Below are positions 1-64,000 of a stretch of 64,000 nt of DNA, piece by piece. The notes under the pieces were generated by a model. That model was given only the letters and a program-made list of their open reading frames with translations. It was not told the origin of the DNA and made no database searches. Source of the DNA: Oscillatoria sp. CS-180 (GTDB taxonomy: Bacteria > Cyanobacteriota > Cyanobacteriia > Phormidesmidales > Phormidesmidaceae). Position 1 is the first letter of the stretch. Every line of letters starts with the position of its first letter. The position numbers were made by a program, and so were the translations under genes. The DNA lies in the NCBI RefSeq assembly GCF_028330965.1, contig NZ_JAQMUB010000022.1, forward strand, positions 1 through 64,000. The letters run 5' to 3'.

Positions 1-130
1 CCACTGTTTTGTTATATGGAGTCTTGATATAGCCCTGTGCAGCTTGGTCAAGTCCATCTCAGTGTCTCAAGGGAGCAGGGAATGGGGTGTGTTTGATGCA
101 AGTGCATGCCGCTATAAGTTCTAGTTCAAG

Positions 131-2278
131 CTACTTATTCAGCTGAATATCTTCTCGTTGACATTGCAGCACTACAATAGACCTCCCAGAGACTGGAATC
201 TGTTGCCCTTGCTCAAAACATTCCGACGAGTCGGCGAACCCACCAGCCTTAGTATCTAACGTCAAGTGCCAAGTATATTCCTTAAGCGGCTCTGGAAGCG
301 TAAACTCCAGCATCTCATAGTGAGCATTAAAGAATATCAGGAAGCTATCGTCCGTGATACGCTCCCCTCGATGATTGGGGGTAGCAATTTCCTGTCCATT
401 AAGAAAGACCGCAAGGCTTTTGATGAATCCTGCATTCCACTGTTCTGCCATCATCAGGCTGCCATCCACGTTGAACCAGCCGATATCGCTGACTTCAGAG
501 CCATAAATAGCTCGTCCTTGAAACCACTGACGACGACGAAAGACTGGATGCTCAAGCACAAAATGAATGAGCTGACGGGTGTAATCCAAAAAAGCCTGAT
601 CAGATTTGCTGAGTTTCCAGTTCAGCCAAGAGATCTTATCGTCGTGACAGTAGGCGTTGTTATTGCCTCGTTGGGTTCGACCCATTTCATCCCCAGCTAC
701 CAGCATGGGCACTCCCTGGGAGAACATCAGCGTTGTCATTAAATTACGTCGCTGTTGTTCTCGAAGCTGTAAAACATCGCGTTTTTTCGTCTTTCCTTCT
801 GCCCCGCAGTTCCAGGACCGATTATGGTCTTCGCCATCGCGATTGTCTTCACCATTGGCCTCATTGTGCTTATGGTTGTAGCTCACCAAATCTAGTAGTG
901 TAAAACCATCGTGAGCGGTGATGAAGTTGATGCTGGCATGAGGACGGCGACCACTGTATTCATAGAGGTCCGAACTTCCTGTAAAGCGATAGGCAAACTC
1001 TGCCAGGGTACTGTCTTCCCCGCGCCAGAAGTCCCGCGCAGTATCTCGATAGCGACCATTCCACTCTGACCACAGCAATGGAAACTTACCGACTTGATAA
1101 CCCCCTGGACCAACATCCCACGGCTCTGCAATTAGTTTCACTTTAGACAGCACAGGATCTTGGTGAATGATGTCGAAGAAGGACGCTAGGGTGCCCTGCT
1201 CATACAGTTCGCGAGCCAGAGCTGAGGCTAAGTCAAACCGGAAGCCATCGACATGCATTTCCAGCACCCAGTAGCGTAGGCTGTCCATAATCAACTTCAG
1301 TACTTGGGGATTGCTGACGTTGAGGGAGTTGCCACACCCCGTGTAGTCCATGTAATAACGGCGATCGTCTCCAACTAAGCGGTAATAAGAAGCGTTATCG
1401 ACGCCCCTAAAGGTCAGAGTTGGACCCAGGTGATTGCCCTCGCCTGTGTGGTTGTATACGACGTCGAGAATGACCTCAATGCCTGCTTTGTGGAGAGCTT
1501 TGACCATTTCTTTGAACTCTCTGACCTGTTCGCCATCGATACCACTGGCGCTGTAGCCGGAATACGGCGCAAAGTAGCTGATAGAGTCATAGCCCCAGTA
1601 GTTGGAAAGCCCTTTCTCAACCAAATAGCCGGGATGCTTGTAGAAATGGTGAATAGGCATCAGCTCGACTGCGGTGATACCCAATGATTGGAGATGGGCG
1701 ATCGCTTCTGGATGCGCTAGTCCCGCATAGGTTCCCCTCAGCTTTTTAGGAATACCTGGATGCTGCTGGGTATAGCCTTTGACGTGCATCTCATAGATGA
1801 TTGTTTTGTTCCAGGGAATTTCGAGACGATGATCTCCTTCCCAGTCAAACTGCGTATCGACAACGACACACTTAGGCATTAGGGCAGCGCTGTCGGCATC
1901 GTAGTAAGACAAGTCGGCTGCTTCCTGATCCCAGTCGTATCCAAACAGTGCCTGTCCGTGCTCAACATTGCCGGCGATCGCATAGGCGTATGGATCAATT
2001 AACAGTTTGCTGGGATTAAAGCGATGTCCGTTATGGGGATCATAGGGACCGTGAACTCGGTAACCATAGTACTGACCTGGTTTAACGTCTGGAAAGTAAC
2101 CATGCCAAGTGAAGTTGTAATACTCTTGCAGCTCAATGGCAGTTTCGTGACCTGCTGCGTCAAACAAACAGAGTTCGACCTTGGTTGCATTCTCTGAAAA
2201 CAGTGCAAAGTTTGTTCCTTTGCCATCCCAACTGGCCCCCAGAACGTTCGCTGTTCCTGGTAACTGTACGATGTCCAT
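131..2278 (-). CDS. glgX: Glycogen debranching enzyme GlgX (isoamylase type)
   Basis: Hydrolyses alpha-1,6 branches of glycogen or limit dextrin in the cytosol. The 715-residue product has the family order: N-terminal CBM48-like domain, then a GH13 barrel. Visible catalytic motifs are DGFRFDLAS (nucleophile Asp about residue 349), IAEPWDVG (acid/base Glu about 385) and TAHDGF (transition-state Asp about 457); the region-I motif DVVYNHTGEG is also present. I chose the ATG at 2278 because the longer open frame to 2311 begins only with TTG and the conserved N-terminus starts just after MDIVQLPGT. It is the last gene of a minus-strand block whose next gene upstream is trehalose synthase-maltokinase, so both act on alpha-glucan or maltose pools. 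Family assignment is secure; whether it debranches glycogen only or also supplies trehalose metabolism is inference. Confidence 0.95.
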   Translation of the reverse strand: MDIVQLPGTANVLGASWDGKGTNFALFSENATKVELCLFDAAGHETAIELQEYYNFTWHGYFPDVKPGQYYGYRVHGPYDPHNGHRFNPSKLLIDPYAYAIAGNVEHGQALFGYDWDQEAADLSYYDADSAALMPKCVVVDTQFDWEGDHRLEIPWNKTIIYEMHVKGYTQQHPGIPKKLRGTYAGLAHPEAIAHLQSLGITAVELMPIHHFYKHPGYLVEKGLSNYWGYDSISYFAPYSGYSASGIDGEQVREFKEMVKALHKAGIEVILDVVYNHTGEGNHLGPTLTFRGVDNASYYRLVGDDRRYYMDYTGCGNSLNVSNPQVLKLIMDSLRYWVLEMHVDGFRFDLASALARELYEQGTLASFFDIIHQDPVLSKVKLIAEPWDVGPGGYQVGKFPLLWSEWNGRYRDTARDFWRGEDSTLAEFAYRFTGSSDLYEYSGRRPHASINFITAHDGFTLLDLVSYNHKHNEANGEDNRDGEDHNRSWNCGAEGKTKKRDVLQLREQQRRNLMTTLMFSQGVPMLVAGDEMGRTQRGNNNAYCHDDKISWLNWKLSKSDQAFLDYTRQLIHFVLEHPVFRRRQWFQGRAIYGSEVSDIGWFNVDGSLMMAEQWNAGFIKSLAVFLNGQEIATPNHRGERITDDSFLIFFNAHYEMLEFTLPEPLKEYTWHLTLDTKAGGFADSSECFEQGQQIPVSGRSIVVLQCQREDIQLNK

Positions 2279-2679
2279 ATTAGGTTGAGAAATGTAAAAG
2301 TCGGTTATCAAAGTCTAATGACTTGGCTACGTATCTCCCTCTGTTATGAGATTGATCTTCCTATTCTATGCGGCCATCATTATCTCCCGTGAAGGATTAC
2401 GAATGGATGAAGGTCCGACATCTGTAGCACTATTAACCCACTAGTGCAGCATCAAGATTGAAATTGTGAATAAATCCAGATCTTGCAGTTGAGTTGATGC
2501 TGACTGCTGTGGCCCCCTAGCCCCTATTCTGGGGGAACCAATCCCTGGAAGTCCCCCAAGGATGGGGGATTTAAGGGGGCGAATGCACGCTATTTGCTGA
2601 ACCGAGAGATCAGAGTAATGTATGTCTGTCGCAACACTTGTAGGGATAACCCAATCACAATTTCAAACCTGACAGACCA
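2279..2679. other. Spacer between treS and glgX
   Basis: About 400 bases without a plausible gene. It holds the presumed glgX promoter (minus strand) and a C/G-run inverted repeat at 2511-2580 listed separately. I see no clear terminator for the treS gene. Confidence 0.6.
2511..2580. repeat. C-run/G-run palindromic intergenic repeat
   Basis: Nested complementary runs: GGCCCCCTAGCCCC at 2511-2524 and GGGGGATTTAAGGGGGC at 2564-2580 flank an inner pair TGGGGGAAC (about 2530-2538) and GTCCCCCAAG (about 2551-2560). It can fold as a long imperfect hairpin. It resembles the dispersed intergenic C/G-rich palindromes common in cyanobacterial genomes; only one copy is in this window, so repeat status is inferred. 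Confidence 0.45.
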
Positions 2680-5600
2680 CTAGTGAGTGAACTCAGGAAA
2701 CTGCATCGTTTGCAGAATTTCATGGAGGGCAACATCTATGCCCTTCTGCTCGGCGGGACCATTTTGTTTACGCATCTCAAGTTGGCGAGAGAGGCTGTAA
2801 ACCTTTCGCTCTAGCAGATACACCTTAAGCAGCGTATTAAGTTCCGGTTCATTGCTGGGTAGGAAAGTGCCGCTGATGGCTTTGTCCAAATAGCCTTTCA
2901 GGAAAGTCGCACTGACCCAACGTCGCCAAAATTCCTTCCACTGCTGTAGGTTGGAAACTTGCTCTGGCGCCAACATTCCGCTATCAGCCTCTCGTTGGAA
3001 GGCGGTTTCGGCAGCAAATCCTAAAGATTGCAGCATTTCAGCAACATCTCGGAGGGGCGATCGCTTCAACCGGCGCTCGTTCAAGGTCAAGGCAGGATCT
3101 CCCTCAAAGTCAATAATGATGAAATTCTTGCCTGTGTGCAAGACCTGTCCTAAGTGATAGTCGCCGTGACAGCGAATTCGCTGCGCGGTGACCTTGATGT
3201 CCAGAATGGTCTGGAACTGACGCATAATCTCAGCTTGTTGGTCAACTACTGCTCGGGCTGTCGATTGTAACGCCTCGGGTAAGGAGTCTGTCTGAGAATG
3301 GAGTTGTCGGAAGGTTTGCCCCGTTAAGTTGCGGGCGGATTGATAAACGGAACGCTGATAAAGCGACGTAAAAGGCTCTGGATTGAAGTTTGGATCTTCA
3401 GTGTCAGACGCTAGCGTCAGATGGAGATCCGCCGTGCTTTGGCCCAACAGTTCAACGTTGGCTAAATAGGTGCCGAACAGCTGGCTTGCCAATGGAGAGG
3501 TTTCCATAGTTTGAAGCTCTAGCAAGGTTTCCGTAGGGACGGGAATGTCTTCTAAGGTTTCCTGTCGCGCTAAAGCATGTTCAAAGAAGTCTCGCAAACT
3601 ATCCAGGGTGTATTCCCAAAAGATACGAACGTCCGTGACAAAAGTTTGTAGCAGACCTACCGCGATCGTTCCCCGATCTGGACGATGATATTCCAGTGCC
3701 CCTGCCAGTAAATCGACGTGCTGAGAATATTGCTTTTCGGTTAAGAAGCGACGAATTTCAAGATCAGGATTGATGCCCTCTTCTTGACGCCGGAAGAGCT
3801 TGAGCATCAGCTTTTCGTCGTAGACAATGCAGGTGTTTCGCTGGGTTTCCCTCAGCGGAATGGGCATCATTGAGGTGATTTCCTCGTCGGTTAATGCCGA
3901 AAACTGGCTAGTCGTCGTTGTGAGCAACTTTCCTGCCGTTCCCTGAGAGTCACGCCGATGGGCGATCGCCCCCAAGAGAGACGTGAAGATCGTCCGCAGA
4001 GAGGGTTCGCTGCGACCGCCATCTGGGGCCATCGCATCAAAGATAACCTTGACACCGTTCTTGTTGTTGCCATTTTCGGCTCCAGGTGAATGCAGGCGAG
4101 CGATCGCCATCTGAGGAACTTCGGTCAGTATGTGCATGGCCTCATCGCCGTGGGCCTCATCCAGAATGGTTAGATAGGTCCGAGATTCTCCCTCAATTGG
4201 ATCAACTTGCAACCACACCATCAGTGCTGTAGAGGTATCCCCAGGCACAGAAAGAACTTCCTCAATTCGCAACGTTTGGATTTTGCCTGTGAAGCCACGG
4301 TAGGTCTGCAAATACTCAACCAACGCTCCTTCCAAAGCCGTATCCAACTCTCGTTCTCGTAGTGCCTGCTGCCATAATTGTGACAGTCGAATCGTGGGCG
4401 TTTCACGACGGCGGAGTTCCTGCTGACGATTTAAAGGATATTGCAGCGTGAACCAATGGCAGGCATAAGGTCCAATACTCAAAAAGTAGGGATTTTCAGT
4501 AATAGGCGGAAATTCAGTGCTGCCAAAAATTTCGGTCGGAACTTGACCAGCAAAATCAGCAAGATTCAGGTCCACCGTTTGCAAAAAGCGTGACAAGTTA
4601 GCAATGACTAAAATTTGCTCGTCTTTATAGCGACGAATAAAGGCCAGAACTTTTCGATTTTCTGGATGGAGAAGCTCAAAGGTGCCATCGCCAAAAGCTT
4701 TGAAGCGCTTACGGGTCGCAATTAGACGCTTGATGCTGTACCAAAGCGAATTGGGATTAGCTCGCTGGGCCTCCACATTGATCGCTTCATAGTGATATTC
4801 AGAGTCGATAACTAGGGGCAGGAATAGCTTTTGAGGAGACGCCTTACTGAATCCAGCATTGCGATCAGGACTCCACTGCATGGGGGTACGGACGCCGTTG
4901 CGATCGCCCAAATAGACGTTCTCACCCATGCCAATCTCGTCGCCATAATACAGTACGGGCGTGCCGGGTAGAGACAGCAGTAGGCTGTTGAGCAATTCGA
5001 TTTGGCGGCGATCGTTCCCCAATAACGGTGCTAATCGTCGTCGAATTCCCAGATTGAGCCGCATATCAGGATCCTGGGCATAAACCCGATACATATAGTC
5101 GCGGTCTTCGTCTGTGACCATCTCTAGGGTCAGCTCATCATGATTGCGGAGAAAAATACCCCACTGACAGTTATCGGGGATGTCAGGTGTCTGGTTCAGG
5201 ATATCGACAATGGGGAAATTGTCTTCCATCCGCAGGGCCATGAACAGTCGCGGCATTAGCGGAAAGTGAAAGTTCATGTGGCATTCGTCGCCGTCGCCAT
5301 AGTAAGCGGCGGCATCTTCCGGCCACTGATTGGCTTCGGCCAGCAGCATGCGGTCGGGATAGCGATCGTCTACCCGTTTGCGCAATGCTTTGAGAAACGC
5401 ATGAGTTTCAGGTAGATTCTCGCAATTGGTGCCCTCGCGTTCATAGAGATAGGGGACAGCGTCCATGCGTAATCCATCCACGCCCATGTCTAGCCAAAAG
5501 TCGAGTACCTTGAAGACGGCTTCTTGAACGGCGGGATTGTCGTAGTTAATGTCGGGCTGGTGGGAATAGAAACGATGCCAATAGTAGGCCTGAGCTACAG

Positions 5601-6093
5601 GATCCCAAGACCAGTTTGACGTTTCGAAATCCTGGAAGATGATGCGAGCTTCTTCATATTTCTTAGGCGTGTCGCTCCAGACATAGAAATCTCGTTCAAC
5701 ACTGTCCTTGGGCGATCGCCGCGATCGCTGAAACCACTCGTGCTGATCTGACGTATGGTTCACAATCAGCTCGACAATGACCCGAATACCCCGCTGATGA
5801 GCCTCATCCAAGAAGGTCTTGAAATCACCCAAATCCCCATAGATTGGATTGACGGTGGTGTAGTCTGAAATGTCGTAGCCGTCATCCTTTAGGGGCGAAG
5901 GAAAAAAGGGCAGTAGCCACAATGCCGTAACGCCCAGGTCTTGCAAATAGTCCAGCTTACTCGTTAGCCCAGCTAAATCACCAATCCCATCTGCATTGCT
6001 ATCAGCGAAGGCTCGAACAGGTACTTCATAAATAACAGCTTGCTTAAACCAGAGAGGATCGTTTCCCAGAGATGAATTTTGTAGGTTAGTCAC
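2680..6093 (-). CDS. treS: Fused trehalose synthase / maltokinase (TreS-Mak)
   Basis: A 1137-residue fusion. Residues about 1-550 are a GH13 trehalose synthase that interconverts maltose and trehalose: GLRMDAVPYL carries the nucleophile (Asp211), LLAEANQWPED the acid/base (Glu253) and LRNHDE the third acid (Asp319). Residues about 600-1137 are a maltokinase (Pep2/Mak, aminoglycoside-phosphotransferase fold) with the catalytic loop CHGDYHLGQVL and the metal-binding IIIDFEGDP; it makes maltose-1-phosphate, the GlgE substrate. Such fusions are an established form in the trehalose-to-alpha-glucan route. The start is GTG at 6093; no in-frame ATG precedes the conserved PLWFKQAVIYE segment. No glgE is in the window, so the fate of maltose-1-phosphate is unknown. 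Lies between glgX and the kdp operon on the same strand. Confidence 0.95.
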   Translation of the reverse strand: MTNLQNSSLGNDPLWFKQAVIYEVPVRAFADSNADGIGDLAGLTSKLDYLQDLGVTALWLLPFFPSPLKDDGYDISDYTTVNPIYGDLGDFKTFLDEAHQRGIRVIVELIVNHTSDQHEWFQRSRRSPKDSVERDFYVWSDTPKKYEEARIIFQDFETSNWSWDPVAQAYYWHRFYSHQPDINYDNPAVQEAVFKVLDFWLDMGVDGLRMDAVPYLYEREGTNCENLPETHAFLKALRKRVDDRYPDRMLLAEANQWPEDAAAYYGDGDECHMNFHFPLMPRLFMALRMEDNFPIVDILNQTPDIPDNCQWGIFLRNHDELTLEMVTDEDRDYMYRVYAQDPDMRLNLGIRRRLAPLLGNDRRQIELLNSLLLSLPGTPVLYYGDEIGMGENVYLGDRNGVRTPMQWSPDRNAGFSKASPQKLFLPLVIDSEYHYEAINVEAQRANPNSLWYSIKRLIATRKRFKAFGDGTFELLHPENRKVLAFIRRYKDEQILVIANLSRFLQTVDLNLADFAGQVPTEIFGSTEFPPITENPYFLSIGPYACHWFTLQYPLNRQQELRRRETPTIRLSQLWQQALRERELDTALEGALVEYLQTYRGFTGKIQTLRIEEVLSVPGDTSTALMVWLQVDPIEGESRTYLTILDEAHGDEAMHILTEVPQMAIARLHSPGAENGNNKNGVKVIFDAMAPDGGRSEPSLRTIFTSLLGAIAHRRDSQGTAGKLLTTTTSQFSALTDEEITSMMPIPLRETQRNTCIVYDEKLMLKLFRRQEEGINPDLEIRRFLTEKQYSQHVDLLAGALEYHRPDRGTIAVGLLQTFVTDVRIFWEYTLDSLRDFFEHALARQETLEDIPVPTETLLELQTMETSPLASQLFGTYLANVELLGQSTADLHLTLASDTEDPNFNPEPFTSLYQRSVYQSARNLTGQTFRQLHSQTDSLPEALQSTARAVVDQQAEIMRQFQTILDIKVTAQRIRCHGDYHLGQVLHTGKNFIIIDFEGDPALTLNERRLKRSPLRDVAEMLQSLGFAAETAFQREADSGMLAPEQVSNLQQWKEFWRRWVSATFLKGYLDKAISGTFLPSNEPELNTLLKVYLLERKVYSLSRQLEMRKQNGPAEQKGIDVALHEILQTMQFPEFTH

Positions 6094-6141
6094 GGCTCTT
6101 TAAACTAATCTCCCGCGAAGATAATTGACTATAACAACACT

Positions 6142-6355
6142 GGCCTCCCGCTAGAGAAGGAGGTTTCTATGACAAGGCTGACCGAGGAGGCCTATCTCAC
6201 CCCTATCGCTGGCGTAAGTGGGATAGCCCACGTAACTGTAGATATATACGATTTTTACGAGTATTCCTGTATCCAAGACCGTTAAACGGTGCTATGCAAC
6301 AGGCAAAACACTGAGGATTATGTCCTCATGTCACAGTGTATACCGCCCTTTTGCC
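6142..6355. other. Densely structured spacer; candidate RNA element or leader
   Basis: The 402-bp gap between treS and kdpD (6094-6495) has several helices. Direct reading shows GGCCTCC at 6142-6148 able to pair with GGAGG at 6159-6163 (five bases) or with GGAGGCC at 6186-6192 (seven bases), but not both; a 9-bp stem 6192-6200/6218-6226 with one G-U pair (its first base is shared with the 6186-6192 arm); the palindrome ACCGTT-a-AACGGT at 6278-6290; and nested stems 6302-6308/6349-6355, 6309-6313/6334-6338 and 6314-6317/6323-6326. On the minus strand this is the treS leader and kdp 3' end; on the plus strand it covers a perfect Shine-Dalgarno. I do not recognise a known RNA family. It may also include the kdp operon terminator, though no U-run follows. 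Confidence 0.4.
6169..6285 (+). CDS. Possible 38-residue small ORF with perfect Shine-Dalgarno
   Basis: An ATG at 6169 follows AAGGAGG (6157-6163) at an ideal 5-nt spacing, giving a 38-codon frame ending with TAA at 6283-6285. The peptide starts MTRLTEEAYLTP and is acidic and Tyr-rich near its end; no signal peptide or domain is visible. The Shine-Dalgarno is also one arm of a local helix, so the match could be structural rather than translational. Without conservation data this is a weak call. Confidence 0.2.
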   Translation: MTRLTEEAYLTPIAGVSGIAHVTVDIYDFYEYSCIQDR

Positions 6356-6495
6356 TCAGTCCTCAGTGAGTCCAAAGATACTATTTGGGAAGATTAAAGG
6401 ATAGCCCATCAAACTTATAGCTACAGACTCACTCTAGCTTTTCTCAAGAAAGTGACCTGCTCCTAGTGAAGTTTACGGCAATTAATCGGCTCAAA

Positions 6496-7692
6496 TCAAG
6501 GTGTTTTATCTGTAGCAATGATGTGTAAATCAATGCCCTTCAAATAACGCATTAACTGTTGTACGGTGGAACCCCGCAGCAGAAGTTCCCAACGAGTTTT
6601 TTGAGAGTGCCCTAAAACGACTTGGGTAATCAGCTTTTCGCTGGCAGTGTCAGCGATCGCCCGCGCTACATCGGCCCCCTTGACCCGCAGAAATTCGCCG
6701 CCAAACTCTTTGCAAAAGTGTTCGCAAAGCTCTATGTAAAGGGCCTCGTCCTTAGTTAAAAAGCGTTCAGGGTGCTCAACAAACACCGCATATAAGCGGG
6801 CCTTTATCTGACTGGAGATGCGGGCACCCCGTCGCAGCAGTTGAGAAGAGTCGCCTTGAGTCGAGACACAGACTAATACCCGTTCGTGAATACTAAAGCG
6901 GCGATCGGAGCTACCGTCGGTGCTCTCCTCCAGGTTGTCAGCCACTTCACGAAAGGCTAGTTCCCGCAGCGCCACTAAGTTCTGTCGCTTAAAAAAGCTG
7001 TGCAGAGACTGTTCGATCTTGTTGGGCGCATAGATTTTGCCTTCCTGCAACCGCTCTTGCAGGGTTTCAGGCGTCACGTCAACGACAATTACCTCGTCGG
7101 CCTCGTCCAGCAGTCGATCAGGGACGCGTTCCCGCACGGCCACGCCCGTAAGCTTAACCACCAAGTCATTTAGGCTCTCGATGTGTTGAATATTGAGCGT
7201 CGAGAAGACATCAATGCCCGCCTCTAAGAGAATTTCGACATCCTCATAGCGCTTATTGCGAACCGAGCCCGGGACGTTGGTGTGGGCCAACTCATCTACT
7301 AGGACCAACTGGGGCTGACGGGCGAGAATGGCATCGGTGTCCATTTCTTTGAGAGTGCGATCGCGATGCTGCATCTGCCGCAACGGCACCTTTTCCAGCC
7401 CTTCCATCTGAGCTGCCGTCTCCTCGCGACCGTGGGTTTCCAACAGCCCAATCACCACATCCACCCCTTCAGTCCGCAGCGCCTTGGCCTCTTGCAACAT
7501 GCGGTAGGTTTTGCCCACACCGGGAGCCATGCCAATGTAAATGCGGTGCCTGCCGCGCCGCTGCTGGGTGCCCTCATAAGTAGAGCGCGGGGCGATCGAG
7601 GACGCTGGAGTAGGCTGACTAAGCCTGTTTGGTTGTTGTGCTTCGTGCCGGAGGATCGTTGCTTCAGCAGCAATCTCGTCTTTGCGAATCAT
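6496..7692 (-). CDS. kdpD: KdpD N-terminal form (sensory and USP domains, no kinase)
   Basis: A 398-residue protein matching only the N-terminal cytosolic part of the KdpD turgor/K+ sensor. The KdpD domain shows Walker A GMAPGVGKT and Walker B-like LVLVDELAHTN; the C-terminal part (about residues 250-395) is a universal-stress-protein-like fold ending in GHSQKTRWELLLRGS. The four membrane helices, GAF domain and histidine kinase core of E. coli KdpD are absent. Short KdpD proteins encoded at the end of kdp operons are known in cyanobacteria such as Anabaena, so this is probably native rather than truncated. The ATG at 7692 is preferred over a TTG at 7719. It is the last gene of kdpA-B-F-C-D; the spacer to kdpC is 73 bases. 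How a kinase-less KdpD signals is not shown by the sequence. Confidence 0.9.
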   Translation of the reverse strand: MIRKDEIAAEATILRHEAQQPNRLSQPTPASSIAPRSTYEGTQQRRGRHRIYIGMAPGVGKTYRMLQEAKALRTEGVDVVIGLLETHGREETAAQMEGLEKVPLRQMQHRDRTLKEMDTDAILARQPQLVLVDELAHTNVPGSVRNKRYEDVEILLEAGIDVFSTLNIQHIESLNDLVVKLTGVAVRERVPDRLLDEADEVIVVDVTPETLQERLQEGKIYAPNKIEQSLHSFFKRQNLVALRELAFREVADNLEESTDGSSDRRFSIHERVLVCVSTQGDSSQLLRRGARISSQIKARLYAVFVEHPERFLTKDEALYIELCEHFCKEFGGEFLRVKGADVARAIADTASEKLITQVVLGHSQKTRWELLLRGSTVQQLMRYLKGIDLHIIATDKTP

Positions 7693-7765
7693 GACAGTTA
7701 GCAGGCGGTTTGCTGGCAATTTGTAAGAAAGCAGATACTGGGTTGTTCTTTGACAAGTTTAGCGA

Positions 7766-8347
7766 CTAGCTCGCTGCCAGGTTGTCGACGGCCAGATTGA
7801 GGGTAGTCGTATTCACTCCCGGTTCGCCGAACAGTCCCAAAAAGCGACCTTCGGTATGTTCCGCCACCAGTTGTTCTAACGTCGCAGCATCGAGCCCCCG
7901 CGCATCGGCCACTGTTGCAATCTGGGCTGCCGCTGCCGCTGGGCTAATGTGGGGATCTAAACCAGAACCCGAAGCATAGAGCAGATCAGCCGTGGGGGTA
8001 ATGCCCGCTTGTTCTAGCTCGGTGGCAGTCTCTCCGATTCGCGTCATCAGGTCGGGATTGCTGGGCGCGAGGTTGCTAGCCCCAGAGGTCCCCGTGGGTT
8101 GAGCCTCTTCGCCCTCGCTATAGGCCACCGCGCTGGGACGGCTACGGAAATACTCAGCCGAGGTGAAGGTTTGACCAATCAAGGCCGACCCCACTATTTC
8201 ACCTTGAGTAGTGGTGAGCAGGCTGCCGTTAGCCTGGTTGGGAAAAATTACCTGACCGACTATGAGAAAGAATGCCGGATAGATAATGGCTGCCAGCAGC
8301 CAGAGCGTAACCGTGCTGCGGATGCCGATGAGTAGTTCTTTGAACAT
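7766..8347 (-). CDS. kdpC: K+-transporting ATPase subunit KdpC
   Basis: Accessory subunit of the high-affinity Kdp K+ pump. The 193-residue product has one N-terminal membrane helix (about residues 10-32) and the conserved periplasmic segment SALIGQTFTSAEYFRSRPSA, then the Ala-rich DPHISPAAAAAQ motif typical of KdpC. It lies between the kdpF-like gene and kdpD in the same orientation. Length and motif order are normal for the family. Confidence 0.95.
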   Translation of the reverse strand: MFKELLIGIRSTVTLWLLAAIIYPAFFLIVGQVIFPNQANGSLLTTTQGEIVGSALIGQTFTSAEYFRSRPSAVAYSEGEEAQPTGTSGASNLAPSNPDLMTRIGETATELEQAGITPTADLLYASGSGLDPHISPAAAAAQIATVADARGLDAATLEQLVAEHTEGRFLGLFGEPGVNTTTLNLAVDNLAAS

Positions 8348-8428
8348 GATGTTTCCTCGTTGAGCAAGCTAGGAGTGGAGTAGTCAGGACAGAGTGGGTG
8401 TAAAACCCGAAACGTTGAGGCATGGAGG

Positions 8429-8689
8429 CTAGAATCGCTCTGGCTGAAAAATTACTGCGAACAGATAAACTGACAGCCCGACCATTATCAGCAGTAGCAA
8501 TCCAATTGCATAGGCTGACCCGCGCGTTAGCGCTGATCCGGTTGCGGCTAAAACCGTTGGTGCCAGTAGCAAGTTCAAGCACAGTGCGGTGAATAGGGCG
8601 ATCGCTAACGGTTGACGACGGCATTGCACCTGTAATAGCTCTAGCGTTTCTAGTGAGATATCCAAACAAGCGTCGAAAAGGTTTTTCAT
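8429..8689 (-). CDS. kdpF: KdpF-like small subunit with N-terminal extension
   Basis: An 86-residue membrane protein between kdpB and kdpC. The last 30 residues ([20 protein letters not shown] then FQPERF) resemble the single helix of KdpF, which stabilises the KdpABC complex. The preceding ~55 residues add another hydrophobic segment (about 28-45) not found in the 29-residue E. coli KdpF. In Anabaena kdp operons a gene named kdpG occupies this position, so that name may be the better ortholog. The ATG at 8689 has an AGGAA Shine-Dalgarno about 8 bases upstream; the longer frame to 8773 has no such signal and is not hydrophobic. Confidence 0.75.
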   Translation of the reverse strand: MKNLFDACLDISLETLELLQVQCRRQPLAIALFTALCLNLLLAPTVLAATGSALTRGSAYAIGLLLLIMVGLSVYLFAVIFQPERF

Positions 8690-8867
8690 TGTCGTAGTTC
8701 CTGGTGTTGTGGCAGAAGGCAGAGTAAAAGCATCGATATACAAGCGTTTCCCAAAAAACATTGTTCTAATCACATATGTCGTAGGGTGGGCAATGCCACC
8801 GGCCTTAATTCAGTGCCATTGGGTGTAAACATTGCGATCGTAAAACCGGAAGCAACACTAAGCCCTG

Positions 8868-10970
8868 TTACGCAAACCCAATCGCGGCCACTGCAAAGTC
8901 AATCAGCTTGATTCCCACGAACGGAGCCACAATACCCCCCAAGCCATAAATGAGAATGTTGCGCCGCAATAGCTGATTGGCGCTGAGTGGCCTAAACTTG
9001 ACGCCCTTCAGCGCCAGGGGAATCAGAATTGGAATGATAATCGCGTTGTAGATCAGTGCTGAGAGGATCGCAGACTGAGCACTTGCCAATCCCATGATGT
9101 TCAGGCTGCCGATGCCCGCAGCGGCAAACATGGCTGGAATAATCGCAAAGTATTTGGCAATGTCATTTGCCAGCGAGAAGGTGGTCAGCGCCCCCCGCGT
9201 AATCAGCAACTGTTTGCCGATAGTGACTAGGTCGATCAGCTTGGTTGGGTCAGAATCCAGGTCCACCATATTGGCCGCTTCGCGAGCGGCTTGGGTGCCG
9301 GAATTCATCGCCAGGCCCACATTGGCCTGGGCTAGAGCGGGGGCGTCGTTAGTACCGTCGCCGGTCATAGCTACCAGCTTTCCCTTGGCCTGTTCTTCTT
9401 GAATTACCTGGATTTTGTCTTCTGGGGTGGCCTCGGCGATGAAGTCATCGACGCCCGCCTCTTCTGCAATCACTGATGCCGTAATCCGGTTGTCGCCCGT
9501 CAGCATGACGCTGCGAACGCCCATGCGCCGAAGCTGGTCAAAGCGATCGCGCATCCCTGGCTTGATAATGTCCTTAAGATACACCACGCCGTATAGGTCG
9601 CCGCCCATTGCCACACCCAGAGGAGTGCCCCCTAGCTTCGAGATCTTTTCGTAAGCAGCTTCGAGATCTTGACCGCAGTTGCCACCGCGCGATCGCACAA
9701 ATCCTTTCACCGCGTCCACTGCGCCCTTGCGCGCCTCACCGCCGGACGGCAGGTCGGTGCCACTCATGCGTGTCTTCGCTGAGAACTCAATCCCCTCAGC
9801 GTTGTCCAAGTTAAAGTCGGCCTTTGCCCCCATTTCTTTCGCCAGTTTGACAATGGATTTCCCCTCAGGGGTGGTGTCGAACACACTGGCCGCCAGGGCG
9901 ACCTGGGCCACCTCCGCCTCGCTGTGACCGTCGACCGGAATAAACTCCTCGGCCAGTCGGTTGCCCAGCGTGATCGTGCCGGTTTTATCCAGCACCAGGG
10001 TATTGATGTCGCCACAGGCTTCCACCGCCCGCCCAGAGGTTGCCACCACGTTAAACTGGGCTACTCGATCCATGCCCGCGATGCCGATTGCACTCAGCAG
10101 ACCGCCGATAGTAGTAGGAATTAGGGCCACTAGCAGGGCCACCAGCGTCACCACGCCCACAGGACTACCGACATAGTTTGCCACGGGCGGAATTGTGGCT
10201 ACAACAACGAGAAACACTTGGGTCAGTACCGCCAACAGCACCGTTAGCGCAATTTCATTTGGCGTCTTAGTGCGCTCGGCCCCCTCCACCAGGGCAATCA
10301 TGCGATCAAGAAAGCCCTTGCCAGGGTCGGCAGTCACCTTCAGAATCAGCTCGTCCGAAATAATCCGGGTGCCGCCGGTCACCGAGCTGGCTACGTCAGA
10401 ACCCGGTTCTTTCAAGACTGGAGCCGACTCGCCCGTGATTGCCGATTCATCCACAGAGGCAACGCCGTCCAACACTTCGCCATCGGCGGGGATGATATCA
10501 CCGGAAACAACGCGGATGCGATCGCCCTTGCGCAGCTCCGTCGAGCTAATCTCTTCTTCTGAATTATCCCCTCGTAGCCGTCGCGCCGTGGTCTCCGACT
10601 GGGTGGAGCGCAGCGAATCGGCCTGGGCCTTGCCGCGCCCCTCAGCGACCGCTTCAGCAAAATTGGCAAATACCACAGTCAAGAATAGAATCACGGTCAC
10701 CAGGCCATTAAACAGCCGTTGGTTCTCACCAGGAGTTGGCCCAAACAAGGCGGGATTCACGGTTAGCAGCGCCGTGATAACTGTCCCTACCCAGACCACA
10801 AACATGACCGGGTTGCCCAGCATGGTGCGGGGATTGAGTTTGACAAAGGCGTCTTTGAACGCCCGCTGGTAGAGGCCGCTGGTCTTCACCTTTTGCGGAT
10901 TTTGCTGTTGGTGGTGGGGCGATCGCTGGGGGGGTTGGGGCTGTTTTTTCTGCAAGGTATTGTTCGTCAT
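8868..10970 (-). CDS. kdpB: K+-transporting P-type ATPase subunit KdpB
   Basis: Catalytic subunit of the Kdp K+ pump, inner membrane. The roughly 700-residue product has the P-type ATPase signatures: actuator DESAITGES, phosphorylation motif [11 protein letters not shown], hinge [15 protein letters not shown], and membrane helices including [15 protein letters not shown]. The Met at 10970 is the first ATG; an alternative TTG at 11012 would add 14 residues. The first 30 residues are Gln/Pro-rich and probably cytosolic. Gap to kdpA is about 49 bases, consistent with one transcript. Confidence 0.97.
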
Positions 10971-11019
10971 GGTTTTTGGGAAGAAGGATTGGACGAATGA
11001 ATCGAGCGCCAACGAATGG

Positions 11020-12705
11020 CTACTTCAAGGCTGCAATTTCAAAGGCTTCGGCAATGGGGCCAAGGGCCAGCACTGGAAAGAAAGTGAGCGCGCCTAGAAT
11101 CACAATTACGCCCGCAGTGATGCCCGTGAACAGGCCGGTATCGGTGCGCAGGGTGCCTTTGGTTTCAGGAACAGGCTGCTTGCGAGACATGCCATCAGCC
11201 AAGAGCAGCAGCGCCATCAGAGGAATGTAGCGGCCTACTATGAGGCTAATGCTAGCGGTCAGGTTCCACCAAAGGGTGCCGTCGCCTAGCCCCTCAAAGC
11301 CAGAGCCGTTGTTGGCCGCCGCCGAAGCGTACTCATACACCACTTGAGAAACGCCGTGAAAACCCGGATTACTAATGCCTGAAAGCGTGTCGGCAAAGGC
11401 CAGGGTAATGGCGCTAGGCACCAGAATGGCAAAGGGATGCACCAGCAAAATCACGCTGGCGAGAACAATCTCCTGCTTTTCAATTTTGCGACCGAGAAAC
11501 TCAGGCGTGCGCCCCACCATTAGCCCGGTGAGAAAGACTGTGAGAATGAGGAACACAAACAAATAAGCTGTTCCTGTCCCTTGACCACCCCAGACAATCT
11601 GCAAAAACATATTGAACAGAGTCGCAAAGCCAGCCGGGGGCATCAGCGAATCGTGCAGGCCGTTGACCGCGCCGCACATCGTGCCCGTAGTGCTGATTGC
11701 CCACAGCACCGTCTGTGCCCAGCCAAAGCGAATCTCCTTGCTCTCTAAGTTGGGAGCCTGATTGCCAAGGACATCGTTCACCAGCGGGTTGCCCGCATAC
11801 TCGCCGATGCCGCTGATCACAATCAGCACCACGTAGATGATAAACACCATCCAAAACACTAGCCAGCCCTGCTTTTTGTTGCGAGTCATGACGCCGTAGG
11901 TGTAAATCAGCGAGGCCGGAATGCTCAGGAAAGCGACTGTTTCAATCAGGTTAGTTAGGGCGTTGGGGTTCTCAAACGGATGGGCTGAATTAATGCCAAA
12001 AAAACCACCGCCGTTCTCACCCAGCTCTTTGATGATTTCAAAATGAGCCACCGGGCCGCGCGCAATCGTTTGGGTCGCCCCCTCTAGGGTGGTTGCCACT
12101 GCTGGCCCCGCTAGAGTTTCGGGTACTCCCAGTATCAGCAGCGCCAATCCGCCCACGATGGAGATCGGCAGCAGCACCCGCGTAATCGACCGCGTCATAT
12201 CGGCATAGAAGTTACCTAGAGGCTGACCCGTTAGACCACGGATGAAAGCGATCGCAACTGCCAGTCCCGTCGCAGCTGAGGTAAACATCAAAAAGCCTAG
12301 CGCTAACATCTGACTGCCGTAGGTATAGGCAGTCTCACCCGAGTAGTGCTGCTGGTTGGTATTGGTCACAAACGAAATGGCCGTATGCAGGGCTAAATCC
12401 CAGTTGGGTGCGGATAGCCCTGTTGGGTTGAAGGGCAGCACCCCCTGGAACATCAAAATCAAGAAGACCAACACGGCCATAGCCAAGTTACTAAACAGCA
12501 CCGCTCTGGTGTACTGCCAACCGGTCATGCCTCGGTCAGCGCGAACGCCTGTCAGTCGATAAATTAGTCCGTCAACAGGGGAGAAAACCTTATCTAAAAA
12601 CGTTGGTTGGTTTTGATAAACCTTGGCCATGTAGCTACCGAAAAAGGGCACGATCGCCAACAAAATCAGTAGCGTCAGGGCAATTTGTATAAATCCTTGA
12701 ATCAT
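11020..12705 (-). CDS. kdpA: K+-transporting ATPase subunit KdpA
   Basis: K+-channel-like subunit that selects and translocates K+. The 561-residue product starts [14 protein letters not shown] as KdpA proteins do and carries the selectivity-filter regions, including [29 protein letters not shown] and [14 protein letters not shown]. Ten or so membrane helices are evident. First gene of the kdpA-B-F-C-D operon; a GGAGG sequence lies 13 bases before the ATG. Confidence 0.97.
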
Positions 12706-13166
12706 TGGAAAATCGGCCCTCCTGGGCGCAGATTACAAAGTGACCGCAGATTATTACGGCCAAAACTTGCTGTGTTGTTAAAAGCTGTGAGCGCTGTTCA
12801 ATAGCGCTTGATGAGTATTGTGACCAACTGCTGACAGTTTGAAATCTACTCAGCCGTATATTGTTGCCTTCAAGCGGGTTATAGACTCGTAGCCACAAGA
12901 CTAAACTTGGTCTATGCGGTGCGTTTAGATCCACCTAAATGTGTCAACATTCATCACTGTTTGAGTGAATCATCGACTGAGTGCAGAACGCTTTTATGAT
13001 GGGCATTACTGCGCCCGCACCCATTAATTTGTTAGGAGCTGATTGCTTTGTAGCAAAAGAATTCAGCCGCTAAATACGACAGTCCTGAGTAAACAGTCAA
13101 TTTGCTGCACTTTCACCGACTCTGAGAATAAGCCAACAAAGTAAACGTCCTGTCGTTGCTTCCTCC
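12706..13166 (-). promoter_or_regulatory. kdp operon upstream region
   Basis: A 461-bp gap between the response regulator and kdpA. It contains the 9-mer CGCAGATTA twice in direct orientation (12727-12735 and 12745-12753, 18 bases apart) immediately upstream of kdpA, and a small hairpin AGCGCT-N7-AGCGCT at 12790-12808. These are plausible leader or operator elements, but I cannot identify the promoter with confidence. No gene is supported in the gap. Confidence 0.35.
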
Positions 13167-13823
13167 TTAATCCAGCAGAGATGGGCCACCTTGAGATGGG
13201 CTGCCAGCACGATCCAAGTTTTCTCTGGCCCGCTTGTAGCTGGGGTCCAGTGACCAAGCGGCCCGATAAGCCATCACCGCTTCTTGGGTATGGCCGGTGA
13301 TTTCTTGCAATTCTCCCAGCAGATTCATCGCTTCAGGACGTTGGGGGGCAATACCGATCGCCTGCTTTACCAGTCGCATCGCTTCATCAAACTGGCGATC
13401 GCGCACGCAAGATTTAGCTGCTTTGAGTAGGCCCTCAAAGTCTTCAGCTTCTTCGACATCTTCTAAAACTTCCTGTACGGCTTGGCGAAGCTCTTGAGGC
13501 GTAAACGGCTTTTGTAGAAAGTCGCGCGCCCCCAACTTCATTGCCTCCACGGCATTATCAACGCTGCCATGGGCTGAAATAATGATGGTTTTAATATGGG
13601 GATAGTGCTCTACCGCTTTTTTGAGCACTTCCAAACCGCTCATCCCCGGCATCTTAAGATCGAGCAACAGCAAATCGATTGAATCGCTTTGCTCAAGCTG
13701 ACGCAAGGCGTCATCCCCATCAACAGCGGAGCGAACGTCGTAGCCCAAAGAGTTAAGGGCCTGGACAACGGTCAGGCGGATATTCTTTTGGTCATCGATA
13801 ACGAGAATGGATTCATTCGGCAT
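13167..13823 (-). CDS. Response regulator with C-terminal TPR-like region
   Basis: A 218-residue two-component receiver protein without a DNA-binding domain. The receiver (about 1-120) has the acidic pair Asp10/Asp11, phospho-acceptor Asp55 in LLLLDLKMPG, Ser83 and Lys105 in FLQKPFTP. Residues about 130-205 form paired helices with TPR character (GQL-type APQRPEAMNLLGELQEITGH). Its start overlaps the end of the upstream sensor kinase by 11 bases, so the two are translationally coupled and form a cognate pair. With no DNA-binding output it must act through protein contacts. Its position directly upstream of kdpA suggests, but does not prove, a link with K+ status, since no kdpE is present. Confidence 0.88.
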   Translation of the reverse strand: MPNESILVIDDQKNIRLTVVQALNSLGYDVRSAVDGDDALRQLEQSDSIDLLLLDLKMPGMSGLEVLKKAVEHYPHIKTIIISAHGSVDNAVEAMKLGARDFLQKPFTPQELRQAVQEVLEDVEEAEDFEGLLKAAKSCVRDRQFDEAMRLVKQAIGIAPQRPEAMNLLGELQEITGHTQEAVMAYRAAWSLDPSYKRARENLDRAGSPSQGGPSLLD

Positions 13824-15750
13824 GGGCTATTCCAGTAGGTAATGAAACTGATGTGGCTACGGAATCTGGAACCGACTGAGTCGGTAGCGTGAAGCGAAAC
13901 GTACACCCTTGTCCCGGCGTTGACTCGACCCAGATAGTACCGCTGTGGGCGCGGACAACCTCTTTGCAGATGGCGAGCCCTAAGCCGCTACCGCCGGCAT
14001 CCTGTTCCGTCTCGACTTGAACAAACTTGTCAAAAATTTTGGCCTGATGAACCTTGTCAATGCCGGGACCATCATCAACGATCGACCATTCGACAAATTC
14101 ACCACTCGGTTCAGCCGCGATCGCAATGGTCGTTTTGGCATATCGGAGAGCGTTCGCCAGCAGATTCGTTAGAACCCAAGTGATCTTCCCAGGATCCGCC
14201 AGCACTAGGGGTAAGTCGGACGGCACCGAAAGTCGCAAATCAATCGCAGCCTCTTGGACCTGGACCTTCATTAGCGAGGCCATCTTTTCGGCCAGTTTGA
14301 TCGGCTGAGTTGGAACAGGTTCCATCTCGATGCGGCCCGACTCGATCTTCGCAAGATCCAACAGGTCGTTTACCAGTCTTTGCAGCCGGTCGATATCTTC
14401 TTGGGCAACGCTGAGCAATTCTTGTTCGTTTGCCGATAGCTTTTGTTGAGCTGACTCCATCAGCAGGTTAATGCTCATCGCCATCCCGGTCAGTGGCGTC
14501 CGCAGTTCGTGGGAGGCTGTTGCGACAAACTGGCTTTTAAGCTGGTCAAGTTTTTTCAAAGTGGTGATGTCTTGCAGTAGCACCACAACGCCCAAGCGTT
14601 GCCCCTGTTCCGTTTTGACAGGAGTGGTAGTGTAGCGGTAATACTGGGGTGGGTCGGCTGCGAGCGTAAGTAAGTTGTCGCTATCTGGCTCACTCTGACG
14701 GTTTTCCTCAGTCACTGTCCCCGTCGCCGTGGCTTGAATGTGTTCGTAAAGCTCGCGGTACCCCACTAAAGGTGAGCGCGCTGGCCGCGAAGGATGATGC
14801 TGGTAATCGGCGTTGATAATCTCAACACAGTGTCGCCCGATCGCCGTACCTGGCGTCGTATCAAACAACCGCGCCGCCATTGGATTGATGGACAAGATGC
14901 GATATTCGCTGTCAACTAGCATTAGTCCATCCGTGAGGCTATCGATGATGGCTTCGCTGCGATGCTTGGCTGCAACAATACGGCCCACATTAAGTTCATG
15001 AAACGACTTGAGCTTACGGCTCATGACCATAAAACCTTGAGCCAGTTGGCCCAATTCATCACGTGAGTTCACAATGAGCTGCAAGTCATAGTCGCCTTTG
15101 GCAAGCTGCTCGGTTGCCTGCGCCATTTGCTCAAGCGGGCGGGTTAGTGCTTTCGACAAGATGAAGCTCAGCACCAGCCCTAATACTGCTGCAGAACCAC
15201 CAGCCCCAACCATCGAAGCGATCGCCCGTTGTGAGGCCGTCTGAGCCGTATCAGAAGCCTCTTCCATCCTCTGCTGGTTCAGGTCACGAAGCTCAACAGC
15301 AGCCTGACGCACCGCTTGAAATTCAGGCTCTACTTCACCTTGGTAAACCTCAAATGCAGCAGTGTCAATATCCCCTTGCCGTAGCTGGTCTACCTGCAAT
15401 AAGTAGTCGCGGTAGTTCGTCTCGATCTCAGTGAGAACCTCCGCTTCCCCATTAATAGTGACATTATCCTTAGCGCGCCCTAGCCACTGCAAAAATTCTA
15501 TTTCATTGTCTTGAAACAATCGGACTCCGGTTTGCTCATCCTCAAGTAGCAGCAACAAGGTGGCACTATCTTGCCGCTCAAGCGAATCCAACATGCCTTC
15601 GGCGGCACGAATGCTGCGATAGTTCTCAGTCAAAATCGCATCACTAGCTTGCCCCAGTCGCCACAGATTGACAATGCCCCACAGCCCAACCAGCACTACA
15701 AAGACCAAGCTGACACTGTGGCCTGCCAGTATTTTTGCCTTTAGCTTCAC
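13813..15750 (-). CDS. Membrane sensor histidine kinase (KinB-type sensor, HAMP, PAS, HisKA, HATPase)
   Basis: A 645-residue kinase with domain order: helix about 11-30, periplasmic helical region about 31-175 resembling KinB/four-helix sensors, helix about 178-200, HAMP about 200-255, PAS about 262-395, HisKA with His414 in [11 protein letters not shown], and HATPase with N-box [12 protein letters not shown]1 VDDGPGID and G2 GGSGLGLAI. Starts at GTG 15750. Operon partner is the TPR response regulator at 13167-13823. All catalytic boxes are intact. The ligand is unknown; the downstream kdp operon is a tempting output. Confidence 0.92.
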
Positions 15751-15917
15751 GTGATCTAATCGCAGTCTGCAATGGATTGGAAAGATAACAATTCTAGCGG
15801 CGTAGAAGCTGACACAAACCTCCCTTGAGAGTGATTTTCACTGTTGCATCAGGATCTTCTAACACGCTGAGTAAGCACAAATTTTCACCTTTCTAGAGCT
15901 TGGTTGAAATAGGAATG

Positions 15918-16061
15918 TTAGCCCGAGAGGCTTCCAGCTTTCTCGGAATGCTTACGAAGATGGCGCTCTCGAATTTGTTTCAACTTCGTTTGCCGCATTT
16001 GGCGTTTCATTCGCCCCAAATGGATTTGTTCGCGAATCTCGTTAATCAACACCTTTAACAT
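15918..16061 (-). CDS. Predicted 47-residue basic small protein
   Basis: An open frame from ATG 16061 to TAA 15918 encoding 47 residues, beginning MLKVLINEIREQIHLGRMKR and continuing as a strongly basic amphipathic helix rich in Arg, Lys and Gln. GGAG lies about 11 bases before the start. It sits 167 bases upstream of the sensor kinase on the same strand and could be the first gene of that transcript. No domain is recognised; the composition would suit nucleic-acid or membrane-surface binding. Conservation is needed to confirm it. Confidence 0.4.
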   Translation of the reverse strand: MLKVLINEIREQIHLGRMKRQMRQTKLKQIRERHLRKHSEKAGSLSG

Positions 16062-16463
16062 GAGTGTAATTTCTCCAACTTCAAGATGATATTAGCAATA
16101 GTCGGATCGCAATCAGATCAAAAAACAAATTCATCGTGCAAATTATTGACTAAGTCCAAACTGAGTACTCCAAAATTAAGACTTAGGAATTCAATAATTT
16201 GGAAGATCAATTGAGCTAGAGCTAACAATATTACTATTTCTCATTCAGATTGTTTTTGACAAGATATAGAATGAGGTTTATATCAAATTTATATGACGCG
16301 ATTTAGACAAGAAAGCCAACTTATTTATGAATGTTTAGACAGGGAACTAAACGCCTATATCACCTGGTATAAATTTGGTCTGCTGAGGCATTTTGACTCT
16401 TAAAATAGAGAACTAACTGTTTGATTCGCTTGCTGCCCTTTGTCCGTCAACTAATTGGCCCTT
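16062..16463. other. AT-rich divergent spacer
   Basis: About 400 AT-rich bases between the minus-strand sensor kinase block and the plus-strand kinase-regulator pair. It presumably holds divergent promoters; I cannot pick one with confidence and see no gene or strong hairpin. Confidence 0.5.
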
Positions 16464-17591
16464 ATGCTTTGGTCTAGACTTGCCTCATACTTTGAACAGT
16501 TAATTCAGGCCCGCCATCGCATTCACTGGCTGATTAGTGTCATTTTTGTGCTAATCATCTTGCTGGAGTACAGCACACCGCCGCCCTATGTGTTTGGATA
16601 TCTCTACGTTGGGGCGGTGCTGATTGCCAGTACTCGCCTCAGCCGTCGGGCAACGATTTGGGTAACGGCGATCGCGATTGCCTGTATCCTACTAAATCTG
16701 CTGGTGCCAGGAATCGGGGTGGTGACTCCTGCAACCGTCGCCAATCGGGTGATCGCTGTGCTGGCACTAGCGGTCACAGGTTGGCTGGGCGATCGCCTGC
16801 AGGCATACGAGCAGGCGATTACGCGGCAACGCTTACAGCTTCAGGCTCAAGAGCAACTCTCTCGAATGCGAGAAGATTTTGTCTCGACGCTCACCCACGA
16901 TTTGAAGACCCCGCTGCTAGGGGCATTGGAGACATTAAAGGCATTACGGAGTGAAAACTTCGGTTCAGTTTCGCCGCCCCAACGCCGGGTTTTCGACGTG
17001 ATGACCCGCAGTCATCAAAAGACCCTGCAATTGGTTGAAACCCTAATGGATGTCTACCGTAACGATGCTGAAGGGCTGAGACTGCACCGCCAGCGGCTTG
17101 ATCTGTTCATCCTGGCAGAGGAAGCCGTGGCTGATGTCGTGCCCCTGGCAACGTCGCGTCAAATTCATTTGCGAGTCAGGGACGAAGAGTCTGATTTTCG
17201 CCGAGCTTATTGTGTCAATGGTGATGCCCTTCAATTGTCGCGCGTGTTAGTCAATTTGTTGTCAAATGCCGTCAATCATTCTCGGCGCGGGAGTTCGGTT
17301 CAAGTCGTGATGGGGGCTAGCCACGGCCACTATCAGGTTCGAATCGTCGATGAGGGGCAGGGCATTCCCAACGATGAACTGCCGCATTTATTTGATCGCT
17401 TCTATCAAGGTCAGAGCGATCGCCAAGCCAAAGGGACAGGGTTAGGGCTCTACCTCAGCCGTCAAATTGTTGAAGCCCACGGTGGTAGAATCTGGGCAGA
17501 ATCTCACGCCAACGGTGCAGTCTTTGCCTTTCGCTTACCTGCCTACATGCATGAGTTGCCTTTGCCCGCTACGAGTCAATCGACAGCATGA
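16464..17591 (+). CDS. Membrane sensor histidine kinase
   Basis: A 375-residue kinase with an N-terminal block of about four membrane helices (residues 20-110) lacking a sizeable extracellular domain, then HisKA with the acceptor His145 in STLTHDLKTPL and HATPase with NLLSNAVNHS, VDEGQGIP and GTGLGLYLS. Start chosen at ATG 16464; TTG at 16455 would add three residues. Its stop overlaps the start of the following NarL-type regulator by four bases (ATGA), so the pair is co-translated. The embedded sensor suggests it detects a membrane or intracellular cue. Substrate signal unknown. Confidence 0.92.
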   Translation: MLWSRLASYFEQLIQARHRIHWLISVIFVLIILLEYSTPPPYVFGYLYVGAVLIASTRLSRRATIWVTAIAIACILLNLLVPGIGVVTPATVANRVIAVLALAVTGWLGDRLQAYEQAITRQRLQLQAQEQLSRMREDFVSTLTHDLKTPLLGALETLKALRSENFGSVSPPQRRVFDVMTRSHQKTLQLVETLMDVYRNDAEGLRLHRQRLDLFILAEEAVADVVPLATSRQIHLRVRDEESDFRRAYCVNGDALQLSRVLVNLLSNAVNHSRRGSSVQVVMGASHGHYQVRIVDEGQGIPNDELPHLFDRFYQGQSDRQAKGTGLGLYLSRQIVEAHGGRIWAESHANGAVFAFRLPAYMHELPLPATSQSTA

Positions 17592-18262
17592 CCCTACCTC
17601 TCAAGATCTTGCTAGTTGAAGACGACGAACTGTTTCGGTTGGGTTTGGCGACGCGATTACAGCAAGAATCTACGCTGGAAATCGTCGCTGAAGCCGAAGA
17701 CGGTGAAACGGCTCTCGATTTGCTGACACAGCAGGGAGTTGACATCGTGGTTTTGGATGTTGGTTTACCGGGGCTTGGCGGGGTCGAAACCTGTCGGCAA
17801 ATCAAGCAGCGGCTGCCCAATCTACCTGTTCTGGTATTGACGTCCCATTCTCAGCCCACCTTAATTAATCGTCTCATCGAAGTCCAAGCTCAAGGCTATT
17901 GCCTAAAAGGAGTAGCAGCGGAGTCTTTGATTTTAGCGATTCAATCGGTGGCGGCAGGAGCCTCCTGGTGGGATGCCCAGGCCACGGAGCAGATTCGCGC
18001 TCAGTTTCAGCAGCCCACTGCCGAGGCTGCTCAGCCCGACTCGGGGCAAGAAAATCCCCTGACTCAGCGAGAACGCGAGGTATTAGCGCTGATGGCTAAC
18101 GGCAAAAGTAATTCTGAAATTGCTGAAACCCTTTACATTGCAGCGGGTACGGTTCGCGTCCATGTTCACTCTATCTTGCAAAAGCTAGAGGTGCGCGATC
18201 GCACCCAAGCGGTCATCATTGCGCTACGAAATGGATTGATCGAGGCCGAGGGCATTCCCTAA
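17588..18262 (+). CDS. NarL/LuxR-type response regulator
   Basis: A 224-residue DNA-binding response regulator. Receiver residues are Glu11/Asp12/Asp13, phospho-acceptor Asp57 in VVLDVGLPG, and Lys108 in YCLKG. The C-terminal GerE/LuxR helix-turn-helix spans about 155-220 (LTQREREVLALMANGKSN, TVRVHVHSILQKL). It overlaps the upstream kinase by four bases and is its obvious partner. Target genes are not evident; the following 1.7 kb has no intact gene. Confidence 0.94.
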   Translation: MTLPLKILLVEDDELFRLGLATRLQQESTLEIVAEAEDGETALDLLTQQGVDIVVLDVGLPGLGGVETCRQIKQRLPNLPVLVLTSHSQPTLINRLIEVQAQGYCLKGVAAESLILAIQSVAAGASWWDAQATEQIRAQFQQPTAEAAQPDSGQENPLTQREREVLALMANGKSNSEIAETLYIAAGTVRVHVHSILQKLEVRDRTQAVIIALRNGLIEAEGIP

Positions 18263-18339
18263 AATCCGGCGATTAATGGCTAAAGCATCCTGACGATGCA
18301 ATTTTTACTGTTTTAGACCTCACATTCGGCAATTTATTT

Positions 18340-18586
18340 ATGACCACCCTGCCTTAACACCTAAGTGGTGAACCCATCGTCGCGTTTGCGGTCTTGATTG
18401 CCGTCATTTTGGTTGTCCTGATCTTATTCGAGCGCATCAACCTACCCGGTTTGGTCGGATTGCTGGCCACTGGCACTGTCTTTGGGCCTAGGGGCTAAAC
18501 CTGCCCAATACCCAAGATCCAGTGATGCAGCTCCTATCCGATATGGGGTTGCTCTACCTGATGTTCGTAGCAGGTCTGGAAACATG
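18340..18586 (+). pseudogene. Remnant of a CPA2-type cation/proton antiporter
   Basis: Translation shows the N-terminus of a KefB/NhaS3-like antiporter: EPIVAFAVLIAVILVV, then LFERINLPGLVGLLATG ending GPRG, and in another frame DPVMQLLSDMGLLYLMFVAG followed by LET. There are in-frame stops at codon 6 and after GPRG, a frameshift, and a stop after LET; the remaining ~350+ residues are missing. It is a dead fragment, probably once cotranscribed with or next to the two-component pair. Confidence 0.7.
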
Positions 18587-19987
18587 AAACGGTGCTTGAC
18601 TAGAAGTAACGACCGACCAACAGACCAACTTTGCGGTAGATATGGCAGAAGTTTCGGGCCATTCATCTGGTGATGAGCACGGGCAGACAGCAGGTCAGCA
18701 ACCTCCCTGAAGAATGCAACAAGATTATCTGGCTTATGGAGCTGCCTTGCTGTCGGTAAATATCTCCTGATTTAATTTTTGTCAACCTGCGGAATGTCGG
18801 ATAAAACATGATTTAGGAAAAATCCAGATCTTGGAGATAGATTCTGATGGCTTGAGAAAGCGATCTGAAAATTTCCAACTTTAGTCTAATTCAGTGTTCC
18901 GAGTCTCAATATTTGCCTGAATTACGTGATTTTTTCGTATTTGTTGGGAATAAATCAGTTTGGCAGTATCAGATTGTGATTCACAATCACCCACTGCTGA
19001 GGCTGACTTGATGATGTAACTCAGAATATGCTGCATGTGCCCCCTCCTGAGTTCCCGGTTGAAAATTCTGAATTGTTAGGGCTAGTTTTTGGACCCTAAA
19101 AGCAGCAGCGATTTTAAAAGTCAGTTTCTCAGTTGTTTGATGTCGTTTTCCCCTTATCTAATAGAGCAAATGAGGTTCTAATGCATTTACCCATGGTGTG
19201 TCTTGCCTGTGGCTGCATGTCGGCTAATGTCCAACAACGCCGTTATGCAGGTGATCTTCTCAAGACATTTCAAATAGCTCCCTTTAAGAGATGGAGAAGG
19301 GTAGCAAACACCGGGCCAATGACTTATTTGCATCATGGCCTCATTAAGTAAGTTTCTTTGTGCCTGCCACATTGAATAATCAAATAGCATTTGAAGGTTA
19401 TCAATACCGAATAAATGGTTTCAGTTCTTTAACTGCGACAGGAAAAGGTGTACTGAATTAAATTCGCAAACTATTGAATTAGCCGATTCTGTTGGTTAAC
19501 AGTCAACGTGTCAATCTCTACCCTGCCCCCTCAAGACTCAATGGTTGAAAAGCTAAACTCTAGAGATTGATATTTTGACAGTATTGGGAATCAGGCCGGT
19601 GAAAGCAATGCATTTGCCGTACTTCTTTTCCTGATTGTTAATACAAAAACTTGGCGAGCTTAAGATCTTCAAGAACATGAAGCTCGCTTTGAGCGCATTC
19701 TAAAAGATCTGCGAATTTGAGTCACTAAACCTCAAAAGTGCTTTGTTGCCTTTCCCAACGACCTGTCTAGTACCTACAGCAGAAATAGACTCACCATTCA
19801 AAACATTGGGAAAGCCCATCTGCCTTAGTTTTGAATTTTGAATTTTGAATTTTGAATTTTGCATTCCACGTAGCGGTACTAGTACTGAGTCATTTCCACT
19901 GTTTTATTTCACTGCTATCTGCCGTTTTTCGTTCCATTACTGAGTTGCTTTCAGCTCGGCTTTTCACTCGCGACTAGGATTCCAATA
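18587..19987. other. Long gene-poor spacer
   Basis: About 1.4 kb with no supported gene. Short open frames of up to 74 codons overlap each other on both strands and have no Shine-Dalgarno or recognisable product. A small hairpin TTAGGG/CCCTAA lies near 19076-19100. The end of the gap carries the interspersed repeat at 19774-19882 and the promoter region of the giant gene. Confidence 0.6.
19774..19882. repeat. Interspersed intergenic repeat, copy 1, with TTTTGAA tandem array
   Basis: Shares long blocks with 35825-35942: CAGAAATAG-CTCACC, ATCTGCCTTAGTTTTGAATT and CGTAGCGGTACTAG. In this copy the centre is four perfect tandem TTTTGAA units (19830-19857) plus a partial fifth. It is not coding. 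Confidence 0.7.
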
Positions 19988-22900
19988 ATGTCTCAGACAG
20001 TTCAAGCTTTCGTTTTTGTTGATGCTAATGTTTCCGACATTCAGCACCTCATTAGCGGTGTTCAACCCGGTTATCACATTCACGTACTCGGTTCTGATCA
20101 GGACGGCGTCGCCCAAATTAATGCTGTCCTTCACGCTGCACCTGCTGCTGTTCAACGGGAAATCCACATCATCTCCCACGGTGCTCCTGGGAGCCTTGCT
20201 TTAGGCAATACCTACCTCAGTCTTTCGACGCTGGACCAATACGCCTCGGTCCTCAAGACTTGGTTCCCCTCGTCAACATCTCTACTACCCCATCACTTTT
20301 CGGCTCTCTATCTCTACGGTTGTCATGTTGCTGCGGGAGATGCTGGAGAAGAATTCATGGCTAAGTTGCGGAAGCTGACTGGCGCCGCGATCGCCGCCAG
20401 CACCTCCCCGGTCGGGAACGCAGCAAAGGGGGGGAGCTGGCATTTAGATACCGTTGTGGGGGGAGCCAAGCAGCCAGCGGCGATCGCCACCAGCGCTCAA
20501 CAAACCTACGCGGGTGTTTTTGCCGATGTTGTTACCGATGTTTCTACTCCTGGCTCCATTCCAGATAATGACACCGTTAATGGTTTAGAGATTGACTTTG
20601 ATCTGACCGGACAGCCTGCTGGCTTTACCGTCGAAGACATTACGCTGGGACTGAACCTCGATCATGCAAACCGGGGACAAATCAGGGTTGAGCTTCAAGC
20701 TCCTGATGGCACAACGGTCACCCTCATTGATTCAATCAGTGACGGTAACGATAATTTCGACATTCTGTTGGGAGATGCATTCGCTGGCCCCATTGATGAC
20801 AACACCAACGATGTCACAGGGGCACCTCTGTACGATCGCCAAGCTAAACCCGACAATCCGTTCTCCGCTTTTCAAGGAAAAACCGTACAGGGTACTTGGA
20901 AACTCAGAATTTTCGACACTTCGTTTGGTATTGCAGGCACGTTTAATCAGGCCCGCCTCACGATTACCCCTGCGGATACCTCTAACGAACTCCCCGTTTT
21001 TAATGCTGTTCCTGATCCAGTCTCTTTTTCTGAAAACACAACTGATCCAGTTATCACAGTCACGGTGACTGACGCTGACAGCGACCCCATCTCATTTTTG
21101 ACGCTGACCGGAGAAGACGCCAACCGGTTCATCCTGACAGATAACCAAGATGGCACCGCAACCCTTACACCGGGTTCGTCGTTTGACTTGGAAGGCGGCA
21201 GTAGTGACGATGGCGACGATGTCTACCAGGTGACTATCACAGCAACAGACAGCAAGGCTAACGTTGCCCAAGACGTCAATATTTCAATTGTCAACGCTAA
21301 TGATCAGCCCTCTGGTAGTATCACGGTCACTAGCGACGGGTCTCCCGGTTTCCAATCAGGGGATACGCTGACTGCGATGCCTTCGATCGCTGATCAGGAT
21401 GGCACCACGACTGCCAGCTTCAACTATGAGTGGGAAGCTTCAGCAGACGGCGTGAGCGGTTGGACCTCTCTGAATGCTCCCGATCAGAACACCTATGTGT
21501 TGTCTGCGGCGGACGTGGGCAAATTTGTCCGTGCCGTGGTTAGCTATACCGATGATGGCGGCTTTGCGGACAACGAACTATCGAGCGCGGCGACCGAACA
21601 GATTACGGGGGTTCCGAATGACCCGCCCGTCTTCAACGCTGTCACACCTGAAGACTTTGTAGAAAACACCACGGGCACAGCTGTTACCGCGAGCGCCAGC
21701 GACTCTGATACGCCGATCACGTATTCCTTAGATTCAGCGATCGCTGACAATGCGCTCTTCAATATCGACGGTTCTACTGGGGCCGTGACGTTTCTGGCAT
21801 CACCTGACTTCGAAGCCCCTCAGGATGCCAACCAAGACAACGGCTATGAGATTCAGGTCAAGGCTACTGATGATCTGGGGGCCAGCAGCGTTCAAGACAT
21901 CACCATTAACGTCGTCGATGGGAATGATATTCCGGCTAACCAGAGCAGCGTGCTGAACAGCACCGTTCCCTCTTTAGAAGACCATGACTATATTTTCTCG
22001 GCTCAAAACGGCAATGCTTTGACCATTGATGATGCCGATGCCAACGACTCGTTTAGGGTCGTGCTGTCCGTACCCAGCGATCAGGGTGTGATTACGTTGG
22101 GCAACAGTGAAGGCATCAGCGTCATCAACGATGGCACGAACGTGGTGACTATCCTCAACGCCACTCAGTCTCAGGTCGCTGCTGCCTTAGAGGGGACAAA
22201 ATACACGCCTCCAGCTAATTTCGTCGGCTCTGTGACGATGACCGTCAGCGTTGCCGATAGTGCCCAGCTCTCTGACGAAGACACCATCACGTTTGATATT
22301 CAAAATGTGAATGACCCGGCAGTCATCACGGGTGATTTCTCCGGCAGTGTTGTTGAGGACAGTCAGGAATCGGCGACTGGAACACTGTCAGCTTCCGACA
22401 TTGACGATGGCGAATCTGGTGCATTCACGCCCATCACCAATGAAGCTGGAAACCACGGTACTTTTTCCATCACGTCTAACGGGCAATGGCAATACACTTA
22501 TAACGACGAGTTGCCTGGTGGTGCCTCCGCAACGGATAGCTTCACCGTGACGACGGATGACGGTACGACCGCAACGATTGATATCAGTGTTGCTGGTGCT
22601 AATGATATCCCGGTCATCACAGGCGACACCGATGTCTCAGGCATTAAGGAGAATGACACCTCCTTTGCAACCGGAGAGCTAACGGTAACGGATGCAGATG
22701 GCGAAGCTGAATCCGCCTTCATGACCCAGTCCAATGAACCCGGCACGTACGGATTTTTCTCCCTCTCTGCCAACGGAAAGTGGACCTACATTCTGGACAA
22801 CAGCCGTTCCGCCACGGCAGCGATCGCTGAGGGGGCCATTAAGCAAGACGTTTTTGAGATCAAGACGGCAGACGGCACCGCTCAATCCTTCACGGTGAAT

Positions 22901-25900
22901 ATTGAAGGCACGGACGATGCCCCTACCATTACGGGTGACTTTAGCGGTGCGGTCAAGGAAGACACGGTTCTGTCCGCAACAGGGACTCTGATTGTCGAAG
23001 ACGTGGATGAAAATGAGTCCTTCTTCCAGCCCATTACGTCTAGCGATGGTGCCGCAACGGGAACTTACGGCACGTTCACCATTGACGCCAATGGGGGCTG
23101 GAGCTATGTGCTGGATAGTTCACCCGCAGTCAATGCCCTACCAGAAGGCACGACTAAGACCGACTCCTTCACGGTAACCACAACGGACGGTACCACCAGA
23201 ACCGTTTTAGTGTCGGTTGAAGGGACCAACGATGGCGCTACGATCAGCTTACAGAACGGCGATAGTCAGGCTCAAACCATTACCGAAGATGATACGGCTC
23301 CCGTCACAGGAACCCTTTCTGTCTCGGATGCTGACACTGACGAGGCAGTTTTCCAAGTCGTTGAAGATGCTGCTGGAAGTTATGGCACGTTCTCCATGGA
23401 ATCCAGCGGGAACTGGTCTTACCAACTCGATCAAGCGGTTGACAGCCTGCCGGCGGGTGCTTCAGAAACCGAAGTTTTCACCATCGATTCCAAGGACGGC
23501 ACGGCGACTGAAACGATCACCATCACTATTGACGGTGTTAATGATGACGCCACGATTAGTAGCGATGGTCCTGGCGAAAGCAAGATTGGAGAGGTGACCG
23601 AGGATGTCTCGCTAACGGCAACAGGGCGTTTATCGATCACCGATCTGGATGCTGGCGAAGCGGGGTTTGTGGCACTGACTGATGAGAGCAGCGACAGCGG
23701 CTATGGCACCGTTTCGGCAGATGCAGCGGGCAACTGGACGTACGCTCTCGACAATCAGCAAGCTGCCGTACAGAATTTGGGAGCAAGCGACACGTTAACC
23801 GACTCGTTTGTGATGACCTCGCTGGATGGAACCCAAAGTGAGACCATCACCATCACGGTTCGAGGCGTGAACGATGCCCCTGTTGTGAGTGAGGCGATCG
23901 CGGCTTCCTTCACCGAAGATGAGGCAGGCCCCTTCACCGTTGATCTCCTCGCAGGTGCTTCGGATATTGATAGCAAAGGCATCTCTGTAACCAACTTGAC
24001 TCCTAGCGAGACGGTTCCAGGAATTGAAGTCAGTGGCAGCGACCTTAAGGTGTCTCCTACGGCCTATGACGCTTTAGCCGAGGGAGAAACGAAAGTTGTT
24101 TCCTACGCCTACGACATCGTGGACGGCGACGGGGGCAGCACGCCTCAAACAGCAACCATCACCTTCAAGGGTGTCAATGATGCTCCTGTGGCTGGCCCAC
24201 TGATTGATAAAACGGTCACTGAATCAGACGATGCCTTTACCGTCGATCTCACTAGTGTGGTCACTGACTCTGATACAAACGATACCTTAGTTGCAAACTC
24301 TATCAACCTGACGAGTGGCGATGCCAAAGGGGTTTCTGTTTCGGGGAGTTCTTTACAGGTGAACCCCAACGCCTACGATGATTTGGGTGCAGGGGATAGT
24401 GAAGTCATTGTCTACACCTATCGCGTGACTGACGGGATTGAAGTTGTCAAAGACCTGACCGCAACCGTAACGGTCTCCGGCGAGAACGATGTTCCCGTCA
24501 TCAGCGGTAACACTAGCGGCAGCGTGACTGAGGATGTTGTTGACAAAAACGATGATCTGACGGTCTCCGGGAGCCTAACAATTAGCGACCCAGACGCAGG
24601 TGAAAGCGAGTTTCAAACCACTGTCGCTGGAGGTACCTATGGCAGTCTGACTATTGATGCCAGCGGCAACTGGAATTACGCCGTTGCGAACAGCAACTCC
24701 GACATCAGTGCTTTGGGCGCAGAAGATACTCTAACGGACACCTTTACCGTCACCAGCAAAGACGGAACCGAGACCCAGGACATTGTCATCACCATTCAAG
24801 GAGCCAGTGACTCAGCATCGGTTAGCGGTGTCTCAACCGGAACCATTACCGAAGATGCCTTTCCGAGCACGCTGCTGGTCAACGGTCAGCTAACGGTCAA
24901 TGATACGGATACGGGTGAGGCTGAGTTTAAGCCAGACACCCATGTAGGCAACTACGGTACGCTGACGATCGCTAAAGACGGCCTCTGGGAATATAGTGCC
25001 GACAATACTCAAACGGCCATCCAGTCCCTGCCGGGGGCACGGGGAGGAGACCCCGCTGGCGAATTAGTCGAAACCATCACGGTTGAAACGGTAGACGGCA
25101 CAACTGCCGATATTCAAGTCACCATCACTGGGGTCGATGATGCGTCTAACGTCAGTGGTACGAATAGCGGTGATGTGACTGAGGACCAATCAGTTGATCA
25201 AGGTAACCTGATCACCACTGGACAGCTGACAATCACCGATGTTGACTCTGGAGAAGATGTCTTCATTGCTGGAAGTGCCACTAAAGTGGGTAGCGCGATC
25301 GGTAATCTGACAATCGAGGCAAATGGGGCTTGGACCTACACTGTCGATAATGCCGCCACCGAGATTCAAAATTTGACGGTGGGTGAAACCCTTGACGAAG
25401 TGTTTACCGTCAAGAGCTTTGATGGGACCGAGACGAATGTGACGATCACCATCAACGGTACGGATGATGCCGCCACTATCGACGGTGATACGGTTGGCTT
25501 TGTTATTGAGGACGAGCAAACTCCCGCCACGGGTAACTTGACTATTACTGATCCTGATTCTGCTGGGCAGGAGTTTCAGGTCATCAACTCAGGCGACTCA
25601 GCAGGACAGGGAACCTACGGCAATTTTGAAATTGACGCATCCGGTAGCTGGACCTACACGCTAGATGATGCTAAGGCTGCCACTGATGCCCTGACCGAGG
25701 ACGACACTGTCAGTGACATCTTTGAAGTTTCTGCGTTAGATGGCACAAGTGAAACTGTCAAAATCAGTGTCTTTGGGGCCAATGATGCGCCTGCTCCCAA
25801 TGATTCCTTCACTCCCCTCCTGAACATCAGTGCGGTTGAAGACAAGGAACTTAAAAACATTCCTCGGCGGTTGTTTACAGAGGGATTTACTGATCCGGAG

Positions 25901-28900
25901 GGCGACCCTATTTCTGTTGTTCCGGTAGGCGGCAATCCATTCATCGATAGTGCCGCAGGGACGCTGGTTGATAACGGTAATGGGACCTTCACCTTCACCC
26001 CAACTCAGGACTTCAGTGGAGATGTGACCGTCACCTATGCCGTCACGGATGGAGAGAATAGCTCTGCCCCCATCACAGGCACCTTCACAGTTGCCCCGGC
26101 GAACGATGCTCCAGTGACGAAAGATGGTCCCACGGACACTGTTCCGAACACGGATGAAGATACTGCTAGCACGTTTGATATTACCAAGCTAACCAACGGG
26201 TTCACGGATGTTGATGGCGACAGCCTGAGCGTCACCAACCTGAACCTTAGCAGCGGCAGCGGCAGCATTGTAGATAACGGGAATGGAACGATTACGTTTA
26301 CACCCGCGCAAGACTTCAATGGTCCTGTAACCCTCACCTATACGGTTACGGATGGACAAGGTGGCAACGTAACGGGCGTCACACAAGACTTTGAGGTGTC
26401 TGCCGTTAACGACAATCCTACCGGTTCTCCTGATCCAACGCTGATTGGAGATGCGGCAGAAGATGCGCCATTCACCATTGATCTGAGTGCCTTAACTGCG
26501 GGCTTCACGGATGTTGATGGCGACACGCTGAAGATTACGAGCCTGTTTGCTGATATTGGTACGGTCTCAGACGTTGGCGATGGCTTAGGACCGTTCACCT
26601 ACACGCCTATCGAAAACTATGTTGGCCCTGTGGAGTTGACGTACTCGATTACGGACGGTAACGGCGGCAAGGTCAACAATCAGAGACTCACGTTCGACGT
26701 AATCGCCGCCAACGATGCCCCTGAAGGTTTGCCTACTGGAACGATTGCAGATGGCCTGGAAGATACGCCCCATACTATCGATAACAGCGTATTGGTAGAG
26801 GGCTTTGAAGATACCGATGGTGATGCTCTGTTCGCGATCGCGGTCCAACCCTCTGTCTCCGGCGATGCTCCCACAGGCACAATCAAGAACAACGAAAACG
26901 GGACCTTCACCTATACCCCTGCTGAGAACTTCAACGGCGAAGTCACCCTGACCTATCGGGTCACCGACAACAACGGCGGCAACACCGAAGAAGTTACCCG
27001 GTCCTTCACAATCCAGCCTCAGAATGATGCGCCTGTAGGCGGTCCCCTCACGGCGGAAATCACCGGAACTGATGAGGATGTGCCGCTGGATATTGTGGCC
27101 TCTGACCTGCTGAATGGTTTTAGCGACATTGATGGTGATGAGCTGACAGTAGAAAATCTGACAGTCTCTTCAGGATCTGGGGCTATCACTCTGCAAGAGG
27201 GAGGCTATCGCTTCACCCCAGCCGATGGATTCACTGGAACCGTCACTCTGACCTATGACGTGTCGGATGGCGAAGCTGAGATTGCAGGTGTCACGAGAAC
27301 CTTCGAGGTCGGGCTAGTTAATGATGCGCCAACCGGAACCGTTAGCATCAGCGGTTCACCCGAGGAAGACACCACGCTAACGGTGAACACCAGCGGGTTG
27401 GAAGATGCCGACGGTCTGTCGAACGCTGTGTATACCTACCAGTGGCAGAGGGCGTCTGCGGTCGGCGATGCCCCCGGCGACGATTGGCAAAATATTGAAG
27501 GGGCCGTTGGAGAGACCTTCACCCCAGGGGATGCTGAAGTCGGCTTCTTCCTACGGGCGATCGTCAGCTATCAAGATGATGCTGGTTTCTCGGAAACGGT
27601 TGAGAGTGAGCCAACCGTGCAGGCGATCAGCAATGTCAATGATGCCCCCACTGGCAGCCCCACTGGGACGCTTCCGGCAGGCACCGAAGACACACCTGTC
27701 ACGCTTCTCAGTGCCAATCTGCTGGAAGGATTTGTCGATGTTGATGGGAATGAAACGCTATCGGTTACTGATCTCACGGCGACCAACGGAGCGATCAGTG
27801 CCGATGGTGACAACTTCGTCTTCACTCCGGATGCTGATTATGCTGGCCCAGTGACACTGACGTACGCCGTTCAGGATGATGCTGGTGAAAAGCTAGAGAA
27901 TCAGTCCCTCACGTTTAACATTGACAACGTCAACGATGCGCCGACGGTCAGTGCACCGATTGAGGGTGTGGTAACGGAAGATGACGCGCTCTTTGCTTTG
28001 GATCTGCTACAGAACGCGGCAGATATTGATGATGAGGTCTTGAGCGTTAATCTGACGCTGCCTGAGGACAGTGTTGGGGTCACTTTGAACGGTACCAATC
28101 TCGACATTGATCCAGGTGCCTATGATTCGTTAGCTGAGGGAGACAGCAAAATCCTGACCTTTAACTACAGCATCGCTGATGCTGCCGGTGACTCTGTGCC
28201 TCAGACCGCAACGGTCACCATCAACGGACTCAATGATGCACCTGAAGGGGAAGCCACTGGCGTCATTTCCACCTCACTTCAGGATTCAGCGCGGACCATC
28301 AGTTCTACTACTCTGATCGGAGGATTCTTCGATATCGATGAAGGTGACTTCTTGAGTATTGAGAATGTCACTGCGGATACGGGGGCGATCGCCACCGGCG
28401 AAAACGGCAACTTTGTCTTCACGCCAGAGGCCGGCTATGTCGGCACTGTTGAGCTGAATTACGAGGTCACCGATGGCGTCAGCAGCCTCGCGGCGAAACA
28501 ATCCTTTGAGGTGAAGTCGGATCAAATACCCCCCGTTGTCTTCAACATGCAGCAGTATGTTCGATTCAACTTACTAGACGAGGGCGTTGCCTACGCAGGG
28601 CCTGCACTGGACTTGTCCGTTGGCGGCATTGCCCTATCAGCCATCTTTGATGAGACCTATTACCTTAGTCAATACCCGTCTGTTTCAGCAGCCGTTAACT
28701 CGGGAGCCTTCAGTAGTGGATTTGAGCACTTCGTAAACTTCGGTTTGGCAGAGGGCCGCAACCCCAGCTACTACTATGACGAAGCGTTCTATCTAGATCA
28801 AAATGCCGATATTGCGGCGGCAGTTGAGGACGGCAGCTTTGAAAGCGGGCTGCTTCACTATCTGCAATTTGGGCATAAAGAATTCCGGGCAGCTAGCAAA

Positions 28901-29311
28901 GTCTTTGACTTCAATGACTATGTCAATAACCATTCCGATATCTCTGATGCCATCAAGGCGGGGCAAATCGGCAGTGGGTTTGAACACTATGTTGAAAATG
29001 GTGCCGCTGAGGGTAGGATGCCTGGCTTGCTCTATGAGGAGGCGTTCTATCTGAGCCAAAATCCAGACGTTGCCGAAGCTGTTAATATTGGTGCCTTCCA
29101 ATCAGGCTACGAGCACTATGTCTTTTCGGGGCAGAAAGAAGGTCGTAATCCAGGCCCCCTCTTCAATGAGGCAGCCTATCTAGGATCTAACCCGGATATT
29201 GCGAATGCTGTTGCAGAAGGCGCCTTCTCTAGTGGTATGGAGCACTTCATCCGATTTGGCCGAGCTGAAGGTAGACCTCAATTCACCCCTGAAAATCTAG
29301 ATGATTTTTAG
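19988..29311 (+). CDS. Giant DUF4347 / P-domain / VCBS-cadherin repeat protein
   Basis: A 3107-residue probable cell-surface or secreted protein. Residues 1-175 are a DUF4347 domain with HIISHGAPGS (His64-Gly65) and LYLYGCHVA (Cys112), the spacing pattern of a caspase-like His/Cys dyad. Residues about 185-325 match the proprotein-convertase P-domain (ending GTWKLRIFDT...). Next come cadherin and Ig-like repeats (about 330-770), about nine VCBS repeats with two related repeats among them (about 780-1930), then about eight tandem-95/Ig-like repeats (about 1935-2840). The C-terminus (about 2885-3100) has five ~45-residue units of the form YYLSQNPDVA...GFEHYVxFGxxEGRxP. Asp/Asn-rich loops suggest Ca2+ binding. 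No classical signal peptide or RTX nonapeptides are visible, so the export route is unclear. AGGA precedes the ATG by about 9 bases. Likely role in adhesion; not demonstrated. Confidence 0.9.
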   Translation: MSQTVQAFVFVDANVSDIQHLISGVQPGYHIHVLGSDQDGVAQINAVLHAAPAAVQREIHIISHGAPGSLALGNTYLSLSTLDQYASVLKTWFPSSTSLLPHHFSALYLYGCHVAAGDAGEEFMAKLRKLTGAAIAASTSPVGNAAKGGSWHLDTVVGGAKQPAAIATSAQQTYAGVFADVVTDVSTPGSIPDNDTVNGLEIDFDLTGQPAGFTVEDITLGLNLDHANRGQIRVELQAPDGTTVTLIDSISDGNDNFDILLGDAFAGPIDDNTNDVTGAPLYDRQAKPDNPFSAFQGKTVQGTWKLRIFDTSFGIAGTFNQARLTITPADTSNELPVFNAVPDPVSFSENTTDPVITVTVTDADSDPISFLTLTGEDANRFILTDNQDGTATLTPGSSFDLEGGSSDDGDDVYQVTITATDSKANVAQDVNISIVNANDQPSGSITVTSDGSPGFQSGDTLTAMPSIADQDGTTTASFNYEWEASADGVSGWTSLNAPDQNTYVLSAADVGKFVRAVVSYTDDGGFADNELSSAATEQITGVPNDPPVFNAVTPEDFVENTTGTAVTASASDSDTPITYSLDSAIADNALFNIDGSTGAVTFLASPDFEAPQDANQDNGYEIQVKATDDLGASSVQDITINVVDGNDIPANQSSVLNSTVPSLEDHDYIFSAQNGNALTIDDADANDSFRVVLSVPSDQGVITLGNSEGISVINDGTNVVTILNATQSQVAAALEGTKYTPPANFVGSVTMTVSVADSAQLSDEDTITFDIQNVNDPAVITGDFSGSVVEDSQESATGTLSASDIDDGESGAFTPITNEAGNHGTFSITSNGQWQYTYNDELPGGASATDSFTVTTDDGTTATIDISVAGANDIPVITGDTDVSGIKENDTSFATGELTVTDADGEAESAFMTQSNEPGTYGFFSLSANGKWTYILDNSRSATAAIAEGAIKQDVFEIKTADGTAQSFTVNIEGTDDAPTITGDFSGAVKEDTVLSATGTLIVEDVDENESFFQPITSSDGAATGTYGTFTIDANGGWSYVLDSSPAVNALPEGTTKTDSFTVTTTDGTTRTVLVSVEGTNDGATISLQNGDSQAQTITEDDTAPVTGTLSVSDADTDEAVFQVVEDAAGSYGTFSMESSGNWSYQLDQAVDSLPAGASETEVFTIDSKDGTATETITITIDGVNDDATISSDGPGESKIGEVTEDVSLTATGRLSITDLDAGEAGFVALTDESSDSGYGTVSADAAGNWTYALDNQQAAVQNLGASDTLTDSFVMTSLDGTQSETITITVRGVNDAPVVSEAIAASFTEDEAGPFTVDLLAGASDIDSKGISVTNLTPSETVPGIEVSGSDLKVSPTAYDALAEGETKVVSYAYDIVDGDGGSTPQTATITFKGVNDAPVAGPLIDKTVTESDDAFTVDLTSVVTDSDTNDTLVANSINLTSGDAKGVSVSGSSLQVNPNAYDDLGAGDSEVIVYTYRVTDGIEVVKDLTATVTVSGENDVPVISGNTSGSVTEDVVDKNDDLTVSGSLTISDPDAGESEFQTTVAGGTYGSLTIDASGNWNYAVANSNSDISALGAEDTLTDTFTVTSKDGTETQDIVITIQGASDSASVSGVSTGTITEDAFPSTLLVNGQLTVNDTDTGEAEFKPDTHVGNYGTLTIAKDGLWEYSADNTQTAIQSLPGARGGDPAGELVETITVETVDGTTADIQVTITGVDDASNVSGTNSGDVTEDQSVDQGNLITTGQLTITDVDSGEDVFIAGSATKVGSAIGNLTIEANGAWTYTVDNAATEIQNLTVGETLDEVFTVKSFDGTETNVTITINGTDDAATIDGDTVGFVIEDEQTPATGNLTITDPDSAGQEFQVINSGDSAGQGTYGNFEIDASGSWTYTLDDAKAATDALTEDDTVSDIFEVSALDGTSETVKISVFGANDAPAPNDSFTPLLNISAVEDKELKNIPRRLFTEGFTDPEGDPISVVPVGGNPFIDSAAGTLVDNGNGTFTFTPTQDFSGDVTVTYAVTDGENSSAPITGTFTVAPANDAPVTKDGPTDTVPNTDEDTASTFDITKLTNGFTDVDGDSLSVTNLNLSSGSGSIVDNGNGTITFTPAQDFNGPVTLTYTVTDGQGGNVTGVTQDFEVSAVNDNPTGSPDPTLIGDAAEDAPFTIDLSALTAGFTDVDGDTLKITSLFADIGTVSDVGDGLGPFTYTPIENYVGPVELTYSITDGNGGKVNNQRLTFDVIAANDAPEGLPTGTIADGLEDTPHTIDNSVLVEGFEDTDGDALFAIAVQPSVSGDAPTGTIKNNENGTFTYTPAENFNGEVTLTYRVTDNNGGNTEEVTRSFTIQPQNDAPVGGPLTAEITGTDEDVPLDIVASDLLNGFSDIDGDELTVENLTVSSGSGAITLQEGGYRFTPADGFTGTVTLTYDVSDGEAEIAGVTRTFEVGLVNDAPTGTVSISGSPEEDTTLTVNTSGLEDADGLSNAVYTYQWQRASAVGDAPGDDWQNIEGAVGETFTPGDAEVGFFLRAIVSYQDDAGFSETVESEPTVQAISNVNDAPTGSPTGTLPAGTEDTPVTLLSANLLEGFVDVDGNETLSVTDLTATNGAISADGDNFVFTPDADYAGPVTLTYAVQDDAGEKLENQSLTFNIDNVNDAPTVSAPIEGVVTEDDALFALDLLQNAADIDDEVLSVNLTLPEDSVGVTLNGTNLDIDPGAYDSLAEGDSKILTFNYSIADAAGDSVPQTATVTINGLNDAPEGEATGVISTSLQDSARTISSTTLIGGFFDIDEGDFLSIENVTADTGAIATGENGNFVFTPEAGYVGTVELNYEVTDGVSSLAAKQSFEVKSDQIPPVVFNMQQYVRFNLLDEGVAYAGPALDLSVGGIALSAIFDETYYLSQYPSVSAAVNSGAFSSGFEHFVNFGLAEGRNPSYYYDEAFYLDQNADIAAAVEDGSFESGLLHYLQFGHKEFRAASKVFDFNDYVNNHSDISDAIKAGQIGSGFEHYVENGAAEGRMPGLLYEEAFYLSQNPDVAEAVNIGAFQSGYEHYVFSGQKEGRNPGPLFNEAAYLGSNPDIANAVAEGAFSSGMEHFIRFGRAEGRPQFTPENLDDF

Positions 29312-29322
29312 GTAAGGCGATC

Positions 29323-29345
29323 GCTCCCATTCCAAAAATGGGAGC
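29323..29345 (+). terminator. Hairpin after the giant gene
   Basis: GCTCCCATT (29323-29331) and AATGGGAGC (29337-29345) form a perfect 9-bp stem with a 5-nt loop, 11 bases after the stop codon. There is no U-run, so it may be a stability hairpin or weak terminator. Confidence 0.5.
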
Positions 29346-29821
29346 AGAGAATCTTAATCAAAGTAGCAATGCTCACATTGCGTTACGTCTGGCAAAGATT
29401 CTCGATTTAACTGCTGATGCAGGTCATAAAGAACATTTAGAGAGTGGAAGTTGTACTTTTGTCCAACTTCCGCTCTTTTTTTCTTGAGTACCGTCTGAGC
29501 TGCACAGAGGAACGGACGGACTGCTATTAGGCCCTTGTCGAAAACAGCAACAGGATGAGTCAAACCCTTCTACAGCAACAATCTAGCGCTCAAAATGGTC
29601 CCAAACTATGGGACTACAGCGATACAGAATGGCTAACTGGTGCAGTGAGGCTGATATTGTGTCCTAAAACGGCCCCCTGATGGAGGATATTAGACTCAAA
29701 CACCGCTCGCTGAAGGGTTTTCGGAGCCTACGATACGTCAGCCCCTATGTCACGAAAACGCTATTTTGAGCGCCACAATCTTTAAGCAAATATTTTGGAA
29801 AAGCTAGCAAACTGACTTTTC
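29346..29821. other. Gene-free part of the spacer after the giant gene
   Basis: About 475 bases. The only open frame (minus strand, 69 codons) has no Shine-Dalgarno and no recognisable product. I see no other structure here. Confidence 0.5.
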
Positions 29822-29963
29822 CTGAAGTTTTATCTAAATTGGAATAAATAGTTCTTCTGAAGTTTTATCTGAACATAACTGATTTTTTTGATAATGACTT
29901 TTTTATGATAAAAAGTCATCTTTTTAACAGAGATAAGGCTACTTTTTCTTGCAGGAAAAAGTA
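29822..29963 (+). promoter_or_regulatory. Structured leader and direct repeats upstream of the SH3 gene
   Basis: Contains CTGAAGTTTTATCT twice (29822-29835 and 29857-29870, 35 bases apart), then two A/T-rich hairpins: ATGACTTTTT/AAAAAGTCAT at 29894-29903/29910-29919, and TACTTTTTC/GAAAAAGTA at 29940-29948/29955-29963, both perfect with 6-nt loops. All lie within 185 bases of the SH3 protein start. The repeats could be operator sites, the first hairpin (followed by CTTTTTAAC) a terminator or attenuator. Confidence 0.5.
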
Positions 29964-30003
29964 CATCTGTTCGTTCCTTTCTTTGTTGTTTAGGTGATCT
30001 CAG

Positions 30004-30363
30004 ATGAAAAAATTGCTGTTTGGTAGCGCTATTGTTTTTGCCAGTTTGATTGGTTTGGTAAGCGAGGTTCGTGCTGAAGTTCCTGTGCGCGCGGTCTGTT
30101 CACAGGCTACATGGACAGATGGCTACAACATTTGGGAAGTGATTCCCCTTTCACCCAGTCAGTATCGAACGGCATTCGTCATAGATGGACCTGTCAATGT
30201 GAGAGCAGGACTGGGTTATGATGCTGAAGTTCTCTTCACGTTGGACTCAGGTAATCGGGTTACGGTGACTGGAGAGGGATGGGATATGGACTGCAATCAA
30301 TGGATGCGCATCCGTATCGGCAGTAACCTCTATTGGGTCCACGGTAACTACATAACCCCGTAA
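30004..30363 (+). CDS. Secreted SH3-domain protein
   Basis: A 119-residue exported protein. Residues 1-24 are a clear signal peptide (Lys-Lys then a hydrophobic core, cleavage after EVRA). The mature part contains a bacterial SH3 (SH3b) domain, about residues 58-117, with the usual PVNVRAGLGYDAEVLFTLDSG start and a terminal WVHGNYI strand. Such domains bind cell-wall peptides or act as surface modules. Two Cys (about 33 and 98) could form a disulfide. Stand-alone gene with an elaborate leader; function unknown. Confidence 0.85.
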   Translation: MKKLLFGSAIVFASLIGLVSEVRAEVPVRAVCSQATWTDGYNIWEVIPLSPSQYRTAFVIDGPVNVRAGLGYDAEVLFTLDSGNRVTVTGEGWDMDCNQWMRIRIGSNLYWVHGNYITP

Positions 30364-30395
30364 TTGCTCTAGATCGCGACCTTCTGATGCTGAAT

Positions 30396-30433
30396 GAAGT
30401 GTGCAAGGTGAAAGGATTTGCTTTGCACACTTC
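30396..30433 (+). terminator. Terminator-like hairpin after the SH3 gene
   Basis: GAAGTGTGCAA (30396-30406) and TTGCACACTTC (30423-30433) form a perfect 11-bp stem 33 bases after the stop. Only a mixed T-rich tail follows, so termination is probable rather than certain. Confidence 0.6.
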
Positions 30434-30967
30434 GCATTGCTTTAAATTTGCTAGCTCTGATTTTCAACGCTAACGTTGAACTTGAGAACACGAAAGATTT
30501 TAGATGGCTAAAGCTAACTTTAATTAATCTGATTCAAAAACAGCACCGCACGACCTTACTCTCTTTAATTTGAGCCTTCGTGACCCTGTTGAATCCAACT
30601 TTCGAGATGATGAACTCTCGTTGCTCGCTCTGAATAGTCAGCATCCATCAGCACCAGTTCAATTGCTTTTGGCAGACGCGAAATATAGCCGTCGCCAGTT
30701 CCCTTAGGACAAGACGGTGAGCCATCTGGCCTATGCCAAGCACCCGGATGCTATTGGGAATGCACAAACCTAGATGGCTACAGCTATATCAATCATGCCT
30801 TTCATTGCTTATCCCAAACTCACATGACCTACGAACCCGGGTCTACCGTCGCTCCTGCCAATGGGTCTTGATACCGGGAAACTGAATCACGAGGCCTGTA
30901 AGGTAAGCAATGCCCCAGTACACACACGGAGAGTTAGGGTGGGCATATCCTAAATTTTCATCACATC
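30434..30967. other. Gene-poor spacer with a short minus-strand open frame
   Basis: No intact gene. On the minus strand, 30565 to about 30750 is open and ends ...ATRVHHLESWIQQGHEGSN before TAA; it looks protein-like and may be the tail of a lost gene, but I do not recognise it and there is no good start. Confidence 0.4.
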
Positions 30968-32156
30968 ATGCAACTGCTCTCCATCGAAACCACCCCCAGC
31001 CCCAATTGCATCAAGCTCAACCTAGACGAAATTATTAGCCTCAAAGCGCTAACCGTCCAAAAAGGCAGCAGTGCACCAGATACTCCTGAAGTGGTCCAAC
31101 AGCTGCTGACCATTGAGGGCGTACAGTCTGTCTTTGCGGTCCAAGACTTTATTACCCTAATTCGTCAAGGTAGTTCAGACTGGCAGCCCATTCTCATCAA
31201 AGCGGCTGAGACCATTGGAATAGCGGACAATGCAGATGATAAGCTCCTGACCCAAGTCGCCAAACCTGTCCAGTCCGTTGAAAACGAGGCCCGTATGCCC
31301 GGCTCAGATTTTGGGCATGGTAGAGGTGGTAATCCAGACGTTTCGCGGCATTCCGGTGCAGGTCAAGGCCACTGCAGCTGACGGGCAGCAGGCCCGCGTT
31401 TCCCTCCCGGAGCGATTTAGCCAGGCACTTCAGCGGGCTATCAGCGCAACGGGGGCTGACTATGTGGCAGAACGACGCTGGGAACCGTATCAGGCCCCGG
31501 TTGGTACACCAGATACGGTGGCTCAAGTAGTGGCCGATGAAATCGATAGTTTAGTCGACTCGGAAGAACTAGCCCGGATTGAAACTGCTGCTATAGCTAA
31601 GGGAACTGCCGACAATCTTCCTGACGATGGGACGCAGCAACAGAGGCTGGTAGCGGAATTGAGCCACCCTAATTGGAAACATCGGCTCAAAGCACTACAG
31701 CAGCTTGATGTTACTGCTGACAACTTTGCAGCTGTAGTTTCGCTGCTCAACGATGAGAAAAGTACTCTCCGCCGCTGGGCAGCAGCCCTGTTGGGAGCCA
31801 GTACTTTAGAAATTGCAGTTGCTCCTCTGTGTCATGTGGTGTGTCACGATCCTTCGGCAATGGTGCGTCGGATTGCTGGTGACGCCCTGAGTGATATTGG
31901 TGATGTCAGTGCCCTAGCAACGATGGCTGAGGCACTGACGGATGAATCCAAACTTGTGCGCTGGCGGGCGGCTCGATTTATGACAGAACTGGGTGATCAG
32001 ACTGTGGTTGACGCTCTGCAACGAGCTGTGGACCAGGAATCTGAATTTGACGTGCGGGTGGAGATGGCGGCAGCTCTAGAGCGCATCGAAGGCGGTGGCG
32101 AGACCCAACTGCCCATGTGGATGCGGTTAACCCAAGCGACGAATCCGGATGTGTGA
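30968..32156 (+). pseudogene. Nfu-N / HEAT-repeat protein (virulence factor C-like), frameshifted
   Basis: Two adjacent open frames make one protein. The first (from ATG 30968) is a scaffold-protein Nfu/NifU N-terminal domain: LLSIETTPSPNCIKL, VQSVFAVQDFITLIR. The second continues in the +1 frame with QILGMVEVVIQTFRGIPVQV, then HEAT-type helices to residue ~395 (HPNWKHRLKALQQLD, DPSAMVRRIAGDALSDIGD). This order is that of the conserved virulence factor C family. The frames meet near 31298-31302 (CCC GG), where one extra base would restore a ~395-residue product. Possible causes are a real mutation, a sequencing error, or +1 recoding at the CCC codon; sequence alone cannot decide. Confidence 0.75.
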
Positions 32157-32167
32157 ATTCATTGCTT

Positions 32168-34036
32168 TTATCTCACAACGCCGCTATGTCCAGCAACTTC
32201 AGCAGCAGGCTCGGCACGACCGCCGATATATTTCGCCAAAAACTCCTCGACAATGCCGTAGAAATGCAGGCGATTTTCTGGACGGGCAAATCCATGACCT
32301 TCGTCGGTGTAAAGCACATACTCGACAGGCTTGCCCGCTTGCTGCATAGCCTCAACGATTTGCTCACTTTCTGCTTCTTTGACGCGAGGGTCGTTGGCCC
32401 CTTGACCGATGAGCAACGGCTTCTCGATACGGTCCACAGAAAATAGGGGCGATCGCTCCTTGAGCATCTCCTCTTCGGTTTCAATATCACCAACACGGTG
32501 AGAAAACATCGCCATCATTGGTTGCCAGTAGGGGGGCACGCTGCGGATGAGCGTCAGTAAATTCGACGGGCCGACAATATCTACACCGCAGGCAAACACG
32601 TCTGGGGTAAAGGTTAAGCCTGCCAGCGTGGCATAGCCGCCATAGGAGCCGCCCATAATCGCAATTTTGGCGCGATCGCTAATACCCTGGTCACAAATCC
32701 AGTTCACTGCGTCGATGAGGTCATCGTGCATGGTTTTGCCCCACTGACGATTGCCCGCATTGACGAAATCTTTGCCGTAGCCTGTGGACCCTCGGAAGTT
32801 CACCTGCAGCACCGCATAACCCCGATTAGCGAGCCACTGCACCGGTGGATTCAGGCCCCACATGTCCCGTGCCCAAGGACCACCGTGAACAAAAAGCACT
32901 GTGGGCAAGTTCTTGGCTTCAACGCCAGTGGGCAGCGTTAGGTAGCCGTGAATGGTGAGACCGTCGCGGGCCTGATACTCAATCGGTGTCATAGCGGCCA
33001 ATGCCAGATCTTCCAATTCCGGCTGATTGCTGAAGAGATAAGTCGTGGATTTGCTAGCGCGATCGTATTCGTAGTAATACACCGGACCATCATCAGTGAG
33101 GTAAGCGACCAGCCATTGGTCATCAGCGAGGGTGCGGGAGCCGATCGCGAATTGACCGGGTCGAACTTGGGATAGCGCCTCAAAATCTGGACGGATAGCT
33201 TCGTCGAGGATCGTCCATTCTTCTTTGTCTTTGTAGAAGGAAACGGCCTGAATGGTGCGCTCAGTGGGATGAGTTAAGACATTGCCGATATCGTATTGTG
33301 GGTCTTCGGCAATCACAGTTTCGGTTCGGTCGTCTAAATCAAGCGCGATGAAGCGCTGGGCATTGGCCTCGTGGGTGCCGACCAAATAGAGGGTTTGGCC
33401 ATCTTTAGAAAAGCTGACCGCTCCCCCTTCATCATCGGGTCCCCAACGACGTAGGCTTTCCCAATCATCTGTGGGCGTGGCGCGATAAAGCAGTTCGGAG
33501 CCGCCATCGGGCGTAGCTGCGGTGGCAGCACGGATTTGGAACTGAGCATCCGCAGTCCAACCGACAATATTGCCGGGATTTTCAGTGTCGAGTTCGATTG
33601 CGCCAGTGGTGAGGTTAACCCGGTAGACATCAAACTTCTGACGGTCTTCAAGATTGAGACTGATCAGAACCAGGTCTGGAAAATCAGGATCAAGTTCAAC
33701 CGGGTTTGCTTTAACCCCTTGGAAAGGGGTGAGATCGCGAACCATGCCAGTCACAATATCTACTAAATACAGATGGAAATTCTCGTCTCCATCGGCGTCT
33801 TGCAGGTAGATCAGTCGATTGTCCTGGTATGTCCAGAAATAGGCCCGAATACCGCGCTTTTTGTCTTGAGTAAGCTGGCGATCGCCGCTACTCGGATCCC
33901 GCAGCCACACCTGTAGCACGTTGTTATCGTCCGGGGCGATATAGGCCAGGTATTTGCCATCTGGCGACAGGCGGGGGCGGCTGCGCTGGGGGTTTCCGAA
34001 AAGAATAACGCGAGGAATCAGGGGCGGTAAGCTCAT
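32168..34036 (-). CDS. S9 family prolyl-oligopeptidase-like peptidase
   Basis: A 622-residue serine peptidase or acylaminoacyl peptidase. Residues about 1-350 form a beta-propeller of WD/PD40-like blades (SPDGKYLAYIAPD; SKDGQTLYLVG). The C-terminal alpha/beta-hydrolase has the oxyanion region LFVHGGPWARD, the nucleophile Ser in IMGGSYGGYATL, the acid in GANDPRV and His in DEGHGFARPEN. No signal peptide is visible, so it is likely cytosolic. It converges with the Nfu-N/HEAT gene 11 bases away and has no clear operon partner. Confidence 0.93.
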   Translation of the reverse strand: MSLPPLIPRVILFGNPQRSRPRLSPDGKYLAYIAPDDNNVLQVWLRDPSSGDRQLTQDKKRGIRAYFWTYQDNRLIYLQDADGDENFHLYLVDIVTGMVRDLTPFQGVKANPVELDPDFPDLVLISLNLEDRQKFDVYRVNLTTGAIELDTENPGNIVGWTADAQFQIRAATAATPDGGSELLYRATPTDDWESLRRWGPDDEGGAVSFSKDGQTLYLVGTHEANAQRFIALDLDDRTETVIAEDPQYDIGNVLTHPTERTIQAVSFYKDKEEWTILDEAIRPDFEALSQVRPGQFAIGSRTLADDQWLVAYLTDDGPVYYYEYDRASKSTTYLFSNQPELEDLALAAMTPIEYQARDGLTIHGYLTLPTGVEAKNLPTVLFVHGGPWARDMWGLNPPVQWLANRGYAVLQVNFRGSTGYGKDFVNAGNRQWGKTMHDDLIDAVNWICDQGISDRAKIAIMGGSYGGYATLAGLTFTPDVFACGVDIVGPSNLLTLIRSVPPYWQPMMAMFSHRVGDIETEEEMLKERSPLFSVDRIEKPLLIGQGANDPRVKEAESEQIVEAMQQAGKPVEYVLYTDEGHGFARPENRLHFYGIVEEFLAKYIGGRAEPAAEVAGHSGVVR

Positions 34037-34127
34037 CGTGACCGTGACTTGAGGTTGTCTTTGCTGTTTCTATCTTGCCTTAGAAGGCTATCGCTGTGGT
34101 GCTGGAGATTGCACTGGACTTGTTAAT

Positions 34128-35543
34128 CTATGCCAGAACCCAGGTGTCTTTTGCGCCGCCGCCTTGAGACGAATTCACGACAAGCTGACCTTTTTCTAGC
34201 GCAACCCGAGTTAAGCCGCCTGGATGAACATGGATGCGATCGCCTTGGTGTAACACATAAGGGCGTAAGTCCGTATGTCGCCCCTGCATAGAACCGTCGA
34301 TCACAGTGGGAATCTGAGATAGAAAGATTGTTGGCTGAGCCATATAACCCCGAGGATTCTGACGGATTTTTTCAGCAAAATCAGCTCGCTCTTCTGCTGT
34401 GGAGTTGATACCTACCAGCATCCCTTCACCGCCCTCTGCACTGGCCGCCTTGACGACTAGCTCATCAAGATGGTCGAGTACGTAGGCCCGATCTTGCTCC
34501 CGCCAGCAGAGATAGGTCTCAACATTGGGAAGAATGGGATCTGCACTCAGGTAATAGCGAATGATGTCAGGAACGTAAGCATAAACAACCTTGTCGTCGC
34601 CAATGCCTGCACCAATGGTATTAGCCAAAGCCAATCGTCCTTTCTGGCACAGGTCCACAATAGCGGCGACACCATCAGGATACGGGTCGCCAGCGTTGAA
34701 AGCTTCAAACATTTCAGTGTCACCCCGGCGATAGGCTACGTCAATGCGATGGAGACCGCGATCGCTTTGGTAATGTAAATAGTCATCTTGCAGAACGAGA
34801 TCCTGAGGGGTCACCAGAGCAATACCCATTTGCTCTGCTAGTTCCGCGTGCTCAGAATAGGCTGAACTGCAAGGACCCGGTGTGATTAGCGCTTGGTTTT
34901 CGTTTGCAGAGGGAGCAACGTTGTCCAAAACCTGCTTCAACTGCTGGGCGTAATCATTAACTGGGCTAGGCCGGAAAGTTTTGATCATGTCGGGTATTAC
35001 ATGCTCCATGGCCTGACGATTCTTGAGCACGTAGGCAATACCGGAGGGTACGCGCAGATTATCTTCCAGAACACACCATTTACCATCCCCATTGCGAACT
35101 AGGTCAATACCGCTGATGTGGCACCAGATATCTCCGGGAGGCTTCATGCCAATGCAGTCTTTTCTAAATCGAACTGCTGATTCAATCACCTCTCTAGGAA
35201 TGACGCCATCTTGTAGGATTTTTTGGTCCCCATAAACGTCAGCGCAAAACTGGTTGAGTGCAGTAACGCGCTGTTGCAGTCCTGAATTCAACGTTTGCCA
35301 TTCTGTCGCACTAATAAGTCGAGGTAGTGGATCAAACGGCAAAACTCGCTCTTCACCTTCAAAACTGAACGTCGCACCTAGTTCTCTCAACACGTCTTCA
35401 GCAGCAGCTTTGATGTCTGGAAGATTGTACGAAGTTTGCTGTTGAAACCATTCCAAAATAGGTTTTGCTTCAGCACGCGGTTGTCCAGGTGACACAAAGT
35501 ATTCATCGAACTTACTTTCGGGCACATAGGTATCAAAGTTCAT
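34128..35543 (-). CDS. Circularly permuted type 2 ATP-grasp protein (DUF404/DUF407)
   Basis: A 471-residue member of the circularly permuted ATP-grasp family, likely a peptide or amide ligase. Visible conserved blocks are WCVLEDNLRVPSGIAYVLKN, ITPGPCSSAYSEHAELAEQM, the YRRGD segment, LANTIGAGIGDDKVVYAYVP and VVKAASAEGGEGMLVG, ending VVNSSQGGGAKDTWVL. In many bacteria such proteins are encoded beside an alpha-E (DUF403) protein and a transglutaminase-like protease; neither is within reach here, so it is an orphan. The first ATG (35543) is preferred over GTG 35567. Confidence 0.9.
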   Translation of the reverse strand: MNFDTYVPESKFDEYFVSPGQPRAEAKPILEWFQQQTSYNLPDIKAAAEDVLRELGATFSFEGEERVLPFDPLPRLISATEWQTLNSGLQQRVTALNQFCADVYGDQKILQDGVIPREVIESAVRFRKDCIGMKPPGDIWCHISGIDLVRNGDGKWCVLEDNLRVPSGIAYVLKNRQAMEHVIPDMIKTFRPSPVNDYAQQLKQVLDNVAPSANENQALITPGPCSSAYSEHAELAEQMGIALVTPQDLVLQDDYLHYQSDRGLHRIDVAYRRGDTEMFEAFNAGDPYPDGVAAIVDLCQKGRLALANTIGAGIGDDKVVYAYVPDIIRYYLSADPILPNVETYLCWREQDRAYVLDHLDELVVKAASAEGGEGMLVGINSTAEERADFAEKIRQNPRGYMAQPTIFLSQIPTVIDGSMQGRHTDLRPYVLHQGDRIHVHPGGLTRVALEKGQLVVNSSQGGGAKDTWVLA

Positions 35544-35824
35544 AGTCTTTTGTTGGATGGAAAACACATGTAAGCAGATTCTTTAAAAACGAAAATGAGA
35601 AGGCTGGATGCTGTAAGAGGTCTATGCCGCAGGTGAGACGGACACTATTCTCTGCTATTACTCAACGACCCTTTTACCCTTGGTCGCAGGTGAAATTCTG
35701 GTTTATTTTGATGACGGGTTCATCTTGCGATCGAAGTAAATTGGCCCAGCTTTTCAAAGAACTGTCATCGAGAATTGACAATACGTCCCGTGATCAACGA
35801 GAAGCTGTGGGAGACTAGGCACAC
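35544..35824. other. Spacer upstream of the ATP-grasp gene
   Basis: About 280 bases, no supported gene. A 64-codon plus-strand frame at 35624-35818 has no Shine-Dalgarno or recognisable domain. Probable promoter region for the minus-strand ATP-grasp gene. Confidence 0.5.
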
Positions 35825-35942
35825 TACGGCAGAAATAGGCTCACCCTGTAAAATGCTCGGAAAACTTATCTGCCTTAGTTTTGAATTTCGTAGGGCTTTG
35901 CCCTTCCCGGAGGGTATTTTGAATTCCGCGTAGCGGTACTAG
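35825..35942. repeat. Interspersed intergenic repeat, copy 2
   Basis: Homologous to 19774-19882 at both ends (CAGAAATAG-CTCACC; ATCTGCCTTAGTTTTGAATT; CGTAGCGGTACTAG). Here the TTTTGAA array is replaced by a palindromic insert around GTAGGGCTTTGCCCTTCCCG (35890-35909) with a matching AGGG half. Two copies 16 kb apart show it is a dispersed element. Confidence 0.75.
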
Positions 35943-36049
35943 AAGCATGAAATACCGGTTAAATATAGGGTCTGGCGAATCGAGCTGATCCGAGCAATCT
36001 GCAATTTGCGGTAGGATCGACCTAAGGATTTGCCGACGGAGTTTGCTAA

Positions 36050-36418
36050 ATGTTGCCGATCCCGCCGGAAAAAATGGCTGAATATCGAGCGGCTGCCAAG
36101 CGTAGGCATCAAGACAAGCGCGATCGCTTAAAGGTCAGATATCAATTAGCTCAACAGGTCGCTCAACAAGCTGCGGAGATGCTGAAGCAAGACTTTCAAG
36201 CGGATAGGGTGGTATTGTTTGGGTCCATGCTATCAGACGAGTTTGTCCACGAGCGCTCAGATATTGATCTTGTTGCTTGGGGCATCAATCCGAGCGAGTA
36301 TTACCGCGCGGTAGGCCGTTTACAGGGATTGGATTCTCGTTTTGCAATTGATTTAATCGAAGGAGAAGCAATTCCACCCCGTTTGGTCAGCGCCATTGAA
36401 GCAGGCAGAGCGTTATGA
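36050..36418 (+). CDS. MNT-type nucleotidyltransferase (antitoxin of HEPN/MNT pair)
   Basis: A 122-residue minimal nucleotidyltransferase. Residues about 54-80 hold the diagnostic GSMLSDEFVHERSDIDL motif (Gly58-Ser59 and the metal-binding Asp71/Asp73). A Lys/Arg/Gln-rich helical region of about 50 residues precedes it. In HEPN/MNT (HepT/MntA) systems this protein neutralises the HEPN RNase by AMPylating or otherwise modifying it. Its stop overlaps the HEPN gene by four bases (ATGA), supporting one transcript. Start is ATG 36050; an internal Met at residue 9 is possible. Confidence 0.9.
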   Translation: MLPIPPEKMAEYRAAAKRRHQDKRDRLKVRYQLAQQVAQQAAEMLKQDFQADRVVLFGSMLSDEFVHERSDIDLVAWGINPSEYYRAVGRLQGLDSRFAIDLIEGEAIPPRLVSAIEAGRAL

Positions 36419-36900
36419 ATCCGGAAGCAATTGTCTTAGCTACTCGCGTTCGTGCTGAACTAGCAGATCTCGAAATCATTATCGAACGTGCTCAACGCCT
36501 TTTAGCCAAAGCCGCCCAAGACGAAGACTATCTAGATGGAGTAGCCCTGAATTTGCACAGCTTCTATACAGGAGCTGAACGTATTTTGGAAGATATCGCT
36601 CGCGAAATTGATGGTGTCATTCCAACAGGTCCTGATTGGCATCGAAATTTGCTCATTCAGATGTCGGCTGAGGTGAAGACGATCCGCCCGCTAGTTATTC
36701 AGCATGACACTCGCCTATGTTTGGACAACTATCGAGGTTTTCGTCACGTAGTCAGAAACGTTTACACCTTCAACCTCAAACCAACTCGCTTGAAAGAACT
36801 TGTGGACGGGCTTGCTGACTGCTACGAGGATTTATCAAACAACATTCAGCAATTTTGCGATTTCTTGGAAGCCTCTACAGAATCAGACAGCAGTAGATAA
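36415..36900 (+). CDS. HEPN-domain HepT-like protein (toxin of HEPN/MNT pair)
   Basis: A 161-residue all-alpha protein of the HepT-like family. The core includes LHSFYTGAERILEDIARE, WHRNLLIQMS and the catalytic-type region DNYRGFRHVVRNVYTF, where Arg107, Arg110, His111 and Arg114 form the R-x3-H-like centre of HEPN RNases. With the preceding MNT gene it makes a complete HEPN/MNT toxin-antitoxin module. Because the motif is RxxxH rather than the classic Rx4-6H, activity should be checked. It lies in an accessory pocket next to a dispersed repeat. Confidence 0.85.
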   Translation: MNPEAIVLATRVRAELADLEIIIERAQRLLAKAAQDEDYLDGVALNLHSFYTGAERILEDIAREIDGVIPTGPDWHRNLLIQMSAEVKTIRPLVIQHDTRLCLDNYRGFRHVVRNVYTFNLKPTRLKELVDGLADCYEDLSNNIQQFCDFLEASTESDSSR

Positions 36901-36963
36901 CAGTCACGCAAGATTACAGCACGGGTGGCATCTATTCTTTAATCTTTAAGCAACTTTCTTAGA

Positions 36964-37629
36964 TTACCAGGGCAGGACTTCACCATTGCTGTGCCAAAAC
37001 GTTCCGGTGTTATCCAAGTTCAGCTCTTTGATTCGCATTAATAGCCCTTTCACAGATTCTTCAGGGGTGATGCCGTTTTGCGTGAATCCTGTCATGCGGG
37101 TACTCACCAGCCCAGGATGCAGAATACCTACAGCAATTCCCTGTGACTTAAGGTCTTGCGCTAAAGATTTACCTGCCATCGACATCGCAACTTTGGACAT
37201 ACGGTAGCCATAGGAGCCACCTGATGTGTTGTCATCGATGGATCCCATGCGGCTGGTCATCATAATGATTTTGCTACCTGTTTGTAGATTCGGGAGCAGT
37301 GCTTTGGTCAGGCGCAGAGGTCCGATCGCGTTGACCTCAAATTGTTTACGAATACTTTCAATATCGAGATTATCCAAGCTCACTCGCTCGACGATACCGG
37401 CATTGTTAATCAGGACGTCTAGAGTAATGCCTTCCAGCTTGCTGACGAGCTGAGCAATAGACTCATCAGAGGTGATATCGACATCGGTTTCAACGCGAAC
37501 CCCCAGCTTGTCTAGCTCATCTGAACTGGAGCGACAAACGGCAATTACATTCTCACCTTGCTGCTGGAGCTGCTTGCAGTATTCATAACCGATGCCTCGG
37601 TTTGTCCCGGTCACTAGATAAGTTGCCAT
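36964..37629 (-). CDS. Short-chain dehydrogenase/reductase
   Basis: A 221-residue classical SDR, NAD(P)-dependent oxidoreductase. The cofactor motif TGTNRGIG is at residues about 7-14, the NNAG motif follows, and the catalytic pair is YRMSK (Tyr-x3-Lys) within SYGYRMSKVAMS; the Ser upstream lies in MMTSRMGS. The ATG at 37629 is preferred because GGGAG sits about 7 bases before it; the longer frame adds eight residues without a better signal. Substrate unknown. Encoded alone between the HEPN/MNT pair and transketolase. Confidence 0.88.
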   Translation of the reverse strand: MATYLVTGTNRGIGYEYCKQLQQQGENVIAVCRSSSDELDKLGVRVETDVDITSDESIAQLVSKLEGITLDVLINNAGIVERVSLDNLDIESIRKQFEVNAIGPLRLTKALLPNLQTGSKIIMMTSRMGSIDDNTSGGSYGYRMSKVAMSMAGKSLAQDLKSQGIAVGILHPGLVSTRMTGFTQNGITPEESVKGLLMRIKELNLDNTGTFWHSNGEVLPW

Positions 37630-37790
37630 GCGATCGCTCCCTTTCTCAAACAAGGTATCTGATATGCCTCTATCACCGTAGCGAACCCCAGGAAAAATGC
37701 TTGATCACTTCAAAAGATGGACAAGTGAAGCTGTCTTACCTGGATTCTAGATGTCTCTTTACCCGTAGCTAGCTCGCCATATCAACAAAA

Positions 37791-37830
37791 TATCGGAAAA
37801 AGGGAGCTGCACAGCTCCCTTTTTCCGATA
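37791..37830 (-). terminator. Strong terminator after tkt
   Basis: A perfect 19-bp inverted repeat, 37791-37809 against 37812-37830, with a 2-nt centre. The stem is GGAAAAAGGGAGCT/AGCTCCCTTTTTCC, with A5/T5 blocks on the arms, so it can work in both directions. It lies about 125 bases past the tkt stop. Confidence 0.8.
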
Positions 37831-37956
37831 TGGCCATCGTGTTCAGTTCTGTTAGAACAAGACAGCGATCCAGATGGCGATGTACCCAATACTCGGGTGC
37901 TGGTTGGTGCCTCAGCCTAGAGAGCTAGAACCCTATTCCAGCGATTCCGAAACCGA

Positions 37957-39957
37957 TTAGAGCGCGTTTGCCCGTGCTACGACGTTTTCAACGGAATAGC
38001 CAAACTTCTCCAGCACCGTTTTGCCCGGAGCTGACGCACCAAATCGCTCGACGCTGATGACATCGCCTTCAGCACCCACATAGCGGCACCAGCCCATGCC
38101 AATACCGGCTTCCACAGCTAAACGTTTGGTTACCGCTTTGGGAAGAACAGACTCTTGATAGTCGGCATCTTGGGCGTCGAAAAGCTCCCAAGACGGCATC
38201 GAAACAACGCGAACTTTCTGACCTGATGTGGTGAGTTGCTCAGCGGCGTCTACACAGAGCTGGACTTCGCTACCGGTACCAATCAGGATCAGGTCAGGCG
38301 TGCCGTCGCAGTCCACAACCGCATACGCCCCCTTAGCGGTTCCTTCAATCGAAGATCCTGCCAATTGAGGCAGCGCCTGGCGAGACATGGCTAACAGAGT
38401 CGGCGTCTGGCGATTTTCAACGGCAACCTTATAAGCTCCCGAAGTCTCGTTACCATCTGCGGGGCGAATAACCGTCAAATTAGGAATAGCGCGCAGGGAG
38501 GCAATGGTTTCTACCGGCTGGTGGGTGGGTCCATCTTCGCCCAAACCAATAGAGTCATGGGTTAGAACATAGATCACACCGGCTTGAGACAGCGCTGATA
38601 GGCGAATTGCTGCCCGCATATAGTCGGCAAATACCAGGAAGGTAGCGCAGTAGGGAATAAGCCCTGAACTATGCAGTGCAATGCCGTTACAAATGGCACC
38701 CATGCCGTGCTCACGGACCCCAAAACGAATGTTGCGGTTTTCGTAAGCCCCTTTTTGGAAATCACCGGAGACCTTCATAAAGGTATTGTTGGACTTGGTG
38801 AGGTCGGCAGACCCCCCAATCAGCTCAGGCAAAGCGGGTGCTAAAGCATTCAATGTGGCTTCAGAGGTTTTCCGGGTCGCGATCGCCTTGTCATCCGTTG
38901 AGTAAGTGGGCAACGCTTCGGCCCAGTTCTCAGGCAGCTTGCCCGACAGCATCCGCTCAAACAGCGCAGACTCTTCAGGATATTGTGTCCGGTAGGTTGC
39001 CAGCGTCTCCTCCCACTCAGCTTGATAGCTGGCGCCTCGCTCCACAGCTTTTCTCATGTGGTTTAGCGCATCCTCAGGGACTTCAAAATCGCCATAACCC
39101 CAGCCCAAAGATTCACGAGTGAGATTGATTTCGTCGCCGCCTAAGGGAGAGCCGTGAACACCAGCCGTATCTGCCATGTTAGGAGACCCATAGCCAATGG
39201 TGGTCGTGACCTTAATCATGGTCGGCTTGTCGGTGACGGCTTTAGCCTCTTCGATCGCCTGAGCAACGGCATCCAAGTCTGTGTTTCCGTTCTCAACGTG
39301 TAGAACGTGCCAGCCATAAGCCTCGAAGCGCTTCGAGACGTCCTCAGTGAAAGCGATGTCAGTAGAGCCGTCGATGGAGATATGGTTGTCGTCATACAGT
39401 GCGATGAGCTTACCTAGCCCTAGGTGTCCTGCTAGAGAACAGGCTTCGCCAGAGACGCCTTCCATATTGCAGCCATCACCTAAAATGACGTAGGTGTAAT
39501 GGTCCACAATCGTAGTGTCGGGCTTGTTGAAACGAGCCGCTAGATGAGCTTCAGCCATCGCCAAACCAACGCCGTTGCAGATGCCCTGCCCAAGAGGGCC
39601 AGTTGTGACTTCAATACCAGGGGTTTCAAAGTTTTCGGGGTGACCCGGTGTAGTGGATCCCCACTGACGAAACTGTTTGATGTCGTCTAGAGAAACGCTG
39701 TCGTATCCGGTCAGATAAAGCAACGCATACTGCAACATGCAACCATGCCCTGCTGACAAGACGAAGCGATCGCGATTGAACCAATTGGGATTTTTGGGAT
39801 TGAAGCGCATAAACTTATCCCACAACACATAGGCCATGGGAGCCGCCCCCATCGGTAGACCAGGGTGACCAGAATTTGCCTTCTGAACAGCATCAATAGC
39901 CAAAAAACGAATCGAATTGACGCAAAGCGCCTCTAAGGATTGGGATGCGACAACCAT
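37957..39957 (-). CDS. tkt: Transketolase
   Basis: Thiamine-diphosphate enzyme of the Calvin-Benson cycle and pentose phosphate pathway, 666 residues. Visible motifs: substrate loop [11 protein letters not shown], ThDP-binding [19 protein letters not shown], the pyrimidine-domain GVREHGMG, and [17 protein letters not shown]. The N-terminus [20 protein letters not shown] is typical of cyanobacterial Tkt. Monocistronic, with a 19-bp terminator downstream and a 240-bp spacer to fabF upstream. Confidence 0.97.
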
Positions 39958-40197
39958 AGACCTAAATACTCAATGATGGGACAGCAGATACCTGACACTC
40001 GTGCCTGCTCGGGCTAGTCGCGATCGCACGACTGCCCGGTGATCTTAATCATCCCATCGACACTGCCGTCTAACAAGCTGTCAAAGGGGGCCATTCAAAG
40101 CGTTGGCTGCACAGAACGGGATGAGTTGCAGAATGTGTATCAGGATTTAAGCGTTGAACACCTTGTAGTAAGTCATTATACCTATTAGTTTGTAGCC

Positions 40198-41451
40198 TCA
40201 ACTACGGTATTTCTGAAAAACTAAGGTGACATTGTGACCGCCAAACCCGAATGAGTTAGAGAGCACCACATCTGCGGACAGTTTTCGCGATTGATTAGGA
40301 ACGTAGTCCAAATCGCAGCCCGTATCTGGATTTTGGAGATTGATTGTAGGCGGCACGTGGTCCTGATTGACAACCATCGCTGAGGCCACCCCTTCAATTC
40401 CCCCCGAGCCGCCCAGTAAGTGCCCCGTCATGGACTTGGTTGAGCTGACGGCAATTTTTTGCGCGACATCCCCTAGAGCAGTTTTGATTGCCTGAGTTTC
40501 AGTGGGATCATTGGCCGGCGTACTAGTGCCATGGGCGTTGACGTAGCTCACCTTGTCAGCCGTGATGTCGGCATCTTTCAAGGCCAGTTGAATGCATCGA
40601 GCTGCACCTTCACCACCTGGAACGGGAGCTGTCATGTGGTAAGCATCACAGGTCATGCCATAGCCAACAATTTCAGCATAGATTTTGGCACCCCGACTTA
40701 GGGCATGCTCCAATGATTCCAAGATCAGGATGCCGCAGCCTTCGCCGATAACAAAGCCATCGCGATCGCGGTCAAAAGGCCGACTGGCCAATTGTGGCTC
40801 GTCATTGCGGGTCGATAAGGCCCGGGCAGAAGCAAACCCGGCTACTGATAGAGGTGTCACAGCAGCTTCTGTTCCTCCGCAGATCATGGCTTGGGCATAG
40901 CCCTGCTGCACTAGCCGGAAAGCATCCCCAATCGCGTTGGAGCCAGCAGCACAGGCAGTTACAGGACAAGAATTGGGACCCTTCGCGCCGGTATGAATGG
41001 CCGTTAGACCAGCAGCCATGTTGGCAATCATCATGGGGACCATGAATGGGCTGCAGCGACTGGGGCCTCGATTCAGGAAGACCGTTTGTTGTTCCTCCAT
41101 GACCTTCAAACCACCGACCCCGGTCCCAATCATGACGCCAACTTGCTCAGCATTGAGCGCTGTAATTTCTAATCGAGCGTCTGCTAACGCTTGCCGACTG
41201 GTTGCCACAGCGAATTGGGCGAAGCGATCCATGCGCTTGGCATCTTTGCGATCCATGTAGTCGTGGGGATCAAAACCCTTTACCTCAGCCGCAATTCGAG
41301 TGACGTGCTGGGAAGCATCGAAATGGGTAATAGGGCCAATTCCCGATTTCCCAGCTAGCAAACCTTGCCAATAGCTTTCCAAATCATTACCCAGTGGCGT
41401 TATTGCACCTAAACCGGTAATGACAACTCGCTTTTTTTCCAACTCTCTCAT
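40198..41451 (-). CDS. fabF: 3-oxoacyl-ACP synthase II (FabF)
   Basis: Condensing enzyme that elongates acyl-ACP in type II fatty-acid synthesis, 417 residues. Catalytic triad visible: Cys167 in VTACAAGSNAIG, His307 in NAHGTSTPANDPTE and His344 in KSMTGHLLGGSG. It follows acpP on the same strand with 77 bases between, the usual acpP-fabF order. Confidence 0.97.
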   Translation of the reverse strand: MRELEKKRVVITGLGAITPLGNDLESYWQGLLAGKSGIGPITHFDASQHVTRIAAEVKGFDPHDYMDRKDAKRMDRFAQFAVATSRQALADARLEITALNAEQVGVMIGTGVGGLKVMEEQQTVFLNRGPSRCSPFMVPMMIANMAAGLTAIHTGAKGPNSCPVTACAAGSNAIGDAFRLVQQGYAQAMICGGTEAAVTPLSVAGFASARALSTRNDEPQLASRPFDRDRDGFVIGEGCGILILESLEHALSRGAKIYAEIVGYGMTCDAYHMTAPVPGGEGAARCIQLALKDADITADKVSYVNAHGTSTPANDPTETQAIKTALGDVAQKIAVSSTKSMTGHLLGGSGGIEGVASAMVVNQDHVPPTINLQNPDTGCDLDYVPNQSRKLSADVVLSNSFGFGGHNVTLVFQKYRS

Positions 41452-41528
41452 AGCTCACCTACGCAGCAGATACACGTCATTAATTATTGAGTATCTGCGA
41501 TAACAACATTGCACGGGCTAAGCGATCG

Positions 41529-41774
41529 CTATGCCGCCTTCTTATCTTTGATGAAATCGACGGCTGCCTGTACAGTACCAATCCCTTCAGCAGCTTCATC
41601 TGGAATTTCGATATCAAACTCCTCTTCCAAAGCCATGACTAGCTCAACAGTATCCAAGGAATCCGCACCCAAATCATTCGCAAAACTTGCTTCTGGTTTG
41701 ACTTCTGCTTCGTCTACACCCAGTTGCTCAGCGACAATCTTTTGAACTTTCTCAAAAACCACTTCCTGGCTCAT
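41529..41774 (-). CDS. acpP: Acyl carrier protein
   Basis: An 81-residue acidic carrier protein. The phosphopantetheine attachment Ser39 lies in [19 protein letters not shown]. First gene of acpP-fabF. The upstream 511-bp gap separates it from divergently transcribed psaC. Confidence 0.98.
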
Positions 41775-42531
<757 letters not shown>

Positions 42532-42555
42532 ATACGTTTAACATGACTTAAAGAG

Positions 42556-42588
42556 CTGATTGTCTGTCTCCTCAGGCAATCAGTTTTT
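42556..42588 (+). terminator. psaC terminator
   Basis: CTGATTGTCTG (42556-42566) pairs with CAGGCAATCAG (42573-42583), 11 bp with one G-U, directly followed by TTTTT (42584-42588). A standard Rho-independent terminator 24 bases after psaC. Confidence 0.88.
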
Positions 42589-42805
42589 GCTTAAGGGCTT
42601 GTTTTGCCTTGTTCGTATTTCCTTGCCCAAGCATTGATAAACGAAGGATAATTTCCAAATCTTGGAAACTGTCCGATAGCTGACTGACCCATGCATAGTA
42701 GTCAATACAAGTGTGTAGTACGGCTTGTTATAGAACTAAATCTATTGATGTAATTGAACTGCCGTATAGTAAAAGAACTGCTGCTCCAATTTAGATGCCA
42801 AGGTT

Positions 42806-43123
42806 ATGTCCGTATTTCTGCAACTCGTTTTTGCTGTTGCTTATCGTTTAGTCCAAGCAATACAGCCTTTCTTAGTCCCCATTTGTTTCGTGCTGGCGTG
42901 GACGACGCTTGCCTTTATGCTGTGGAGTTTGTGGGCAATGCTGCGAGATGGTGTGCAGCGAGCAAAGCTTATGCACCAGATTCCTTGCTCTCGGTGCCAA
43001 TACTTCTCAGGCAACTACTTACTAAAATGTCCGCTGCATCCAAGGGAAGCGCTTTCAGAAGCCGCTATTTCCTGTCGAGATTTTGAATCCGTTGGGTTAG
43101 AACGTCCCCTTTCTGAGAGCTAG
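42806..43123 (+). CDS. Small membrane protein with conserved Cys cluster
   Basis: A 105-residue protein. Residues about 5-48 contain two hydrophobic helices (VPICFVLAWTTLAFMLWSLW). The cytosolic tail carries IPCSRCQYFSGNYLLKCPLHP and, further on, AISCRDFE, giving four Cys in a CxxC-x10-C-x14-C-like arrangement that could bind a metal or Fe-S cluster. It looks like a conserved cyanobacterial family of unknown function. A second frame at 42754-43086 overlaps it but lacks these features and is rejected. Confidence 0.75.
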   Translation: MSVFLQLVFAVAYRLVQAIQPFLVPICFVLAWTTLAFMLWSLWAMLRDGVQRAKLMHQIPCSRCQYFSGNYLLKCPLHPREALSEAAISCRDFESVGLERPLSES

Positions 43124-43226
43124 CTGGTCATAGCAAGCGGTGGTAGACGTTCGTTCACTCTTCTTTTCTGCTGCCTCTACGGGAAATCGCTATGACGTCT
43201 ACAGCCTTATTGGAGACCCCGTTGCC

Positions 43227-43595
43227 ATGCTTGTTAAGACCTTGCAAGATTGTGAGATGTTTATCGCCGGAGACAACACTCAGCTTCGAGAACTTCTGCA
43301 CCCGGATAAGCAACCCATTGATCTGAGATACAGTTTGGCCCACGCGATCGTTCCCGTTGGGCAAACCTCAGTCGATCACTCGCTAACGACCTCTGAGGTG
43401 TACTACATTCTCAGCGGGCAGGGCAAAATGCACATCAACGATGAGACTCAGGCTGTTGGGCCAGGGGATGCGATTTACATTCCTCCCAATGCTCGTCAGT
43501 TTATTCAAAATATAGGGACTGAACCGCTCGTTTTCGTGTGTATCGTCGACCCGGCTTGGCGAGCTGAAGACGAAACCGTGTACAAAAACGATTAA
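43227..43595 (+). CDS. Single-domain cupin protein
   Basis: A 122-residue cupin. The fold is shown by VDHSLTTSEVYYILSGQGKM (motif 1 with His and Glu) and GDAIYIPPNARQFIQNIG (motif 2), typical of small metal-binding sugar isomerases or sensors. ATG 43227 has GGAGA about 11 bases upstream and removes a non-conserved 29-residue extension of the longer frame (43140). Its stop overlaps the convergent pyrD stop by four bases. Ligand unknown. Confidence 0.85.
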   Translation: MLVKTLQDCEMFIAGDNTQLRELLHPDKQPIDLRYSLAHAIVPVGQTSVDHSLTTSEVYYILSGQGKMHINDETQAVGPGDAIYIPPNARQFIQNIGTEPLVFVCIVDPAWRAEDETVYKND

Positions 43596-44755
43596 TCAAT
43601 AAACGGTAGCTGCTGCCCGATCGCCTCGTCTATTCGCTTAATTTGATGTCGCTCTAGCTGTTGTGCTAATCCGGTGAGAACGTGGCGCACCATTTCAGGT
43701 CCCCCATAGACCCAGCCTGTATAAACCTGTAAAAGCGTTGCCCCAGCACCGATCTTGTTCCAAGCATCTTGGGCGGTAAAGATGCCGCCAACACCCAAGA
43801 TGGGAATTTGCCCTTGGCTTTTTCGATAGAGAAATTGAATGACCTCTGTGGCCCGATCGCGCAAAGGTGCACCGCTGAGTCCACCCGTCTCCTCCGCAGC
43901 TCGATTCCCAGTAGGCCAAATTCGATCCGTTCGCAGTCCTTCACGACGAATCGTCGTATTCGTAGCGATGATGCCCGCTAGGTTGTGTGCATGAGCTAAC
44001 TCTAGGACGTCAGCGATCGCTGCCCAATCCAAATCGGGAGCAATTTTGACCAGCAGCAGCTTACCGTCCGTATTCTCAACTTGTAGGGCAGCCAAGATAG
44101 GGGCAAGGTTCTCGCTGGCCTGGAGCGATCGCAAGCCTGGTGTGTTAGGGGACGAGACGTTGACGACAAAATAATCACCCAGCGTTTTGAGCAGTCGAAA
44201 ACTCTGGACATAGTCATCAACAGCCTGATCTAAGGGCGTAACTTTTGATTTTCCCAAATTAATGCCGATGGGAATGAGCGACGGTTGCTCTTGCCAATAA
44301 AGCTTAAGCCGTTGCGAAAGCTGTGCTGCACCCTGGTTGTTAAACCCCATACGGTTGATTACAGCACGATCGCGGGGGAGTCGAAAGAGGCGCGGTTGAG
44401 GATTGCCGGATTGCGGATGAAAGGTTACTGTCCCAAGTTCAGCAAATCCGAAGCCCAAGAGTGACCAAGCAGGGGCTGCAAGGCCATCTTTATCAAATCC
44501 GGCGGCAAGTCCTAGCGGATTTGGGAACGTACAGCCCCAAAGAGATTGAGATAGGCAGGGATGAGAAAATTGACAGCGATCGCGCAGCCAATTCCGAGTG
44601 GCCGTGGATATCCATTGGGGAGCGTTGCTTGTATCGTCAGCAGTATTTGTCAGCATTTTGAGCAGGTTCAGCGTCTGCTGATGCAGCCATTCGGGATCTG
44701 TTCTAAAACCTTGAAACAGCAGCGGCCTGACCCCATGCTGATACCAATCCACCAT
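43592..44755 (-). CDS. pyrD: Dihydroorotate dehydrogenase (quinone), class 2
   Basis: Fourth step of pyrimidine synthesis, oxidising dihydroorotate with quinone at the membrane. The 387-residue length and N-terminal amphipathic helical region mark class 2. FMN/substrate motifs: GFAELGTVTFHPQSGNP, NRMGFNNQG, NVSSPNTPGLRSLQ (catalytic Ser), GIIATNTT, LSGAPLRDRATEV and GVGGIFTAQDAW. Complete and typical. Confidence 0.97.
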   Translation of the reverse strand: MVDWYQHGVRPLLFQGFRTDPEWLHQQTLNLLKMLTNTADDTSNAPQWISTATRNWLRDRCQFSHPCLSQSLWGCTFPNPLGLAAGFDKDGLAAPAWSLLGFGFAELGTVTFHPQSGNPQPRLFRLPRDRAVINRMGFNNQGAAQLSQRLKLYWQEQPSLIPIGINLGKSKVTPLDQAVDDYVQSFRLLKTLGDYFVVNVSSPNTPGLRSLQASENLAPILAALQVENTDGKLLLVKIAPDLDWAAIADVLELAHAHNLAGIIATNTTIRREGLRTDRIWPTGNRAAEETGGLSGAPLRDRATEVIQFLYRKSQGQIPILGVGGIFTAQDAWNKIGAGATLLQVYTGWVYGGPEMVRHVLTGLAQQLERHQIKRIDEAIGQQLPFID

Positions 44756-45370
44756 GATCTTTAACCTTGCGATCGCCTATCTTGAGTCTATTGAATGAAG
44801 GCGGTGCGATCGCGCTTTTGTTCACTTACTGGTGATGAGTTTGCTGTAGCTGGGAAATTGTAATGGTCTTCAATTGAACAAATCAACGATTTTTTCGTCT
44901 CTAAAATCGTCAAAGCCTTTTGTCTAAAAGGCAAACACAGATCATCTGTAAAGTTTGGGTAGACTGCTCATTGAAGCTGCTGCTCATCACACCTAACGAT
45001 CTTGCTTCTTTCTAAAATTGTCAACGGACTTGAGGACTCAGTGTCCGACGATACAGGCAGTCGCAGGATAACCCCCCATCTGTATTACTCATTCTGCATG
45101 AACCCCACACAAAGATTTTCTGGTATCAACACGCCTAAAAGTTTGTATGACCGTTTAAGGTACAAGAGTTATAGACTTGTGGGTACTTATACCTTGTTCA
45201 AATCGGGCTGTTCGCTGATTTCATGAATCACGAACAGCTATAAAGTTGCCTCCAAACCATCTAGTGCTTCTCGTTAACTATTTTCGGCATTGCATTCGAC
45301 ATGCTGCTGATAACTTCCTATACGAACTCCTGCGAAATTCGATTTCTGCTTAGAAAATCACAGACTCGCT
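44756..45370. other. Spacer between pyrD and the GAF gene
   Basis: 615 bases. A 74-codon frame at 45002-45226 has no Shine-Dalgarno or recognisable domain. I see no strong hairpin. Presumed to hold divergent promoters. Confidence 0.5.
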
Positions 45371-48187
45371 ATGGTTTCGACATTACCTAATCCCAATCCT
45401 GAAAGACGTCTTGTTGCACTCGCACGCATCCTAAAGCTGTTACGCGATACTGAGGATTTTGAATATTTAGTCTCCTCCTTGCTTGAGAATTTGAAGGAGG
45501 AACTGGGCTACACGCTGCTCTGGTTTGGAATCTACCAGCGGACTCAGCAACAGGTTGTTAGTCAGGGCTATGTAGCTTCAAAACCTCATCGTCTGCTGAA
45601 GAGCAACTTTTCGCTGGAACCCGGCGATCTGATGGAGCAGGTCGTTGTTCAGCAACGGCCTCTCATTATCAACGATTTGCAAGTGGAATCTCGTATTGCT
45701 GCCTGGAACACTTTGGCGGAACAGCTGGACATTCAGGGCGCTCTCATGTTTCCTGTGCGACGGCGAGAGGTTTGCTACGGAGTCCTGCTGATGGGATCCA
45801 ACCAGTGGGGGCAGACAATCAGCAATAGCGATCGCACCTTCATCTCTACTATTTGCGGCGCGCTAGCAGATGTTCTCCACAAACGTGAGCAGGCGCTTCA
45901 AACTCAAAAGCGAAAAGATCCGGGTACGGCTGTCTTCAGTCTGATTGAACAGCTCAGAACGGTAGTTGATCGAGACGAACAACTCTCAATCGTGGCTCAG
46001 TCCATTTTTCAGTTTGTTGATGCTGACCGCGTTCGTATTTTTTGGCTTAATTCAACAGACTTTGAGTTTTGGGAGCGGTTGACGATTCAAGCGCCCTCAT
46101 CGAAAAACCAAAAACGGTACACGTCTGATGCACCGGGATTAACCATTAGCGCAAGCAAAATCAAAGGGGTCTATCAAGTTCTACACAATCAACAGCTCTT
46201 GGTTGTGGGGGAAGCTCAAAGTTCTCACACTGCCAGCGTTCCTGACCAGTTCATGAAACTGTTGAAAGCTAGTGCTTTGATGGTTACTCCTATTTTTGAG
46301 CATCAAATGCTGTTGGGATTTATCAGCGTTGAGAATAAGAAACCTCAGGTTTGGAATGAGGCCAATCGAGATTACTTGACAACGGTTGCTAGCTTAACGG
46401 GACTGATGATGCCGAGCTTGTCGGTTGAAGAAGTTCGGCAACAATCCGATGCAGAAGTTCAACTGCTGACTGGGCTAGTCCACAGTATTCAAAACGACAG
46501 CGATTGGCATCAAACGCTAGAGAAGTGTGGTGAAGATATTTGTCAGGCCACGGACGCGCAGCATTTTTTAGTGCTCTTGCATGATGCCGAGCGAGGCGGA
46601 TACAACATCGTTTTTCGCAAAACGGGACCTCTACGTAATCGGCTATCGTTGACCTGGCCGACATTGGATGAGGTGGATTGGCAAATGCTGGAGAGCAGTG
46701 AATCGGCGATCGCGATCAACGATCTCACTAATGATCTCAAGTTGCTGGCTTGGCGAGAAAACTTTCAGACATTGGAGGCTCAATCTTTGCTGGCCTGCAA
46801 TGTCGCTCCGGGCAATGCTCCAGAAGGCATTGTTGTCTTAGCTAGTCGGGCACCACGTCAATGGTCTCCAGCAGATTCTCAACTGTTGCAGAAGATCGGA
46901 CACCAGATCGGACTCATTTTGCGGCAGTGGCAACTTCAGCGCCAGACTGATCAGCAAGAAGACCTGTATGGTTCGATTCAGTGGGGCTTGAGAACCCTAC
47001 AGCAAACGTCGCAGCTTGAACAGTTAGAAGAATCTGCCTGCCAGAATTTGATTGATTTGCTGCATGCTTCCCTAGTTGTGCTGGTGACCTGGCACGTAGG
47101 CGATCCCATTGCTCGTGTGAGTCATCTCATTTCTCACAGTATGGATTTCACAGTCAATCAAGAGGTCGATATTCCAATTGGCTCTGACGCCATTATTAAC
47201 TGGGCACAACAGACCGATGGACCTCTGTCAGTTACTTGGGAAGATTTTCCGCCTGAAACCCGTCAGTGGATTTCTGCACCCCCTGAAAGCAAGTTCTTGC
47301 TGATGGTTCTAAAGACGGCAGATCGGCATGTTCCTAATGGCGTCTGGATTGTAGCCGCAGGGCCTGATCGCAAATGGACCGATCATGACTTCAGTCTTAT
47401 CTCGCTGCTATCAAGTCAGTTAGCGTGGTCACGTCGTCATCTAAGCGTAGTGAATCTACTGCTTTCACGCCAAGAGTCCCTGGAAATGCTCAATTGGTAC
47501 AAGCACAAGCGGTTGGCGGAGGTCTATCGCCACTTAGATGCCAACTTGCAACGGCTGAGCGACCCAATGACAGGAGAAAAAGATCTGACCCATCAGCAAC
47601 AACTGCAGCTCGTCCGGCAATTAGGGACGCTGACCCACGGTTTGAAAGAGATACTGCACAAAGAAGCCTGGGAACTACAAAGTCACCAACAGACAACACC
47701 ACTCATTAGCTTATTGAATCGTCTGATGGAGCGTGTCAATCCGCTCATTCAGGCACGGCATTTGTGGGCAAAGGTTCACAATGACAGCAACGTCATCATT
47801 GCGGGTGATTTGGAGAAAATTGAGTTCGTTTTGTTTGAACTAGTCGTTGCTGCCTGTGAGCGATCGCCTGAACAAGGCCGTTTGGATATTTGGTGTCGTC
47901 CCTTGGATCGTTCCTTCATGGAACTTTCGATTACGGATGATGGTGATGTTCCGCGTCAGCTACTCAAAGATTTGAAGCACGGCAGACCTGACGACATTTT
48001 GGTCCCTTCTCCACTCGATGGTCCACCAGGTCTACATTTCAGCATTTGCCGAACGCTTATCCATCAGTTGGGTGGTCAATTTAGTATGCAGAAGCTGGAC
48101 GACGGACGAATTATGACTCGGCTATTGTTAGCGATCGCCGGCAAGGGTAAGGGGAAACCACCAATGGGATTGCCGAAGAAAAACTAA
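45371..48187 (+). CDS. Multi-GAF protein with degenerate histidine-kinase core
   Basis: A 938-residue cytosolic protein. Repeated GAF domains are suggested by blocks such as LENLKEELGYTLLWFGIY, GALMFPVRRREVCYGVLLM, LMVTPIFEHQMLLGFISVEN, FLVLLHDAERGGYN and LLMVLKTADRHVPNGVWIVA, so three to four GAFs in residues ~10-690. The C-terminus looks like a HATPase but is decayed: the N-box is FELVVAACERSP (Asn lost), the G1 box ITDDGDVP lacks its second Gly, while GPPGLHFSICRTL partly survives. The likely dimerisation helix has a His in GTLTHGLKEIL. It is therefore probably a pseudokinase or sensory scaffold. No regulator gene is adjacent. Confidence 0.8.
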   Translation: MVSTLPNPNPERRLVALARILKLLRDTEDFEYLVSSLLENLKEELGYTLLWFGIYQRTQQQVVSQGYVASKPHRLLKSNFSLEPGDLMEQVVVQQRPLIINDLQVESRIAAWNTLAEQLDIQGALMFPVRRREVCYGVLLMGSNQWGQTISNSDRTFISTICGALADVLHKREQALQTQKRKDPGTAVFSLIEQLRTVVDRDEQLSIVAQSIFQFVDADRVRIFWLNSTDFEFWERLTIQAPSSKNQKRYTSDAPGLTISASKIKGVYQVLHNQQLLVVGEAQSSHTASVPDQFMKLLKASALMVTPIFEHQMLLGFISVENKKPQVWNEANRDYLTTVASLTGLMMPSLSVEEVRQQSDAEVQLLTGLVHSIQNDSDWHQTLEKCGEDICQATDAQHFLVLLHDAERGGYNIVFRKTGPLRNRLSLTWPTLDEVDWQMLESSESAIAINDLTNDLKLLAWRENFQTLEAQSLLACNVAPGNAPEGIVVLASRAPRQWSPADSQLLQKIGHQIGLILRQWQLQRQTDQQEDLYGSIQWGLRTLQQTSQLEQLEESACQNLIDLLHASLVVLVTWHVGDPIARVSHLISHSMDFTVNQEVDIPIGSDAIINWAQQTDGPLSVTWEDFPPETRQWISAPPESKFLLMVLKTADRHVPNGVWIVAAGPDRKWTDHDFSLISLLSSQLAWSRRHLSVVNLLLSRQESLEMLNWYKHKRLAEVYRHLDANLQRLSDPMTGEKDLTHQQQLQLVRQLGTLTHGLKEILHKEAWELQSHQQTTPLISLLNRLMERVNPLIQARHLWAKVHNDSNVIIAGDLEKIEFVLFELVVAACERSPEQGRLDIWCRPLDRSFMELSITDDGDVPRQLLKDLKHGRPDDILVPSPLDGPPGLHFSICRTLIHQLGGQFSMQKLDDGRIMTRLLLAIAGKGKGKPPMGLPKKN

Positions 48188-48292
48188 CCGTATTTGGTAT
48201 GAAGAAGTTTTAAGTTTAGGCGATCAGTTCTGATTTCAGATTCAGCGCATGGACTTATCATTATTTCAAGGTTTTTAGGACACCACCTGGTA

Positions 48293-48783
48293 ATGTCGCC
48301 TTTTCCCGGTGTGGATCCCTATCTAGAGCATCCGGAGATTTGGCCGGGTGTTCACCTATTGCTAACAAGCGTCCTGGTCGGGGCCGACAATCCTATGAAA
48401 CGAAGCGAGTGCAAGTCCTCAACAGTGCGACTCATTTAGTAGAAATTGATCTGTTGAGAGCCTTAGACCCTATGCCAATGTTTGGGGACTTCCAAAGTCA
48501 CTACAGAATTTTGGTGAGCCGAAGTCATCTCAGACCTCAGGCTGATCTCTACACGTTTAACTTGTCGGATGAAATACCTGTTTTCCCCTTACCACTGAGA
48601 CCTCAAGATGAGGAGCCTTTAGTGTTTTTGCAGTCTTTGCTGAATGAGATTTATGATCGCTCCGGCTATGACCTGAAGCTTGATTACCGACCAGACCCCG
48701 TGCCTGCTTTAGCTCAAGAAGAAGCAGTATGGTTAGACGAGTTGCTTCGGAATAGAGGATTGCGGTCTTCTCATGGGCAGTGA
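48293..48783 (+). pseudogene. DUF4058 protein, internally deleted
   Basis: The start MSPFPGVDPYLEHPEIWPGV is the DUF4058 N-terminus. About 15 codons later the frame breaks and the family C-terminal half resumes in another frame: KRPGRGRQSYETKRVQVLNS, THLVEIDLLRA, RPQADLYTFNLSDEIP, to TGA at 48781-48783. Roughly 100 central residues are missing. The tail runs up to the ggt region. Function of DUF4058 is unknown. Confidence 0.8.
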
Positions 48784-48833
48784 TTCTCGGGCATACCGGA
48801 AGCAGCTTTCCAATCATCATCCCATTAGAAAAA

Positions 48834-50639
48834 ATGAATCGTCGTTCGATTAGGACTGCTCTCGTTGGCGTGGGTCTCTGTGTGTGGATTACTGTGGGCG
48901 TATGGTTGAGCCTTCCCGCGCGATCGCAACAGCCCAGCCATATCGCTACAGGCACAAGCGGTGCAGTAGCGAGTGTCGATGTTGACGCTACTCAAATTGG
49001 CATTGATATTCTTAGGGCAGGGGGTAATGCGGTGGATGCCGCGATCGCAACGGCGGCAGCGCTGGGTGTAACCGATCCCTTTTCTGCGGGAATTGGCGGC
49101 GGTGGCTTCATGATGATTTATCAGCCTGAAGGTGACACCGTAATTACTTTGGATGGCCGTGAAGAAGCCCCTGCTGCTACGATTCCTGATCTCTTCCGCG
49201 ATCCCGACAGTACCACAGGTGATTCCCTACCCTTTTTCCCAAATCGCATCAGCAGTGGACTGGCCGTTGGCGTTCCGGGAACGCCGCTCAACTGGGCGAC
49301 AGCGCTAGAGCGTTATGGCACGCTATCGCTGTCGGAGGTCTTACAGCCTGCGATCGCTTTGGCCGAAGACGGTTTTACAGTAGATCAAACTTTTGCAGAC
49401 CAAATTACGCAAAATCAAGGTCGTTTTACCGCTTTCACAAGTACTCAGCCACTCTATTTGCCAAACGGTGATGTCCCTGAAGTTGGCAGTCTGTTTCGTA
49501 ATCCAGATATTGCAAAGACCTATCGCCTCCTGGCAGAGAAGGGTGTGAATGCTTTTTACCGAGGCGAAATCGGTCAGGCGATCGCTCAAACTGTTCAAGC
49601 TCCTCCCGTCATAGTTGACCCCCCGTTCAAGGTTTGGCCTGGACGCTTGACCGCTGCCGATCTGGATCGTTATGAAGTCCGCATTCGTCCTCCAGTTGAA
49701 AGCACCTATCGGGGCTATCGGTTTTATGGTATGGGATTGCCCAGCAGCGGTGGCATCACCGTAGCGCAAACGCTGAATTTGTTGGCAGGCTACAACTTAA
49801 GCGCGATGGAGCGGGCGGCAGCGCTACATTGGCTAATCGAGGCTGAGAGGCTAGCGTTTAGCGATCGCAATGCCTATCTCGGTGATTTAGAGTACGTCGA
49901 TGTGCCAACACCAGGACTGTTGAGTACTGATTATGCGACGAGTCGGCGAGCTGATCTACTGTCTCAGCCTCCTGAAACAGCAGATTACCGAGCTACACCG
50001 GGAAATCCGCTACCCTACCAGCAAGACCCTAGTCCCAGCCTGAATACGATGCCGACGGTCTCCAATGTTGAGGAGTTGGAAGGGAGATCAACAACCCATT
50101 TGACCGTTATCGATGATGCGGGGATGGCTGTGTCCTACACCTTGACACTGGAATCGACTGGAGGATCTGGCATTGTGGTGCCTGGATACGGGTTTATTCT
50201 CAACAACGAGCTAACCGATTTCAATACTGAAGTGCCTCATCCCAATGTGCCAGAACCAGGTAAGCGTCCTCGCAGCAGTATGGCCCCGACCATGGCCGTT
50301 GCGCCAGATGGCGGATTCATTGCATGGGGTTCTCCTGGTGGGTCAACCATCATCACCACAGTGTTAGGCATTGCGGTCAACATAATTGACTTCGAGATGG
50401 ATTTAGAGGCGGCGATCGCGGCTCCTCGTATCTCTCAGCGCAACGGCGGGGCGACACTGGTTGATCAAGGTTTCGAAGAATCTGATATTGGCAAAGCTCT
50501 ATTAGCTAAAGACCATCTATTGTTGAGTGCCACCGAGATTGGGGCCGCAACAGGAATTTTTGTCAAGTCCGATGGCGTTTTGACAGCGGTAGCTGAACCC
50601 AATAGACGAGGTGGAGGTAGCGCTATGGCTTTGAAATAG
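48834..50639 (+). CDS. ggt: Gamma-glutamyltransferase / glutathione hydrolase
   Basis: Periplasmic Ntn-hydrolase cleaving the gamma-glutamyl bond of glutathione. The 601-residue precursor begins with a signal peptide (MNRRSIRTALVGVGLCVWIT, cleavage near ARSQQ). Conserved blocks: GGNAVDAAIATAAALGVTDP, GIGGGGFMMIY, the Arg of DGREEAPA, the autoprocessing site in GRSTTHLTV (second subunit begins at Thr), GSGIVVPGYGFILNNELTDF and GSPGGSTIITTV. ATG 48834 is preferred over GTG 48780 because only it leaves a proper signal peptide. With glsA nearby it suggests scavenging of glutamate from glutathione and glutamine. Confidence 0.95.
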   Translation: MNRRSIRTALVGVGLCVWITVGVWLSLPARSQQPSHIATGTSGAVASVDVDATQIGIDILRAGGNAVDAAIATAAALGVTDPFSAGIGGGGFMMIYQPEGDTVITLDGREEAPAATIPDLFRDPDSTTGDSLPFFPNRISSGLAVGVPGTPLNWATALERYGTLSLSEVLQPAIALAEDGFTVDQTFADQITQNQGRFTAFTSTQPLYLPNGDVPEVGSLFRNPDIAKTYRLLAEKGVNAFYRGEIGQAIAQTVQAPPVIVDPPFKVWPGRLTAADLDRYEVRIRPPVESTYRGYRFYGMGLPSSGGITVAQTLNLLAGYNLSAMERAAALHWLIEAERLAFSDRNAYLGDLEYVDVPTPGLLSTDYATSRRADLLSQPPETADYRATPGNPLPYQQDPSPSLNTMPTVSNVEELEGRSTTHLTVIDDAGMAVSYTLTLESTGGSGIVVPGYGFILNNELTDFNTEVPHPNVPEPGKRPRSSMAPTMAVAPDGGFIAWGSPGGSTIITTVLGIAVNIIDFEMDLEAAIAAPRISQRNGGATLVDQGFEESDIGKALLAKDHLLLSATEIGAATGIFVKSDGVLTAVAEPNRRGGGSAMALK

Positions 50640-50767
50640 GGCACTTTAGTATCATGCGCTGCAAAGTCTAAATAAATGTTGCAATTCCTGTAGAGAGTGG
50701 TTAATATTTATTTACAGAGGAGAGCACAAATATTGTAGTCCCCTTGAACTTAGATAGAGGTTTAGAC

Positions 50768-50911
50768 ATGACTGAAGAGCAAGGCAAGTTTGGTTTTACT
50801 CGGTTCGCAGAAAACTGGAATGGTCGCTTGGCTATGCTAGGTTTCGTCATTGGCCTAGCAACTGAGTACGTCACTGGTCAGGGCATCCTGTCTCAGCTAG
50901 GTCTGATGTAG
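50768..50911 (+). CDS. High-light-inducible protein (HliC-like)
   Basis: A 47-residue one-helix chlorophyll-binding protein of the LHC superfamily. The signature ENWNGRLAMLGFVIGL holds the Glu/Asn-Arg chlorophyll-binding residues. Its length equals that of Synechocystis HliC. Found in thylakoids, where it dissipates energy or helps deliver chlorophyll during stress. A terminator lies 100 bases downstream. Too short for many gene finders. Confidence 0.95.
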   Translation: MTEEQGKFGFTRFAENWNGRLAMLGFVIGLATEYVTGQGILSQLGLM

Positions 50912-51011
50912 ATTTTTTCATCGATCTCATTGAAGCAGCCTTCTACGGTCTTGGAGAAGTGCTGCTTCTACCCTAAGGGCGAGATCACTTTGTTTAGTCA
51001 GAGGTCTTCTA

Positions 51012-51037
51012 GGGTGGGCAGTTGCCCACCCTTTTTT
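51012..51037 (+). terminator. Terminator after the Hlip gene
   Basis: GGGTGGGCA (51012-51020) pairs with TGCCCACCC (51023-51031), followed by TTTTTT (51032-51037). Strong Rho-independent terminator on the plus strand, just before convergent glsA. Confidence 0.92.
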
Positions 51038-51058
51038 GTTGCGGAATTTCGAGTCCCT

Positions 51059-52021
51059 TCATGAGGATAAACTGTCCTTCAATCGACAGTGCCCCATAGA
51101 TAGATCAAAGAGATGAAACCCATATTCCTGGGAAAGCGCTTCAAATACTTTGAGGCCACGAACGCTGTTGCCATTCTGATCGAGTGGTGGCGAAAAGACG
51201 GCAATGCCCGCTTGATTAGGAACCACTGCCAGAATGCCACCCGAGACACCGCTCTTTGCCGGAATTCCGACTCGGTAAGCCCATTCCCCAGCAAAGTTGT
51301 ACATGCCGCAGGTGTACATCACGCTGAGGATGTCGCGAACATATTCTGGCTTAACAACCTGTTCTCCGGTTAAAGGATGTCGGCCTTGATTTGCCAATGC
51401 TGCGGCCATTGTTGCCAAATCTTGACAGGTGACGAATAAGGCACATTGCTGAAAATACAGATCGAGGACTTCTTCGAGGTTGTCGCCAATCATGCCGAAG
51501 TTGAGCATGAGGTGCGCCATTGCTCGGTTGCGGTGCCCAGTTGCCCGTTCTGACAGAAACGTGGAGATATCCACATAGACTTCTTTCCCCACATAGCGGC
51601 GAAACATCGCGAGTAGGCGATTTAACCGCTCCGTTGGATTGTCCCCTTTGATGAGACCTGTGGTTGCGATCGCCCCAGCATTAATCATGGGGTTATCAGG
51701 CCGATGCGAATCTTCGTCCAGCCGGATTAGGGAGTTAAAGGGATCCCCTGTGGGTTCTACGCCGACTTTTTCAAGGAGGCGATCGCGACCCCAGTCTTCC
51801 AGGGCCATTCCATACACAAACACCTTTGAAATAGACTGAATCGTGAATGGTTGCCCGACGTCTCCTACCTGAAAGACCTGGCCGTCTGTTGTGACGACGC
51901 TGATCGCAAAATAGTGAGGATCAACCTTCGCTAACTCAGGAATGTATGAAGCAAGCTGACCAGCATCCAGGTCGCGATATTGCTGGTGAAGCGATTCAAT
52001 AAAAGTCTGTATGGAGGGCAT
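51059..52021 (-). CDS. glsA: Glutaminase
   Basis: Hydrolyses glutamine to glutamate and ammonia in the cytosol. The 320-residue product belongs to the serine-dependent beta-lactamase-fold glutaminases: Ser63-x-x-Lys66 in [19 protein letters not shown], the Tyr-containing [23 protein letters not shown] (split: [22 protein letters not shown]) and GGILAVVP. Length normal. Convergent with the Hlip gene. Confidence 0.96.
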
Positions 52022-52358
52022 TGTGAAGTGAGTGAGGTTGATTTGACCCCTGAACTTTTGGCTGCCAAAACAATATCAGCTTGTTGGATTCAGTTTCTTT
52101 CAGCGCATGAAGTAATCTGCAAGGGCAACGAACACTATCAAGGCTGAGCCTCCAAAAGTGATTGCCACAGAGCATTACAGAAGATGGGTCGACTGGAATA
52201 GTCAAAGCTGATTGCAACGGAAGGTTAGTGGAGTCTGGGGGTATTATGGATCGAAGGCTAGCAAGGAAAGACGACGAACAGACTAACCTCTTTGTGATTG
52301 TGCATAAAATCTGTTTTGCCTTCCTATCCACCGATAACTTGATTGACGTAACTTGAGC
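52022..52358. other. Spacer between glsA and the coiled-coil gene
   Basis: 337 bases with no supported gene. Divergent promoters expected; none clear. Confidence 0.5.
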
Positions 52359-52601
52359 ATGAGCGAAAGACTAGACCGCATCGAAGCACAGCAGGAAGCC
52401 AACACCCAAGCCATTGCTGCCTTTGCTGAGCAGTTAACCATTTCTACTCAAGAGCATGACCGCCGCATGGATGACCATGATCGCCGCATGGCTGAGATCG
52501 ACAGACGACTAGCTAGATTGACTCAACTTGTGGAACGTTTTGTTGGTCAAACATTGAGTCACGAAGAGAGACTATCAGCGTTGGAGCGAGGTGCACGATA
52601 G
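52359..52601 (+). CDS. Small coiled-coil protein
   Basis: An 80-residue, highly charged helical protein (MSERLDRIEAQQEANTQAI..., with tandem HDRRM units and RRLARLTQLVERF). Heptads run through most of its length, so it likely oligomerises. Similar short coiled-coil proteins are widespread in cyanobacteria but of unknown function. ATG 52359; TTG 52353 would add two residues. Confidence 0.65.
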   Translation: MSERLDRIEAQQEANTQAIAAFAEQLTISTQEHDRRMDDHDRRMAEIDRRLARLTQLVERFVGQTLSHEERLSALERGAR

Positions 52602-52968
52602 CTAGACATGCCTGGTTCTGATTTGTGGCAAACGACTTAGCGGATTGCGTTGATACGGGTCGAAATTTGTCGTGTATTTGCAGCAGCTATCTACAGCAGT
52701 ATTGCTACCCATTCCGAGCGACTTATGTAGCGGGCTATTTGACTCTCAGCTTTGGCGTAGCCTTTTCCATGAATAGTTGATGTAAGTCCTATTCGTACTT
52801 TTCTCTCAGTATTCACACTGATTTTTTATTTGTACAGCAAATACAAAAAATAACTTTCTATATATTTTGCTTATGAATTCGTTTTAAGATTGGCATTTTA
52901 CGAATTCCAACCTTGAAGTAATCATAGGAGCATGCTTATCGAACATCCGCTTAGGATAGATAAAACTT
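52602..52968 (+). promoter_or_regulatory. flv4 upstream region
   Basis: 367 gene-free bases. AT-rich stretch with TATATATT at about 52859-52867 could be a -10 region for the flv operon. In Synechocystis the equivalent operon is CO2-regulated and has an antisense RNA here; whether that holds in this strain cannot be seen. Confidence 0.4.
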
Positions 52969-54705
52969 ATGGTTGCACTCATTAGTTCACCCCAAGCTGC
53001 TTCTTTGCAGAGCCGATTGACGCTTCAGACTGGAGCGATCGCCAAAAATTCCACCGCAATTCGCTGCCTCGACTGGGACCGAGACCGCTTCGATGTTGAA
53101 TTTGAGCTGCAGAACGGTACCACTTACAATTCATTCCTAATTCAAGGCAGCCAAACGGCATTGATCGACACGTCTCATCGCAAGTTCGAAAATCTCTATT
53201 TTGATCGCCTCAAGGGGCTAATTGATCTTGCCGATATTGATTATCTAGTCGTTAACCACACCGAACCTGACCACAGTGGATTAATTCAATCGCTGCTGGA
53301 GCAAGCGCCTCACTTAACTGTTGTGGGATCCAAAGTGGCCATTCAGTTTTTAGAAACTCAGGTGCATTGTGATTTCAATGCCCGTCGAGTGAAAAGTGGC
53401 GATCGCCTAGATCTCGGTCAAGGTCACGAGTTGGAATTTATCTCAGCGCCCAATCTGCATTGGCCTGATACTATCCTGACCTACGACCACGGCACGCAAG
53501 TTCTCTATACCTGTGATGTCTTCGGCATGCATTACTGTGATGATGCTCTCTACGATGAAGTCCCTCAGCTGCTAGAGCCTGATTTTCAGTACTACTACGA
53601 TTGTTTGATGAAGCCTAATGCTCGCTCGGTGCTAGGAGCACTCAAGCGTATGGCTCCACTCACCATTGGTTTGGTCGCCACAGGTCATGGCCCTCTATTG
53701 CAGCACCATCGCGAAGACTGGCTGCACCGTTATCGGACGTGGAGTGAGGCCCAATCAAAAGCGGCCCCCTTCGTTGCTGTGTTATACGCAAGTGGCTATG
53801 GCTATAGTGATCGCCTGGGTCGTGCCATTGCCCAGGGTATTCGCAAAACGGGTACGGACGTCGAATTAATGGATATTCAGGAAGCGGATTCCCATGAAGT
53901 CCGGGAACTGGTGAGTGAGGCGGCTGGTTTGGTTGTGGGAATGCCACCCCAAACAGAATCAAGCGCTCATTCACAGACTATCCTCAGTTCTGTGCTGGCG
54001 ATCGCCAACAAGAAGCAAGTCATTGGTCTGTTTGAAACAGGTGGCGGACAGGACGAGCCGATTTATCCCTTGCGAAATCGATTCCGAGAACTAGGTCTAA
54101 CGGAAGCTTTTGCGCCTATCGTCATCAAATCAATTCCCTCAGAAGTGACCGACAAACTCTGTGAGGAATCTGGCACTGATTTAGGTCAACGGCTGAACCG
54201 AAGCCGCGCGAAGCAGCAGGGTAAGTCACTTGAGGCTGGCATGGATCAAGCTTTAGGACGCCTTAGTAGCGGACTGTATCTGTTAACCGTTCGCAAGGGA
54301 GATGTTACAGGGGCGATGCTAGCGTCCTGGGTCATGCAGGCTAGTTTTCAACCTTTGGGCGTTGCGATCGCGGCCGCCAAAGACCGAGCCATTGAATCGC
54401 TTCTACAAGTTGGTGACACCTTCGTCCTCAACACTTTGGAGGAAGGTAACTATCAGCATCTGATGAAACATTTCCTCAAGCGATTTCCCCCCGGTGCTGA
54501 CCGTTTCGCTGGCATTGATACTCATGCTGCCGCTAATGGCTCTCCTATCTTGGCTGAAGCTCTAGCCTATCTAGAATGCACTGTCAACCATCGTTTGGAC
54601 GCTAGTGACCACTGGATTGTATGTTGCACAGCTAAGGCTGGACGAGTCGCCAACGTGGATGGATTGACTGCTGTCCATCATCGCAGAGTCGGAAGCCATT
54701 ATTAG
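52969..54705 (+). CDS. flv4: Flavodiiron protein Flv4-type (canonical diiron ligands)
   Basis: Class C flavodiiron protein, 578 residues: metallo-beta-lactamase-like diiron domain (about 25-270), flavodoxin domain (about 275-420) and C-terminal flavin-reductase domain (about 430-575). The diiron motif is intact, HTEPDH (His97, Glu99, Asp101, His102), with further ligands in NLHWPD, CDVFGMH and ATGHGP. In photosynthesis such proteins pass electrons to O2 or protect photosystem II. It is first in the order canonical Flv, small membrane protein, non-canonical Flv, which is the flv4-sll0218-flv2 layout of Synechocystis; that layout is why I choose Flv4 rather than Flv3. Confidence 0.85.
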   Translation: MVALISSPQAASLQSRLTLQTGAIAKNSTAIRCLDWDRDRFDVEFELQNGTTYNSFLIQGSQTALIDTSHRKFENLYFDRLKGLIDLADIDYLVVNHTEPDHSGLIQSLLEQAPHLTVVGSKVAIQFLETQVHCDFNARRVKSGDRLDLGQGHELEFISAPNLHWPDTILTYDHGTQVLYTCDVFGMHYCDDALYDEVPQLLEPDFQYYYDCLMKPNARSVLGALKRMAPLTIGLVATGHGPLLQHHREDWLHRYRTWSEAQSKAAPFVAVLYASGYGYSDRLGRAIAQGIRKTGTDVELMDIQEADSHEVRELVSEAAGLVVGMPPQTESSAHSQTILSSVLAIANKKQVIGLFETGGGQDEPIYPLRNRFRELGLTEAFAPIVIKSIPSEVTDKLCEESGTDLGQRLNRSRAKQQGKSLEAGMDQALGRLSSGLYLLTVRKGDVTGAMLASWVMQASFQPLGVAIAAAKDRAIESLLQVGDTFVLNTLEEGNYQHLMKHFLKRFPPGADRFAGIDTHAAANGSPILAEALAYLECTVNHRLDASDHWIVCCTAKAGRVANVDGLTAVHHRRVGSHY

Positions 54706-54901
54706 AACCCACAGGACTGATGCAAGCTATTCGACTGTATAGCCAACGTCAAGGAGTAGGCATTGCTCCACGTTGCCTGTAGATAGTCAGCATAAGTCCC
54801 AACCCATCAATTCGTCGAAGCGCTGCGAATAACCAGTTACGCCGTTAGGACTTCGGCGGCATTCACCTGCTAACCCTATCGCTGTTTAAGCCACTGATAT
54901 C

Positions 54902-55423
54902 ATGCAACCCATCTCATCACCTTCTTCCCGTTGGACCAACTGGCTCAATGGCGCTCACGTCGTTCGTATTTTGGAACTGGTACAAGATCTAATTGTCATT
55001 TCGCTCTGCATTGGTCTGTTTAGCTTTATGGTGATGCAGCTGCGAGAAATGTTTCTATCGCTGCTACCGCCTCTGAACTTTCCTCATGTCACCGCAGATA
55101 TCTTATTTCTGCTAATCATGGTGGAGCTCTTTCGCTTGCTGATTATTTATTTGAAGGAGCATCGCGTATCGATCGGAGTCGCTGTAGAAGTCTCCATCGT
55201 CTCTGTGCTCCGAGAAATCATTGTGCACGGCATTCTTGAAACTCCTTGGGTTCAAGTCCTTGCTGCCTGTTCCTTTCTGCTGGTTTTGGGAGCCTTATTG
55301 GTGATTCGTGTGTGGATTCCACCAACTTTTGATGGTATCGACCCAGAGCAACAAATTTCTCGCCGTCATCGAATGCGATTTGCTCAAGATTTGAATGAAG
55401 TGAGTAGCAGGTCGGACCAGTGA
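54902..55423 (+). CDS. Sll0218-like PsiE-family membrane protein
   Basis: A 173-residue membrane protein with about four helices (LIVISLCIGLFSFMV, DILFLLIMVELFRLLIIYL, and VLAACSFLLVLGALLVI) and conserved VAVEVSIVSVLREIIVHG, a PsiE-type feature. Same size and position as Synechocystis Sll0218, which sits between flv4 and flv2 and helps photosystem II assembly or stability. Gaps of 196 and 91 bases to its neighbours fit one operon. Confidence 0.85.
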   Translation: MQPISSPSSRWTNWLNGAHVVRILELVQDLIVISLCIGLFSFMVMQLREMFLSLLPPLNFPHVTADILFLLIMVELFRLLIIYLKEHRVSIGVAVEVSIVSVLREIIVHGILETPWVQVLAACSFLLVLGALLVIRVWIPPTFDGIDPEQQISRRHRMRFAQDLNEVSSRSDQ

Positions 55424-55514
55424 CCTCACGCTTGTCTCCAATAGCTTCCGCTCGCTTTTAGTGCCTTGATTCAGCCAGCCGTCCTGTCTTCTTTGCCCAT
55501 CACGTGACAATTCT

Positions 55515-57269
55515 ATGACTTACTCCACAGCGCCAAACCCCGTCTCTCTGCCTACCGCACCCCGCCCGCGAGATGTTCAAGTTGCTGACATCGGACAGCA
55601 GACTCAGGTCTTGCGATCGCGAGCCTGGGAACGCCTCAAGTTTGAAGTTGAATATGCTCGTCGCCACGGCACTACGGCTAACTCCTATCTCATTCGTGGA
55701 AACAAAACGGCCCTTCTCGATCCGCCTGGCGAATCCTTCACGACGATTTACCTAGAAGCACTACAACAGCAAATCGACCCCAAGGACATCAGCTACATCA
55801 TCACCAGCCATGTCAATTCCAACCGCATGGCGACCCTGAAGCAATTGCGAGAACTTGCTCCCCAGGCCATCTTTGTCTGTTCGCGGCCAGCTGCTAATAC
55901 GCTTAAAAATACTGCGATCGTCCCAGAGGAATCTCTATACCCAGTGCGCTCTGGCGACAGTTTAGAGTTGGGACAAGGCCATCGGCTGGAGTTTATCACC
56001 GTCCCGACACCTCGCTGGCCAGATGGATTGTGCACTTACGATGCAGCAACAAAAATTCTCTACAGCGATAAACTGTTTGGTGCCCATATCTGTAGTGAAG
56101 CCCTGTGGGATGAGAGTTGGCGTCAGCTAGAGGCAGATCGCCGCTACTATTTTGATTGTCTGCACGCGCTTCAGGCTCGCCAAGTTGAAACGATGTTGAA
56201 TCGCTTAGAGCCGTTTTCTCTACAGTGTATTGCCCCTGGTCATGGGCCACTGGTACGCTACAGCCTCAGTCGGTTGTGTCAGGATTATCGCCAATGGTGC
56301 CAGCAGCAAATTCATCGGACGCTGCGAGTGGCGCTGTTGTACACCTCAGCTTATGGCAACACCGCTAAAGTTGCTGATGCGATCGCGAAAGGTCTGATTG
56401 CAGCTGATCTAGCAGTCGAATCGATCAACTGCGAATTCACCAGTCCTGACGAAATTGCCCAAACGGTTAAAGCCTGCGATGGCTTCATCATCGGTTCACC
56501 TACATTGGGAGGACATGCTCCGGTGCAAATTCAAACGGCTTTAGGTACTATTTTGGCGAATGTTTCCAAGACAAAACCCGCTGGTGTGTTCGGTTCCTAT
56601 GGTTGGAGTGGAGAAGCGATCGACCTGTTGGAACAGAAATTGCGAGATGCGGGCTATCGATTCGGGTTTGAGCCTATCCGTGTGCGCTTTACCCCAAATC
56701 AAACTGCTTTAACAGACTGCGAAACTGCTGGAACGCAATTTGCTCAACGACTTCGTAAGCGATTAAAACAGCAGGTCTCTCGCCAAGCGATAACCACCGC
56801 GCAAGCTGATCGGACTGCTCAGGCAATAGGGCGCATTATCGGATCGCTTTGTGTCGCAACAGTTCAGCAGGACAATATTTACAGCGGCATCTTAACCACC
56901 TGGATTTCTCAAGCCAGCTTTAGCCCACCGGGTCTGATGCTAGCGCTACCATCTCACGAATCCGCATTTGGCAATTTGCAGCCAGGTCAATCCTTGGTCC
57001 TCAACATTCTGAAAGAAGGACGCACTGTTCGACGTCATTTTACGCACCAGCAAGCGACTCAATTCACTGACTGCCCATTAGCGACTCAAACATCTGAAAA
57101 CGGCGGTCTGATTATCGCCGATGCCCTCGCCTATCTGGAATGTACGGTTGAATCGGTCACATCCACTGGAGATCATCAACTCATCTATGCCAAAGTTCTC
57201 ACAGGCAACCTGCTAGAAGCGGACGGCATGCCAGCCCTGCAGCATCGTAAATCGGGCAGTCAATATTAG
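55515..57269 (+). CDS. flv2: Flavodiiron protein Flv2-type (non-canonical diiron ligands)
   Basis: A 584-residue class C flavodiiron protein with the same three domains as Flv4: diiron-like domain, flavodoxin (YTSAYGNTAKVADAIAKGL), and flavin reductase (GILTTWISQASFSPPGLML). The metal motif is altered to HVNSNR at residues 99-104, replacing Glu, Asp and His, and PRWPD replaces the LHWPD of its partner, so it should not hold a normal Fe-Fe site. This is the partner type known from Flv1/Flv2, which work as heteromers with a canonical subunit. Last gene of the flv operon. Confidence 0.85.
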   Translation: MTYSTAPNPVSLPTAPRPRDVQVADIGQQTQVLRSRAWERLKFEVEYARRHGTTANSYLIRGNKTALLDPPGESFTTIYLEALQQQIDPKDISYIITSHVNSNRMATLKQLRELAPQAIFVCSRPAANTLKNTAIVPEESLYPVRSGDSLELGQGHRLEFITVPTPRWPDGLCTYDAATKILYSDKLFGAHICSEALWDESWRQLEADRRYYFDCLHALQARQVETMLNRLEPFSLQCIAPGHGPLVRYSLSRLCQDYRQWCQQQIHRTLRVALLYTSAYGNTAKVADAIAKGLIAADLAVESINCEFTSPDEIAQTVKACDGFIIGSPTLGGHAPVQIQTALGTILANVSKTKPAGVFGSYGWSGEAIDLLEQKLRDAGYRFGFEPIRVRFTPNQTALTDCETAGTQFAQRLRKRLKQQVSRQAITTAQADRTAQAIGRIIGSLCVATVQQDNIYSGILTTWISQASFSPPGLMLALPSHESAFGNLQPGQSLVLNILKEGRTVRRHFTHQQATQFTDCPLATQTSENGGLIIADALAYLECTVESVTSTGDHQLIYAKVLTGNLLEADGMPALQHRKSGSQY

Positions 57270-57281
57270 AAGGACGACTGT

Positions 57282-57330
57282 GCGATATTTCTCATGTCTT
57301 GCTTTTATGAATGAGAAATATCGCTACAAT
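57282..57330 (+). promoter_or_regulatory. Perfect 14-bp inverted repeat and -10 box before mtnP
   Basis: GCGATATTTCTCAT (57282-57295) and ATGAGAAATATCGC (57311-57324) are perfectly complementary with a 15-nt loop; TACAAT follows at 57325-57330 and could be the mtnP -10 box. No U-run follows, so it may be an operator or a weak terminator of the flv operon. Confidence 0.55.
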
Positions 57331-57357
57331 CGACGGGGTTGAACAACATCACCATCT

Positions 57358-58233
57358 ATGACAGAACAGGCGAAGATCGGCATTATCGGTGGCAGTGGTC
57401 TCTACAAAATGGAGGCACTCACTGATATTGAAGAAGTTCAGATAGAGACTCCCTTTGGCAGTCCTTCGGATGCCTTGATTATGGGCACTTTAGAAGGGAC
57501 ACGGGTGGCGTTTCTAGCCCGTCATGGGCGCAATCATACGCTGATGCCTTCCGAGTTGCCTTTCCGTGCCAACATCTACGCAATGAAATCGGTTGGAGTT
57601 GAGTATCTGATTTCGGCCTCTGCAGTCGGTTCCCTGAAGGAAGCGGCTAAGCCGTTAGACATGGTAGTGCCTGATCAATTCATCGATCGCACTAAAAATC
57701 GCGTCTCCACCTTCTTTGGTGATGGCATTGTGGCACACATCTCCTTTGGCGATCCGGTCTGTTCTGCCCTCGCAAAAGCGATCGCGGATGCGGTGTCTAG
57801 CCTCGATTTACCAGATGTTTCCCTGCATCAAGGGGGGACCTACGTCTGCATGGAGGGACCCGCCTTTTCGACCAAAGCGGAGTCCAATCTTTATCGCAGC
57901 TGGGACGCCACGGTGATTGGGATGACGAACTTACCAGAAGCTAAGCTGGCGCGGGAAGCCGAAATTGCCTACGCCACGCTTGCGTTGGTCACCGATTACG
58001 ACTGCTGGCATCCAGACCATGACAGCGTCACGGTCGAAATGGTCATCGGCAATCTGATGAAGAACGCCAAGAATGCTCAAGACGTCATCCGGGCCGCAGT
58101 GCGTATCTTGGCAACTGAAGCCCCCAAATCTGAAGCCCATGATGCCCTGAAGTACGCCATCATCACACCGCTCGACAAGGCTCCTCAAGCCACATTGGAT
58201 AAGCTCGGTTTACTCCTCAAGAAGTACCGCTAG
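57358..58233 (+). CDS. mtnP: S-methyl-5'-thioadenosine phosphorylase
   Basis: Splits methylthioadenosine to adenine and methylthioribose-1-phosphate in methionine salvage. The 291-residue product has the nucleoside phosphorylase family features: GIIGGSGLY, phosphate-binding [42 protein letters not shown] and [20 protein letters not shown]. Cytosolic. Start at ATG 57358; the perfect inverted repeat lies just upstream. Confidence 0.96.
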
Positions 58234-58363
58234 GACAAGCAAAGACAATGGCAGCAGGATGAGCATCAGATAGTTGCCATAGAAAACCCCAACAAAATCG
58301 AAATGGTTGTATGGATGAGACGTAGCCCGATGCAGTGATACCCACGCCTTTGTCAGTGAGTCA

Positions 58364-58933
58364 TTAGGCGACGCCAGCGTCCAGGAATTTTCGGGCTGCG
58401 GCAACTCCAGCCGCAATGTCCCATCCAGGAACCACAGCTTCCAGAATGACATCCGTAACGTCTGCATCAGCAGCAACCAGGGTAGAGAGCGCTTCGGGAT
58501 TGGGAGGCTTCCCCTTTAAACCTGGCGCATCCATAGCGAACTGACTCAACACCTGAGTGCTACTGATACTGCAAGCTTCAAGCAAATTCACCTGCTCAAA
58601 TCCATCGTGTGGGTCGTATGCAGCACGCTGCCACTGATTACCATCCCAGCCATAGATGAAGCCAATCCATGCCCCAAAAGGGGGCAGTTCTAAATCTAGG
58701 CTCCACCAGTCAGGAGCATTAGTTAGAAGGTCGGTCTCTTCCTTATCGAAATACTCGGCGGCTTCACCGAAGTAGGTGTCTGAGTATTCGTGGTCATGCC
58801 CCAACAGAACAGCTCTTCCTTTGTCTTGAAAACGCAGACAAGCCCAGTTGCCGCCACCATCGTGATACAGCCACTGGTTAGGGGTAGCGCAAACGTCGTT
58901 GCCCCAGCCTCGGGAAGTTAACACTGCCGCCAT
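58364..58933 (-). CDS. Hypothetical protein, possibly lacking its native start
   Basis: A 189-residue protein that I do not recognise. It is rich in Trp, Asp and His, with striking segments NQWLYHDGGGNWACLRF, AVLLGHDHEYSDTYFGEA, PPFGAWIGFIYGWDGNQWQR and a helical Ala-rich tail. No signal peptide or membrane helix. The frame stays open upstream to about 59020 and reads protein-like (LPAPLSLRGGWAA...), yet offers no ATG, GTG or TTG, so the gene may have lost its start or use a rare codon. Convergent with mtnP. Confidence 0.6.
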   Translation of the reverse strand: MAAVLTSRGWGNDVCATPNQWLYHDGGGNWACLRFQDKGRAVLLGHDHEYSDTYFGEAAEYFDKEETDLLTNAPDWWSLDLELPPFGAWIGFIYGWDGNQWQRAAYDPHDGFEQVNLLEACSISSTQVLSQFAMDAPGLKGKPPNPEALSTLVAADADVTDVILEAVVPGWDIAAGVAAARKFLDAGVA

Positions 58934-59087
58934 GGCAGCCCAACCACCTCGTAATGACAGGGGGGCTGGTAGATCCAGTCTAATTAGGGAGATGTTCTCT
59001 TTAATTGATGTCGTTGATTAGAGGGTTAAGGCCAACAGTATAGCTGTTGCCAGTTGAAATGCTCTTCTTTCCCCGATTTCCCCACCT

Positions 59088-59792
59088 CTAATCCCCACTC
59101 CCATTGAACTGTACTGACGTTACCCGATAGGCGCAACGTCGGGAACCTTCAAGAATATGCTCTGTGCGCTCAATGTCGACATGTTCTCCTAGTACAGCCT
59201 GAAAGACTTCCAGTTCCCTAGAACATAATCCAGTGCATGCTTCTGCAGCGGCACAAATAGGACAGTGATTTTCAACAAGCAAGATCGAACCATCTGCTTG
59301 AGGCAGCACATCGGCCATGTATCCCTCGGTGGTGCGGATATCAGCCAGTGTTTCCAACTGCGCTTGTAAAGAGTTTTGCTCCTTCATCTGGGAGCGATAG
59401 GCATCAAGCTGTTCTCGGGTACGGATATCAAGCAGGCGGTTCAACCCTTCTTCGCCAAACGCTTCACTGACAGATTGAATCAGGCTGAGGGTTAGCTCAG
59501 CATAACCTTCTGGAAAAAAGCGATCAGCGGCAGCAGTCAAATGCCACAGTTTAGCGGGTCGCCCCATAGGACGAGCTTCTTCCTGATAGGCCACTAAGGC
59601 TTCATCTTGCAAAGCATAGAGGTGTTGCCTCACCGCCATTGCCGAAATACTAAGCTGCTCTGCAATGGCATGGGCATCCATCGCACCGGATTGCTTTAGC
59701 AAATGGACGATCGCCCGTTTAGTGCGAGGCTCATTCTTTTTGCTGCGCTTTGTATTAGTCGACTTGGACTTTTTAGGTGATTTAGATGCCAT
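59088..59792 (-). CDS. SufR-like HTH regulator with C-terminal Cys cluster
   Basis: A 234-residue DNA-binding protein. A Lys-rich tail is followed by a winged helix about 24-90 (AIAEQLSISAMAVRQHLYAL). The C-terminal domain has Cys177, 180, 186, 190 and 220 in ENHCPICAAAEACTGLC and RRCAYRV, a pattern of the SufR/DeoR-type redox regulators that bind an Fe-S cluster. Unlike SufR it is not next to the suf genes but divergent from an MFS exporter, and the spacer has two identical-type operators (59803 and 59850) that differ from the SufR motif of Synechocystis. It is therefore likely a local repressor of the transporter. Confidence 0.8.
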   Translation of the reverse strand: MASKSPKKSKSTNTKRSKKNEPRTKRAIVHLLKQSGAMDAHAIAEQLSISAMAVRQHLYALQDEALVAYQEEARPMGRPAKLWHLTAAADRFFPEGYAELTLSLIQSVSEAFGEEGLNRLLDIRTREQLDAYRSQMKEQNSLQAQLETLADIRTTEGYMADVLPQADGSILLVENHCPICAAAEACTGLCSRELEVFQAVLGEHVDIERTEHILEGSRRCAYRVTSVQFNGSGD

Positions 59793-59802
59793 GGCTACAT
59801 TC

Positions 59803-59818
59803 TAAAGAAAAGTCTTTA
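59803..59818. promoter_or_regulatory. Operator 1, inverted repeat
   Basis: TAAAGAAAAGTCTTTA: half-sites TAAAGA and TCTTTA around a 4-nt centre, 11 bases before the regulator start. Confidence 0.6.
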
Positions 59819-59849
59819 CAAAGTCGAGGCAGAAGGCTAGATTACTTTC

Positions 59850-59865
59850 TAAAGGATTTTCTTTA
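59850..59865. promoter_or_regulatory. Operator 2, inverted repeat
   Basis: TAAAGGATTTTCTTTA matches the reverse complement of operator 1 at 14 of 16 positions; it lies 47 bases (centre to centre) away, between the divergent regulator and MFS genes. Confidence 0.6.
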
Positions 59866-60003
59866 CTAAGTTGATTGGGCTATCAACGACCAGTACACAA
59901 GGGGATTGCCAATGAGAAAAGGACTAGGGGATTCGCTCAGTCCAGAAAACATGATGCCTGCACCGGCAGACATTGGGGTCCAGGACGAAGGAGGTTGAGA
60001 AAG

Positions 60004-61293
60004 ATGCGTTTTACTGCTTGGTGGCCTCAACTGAGTCCACAGGTCTGGATACTTGTAGCGGGGCGGTTTCTCTCGCAAATTGGCTCTGGAATAGTGCTGT
60101 TTTATGTCCCTATTTATTTCGTTAACCAGGTGAGGTTATCGGCGGCCCAGGTTGGTTTGGGCTTAAGTAGTGCAGCAATGGCTGGTGCAGTCGGCTTTTT
60201 TCTGGCCGGCGCAATAACCGATTCTCCGCGATGGGGGCGTCGCCGCACGCTCATGCTCTCCTGCGTTATTTCTGTGTTTGCGGATGGGGTGTTTTGGTTT
60301 GCCCAAAGTCTGCCGTTACTGATCTTAGCCAGCGTATTGATGGGGTTAGGGGATAGTCTCTATTGGCCGGCATCCGGTGCTGCCATTACGGATGAATCAC
60401 CCGATCATCAGCGGGAAGAAGCCTTTGCCGTTTCGGGTTTAGCAGATGCTTTAGGGTCGGGATTAGGCATCGTTCTGGGTGGACTGCTAATTGCGACTGC
60501 CAATGGTTATCGATTGTTGTTTGTTGTGGATGGCGTCACATTCTTGATGTTTTTGGGGGTGCTGACTGTCATGGTCAAAGACACTTATGTTCAGCCTTCT
60601 CAAAATGCAACTCATAGCGGTTTCAAAGCATGGAGATTAGCATTACTGGACCCTGTATTTTTGGGGTTTGCGATCGCGAATATCTTGTTTACGACTTACA
60701 TCAATCTGATGGAAAGTACGCTACCCCTATACCTCACGAATTTTGTCCAACCCTCCTCGTGGCTAAGCCTAACGCCAGAGAATATCGGCATTCTTTTTTC
60801 AGTCTACGTGTTGATAGTGGCCGTGCTGCAAGTGCCTGCCGTTCGCGTCTTACAACGCTATCAGCGTGCGTCTGTCTTAATCCTATCGATGATGTCGTGG
60901 GGCGCTGGCTTTCTCTTAATCTGGCTGGTCGGTTGGGGTGCTGGATGGCAGCTTATTTTGATTGTGTTGGCGATCGCAATATTGGCGATCGCGAATGTTA
61001 TTTACAACCCCTTTGCCGTGGCTCTGGTAACCGAATTAGCTCCCAAGCCCTCTCTTGGCATTTACTTATCGCTAAATGCTCAATGTTGGACAGTTGGTTA
61101 CTTAATTGGCCCGTTGGTAGGAGGGTGGGCACTGACTCAAGGTGAAACAACAGCCCATACACTTTGGGCTGTTGTTTCTTTCAGTACGCTGATTGGAGCA
61201 CTTGTTCTCAAGCAGCTTGCCAAGTTCCACAAGAAGGACCTTGCTTCGAAGCAAAACATCGAACCGCTTGACTACCATTCCTATTCAGACTGA
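60004..61293 (+). CDS. MFS transporter, probable drug exporter
   Basis: A 429-residue major facilitator with 12 predicted helices. The loop 2-3 signature GAITDSPRWGRRRTLML and the motif ALGSGLGIVLGGLL near helix 5 fit drug/H+ antiporters. ATG 60004 is set by an excellent GGAGG (about 59990) spaced 9 bases away; the longer frame from 59875 is a leader without hydrophobic character. Divergent from the SufR-like regulator, which probably controls it. Substrate unknown. Confidence 0.9.
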   Translation: MRFTAWWPQLSPQVWILVAGRFLSQIGSGIVLFYVPIYFVNQVRLSAAQVGLGLSSAAMAGAVGFFLAGAITDSPRWGRRRTLMLSCVISVFADGVFWFAQSLPLLILASVLMGLGDSLYWPASGAAITDESPDHQREEAFAVSGLADALGSGLGIVLGGLLIATANGYRLLFVVDGVTFLMFLGVLTVMVKDTYVQPSQNATHSGFKAWRLALLDPVFLGFAIANILFTTYINLMESTLPLYLTNFVQPSSWLSLTPENIGILFSVYVLIVAVLQVPAVRVLQRYQRASVLILSMMSWGAGFLLIWLVGWGAGWQLILIVLAIAILAIANVIYNPFAVALVTELAPKPSLGIYLSLNAQCWTVGYLIGPLVGGWALTQGETTAHTLWAVVSFSTLIGALVLKQLAKFHKKDLASKQNIEPLDYHSYSD

Positions 61294-61470
61294 TCCCAGT
61301 CAGCAGTATTGATTTCATCTATCAGCACATCATCTTGATTCTTAGCCATTACAGCAAAGGACTCATCCCATCCAGCACGCCAACATTTTGGTGTGCGAAT
61401 AGTCGACAATCACCCTGTACTCCAATCTCAACTTCTTCATGAATGCCGCTTTGCTCCAAAAGGGAGCGAT
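61272..61470 (-). pseudogene. MazE-type antitoxin remnant
   Basis: Two frames recover a MazE/AbrB-like antitoxin lacking its N-terminus: SLLEQSGIHEEVEIGVQGDC, then after a frameshift TPKCWRAGWDESFAVMAK and DEINTADWDQSE followed by TAG GAA TGG TAG. Intact relatives end in a WDxxEWEW-like tail, so the TAG at 61281-61283 looks like a mutated Trp codon. It overlaps the end of the MFS gene and no toxin gene remains. Confidence 0.6.
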
Positions 61471-61825
61471 GTTCAATGGGGTTGTACTTCGAGGTGTAGG
61501 GCGGATATCGACTCATCCAGCGGTGAGCCAGCGGTGTGATGCTTGACAACGCGCAAGAAGGCTTCACTCAAACCCTCGATGGTGTCCAAGGCTCTTTTGC
61601 GGCCACCCCCCGGTTGGTGAATGCGCTCAGCGCTTGCTCGTCTTGAAGCTCAGCTAGGCCACGACGAACGGGTTTAGCATGACAACCAAACAAGTTTGTG
61701 ATGTAGCTCATCCCGCCATGGCCTAACTTCAGGGCTTCAATAGCGGCATAGCGACGATCCTTTTCCGACAAGGATTGGTAGTATCTTTGCATCTGCTCTT
61801 CAAGCTCGGGAGAATAGCGCTGCAT
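61469..61825 (-). pseudogene. ISAzo13-like transposase remnant
   Basis: An 85-codon start (MQRYSPELEEQMQRYYQ, LSEKDRRYAAIEALKLGHGG, MSYITNLFGCHAKPVRRGL) matches the N-terminus of ISAzo13-type transposases. A frameshift then gives LSEAFLRVVKHHTAGSPLDE, and another the C-terminal motif RYPPYTSKYNPIEHR; the middle of the transposase is deleted. The last codons run straight into the MazE remnant, so an insertion plus deletion probably destroyed the antitoxin gene. No terminal inverted repeats found. Confidence 0.75.
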
Positions 61826-62097
61826 TAGAGGGGAATCCTCAGGAAATGAGACTCATGTACCTTAGTTGCTCACGGCACAACTGAGTACTTTATTTAATCC
61901 TCATTCCTTAGCGCATCGCCAGATAGCTCGCCGCCTTGTTTCAACGGAATTAGCGATGGCTATAACTCTTTCTCACCGTGCTCTCAGATGAACTTATCAG
62001 AACTTTCAGCGTCAGAATCTATTGTTTAGTCATGGAAAAGCCCCCCAGGGACTCCAAACTGAGCTATTGCTGTTTTCTTGAATATCAGGAGGCCATC

Positions 62098-62673
62098 ATG
62101 TCCATCAGAACAATCAGTCGCATCAGCCTTGTTCCACTGCTGGTTGCGCCTTGGGTTCCATTAACGCTGCCACAGGCGGCCAGGGCACAAACTTCTGTAG
62201 AGGTTCAGTCAGCCAATGAGATTCAGGTGGTCACTCAAAGTGACGAGACCCTCTACTTCAATACCGACACAACCTATGAACTTCCACTCGCCGTTGCTTC
62301 CTCAACGGTTGTTGATGGCCGTTCAATACCTGCAGGAACAATTATTCGAGGACGTTTAGAGCCTGCCTCTGGTGGTCTACGATATGTAGCGACCACTCTT
62401 GAAGCGGGCGAAGTCAGTAGATCTTTGAATGCAACATCTGCGGTGCTCGCAGATGTCAAAGATCCCCGAGAAACTTCGGCTGAGTCGATCGCCGGCGATG
62501 CTGCAATTGGTGCTGCTGGCGGAGCGGTCATCGGAGCAGTCATCGGCGATGGCGTAGGCCTTTTGGAAATCTTAGGCGGAGCCGCTACGGGGGTTCTAGT
62601 GGGCAACGTTACGGCCCAGCGGGTAGTTGTTATTGAGGCTAATGAACCAATCCTATTGCAGATTCAGCCCTAG
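62098..62673 (+). CDS. Secreted protein with glycine-zipper segment
   Basis: A 191-residue exported protein. Signal peptide at residues 1-31 (ending QAARAQ). A conserved middle region (LPLAVASSTVVDGRSIPAGT, LRYVATTLEAGEV) is followed by a Gly/Ala zipper (GDAAIGAAGGAVIGAVIG, and a second one ending GAATGVLVGNV), which could insert in or line an outer membrane. ATG 62098 has AGGAGG six bases upstream; an earlier frame start at 61978 is rejected. Function unknown. Confidence 0.8.
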   Translation: MSIRTISRISLVPLLVAPWVPLTLPQAARAQTSVEVQSANEIQVVTQSDETLYFNTDTTYELPLAVASSTVVDGRSIPAGTIIRGRLEPASGGLRYVATTLEAGEVSRSLNATSAVLADVKDPRETSAESIAGDAAIGAAGGAVIGAVIGDGVGLLEILGGAATGVLVGNVTAQRVVVIEANEPILLQIQP

Positions 62674-62692
62674 ACAGCCCTAGGTGAAACTT

Positions 62693-62722
62693 GGGGGTTG
62701 ATGCAACCAAACGCTAACCCCC
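62693..62722. terminator. Possible shared terminator hairpin
   Basis: GGGGGTT (62693-62699) and AACCCCC (62716-62722) form a 7-bp stem between the convergent secreted-protein and hppD genes. No U-run. Confidence 0.4.
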
Positions 62723-63808
62723 TTATCCGAGACTGCCCCGCAACTCCTGTTCTCGCTCGATCGCTTCAAACAGCGCCCGAAAATTTCCCTCGCCAAATCC
62801 TTCAGCACACCTAACTCCGGTATGGGTCGTTTGAGACTGTCGCTCGATAAATTCCCAGAAGAAGGTGGCTTCATCAAAAAGCGGTTGAGTGAATGTTTGC
62901 AACAGACGGGTGCGGGGCGTTTCAGGAGACCAATCGACGAGAATCTGCTGCTGAGCGATCGCACCCCAATCTTTCGCTTCTTGCCAAAATCCAATCCGTT
63001 CCCGCAACTGCTGGTAGTAGATTTCAGGAACGGACAGAAAAGAGAGACCTCTCGTTCTTAATGAAGCAATGGTCTGGACAAGATTGCGGGTTTTGAGCGC
63101 GACATGTTGAATTCCTGCACCTCGATGCAGGTCAACAAACTCTTGAATCTGTGAATTGTCAGAGGTCGGTTCGTTGATTGGCAGCGTTGCATTGCCGTGA
63201 GGATGCTTGAGCACAATACTCCGGAGACCTGAACGAGGAGTTTCGATCATAAATTGCTGCTGGGGGAGAAAACCCAAGCACTTTTCGTACCAGGCGGCGG
63301 CTTGCTTGAGCTGACCCTGTGAAACATTCAAGACCGCATGATCAATGCCCAACCATGGCAACGGCTGAGGTCCCTGCGATGGGCTCCAACTGCGCGACAG
63401 GACCTTTTTGAAGGTGTCTTTAGGGTTTTCCAGCAGAGTGTGGACAACACTTCCCCAGCCTTGAATACGGCACCAGCGGAGCGTTCCCCAAGTCGTCTCT
63501 AAGAACTGAATGGGCTGCAACAATTTTTCGCCGGCGGCTTGGATGCGTTCGGCGATCGCATCCAAATCAGTTACTCGAAATGCGATGTCTCCAACACCTT
63601 CAGAATATCGCTGTAAAAACCTCTGAACCTGAGGATACTCAGCCCTTTCCGAAGACAACAGTACCAAGATGTTGTTGTGTTGAACGACAAACTCTCCGAA
63701 TCCATGCATAGCTTTATGGGGTATTGGTCGAAAATCTAGCTTCTCGACGAACCAGCTATGCCAAAACTCAGCATTTTTTACAAAGAGGTGCAGATACTCA
63801 AAATCCAT
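62723..63808 (-). CDS. hppD: 4-hydroxyphenylpyruvate dioxygenase
   Basis: Fe(II) enzyme converting 4-hydroxyphenylpyruvate to homogentisate, the precursor of tocopherols in cyanobacteria. The 361-residue product has the paired vicinal-oxygen-chelate domains; iron ligands are His157 (LGIDHAVL), His235 (GIQHVALKT) and Glu319 (TFFWEFIERQ). Ends with GFGEGNFRALFEAIEREQ, the family C-terminal helix. Complete and typical; start ATG 63808. The remaining 192 bases of the window hold no gene. Confidence 0.95.
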   Translation of the reverse strand: MDFEYLHLFVKNAEFWHSWFVEKLDFRPIPHKAMHGFGEFVVQHNNILVLLSSERAEYPQVQRFLQRYSEGVGDIAFRVTDLDAIAERIQAAGEKLLQPIQFLETTWGTLRWCRIQGWGSVVHTLLENPKDTFKKVLSRSWSPSQGPQPLPWLGIDHAVLNVSQGQLKQAAAWYEKCLGFLPQQQFMIETPRSGLRSIVLKHPHGNATLPINEPTSDNSQIQEFVDLHRGAGIQHVALKTRNLVQTIASLRTRGLSFLSVPEIYYQQLRERIGFWQEAKDWGAIAQQQILVDWSPETPRTRLLQTFTQPLFDEATFFWEFIERQSQTTHTGVRCAEGFGEGNFRALFEAIEREQELRGSLG

Positions 63809-64000
63809 CCTCTAATCAGCGTCTCCCGACCCTACAAGGGATACTGTAAGCACGGAAACTTGATTTGTGTAGCTGCAGGTGTCTAAATTTATCCAGAAAT
63901 GGCTGGAAAAGCCCTGCAATGACCCCAACACCATATGTGAAGGCTCTAGCAATAAATTTGAGTAAACCGTTAAGCTGTTGGCAAAGTTATTGACAGATAT

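Follow-up and report, generated by a model that had tools for sequence, protein, structure and literature searches.

Paired operator-like sites beside a SufR-related regulator and its relatives in several phyla suggest a stress or detoxification switch not described before

In Oscillatoria sp. CS-180 (GCF_028330965.1, genome 6.5 Mb), the genes for a winged-helix regulator and an MFS exporter diverge from a 211-base spacer (regulator ATG at 59792 on the minus strand, MFS ATG at 60004 on the plus strand) that holds two inverted repeats. Which protein reads these repeats, and what would it control through them? The window analysed here is the stretch of 64,000 nucleotides at positions 1-64,000 of contig NZ_JAQMUB010000022.1, and the features that bear on the question are collected in Table 1. 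The twin 16-bp repeats that the first-pass annotation had placed in the spacer are both exact, and they are spaced 47 bp apart, centre to centre. The operator pattern given there, TAAAGR-N4-YCTTTA, is better written as TAAAG-N6-CTTTA with a W-rich centre, and at site 2 it extends to TTTnTAAAG-W6-CTTTAnAAA, the extended palindrome occupying 59846-59869. GGAGG precedes the exporter's ATG at 59990-59994.

Table 1. Coordinates in the window of the regulator, the exporter and the features between them.
Feature	Position	Strand	Sequence, layout or evidence
SufR-related winged-helix regulator, 234 aa	59088..59792	-	HTH residues 24-68; PF01022 above cut-off; TIGR02702; alignments; tree
Regulator promoter (predicted)	59799..59827	-	TCGACT-17-TAGAAT; scan; TTGAC part conserved; very short leader
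Operator site 1 (predicted)	59803..59818		TAAAGAAAAGTCTTTA; within regulator -35/-10 spacer, overlaps exporter -35
Exporter promoter (predicted)	59815..59843	+	TTTACA-17-TAGATT; scan; same layout in 45 loci
Conserved right extension of site 1	59819..59827		CAAAGTCGA, consensus CAAAGTCAA; near-invariant in 30 non-redundant loci
Operator site 2 (predicted)	59850..59865		TAAAGGATTTTCTTTA; at exporter's expected start point
28-codon ORF, SDR-gene relic	59912..59998	+	3' part from 59944 is the SDR end
MFS exporter, 429 aa	60004..61293	+	PF07690 (MFS_1), 1.6e-47, 162.6 bits, cut-off 33.4

A mechanical promoter scan of the spacer found two promoters where 0.2 were expected, and the sites stand in close register with both (this arrangement of twin sites about a promoter is henceforth referred to as a clamp). 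Besides the overlaps listed in Table 1, site 1 shares two bases with the regulator's -10, and site 2 starts six bases 3' of the exporter's -10 and covers the expected start point. The conserved extension of site 1 comprises the end of the exporter's -35 and, on the opposite strand, the regulator's own -35. Among the 45 loci in which twin sites were found by a looser score, the promoter spacing is 17 or 18 in 44, and site 2 lies five to seven bases past the -10 in 33. The GTCAA that follows site 1 is absent at the clamps of Rieske-fusion genes described below, which face no regulator promoter, and this indicates that GTCAA, which is TTGAC on the other strand, is the regulator's own -35.

The sequence evidence makes it very probable that the twin sites are operators of the adjacent SufR-related regulator. 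A dimeric winged-helix repressor of the SufR lineage would place one dimer on each site, and the exporter's sigma-70 promoter would be held from both sides, with the -35 blocked at site 1 and the start point at site 2. Occupancy of site 1 would also close the regulator's own promoter, for which reason autorepression is proposed. The simplest reading of the layout would be that one promoter is clamped by two dimers, of which one also closes the promoter of the regulator; less probably, the regulator would activate at site 1 instead of repressing.

What a repressor at these sites might sense is suggested by its C-terminal domain, which aligns over its whole length with the Fe-S domain of SufR. 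The five cysteines previously ascribed to this domain were located at C177, C180, C186, C190 and C220, and are kept in all 84 non-SufR rows of an 85-row alignment (C-x2-C-x5-C-x3-C-x29-C, window numbering). SufR has counterparts of C177, C190 and C220 together with a third cysteine of its own, and is without C180 and C186. The published cluster motif of SufR, C-x12-C-x13-C-x14-C (PMC8593673), does not occur in the regulator, in which C177-x12-C190 and C220 are kept, the third cysteine is gone and C180 and C186 are extra. In the M. tuberculosis protein Rv1460, the three shared cysteines correspond to C203, C216 and C244, which are required for function, and C242 is dispensable (PMC6034842). With the three shared positions present and the third SufR cysteine gone, the ligand positions are thus kept and the complete SufR signature is absent. 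The five-cysteine domain, which combines the three SufR/Rv1460 ligand cysteines with the CxxC-x5-C pair, would most likely hold an Fe-S cluster, and we lean slightly towards Fe-S-based sensing by the regulator. The same repressor acting on the same operators through a thiol or metal (zinc/cadmium) switch, with no Fe-S cluster, is a possible but rather unlikely alternative. The CxxC-x5-C-x3-C spacing, which SufR lacks, would also be compatible with a metal or disulfide switch, and a cysteine-rich domain without the third SufR cysteine might be a zinc binder or rely solely on its thiols. An AlphaFold model of the regulator (mean pLDDT 78.5, pTM 0.54) was searched with Foldseek against the PDB, and its top matches were winged-helix proteins such as the zinc-responsive ZitR, which would favour a metal switch, though they matched through the winged helix only; for the cysteine domain the same search found no solved fold. 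Against such a switch, the three positions needed in SufR and Rv1460 are kept in every aligned row of the clade, and the alignment with the Fe-S domain of SufR runs its full length. For a sensor of the Fe-S kind, damage to or loss of the cluster, or modification of thiols by redox-active or electrophilic compounds, would lead to release of the DNA, and release would turn on export here and detoxification enzymes in relatives.

Conservation of the pair was assessed at 80 orthologue loci that were fetched by protein similarity alone, with the motif unused; twin sites were defined as a pair of TAAAG-N6-CTTTA, each with at most one mismatch, 40-62 bp apart. Sites missing upstream of orthologues had been named at the outset as the result that would speak against the proposal, and the pair is present at 29 of the 36 tabulated cyanobacterial orthologue loci, 25 of these 29 having a divergent gene nearby. 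The other seven lack an intact pair, and no site of any kind was found at two loci (L077 and L082). With the looser score, the pair appears in 45 of 81 loci (window included), in 29 of them at 47 or 48 bp. Twin sites also occur in Evansella, Alphaproteobacteria and Planctomycetota, and the Paenibacillus loci carry a variant, TAAA(C/T)A...TGTT(T/G)A, at the same two positions. Bases outside the selected arms are conserved like the arms themselves (ACAAAGTCAA after site 1, TTTn ahead of site 2 and nAAA behind it), and the site centres vary between A and T across loci.

The pair is equally specific at the level of whole genomes. Two of 386 genomes of the phylum contain the exact twin pattern (CS-180, once, and G385), in both cases at the regulator orthologue, and the reversed-pattern control gave none in the 386. 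The regulator is carried at 61% identity or more by four of these genomes; G209 and G297, which have the regulator and no exact pair, each retain an intact site next to a degenerate one. Among 36 genomes picked for carrying the regulator, 25 have exact twins and the reversed control again gave 0. It is very unlikely that the sites serve another regulator and lie beside this gene incidentally: some of the neighbours in relatives are indeed regulators (AraC-like, HxlR-like), but from phylum to phylum the sites keep the present regulator as their only constant partner while the target genes change, and in the 386 genomes the twin pattern was found only where it is present.

Variation in the sites offers a candidate specificity residue. 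Recognition-helix residue 59 (loci L050-L129) is Tyr or Asn, going with CTTTA or GTTTA half-sites respectively: at site position 12, C goes with Tyr in 76 of 81 sites and G with Asn in 45 of 45, a pairing that is confounded by phylogeny, as the Asn set appears to be essentially the Paenibacillus clade, and that we treat as a lead only. Several Paenibacillus loci (L085, L089-L092, L094, L101, L102 and others) have an additional palindrome, GTATCCGGATA(C), just downstream of site 2, which is probably the operator of another regulator. A sister group (L046, L047, L048, L141, L142) is marked by HLQ in the helix and shares the five cysteines, and in the two of its loci that were checked (L141, L142) no TAAAG sites were found.

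The regulator had been described as SufR-related, a view that its match to the SufR model, the three shared cysteines and the order of winged helix and cysteine domain bear out. It matches TIGR02702 (SufR_cyano) over nearly its full length with 136.4 bits (1e-39), below the cut-off of 178.8, and reaches 30.5 of the 55 bits required by the ArsR/SmtB metalloregulator model NF033788. The true SufR of this genome scores 314.4 bits on TIGR02702, adjoins sufB and has three CAAC-N6-GTTG sites in its spacer; the regulator is flanked on one side by the MFS exporter, sufB adjoining the other paralogue instead. CAAC-N6-GTTG was present at 17 of 17 SufR genes and TAAAG-N6-CTTTA at 0 of 17. When 88 sequences were placed in a maximum-likelihood tree, a long 100/100 branch parted SufR from the regulator clade, which was sampled here from cyanobacteria, Paenibacillus and other Bacillota, Alphaproteobacteria, Planctomycetota and Verrucomicrobiota. 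Judged by its separate clade, its sub-cut-off score and its other operator, the regulator is not SufR. That it is a true SufR orthologue governing Fe-S biogenesis, as the significance of the TIGR02702 match might suggest, is scarcely credible when the score is below the curated cut-off, the 314-bit protein adjoins sufB, the 100/100 branch separates the two and the operators differ. No prior description of this regulator clade or switch was found in the open-access papers searched, which is weak evidence that none exists.

The single-site pattern occurs at four places in the 6.5-Mb genome, compared with eight for the reversed control, and the two exact matches outside the spacer (C25, C87) lie inside coding genes; because a single site is this common, the evidential weight rests on the pair. 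Single sites of this kind do arise by chance, but the notion that the twin sites are chance AT-rich palindromes is refuted beyond serious doubt by dozens of loci that conserve the pair together with its spacing, its flanks and its register with the promoter, and by a reversed control of 0. When the CS-180 genome was scanned for a wider regulon with the extended motif (up to three mismatches), 50 matches were obtained per strand as opposed to 58 for the reversed control, and the two sites of the spacer were the best matches. Since no excess is seen beyond its own two sites, the switch seems confined to its own locus in CS-180, and as far as the sites tell they point to the exporter alone as the target.

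The exporter itself has multidrug and efflux models as its top NCBIfam matches, all of them below cut-off, and no specific subfamily was reached. The earlier proposal of an efflux circuit fits the predicted MFS target here and is too narrow for the orthologues, in which the same clamp is also found at SDR, Rieske-fusion, glyoxalase-like, RidA, cupin and rubredoxin-like genes. The divergent targets in relatives comprise MFS proteins, an SDR followed by a MATE exporter, and these enzymes; the MFS proteins fall in several families with little mutual similarity (the window type, a Paenibacillus type, L086, and an L069/L075 type). This mix of exporters with small oxidoreductase or detoxification enzymes suggests that the switch responds to toxic compounds, probably redox-active or electrophilic ones.

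Clamps also occur in trans. In a background scan of 880 kb of orthologue flanks, only four pairs lay away from the regulator, all directly upstream of a Rieske-fusion gene, with the same -35/-10 layout and a spacing of 46 bp. The fusion gene product has 590 residues, and no Pfam match was found for its C-terminal 480. Further clamps came from whole-genome scans: one faces a distant Rieske gene (L157), another an SDR-MFS operon (L159) whose MFS protein starts, at its N terminus, with nearly the same sequence as the exporter of the window. The second twin clamps at Rieske-fusion promoters are at L054:3437, L060:8385, L061:8518, L070:1002 and L157:1501. Two further genomes each have a second twin clamp elsewhere (G437:C70 for L147, G438:C188 for L153); the partner in L147 is rubredoxin-like, and the clamp in L153 faces a second regulator copy, with a Rieske partner.

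The L159 operon also bears on the history of the CS-180 locus. Positions 59944-60048 of the window are ~86% identical to its SDR/MFS junction (score 135, shuffles at most 28); for the 5' part of the 28-codon ORF the similarity to SDR is suggestive only (score 27, shuffles at most 29). At the same place as this relic, L040 has a longer, decayed SDR (9673-9948). An apparent decay series of the SDR between operators and exporter thereby runs from intact (L159:1611-2330) through truncated (L040:9673-9948) to the 28-codon relic (window 59912-59998). The exporter probably once followed the SDR in an SDR-MFS operon, and loss of the SDR left it alone under the clamp. Elsewhere in the window, an ISAzo13-family transposase fragment (61568-61825) lies downstream of the exporter, and domain matches place two flavodiiron proteins on either side of a PsiE-family membrane protein at 52969-57269, an arrangement that we take to resemble cyanobacterial flv4-sll0218-flv2.

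Overall, the sites, their overlap with promoters, their conservation, their co-occurrence with the regulator clade and, in some genomes, the extra clamps in trans are seen in the sequence, and from them we infer binding, repression, cluster and signal. The best explanation, which we consider likely, is that the regulator would repress both its own gene and a detoxification/efflux cassette, and would sense through an Fe-S cluster (or thiols). Whether this extends to a hitherto undescribed, SufR-derived family of five-cysteine repressors that occurs in five or more bacterial phyla, with each member controlling its own local detoxification/efflux cassette by a standard two-operator clamp and with an Fe-S fold rewired from Fe-S biogenesis to the sensing of toxic redox-active or electrophilic compounds, we regard as evenly balanced. 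For a family whose name would wrongly suggest Fe-S biogenesis, the analysis predicts the operator, the promoter logic and the regulon. The natural specificity switch from CAAC to AAAG, at equal spacing and in one genome, is useful for understanding how SufR-type proteins read DNA, and reuse of the SufR sensor domain for the detection of toxic compounds becomes directly testable.

Among known systems, SufR (Synechocystis sll0088; TIGR02702) shares with the regulator the winged helix and C-terminal cysteine domain, the divergent gene pair, the layout for autoregulation and the cysteines C177, C190 and C220. The operator had been called unlike that of SufR, which is true of the half-site, CAAC in SufR and AAAG here, and not of the architecture, as CAAC-N6-GTTG and AAAG-N6-CTTT are both palindromes with 4-base half-sites and a 6-base spacer. 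The two also differ in their recognition helices (VQAIRRHLKDL in SufR, AMAVRQHLYAL in the regulator) and in their targets, suf as opposed to predicted detoxification/efflux genes, and the regulator clade occurs outside cyanobacteria as well. Rv1460, the SufR of M. tuberculosis, has the three cysteines as C-x12-C-x27-C, compared with C-x12-C-x29-C in the regulator, and all three are essential there (PMC6034842); unlike the regulator, it heads the suf operon. ArsR/SmtB metalloregulators have the PF01022 HTH and the divergent exporter layout in common with the regulator, which is far larger and has a C-terminal SufR-type domain. SoxR, of the MerR family, is an Fe-S sensor thought to turn on exporters and oxidoreductases against redox-active compounds. 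As a lead only, SoxR-type regulons resemble the present one in combining an Fe-S sensor with exporter and oxidoreductase targets; the MerR family is unrelated and has another promoter logic, and SoxR activates whereas the regulator would repress. The switch is best read as a putative variant of the SufR plan, with a shared architecture, a different half-site, cysteine set and regulon, and a wider host range.
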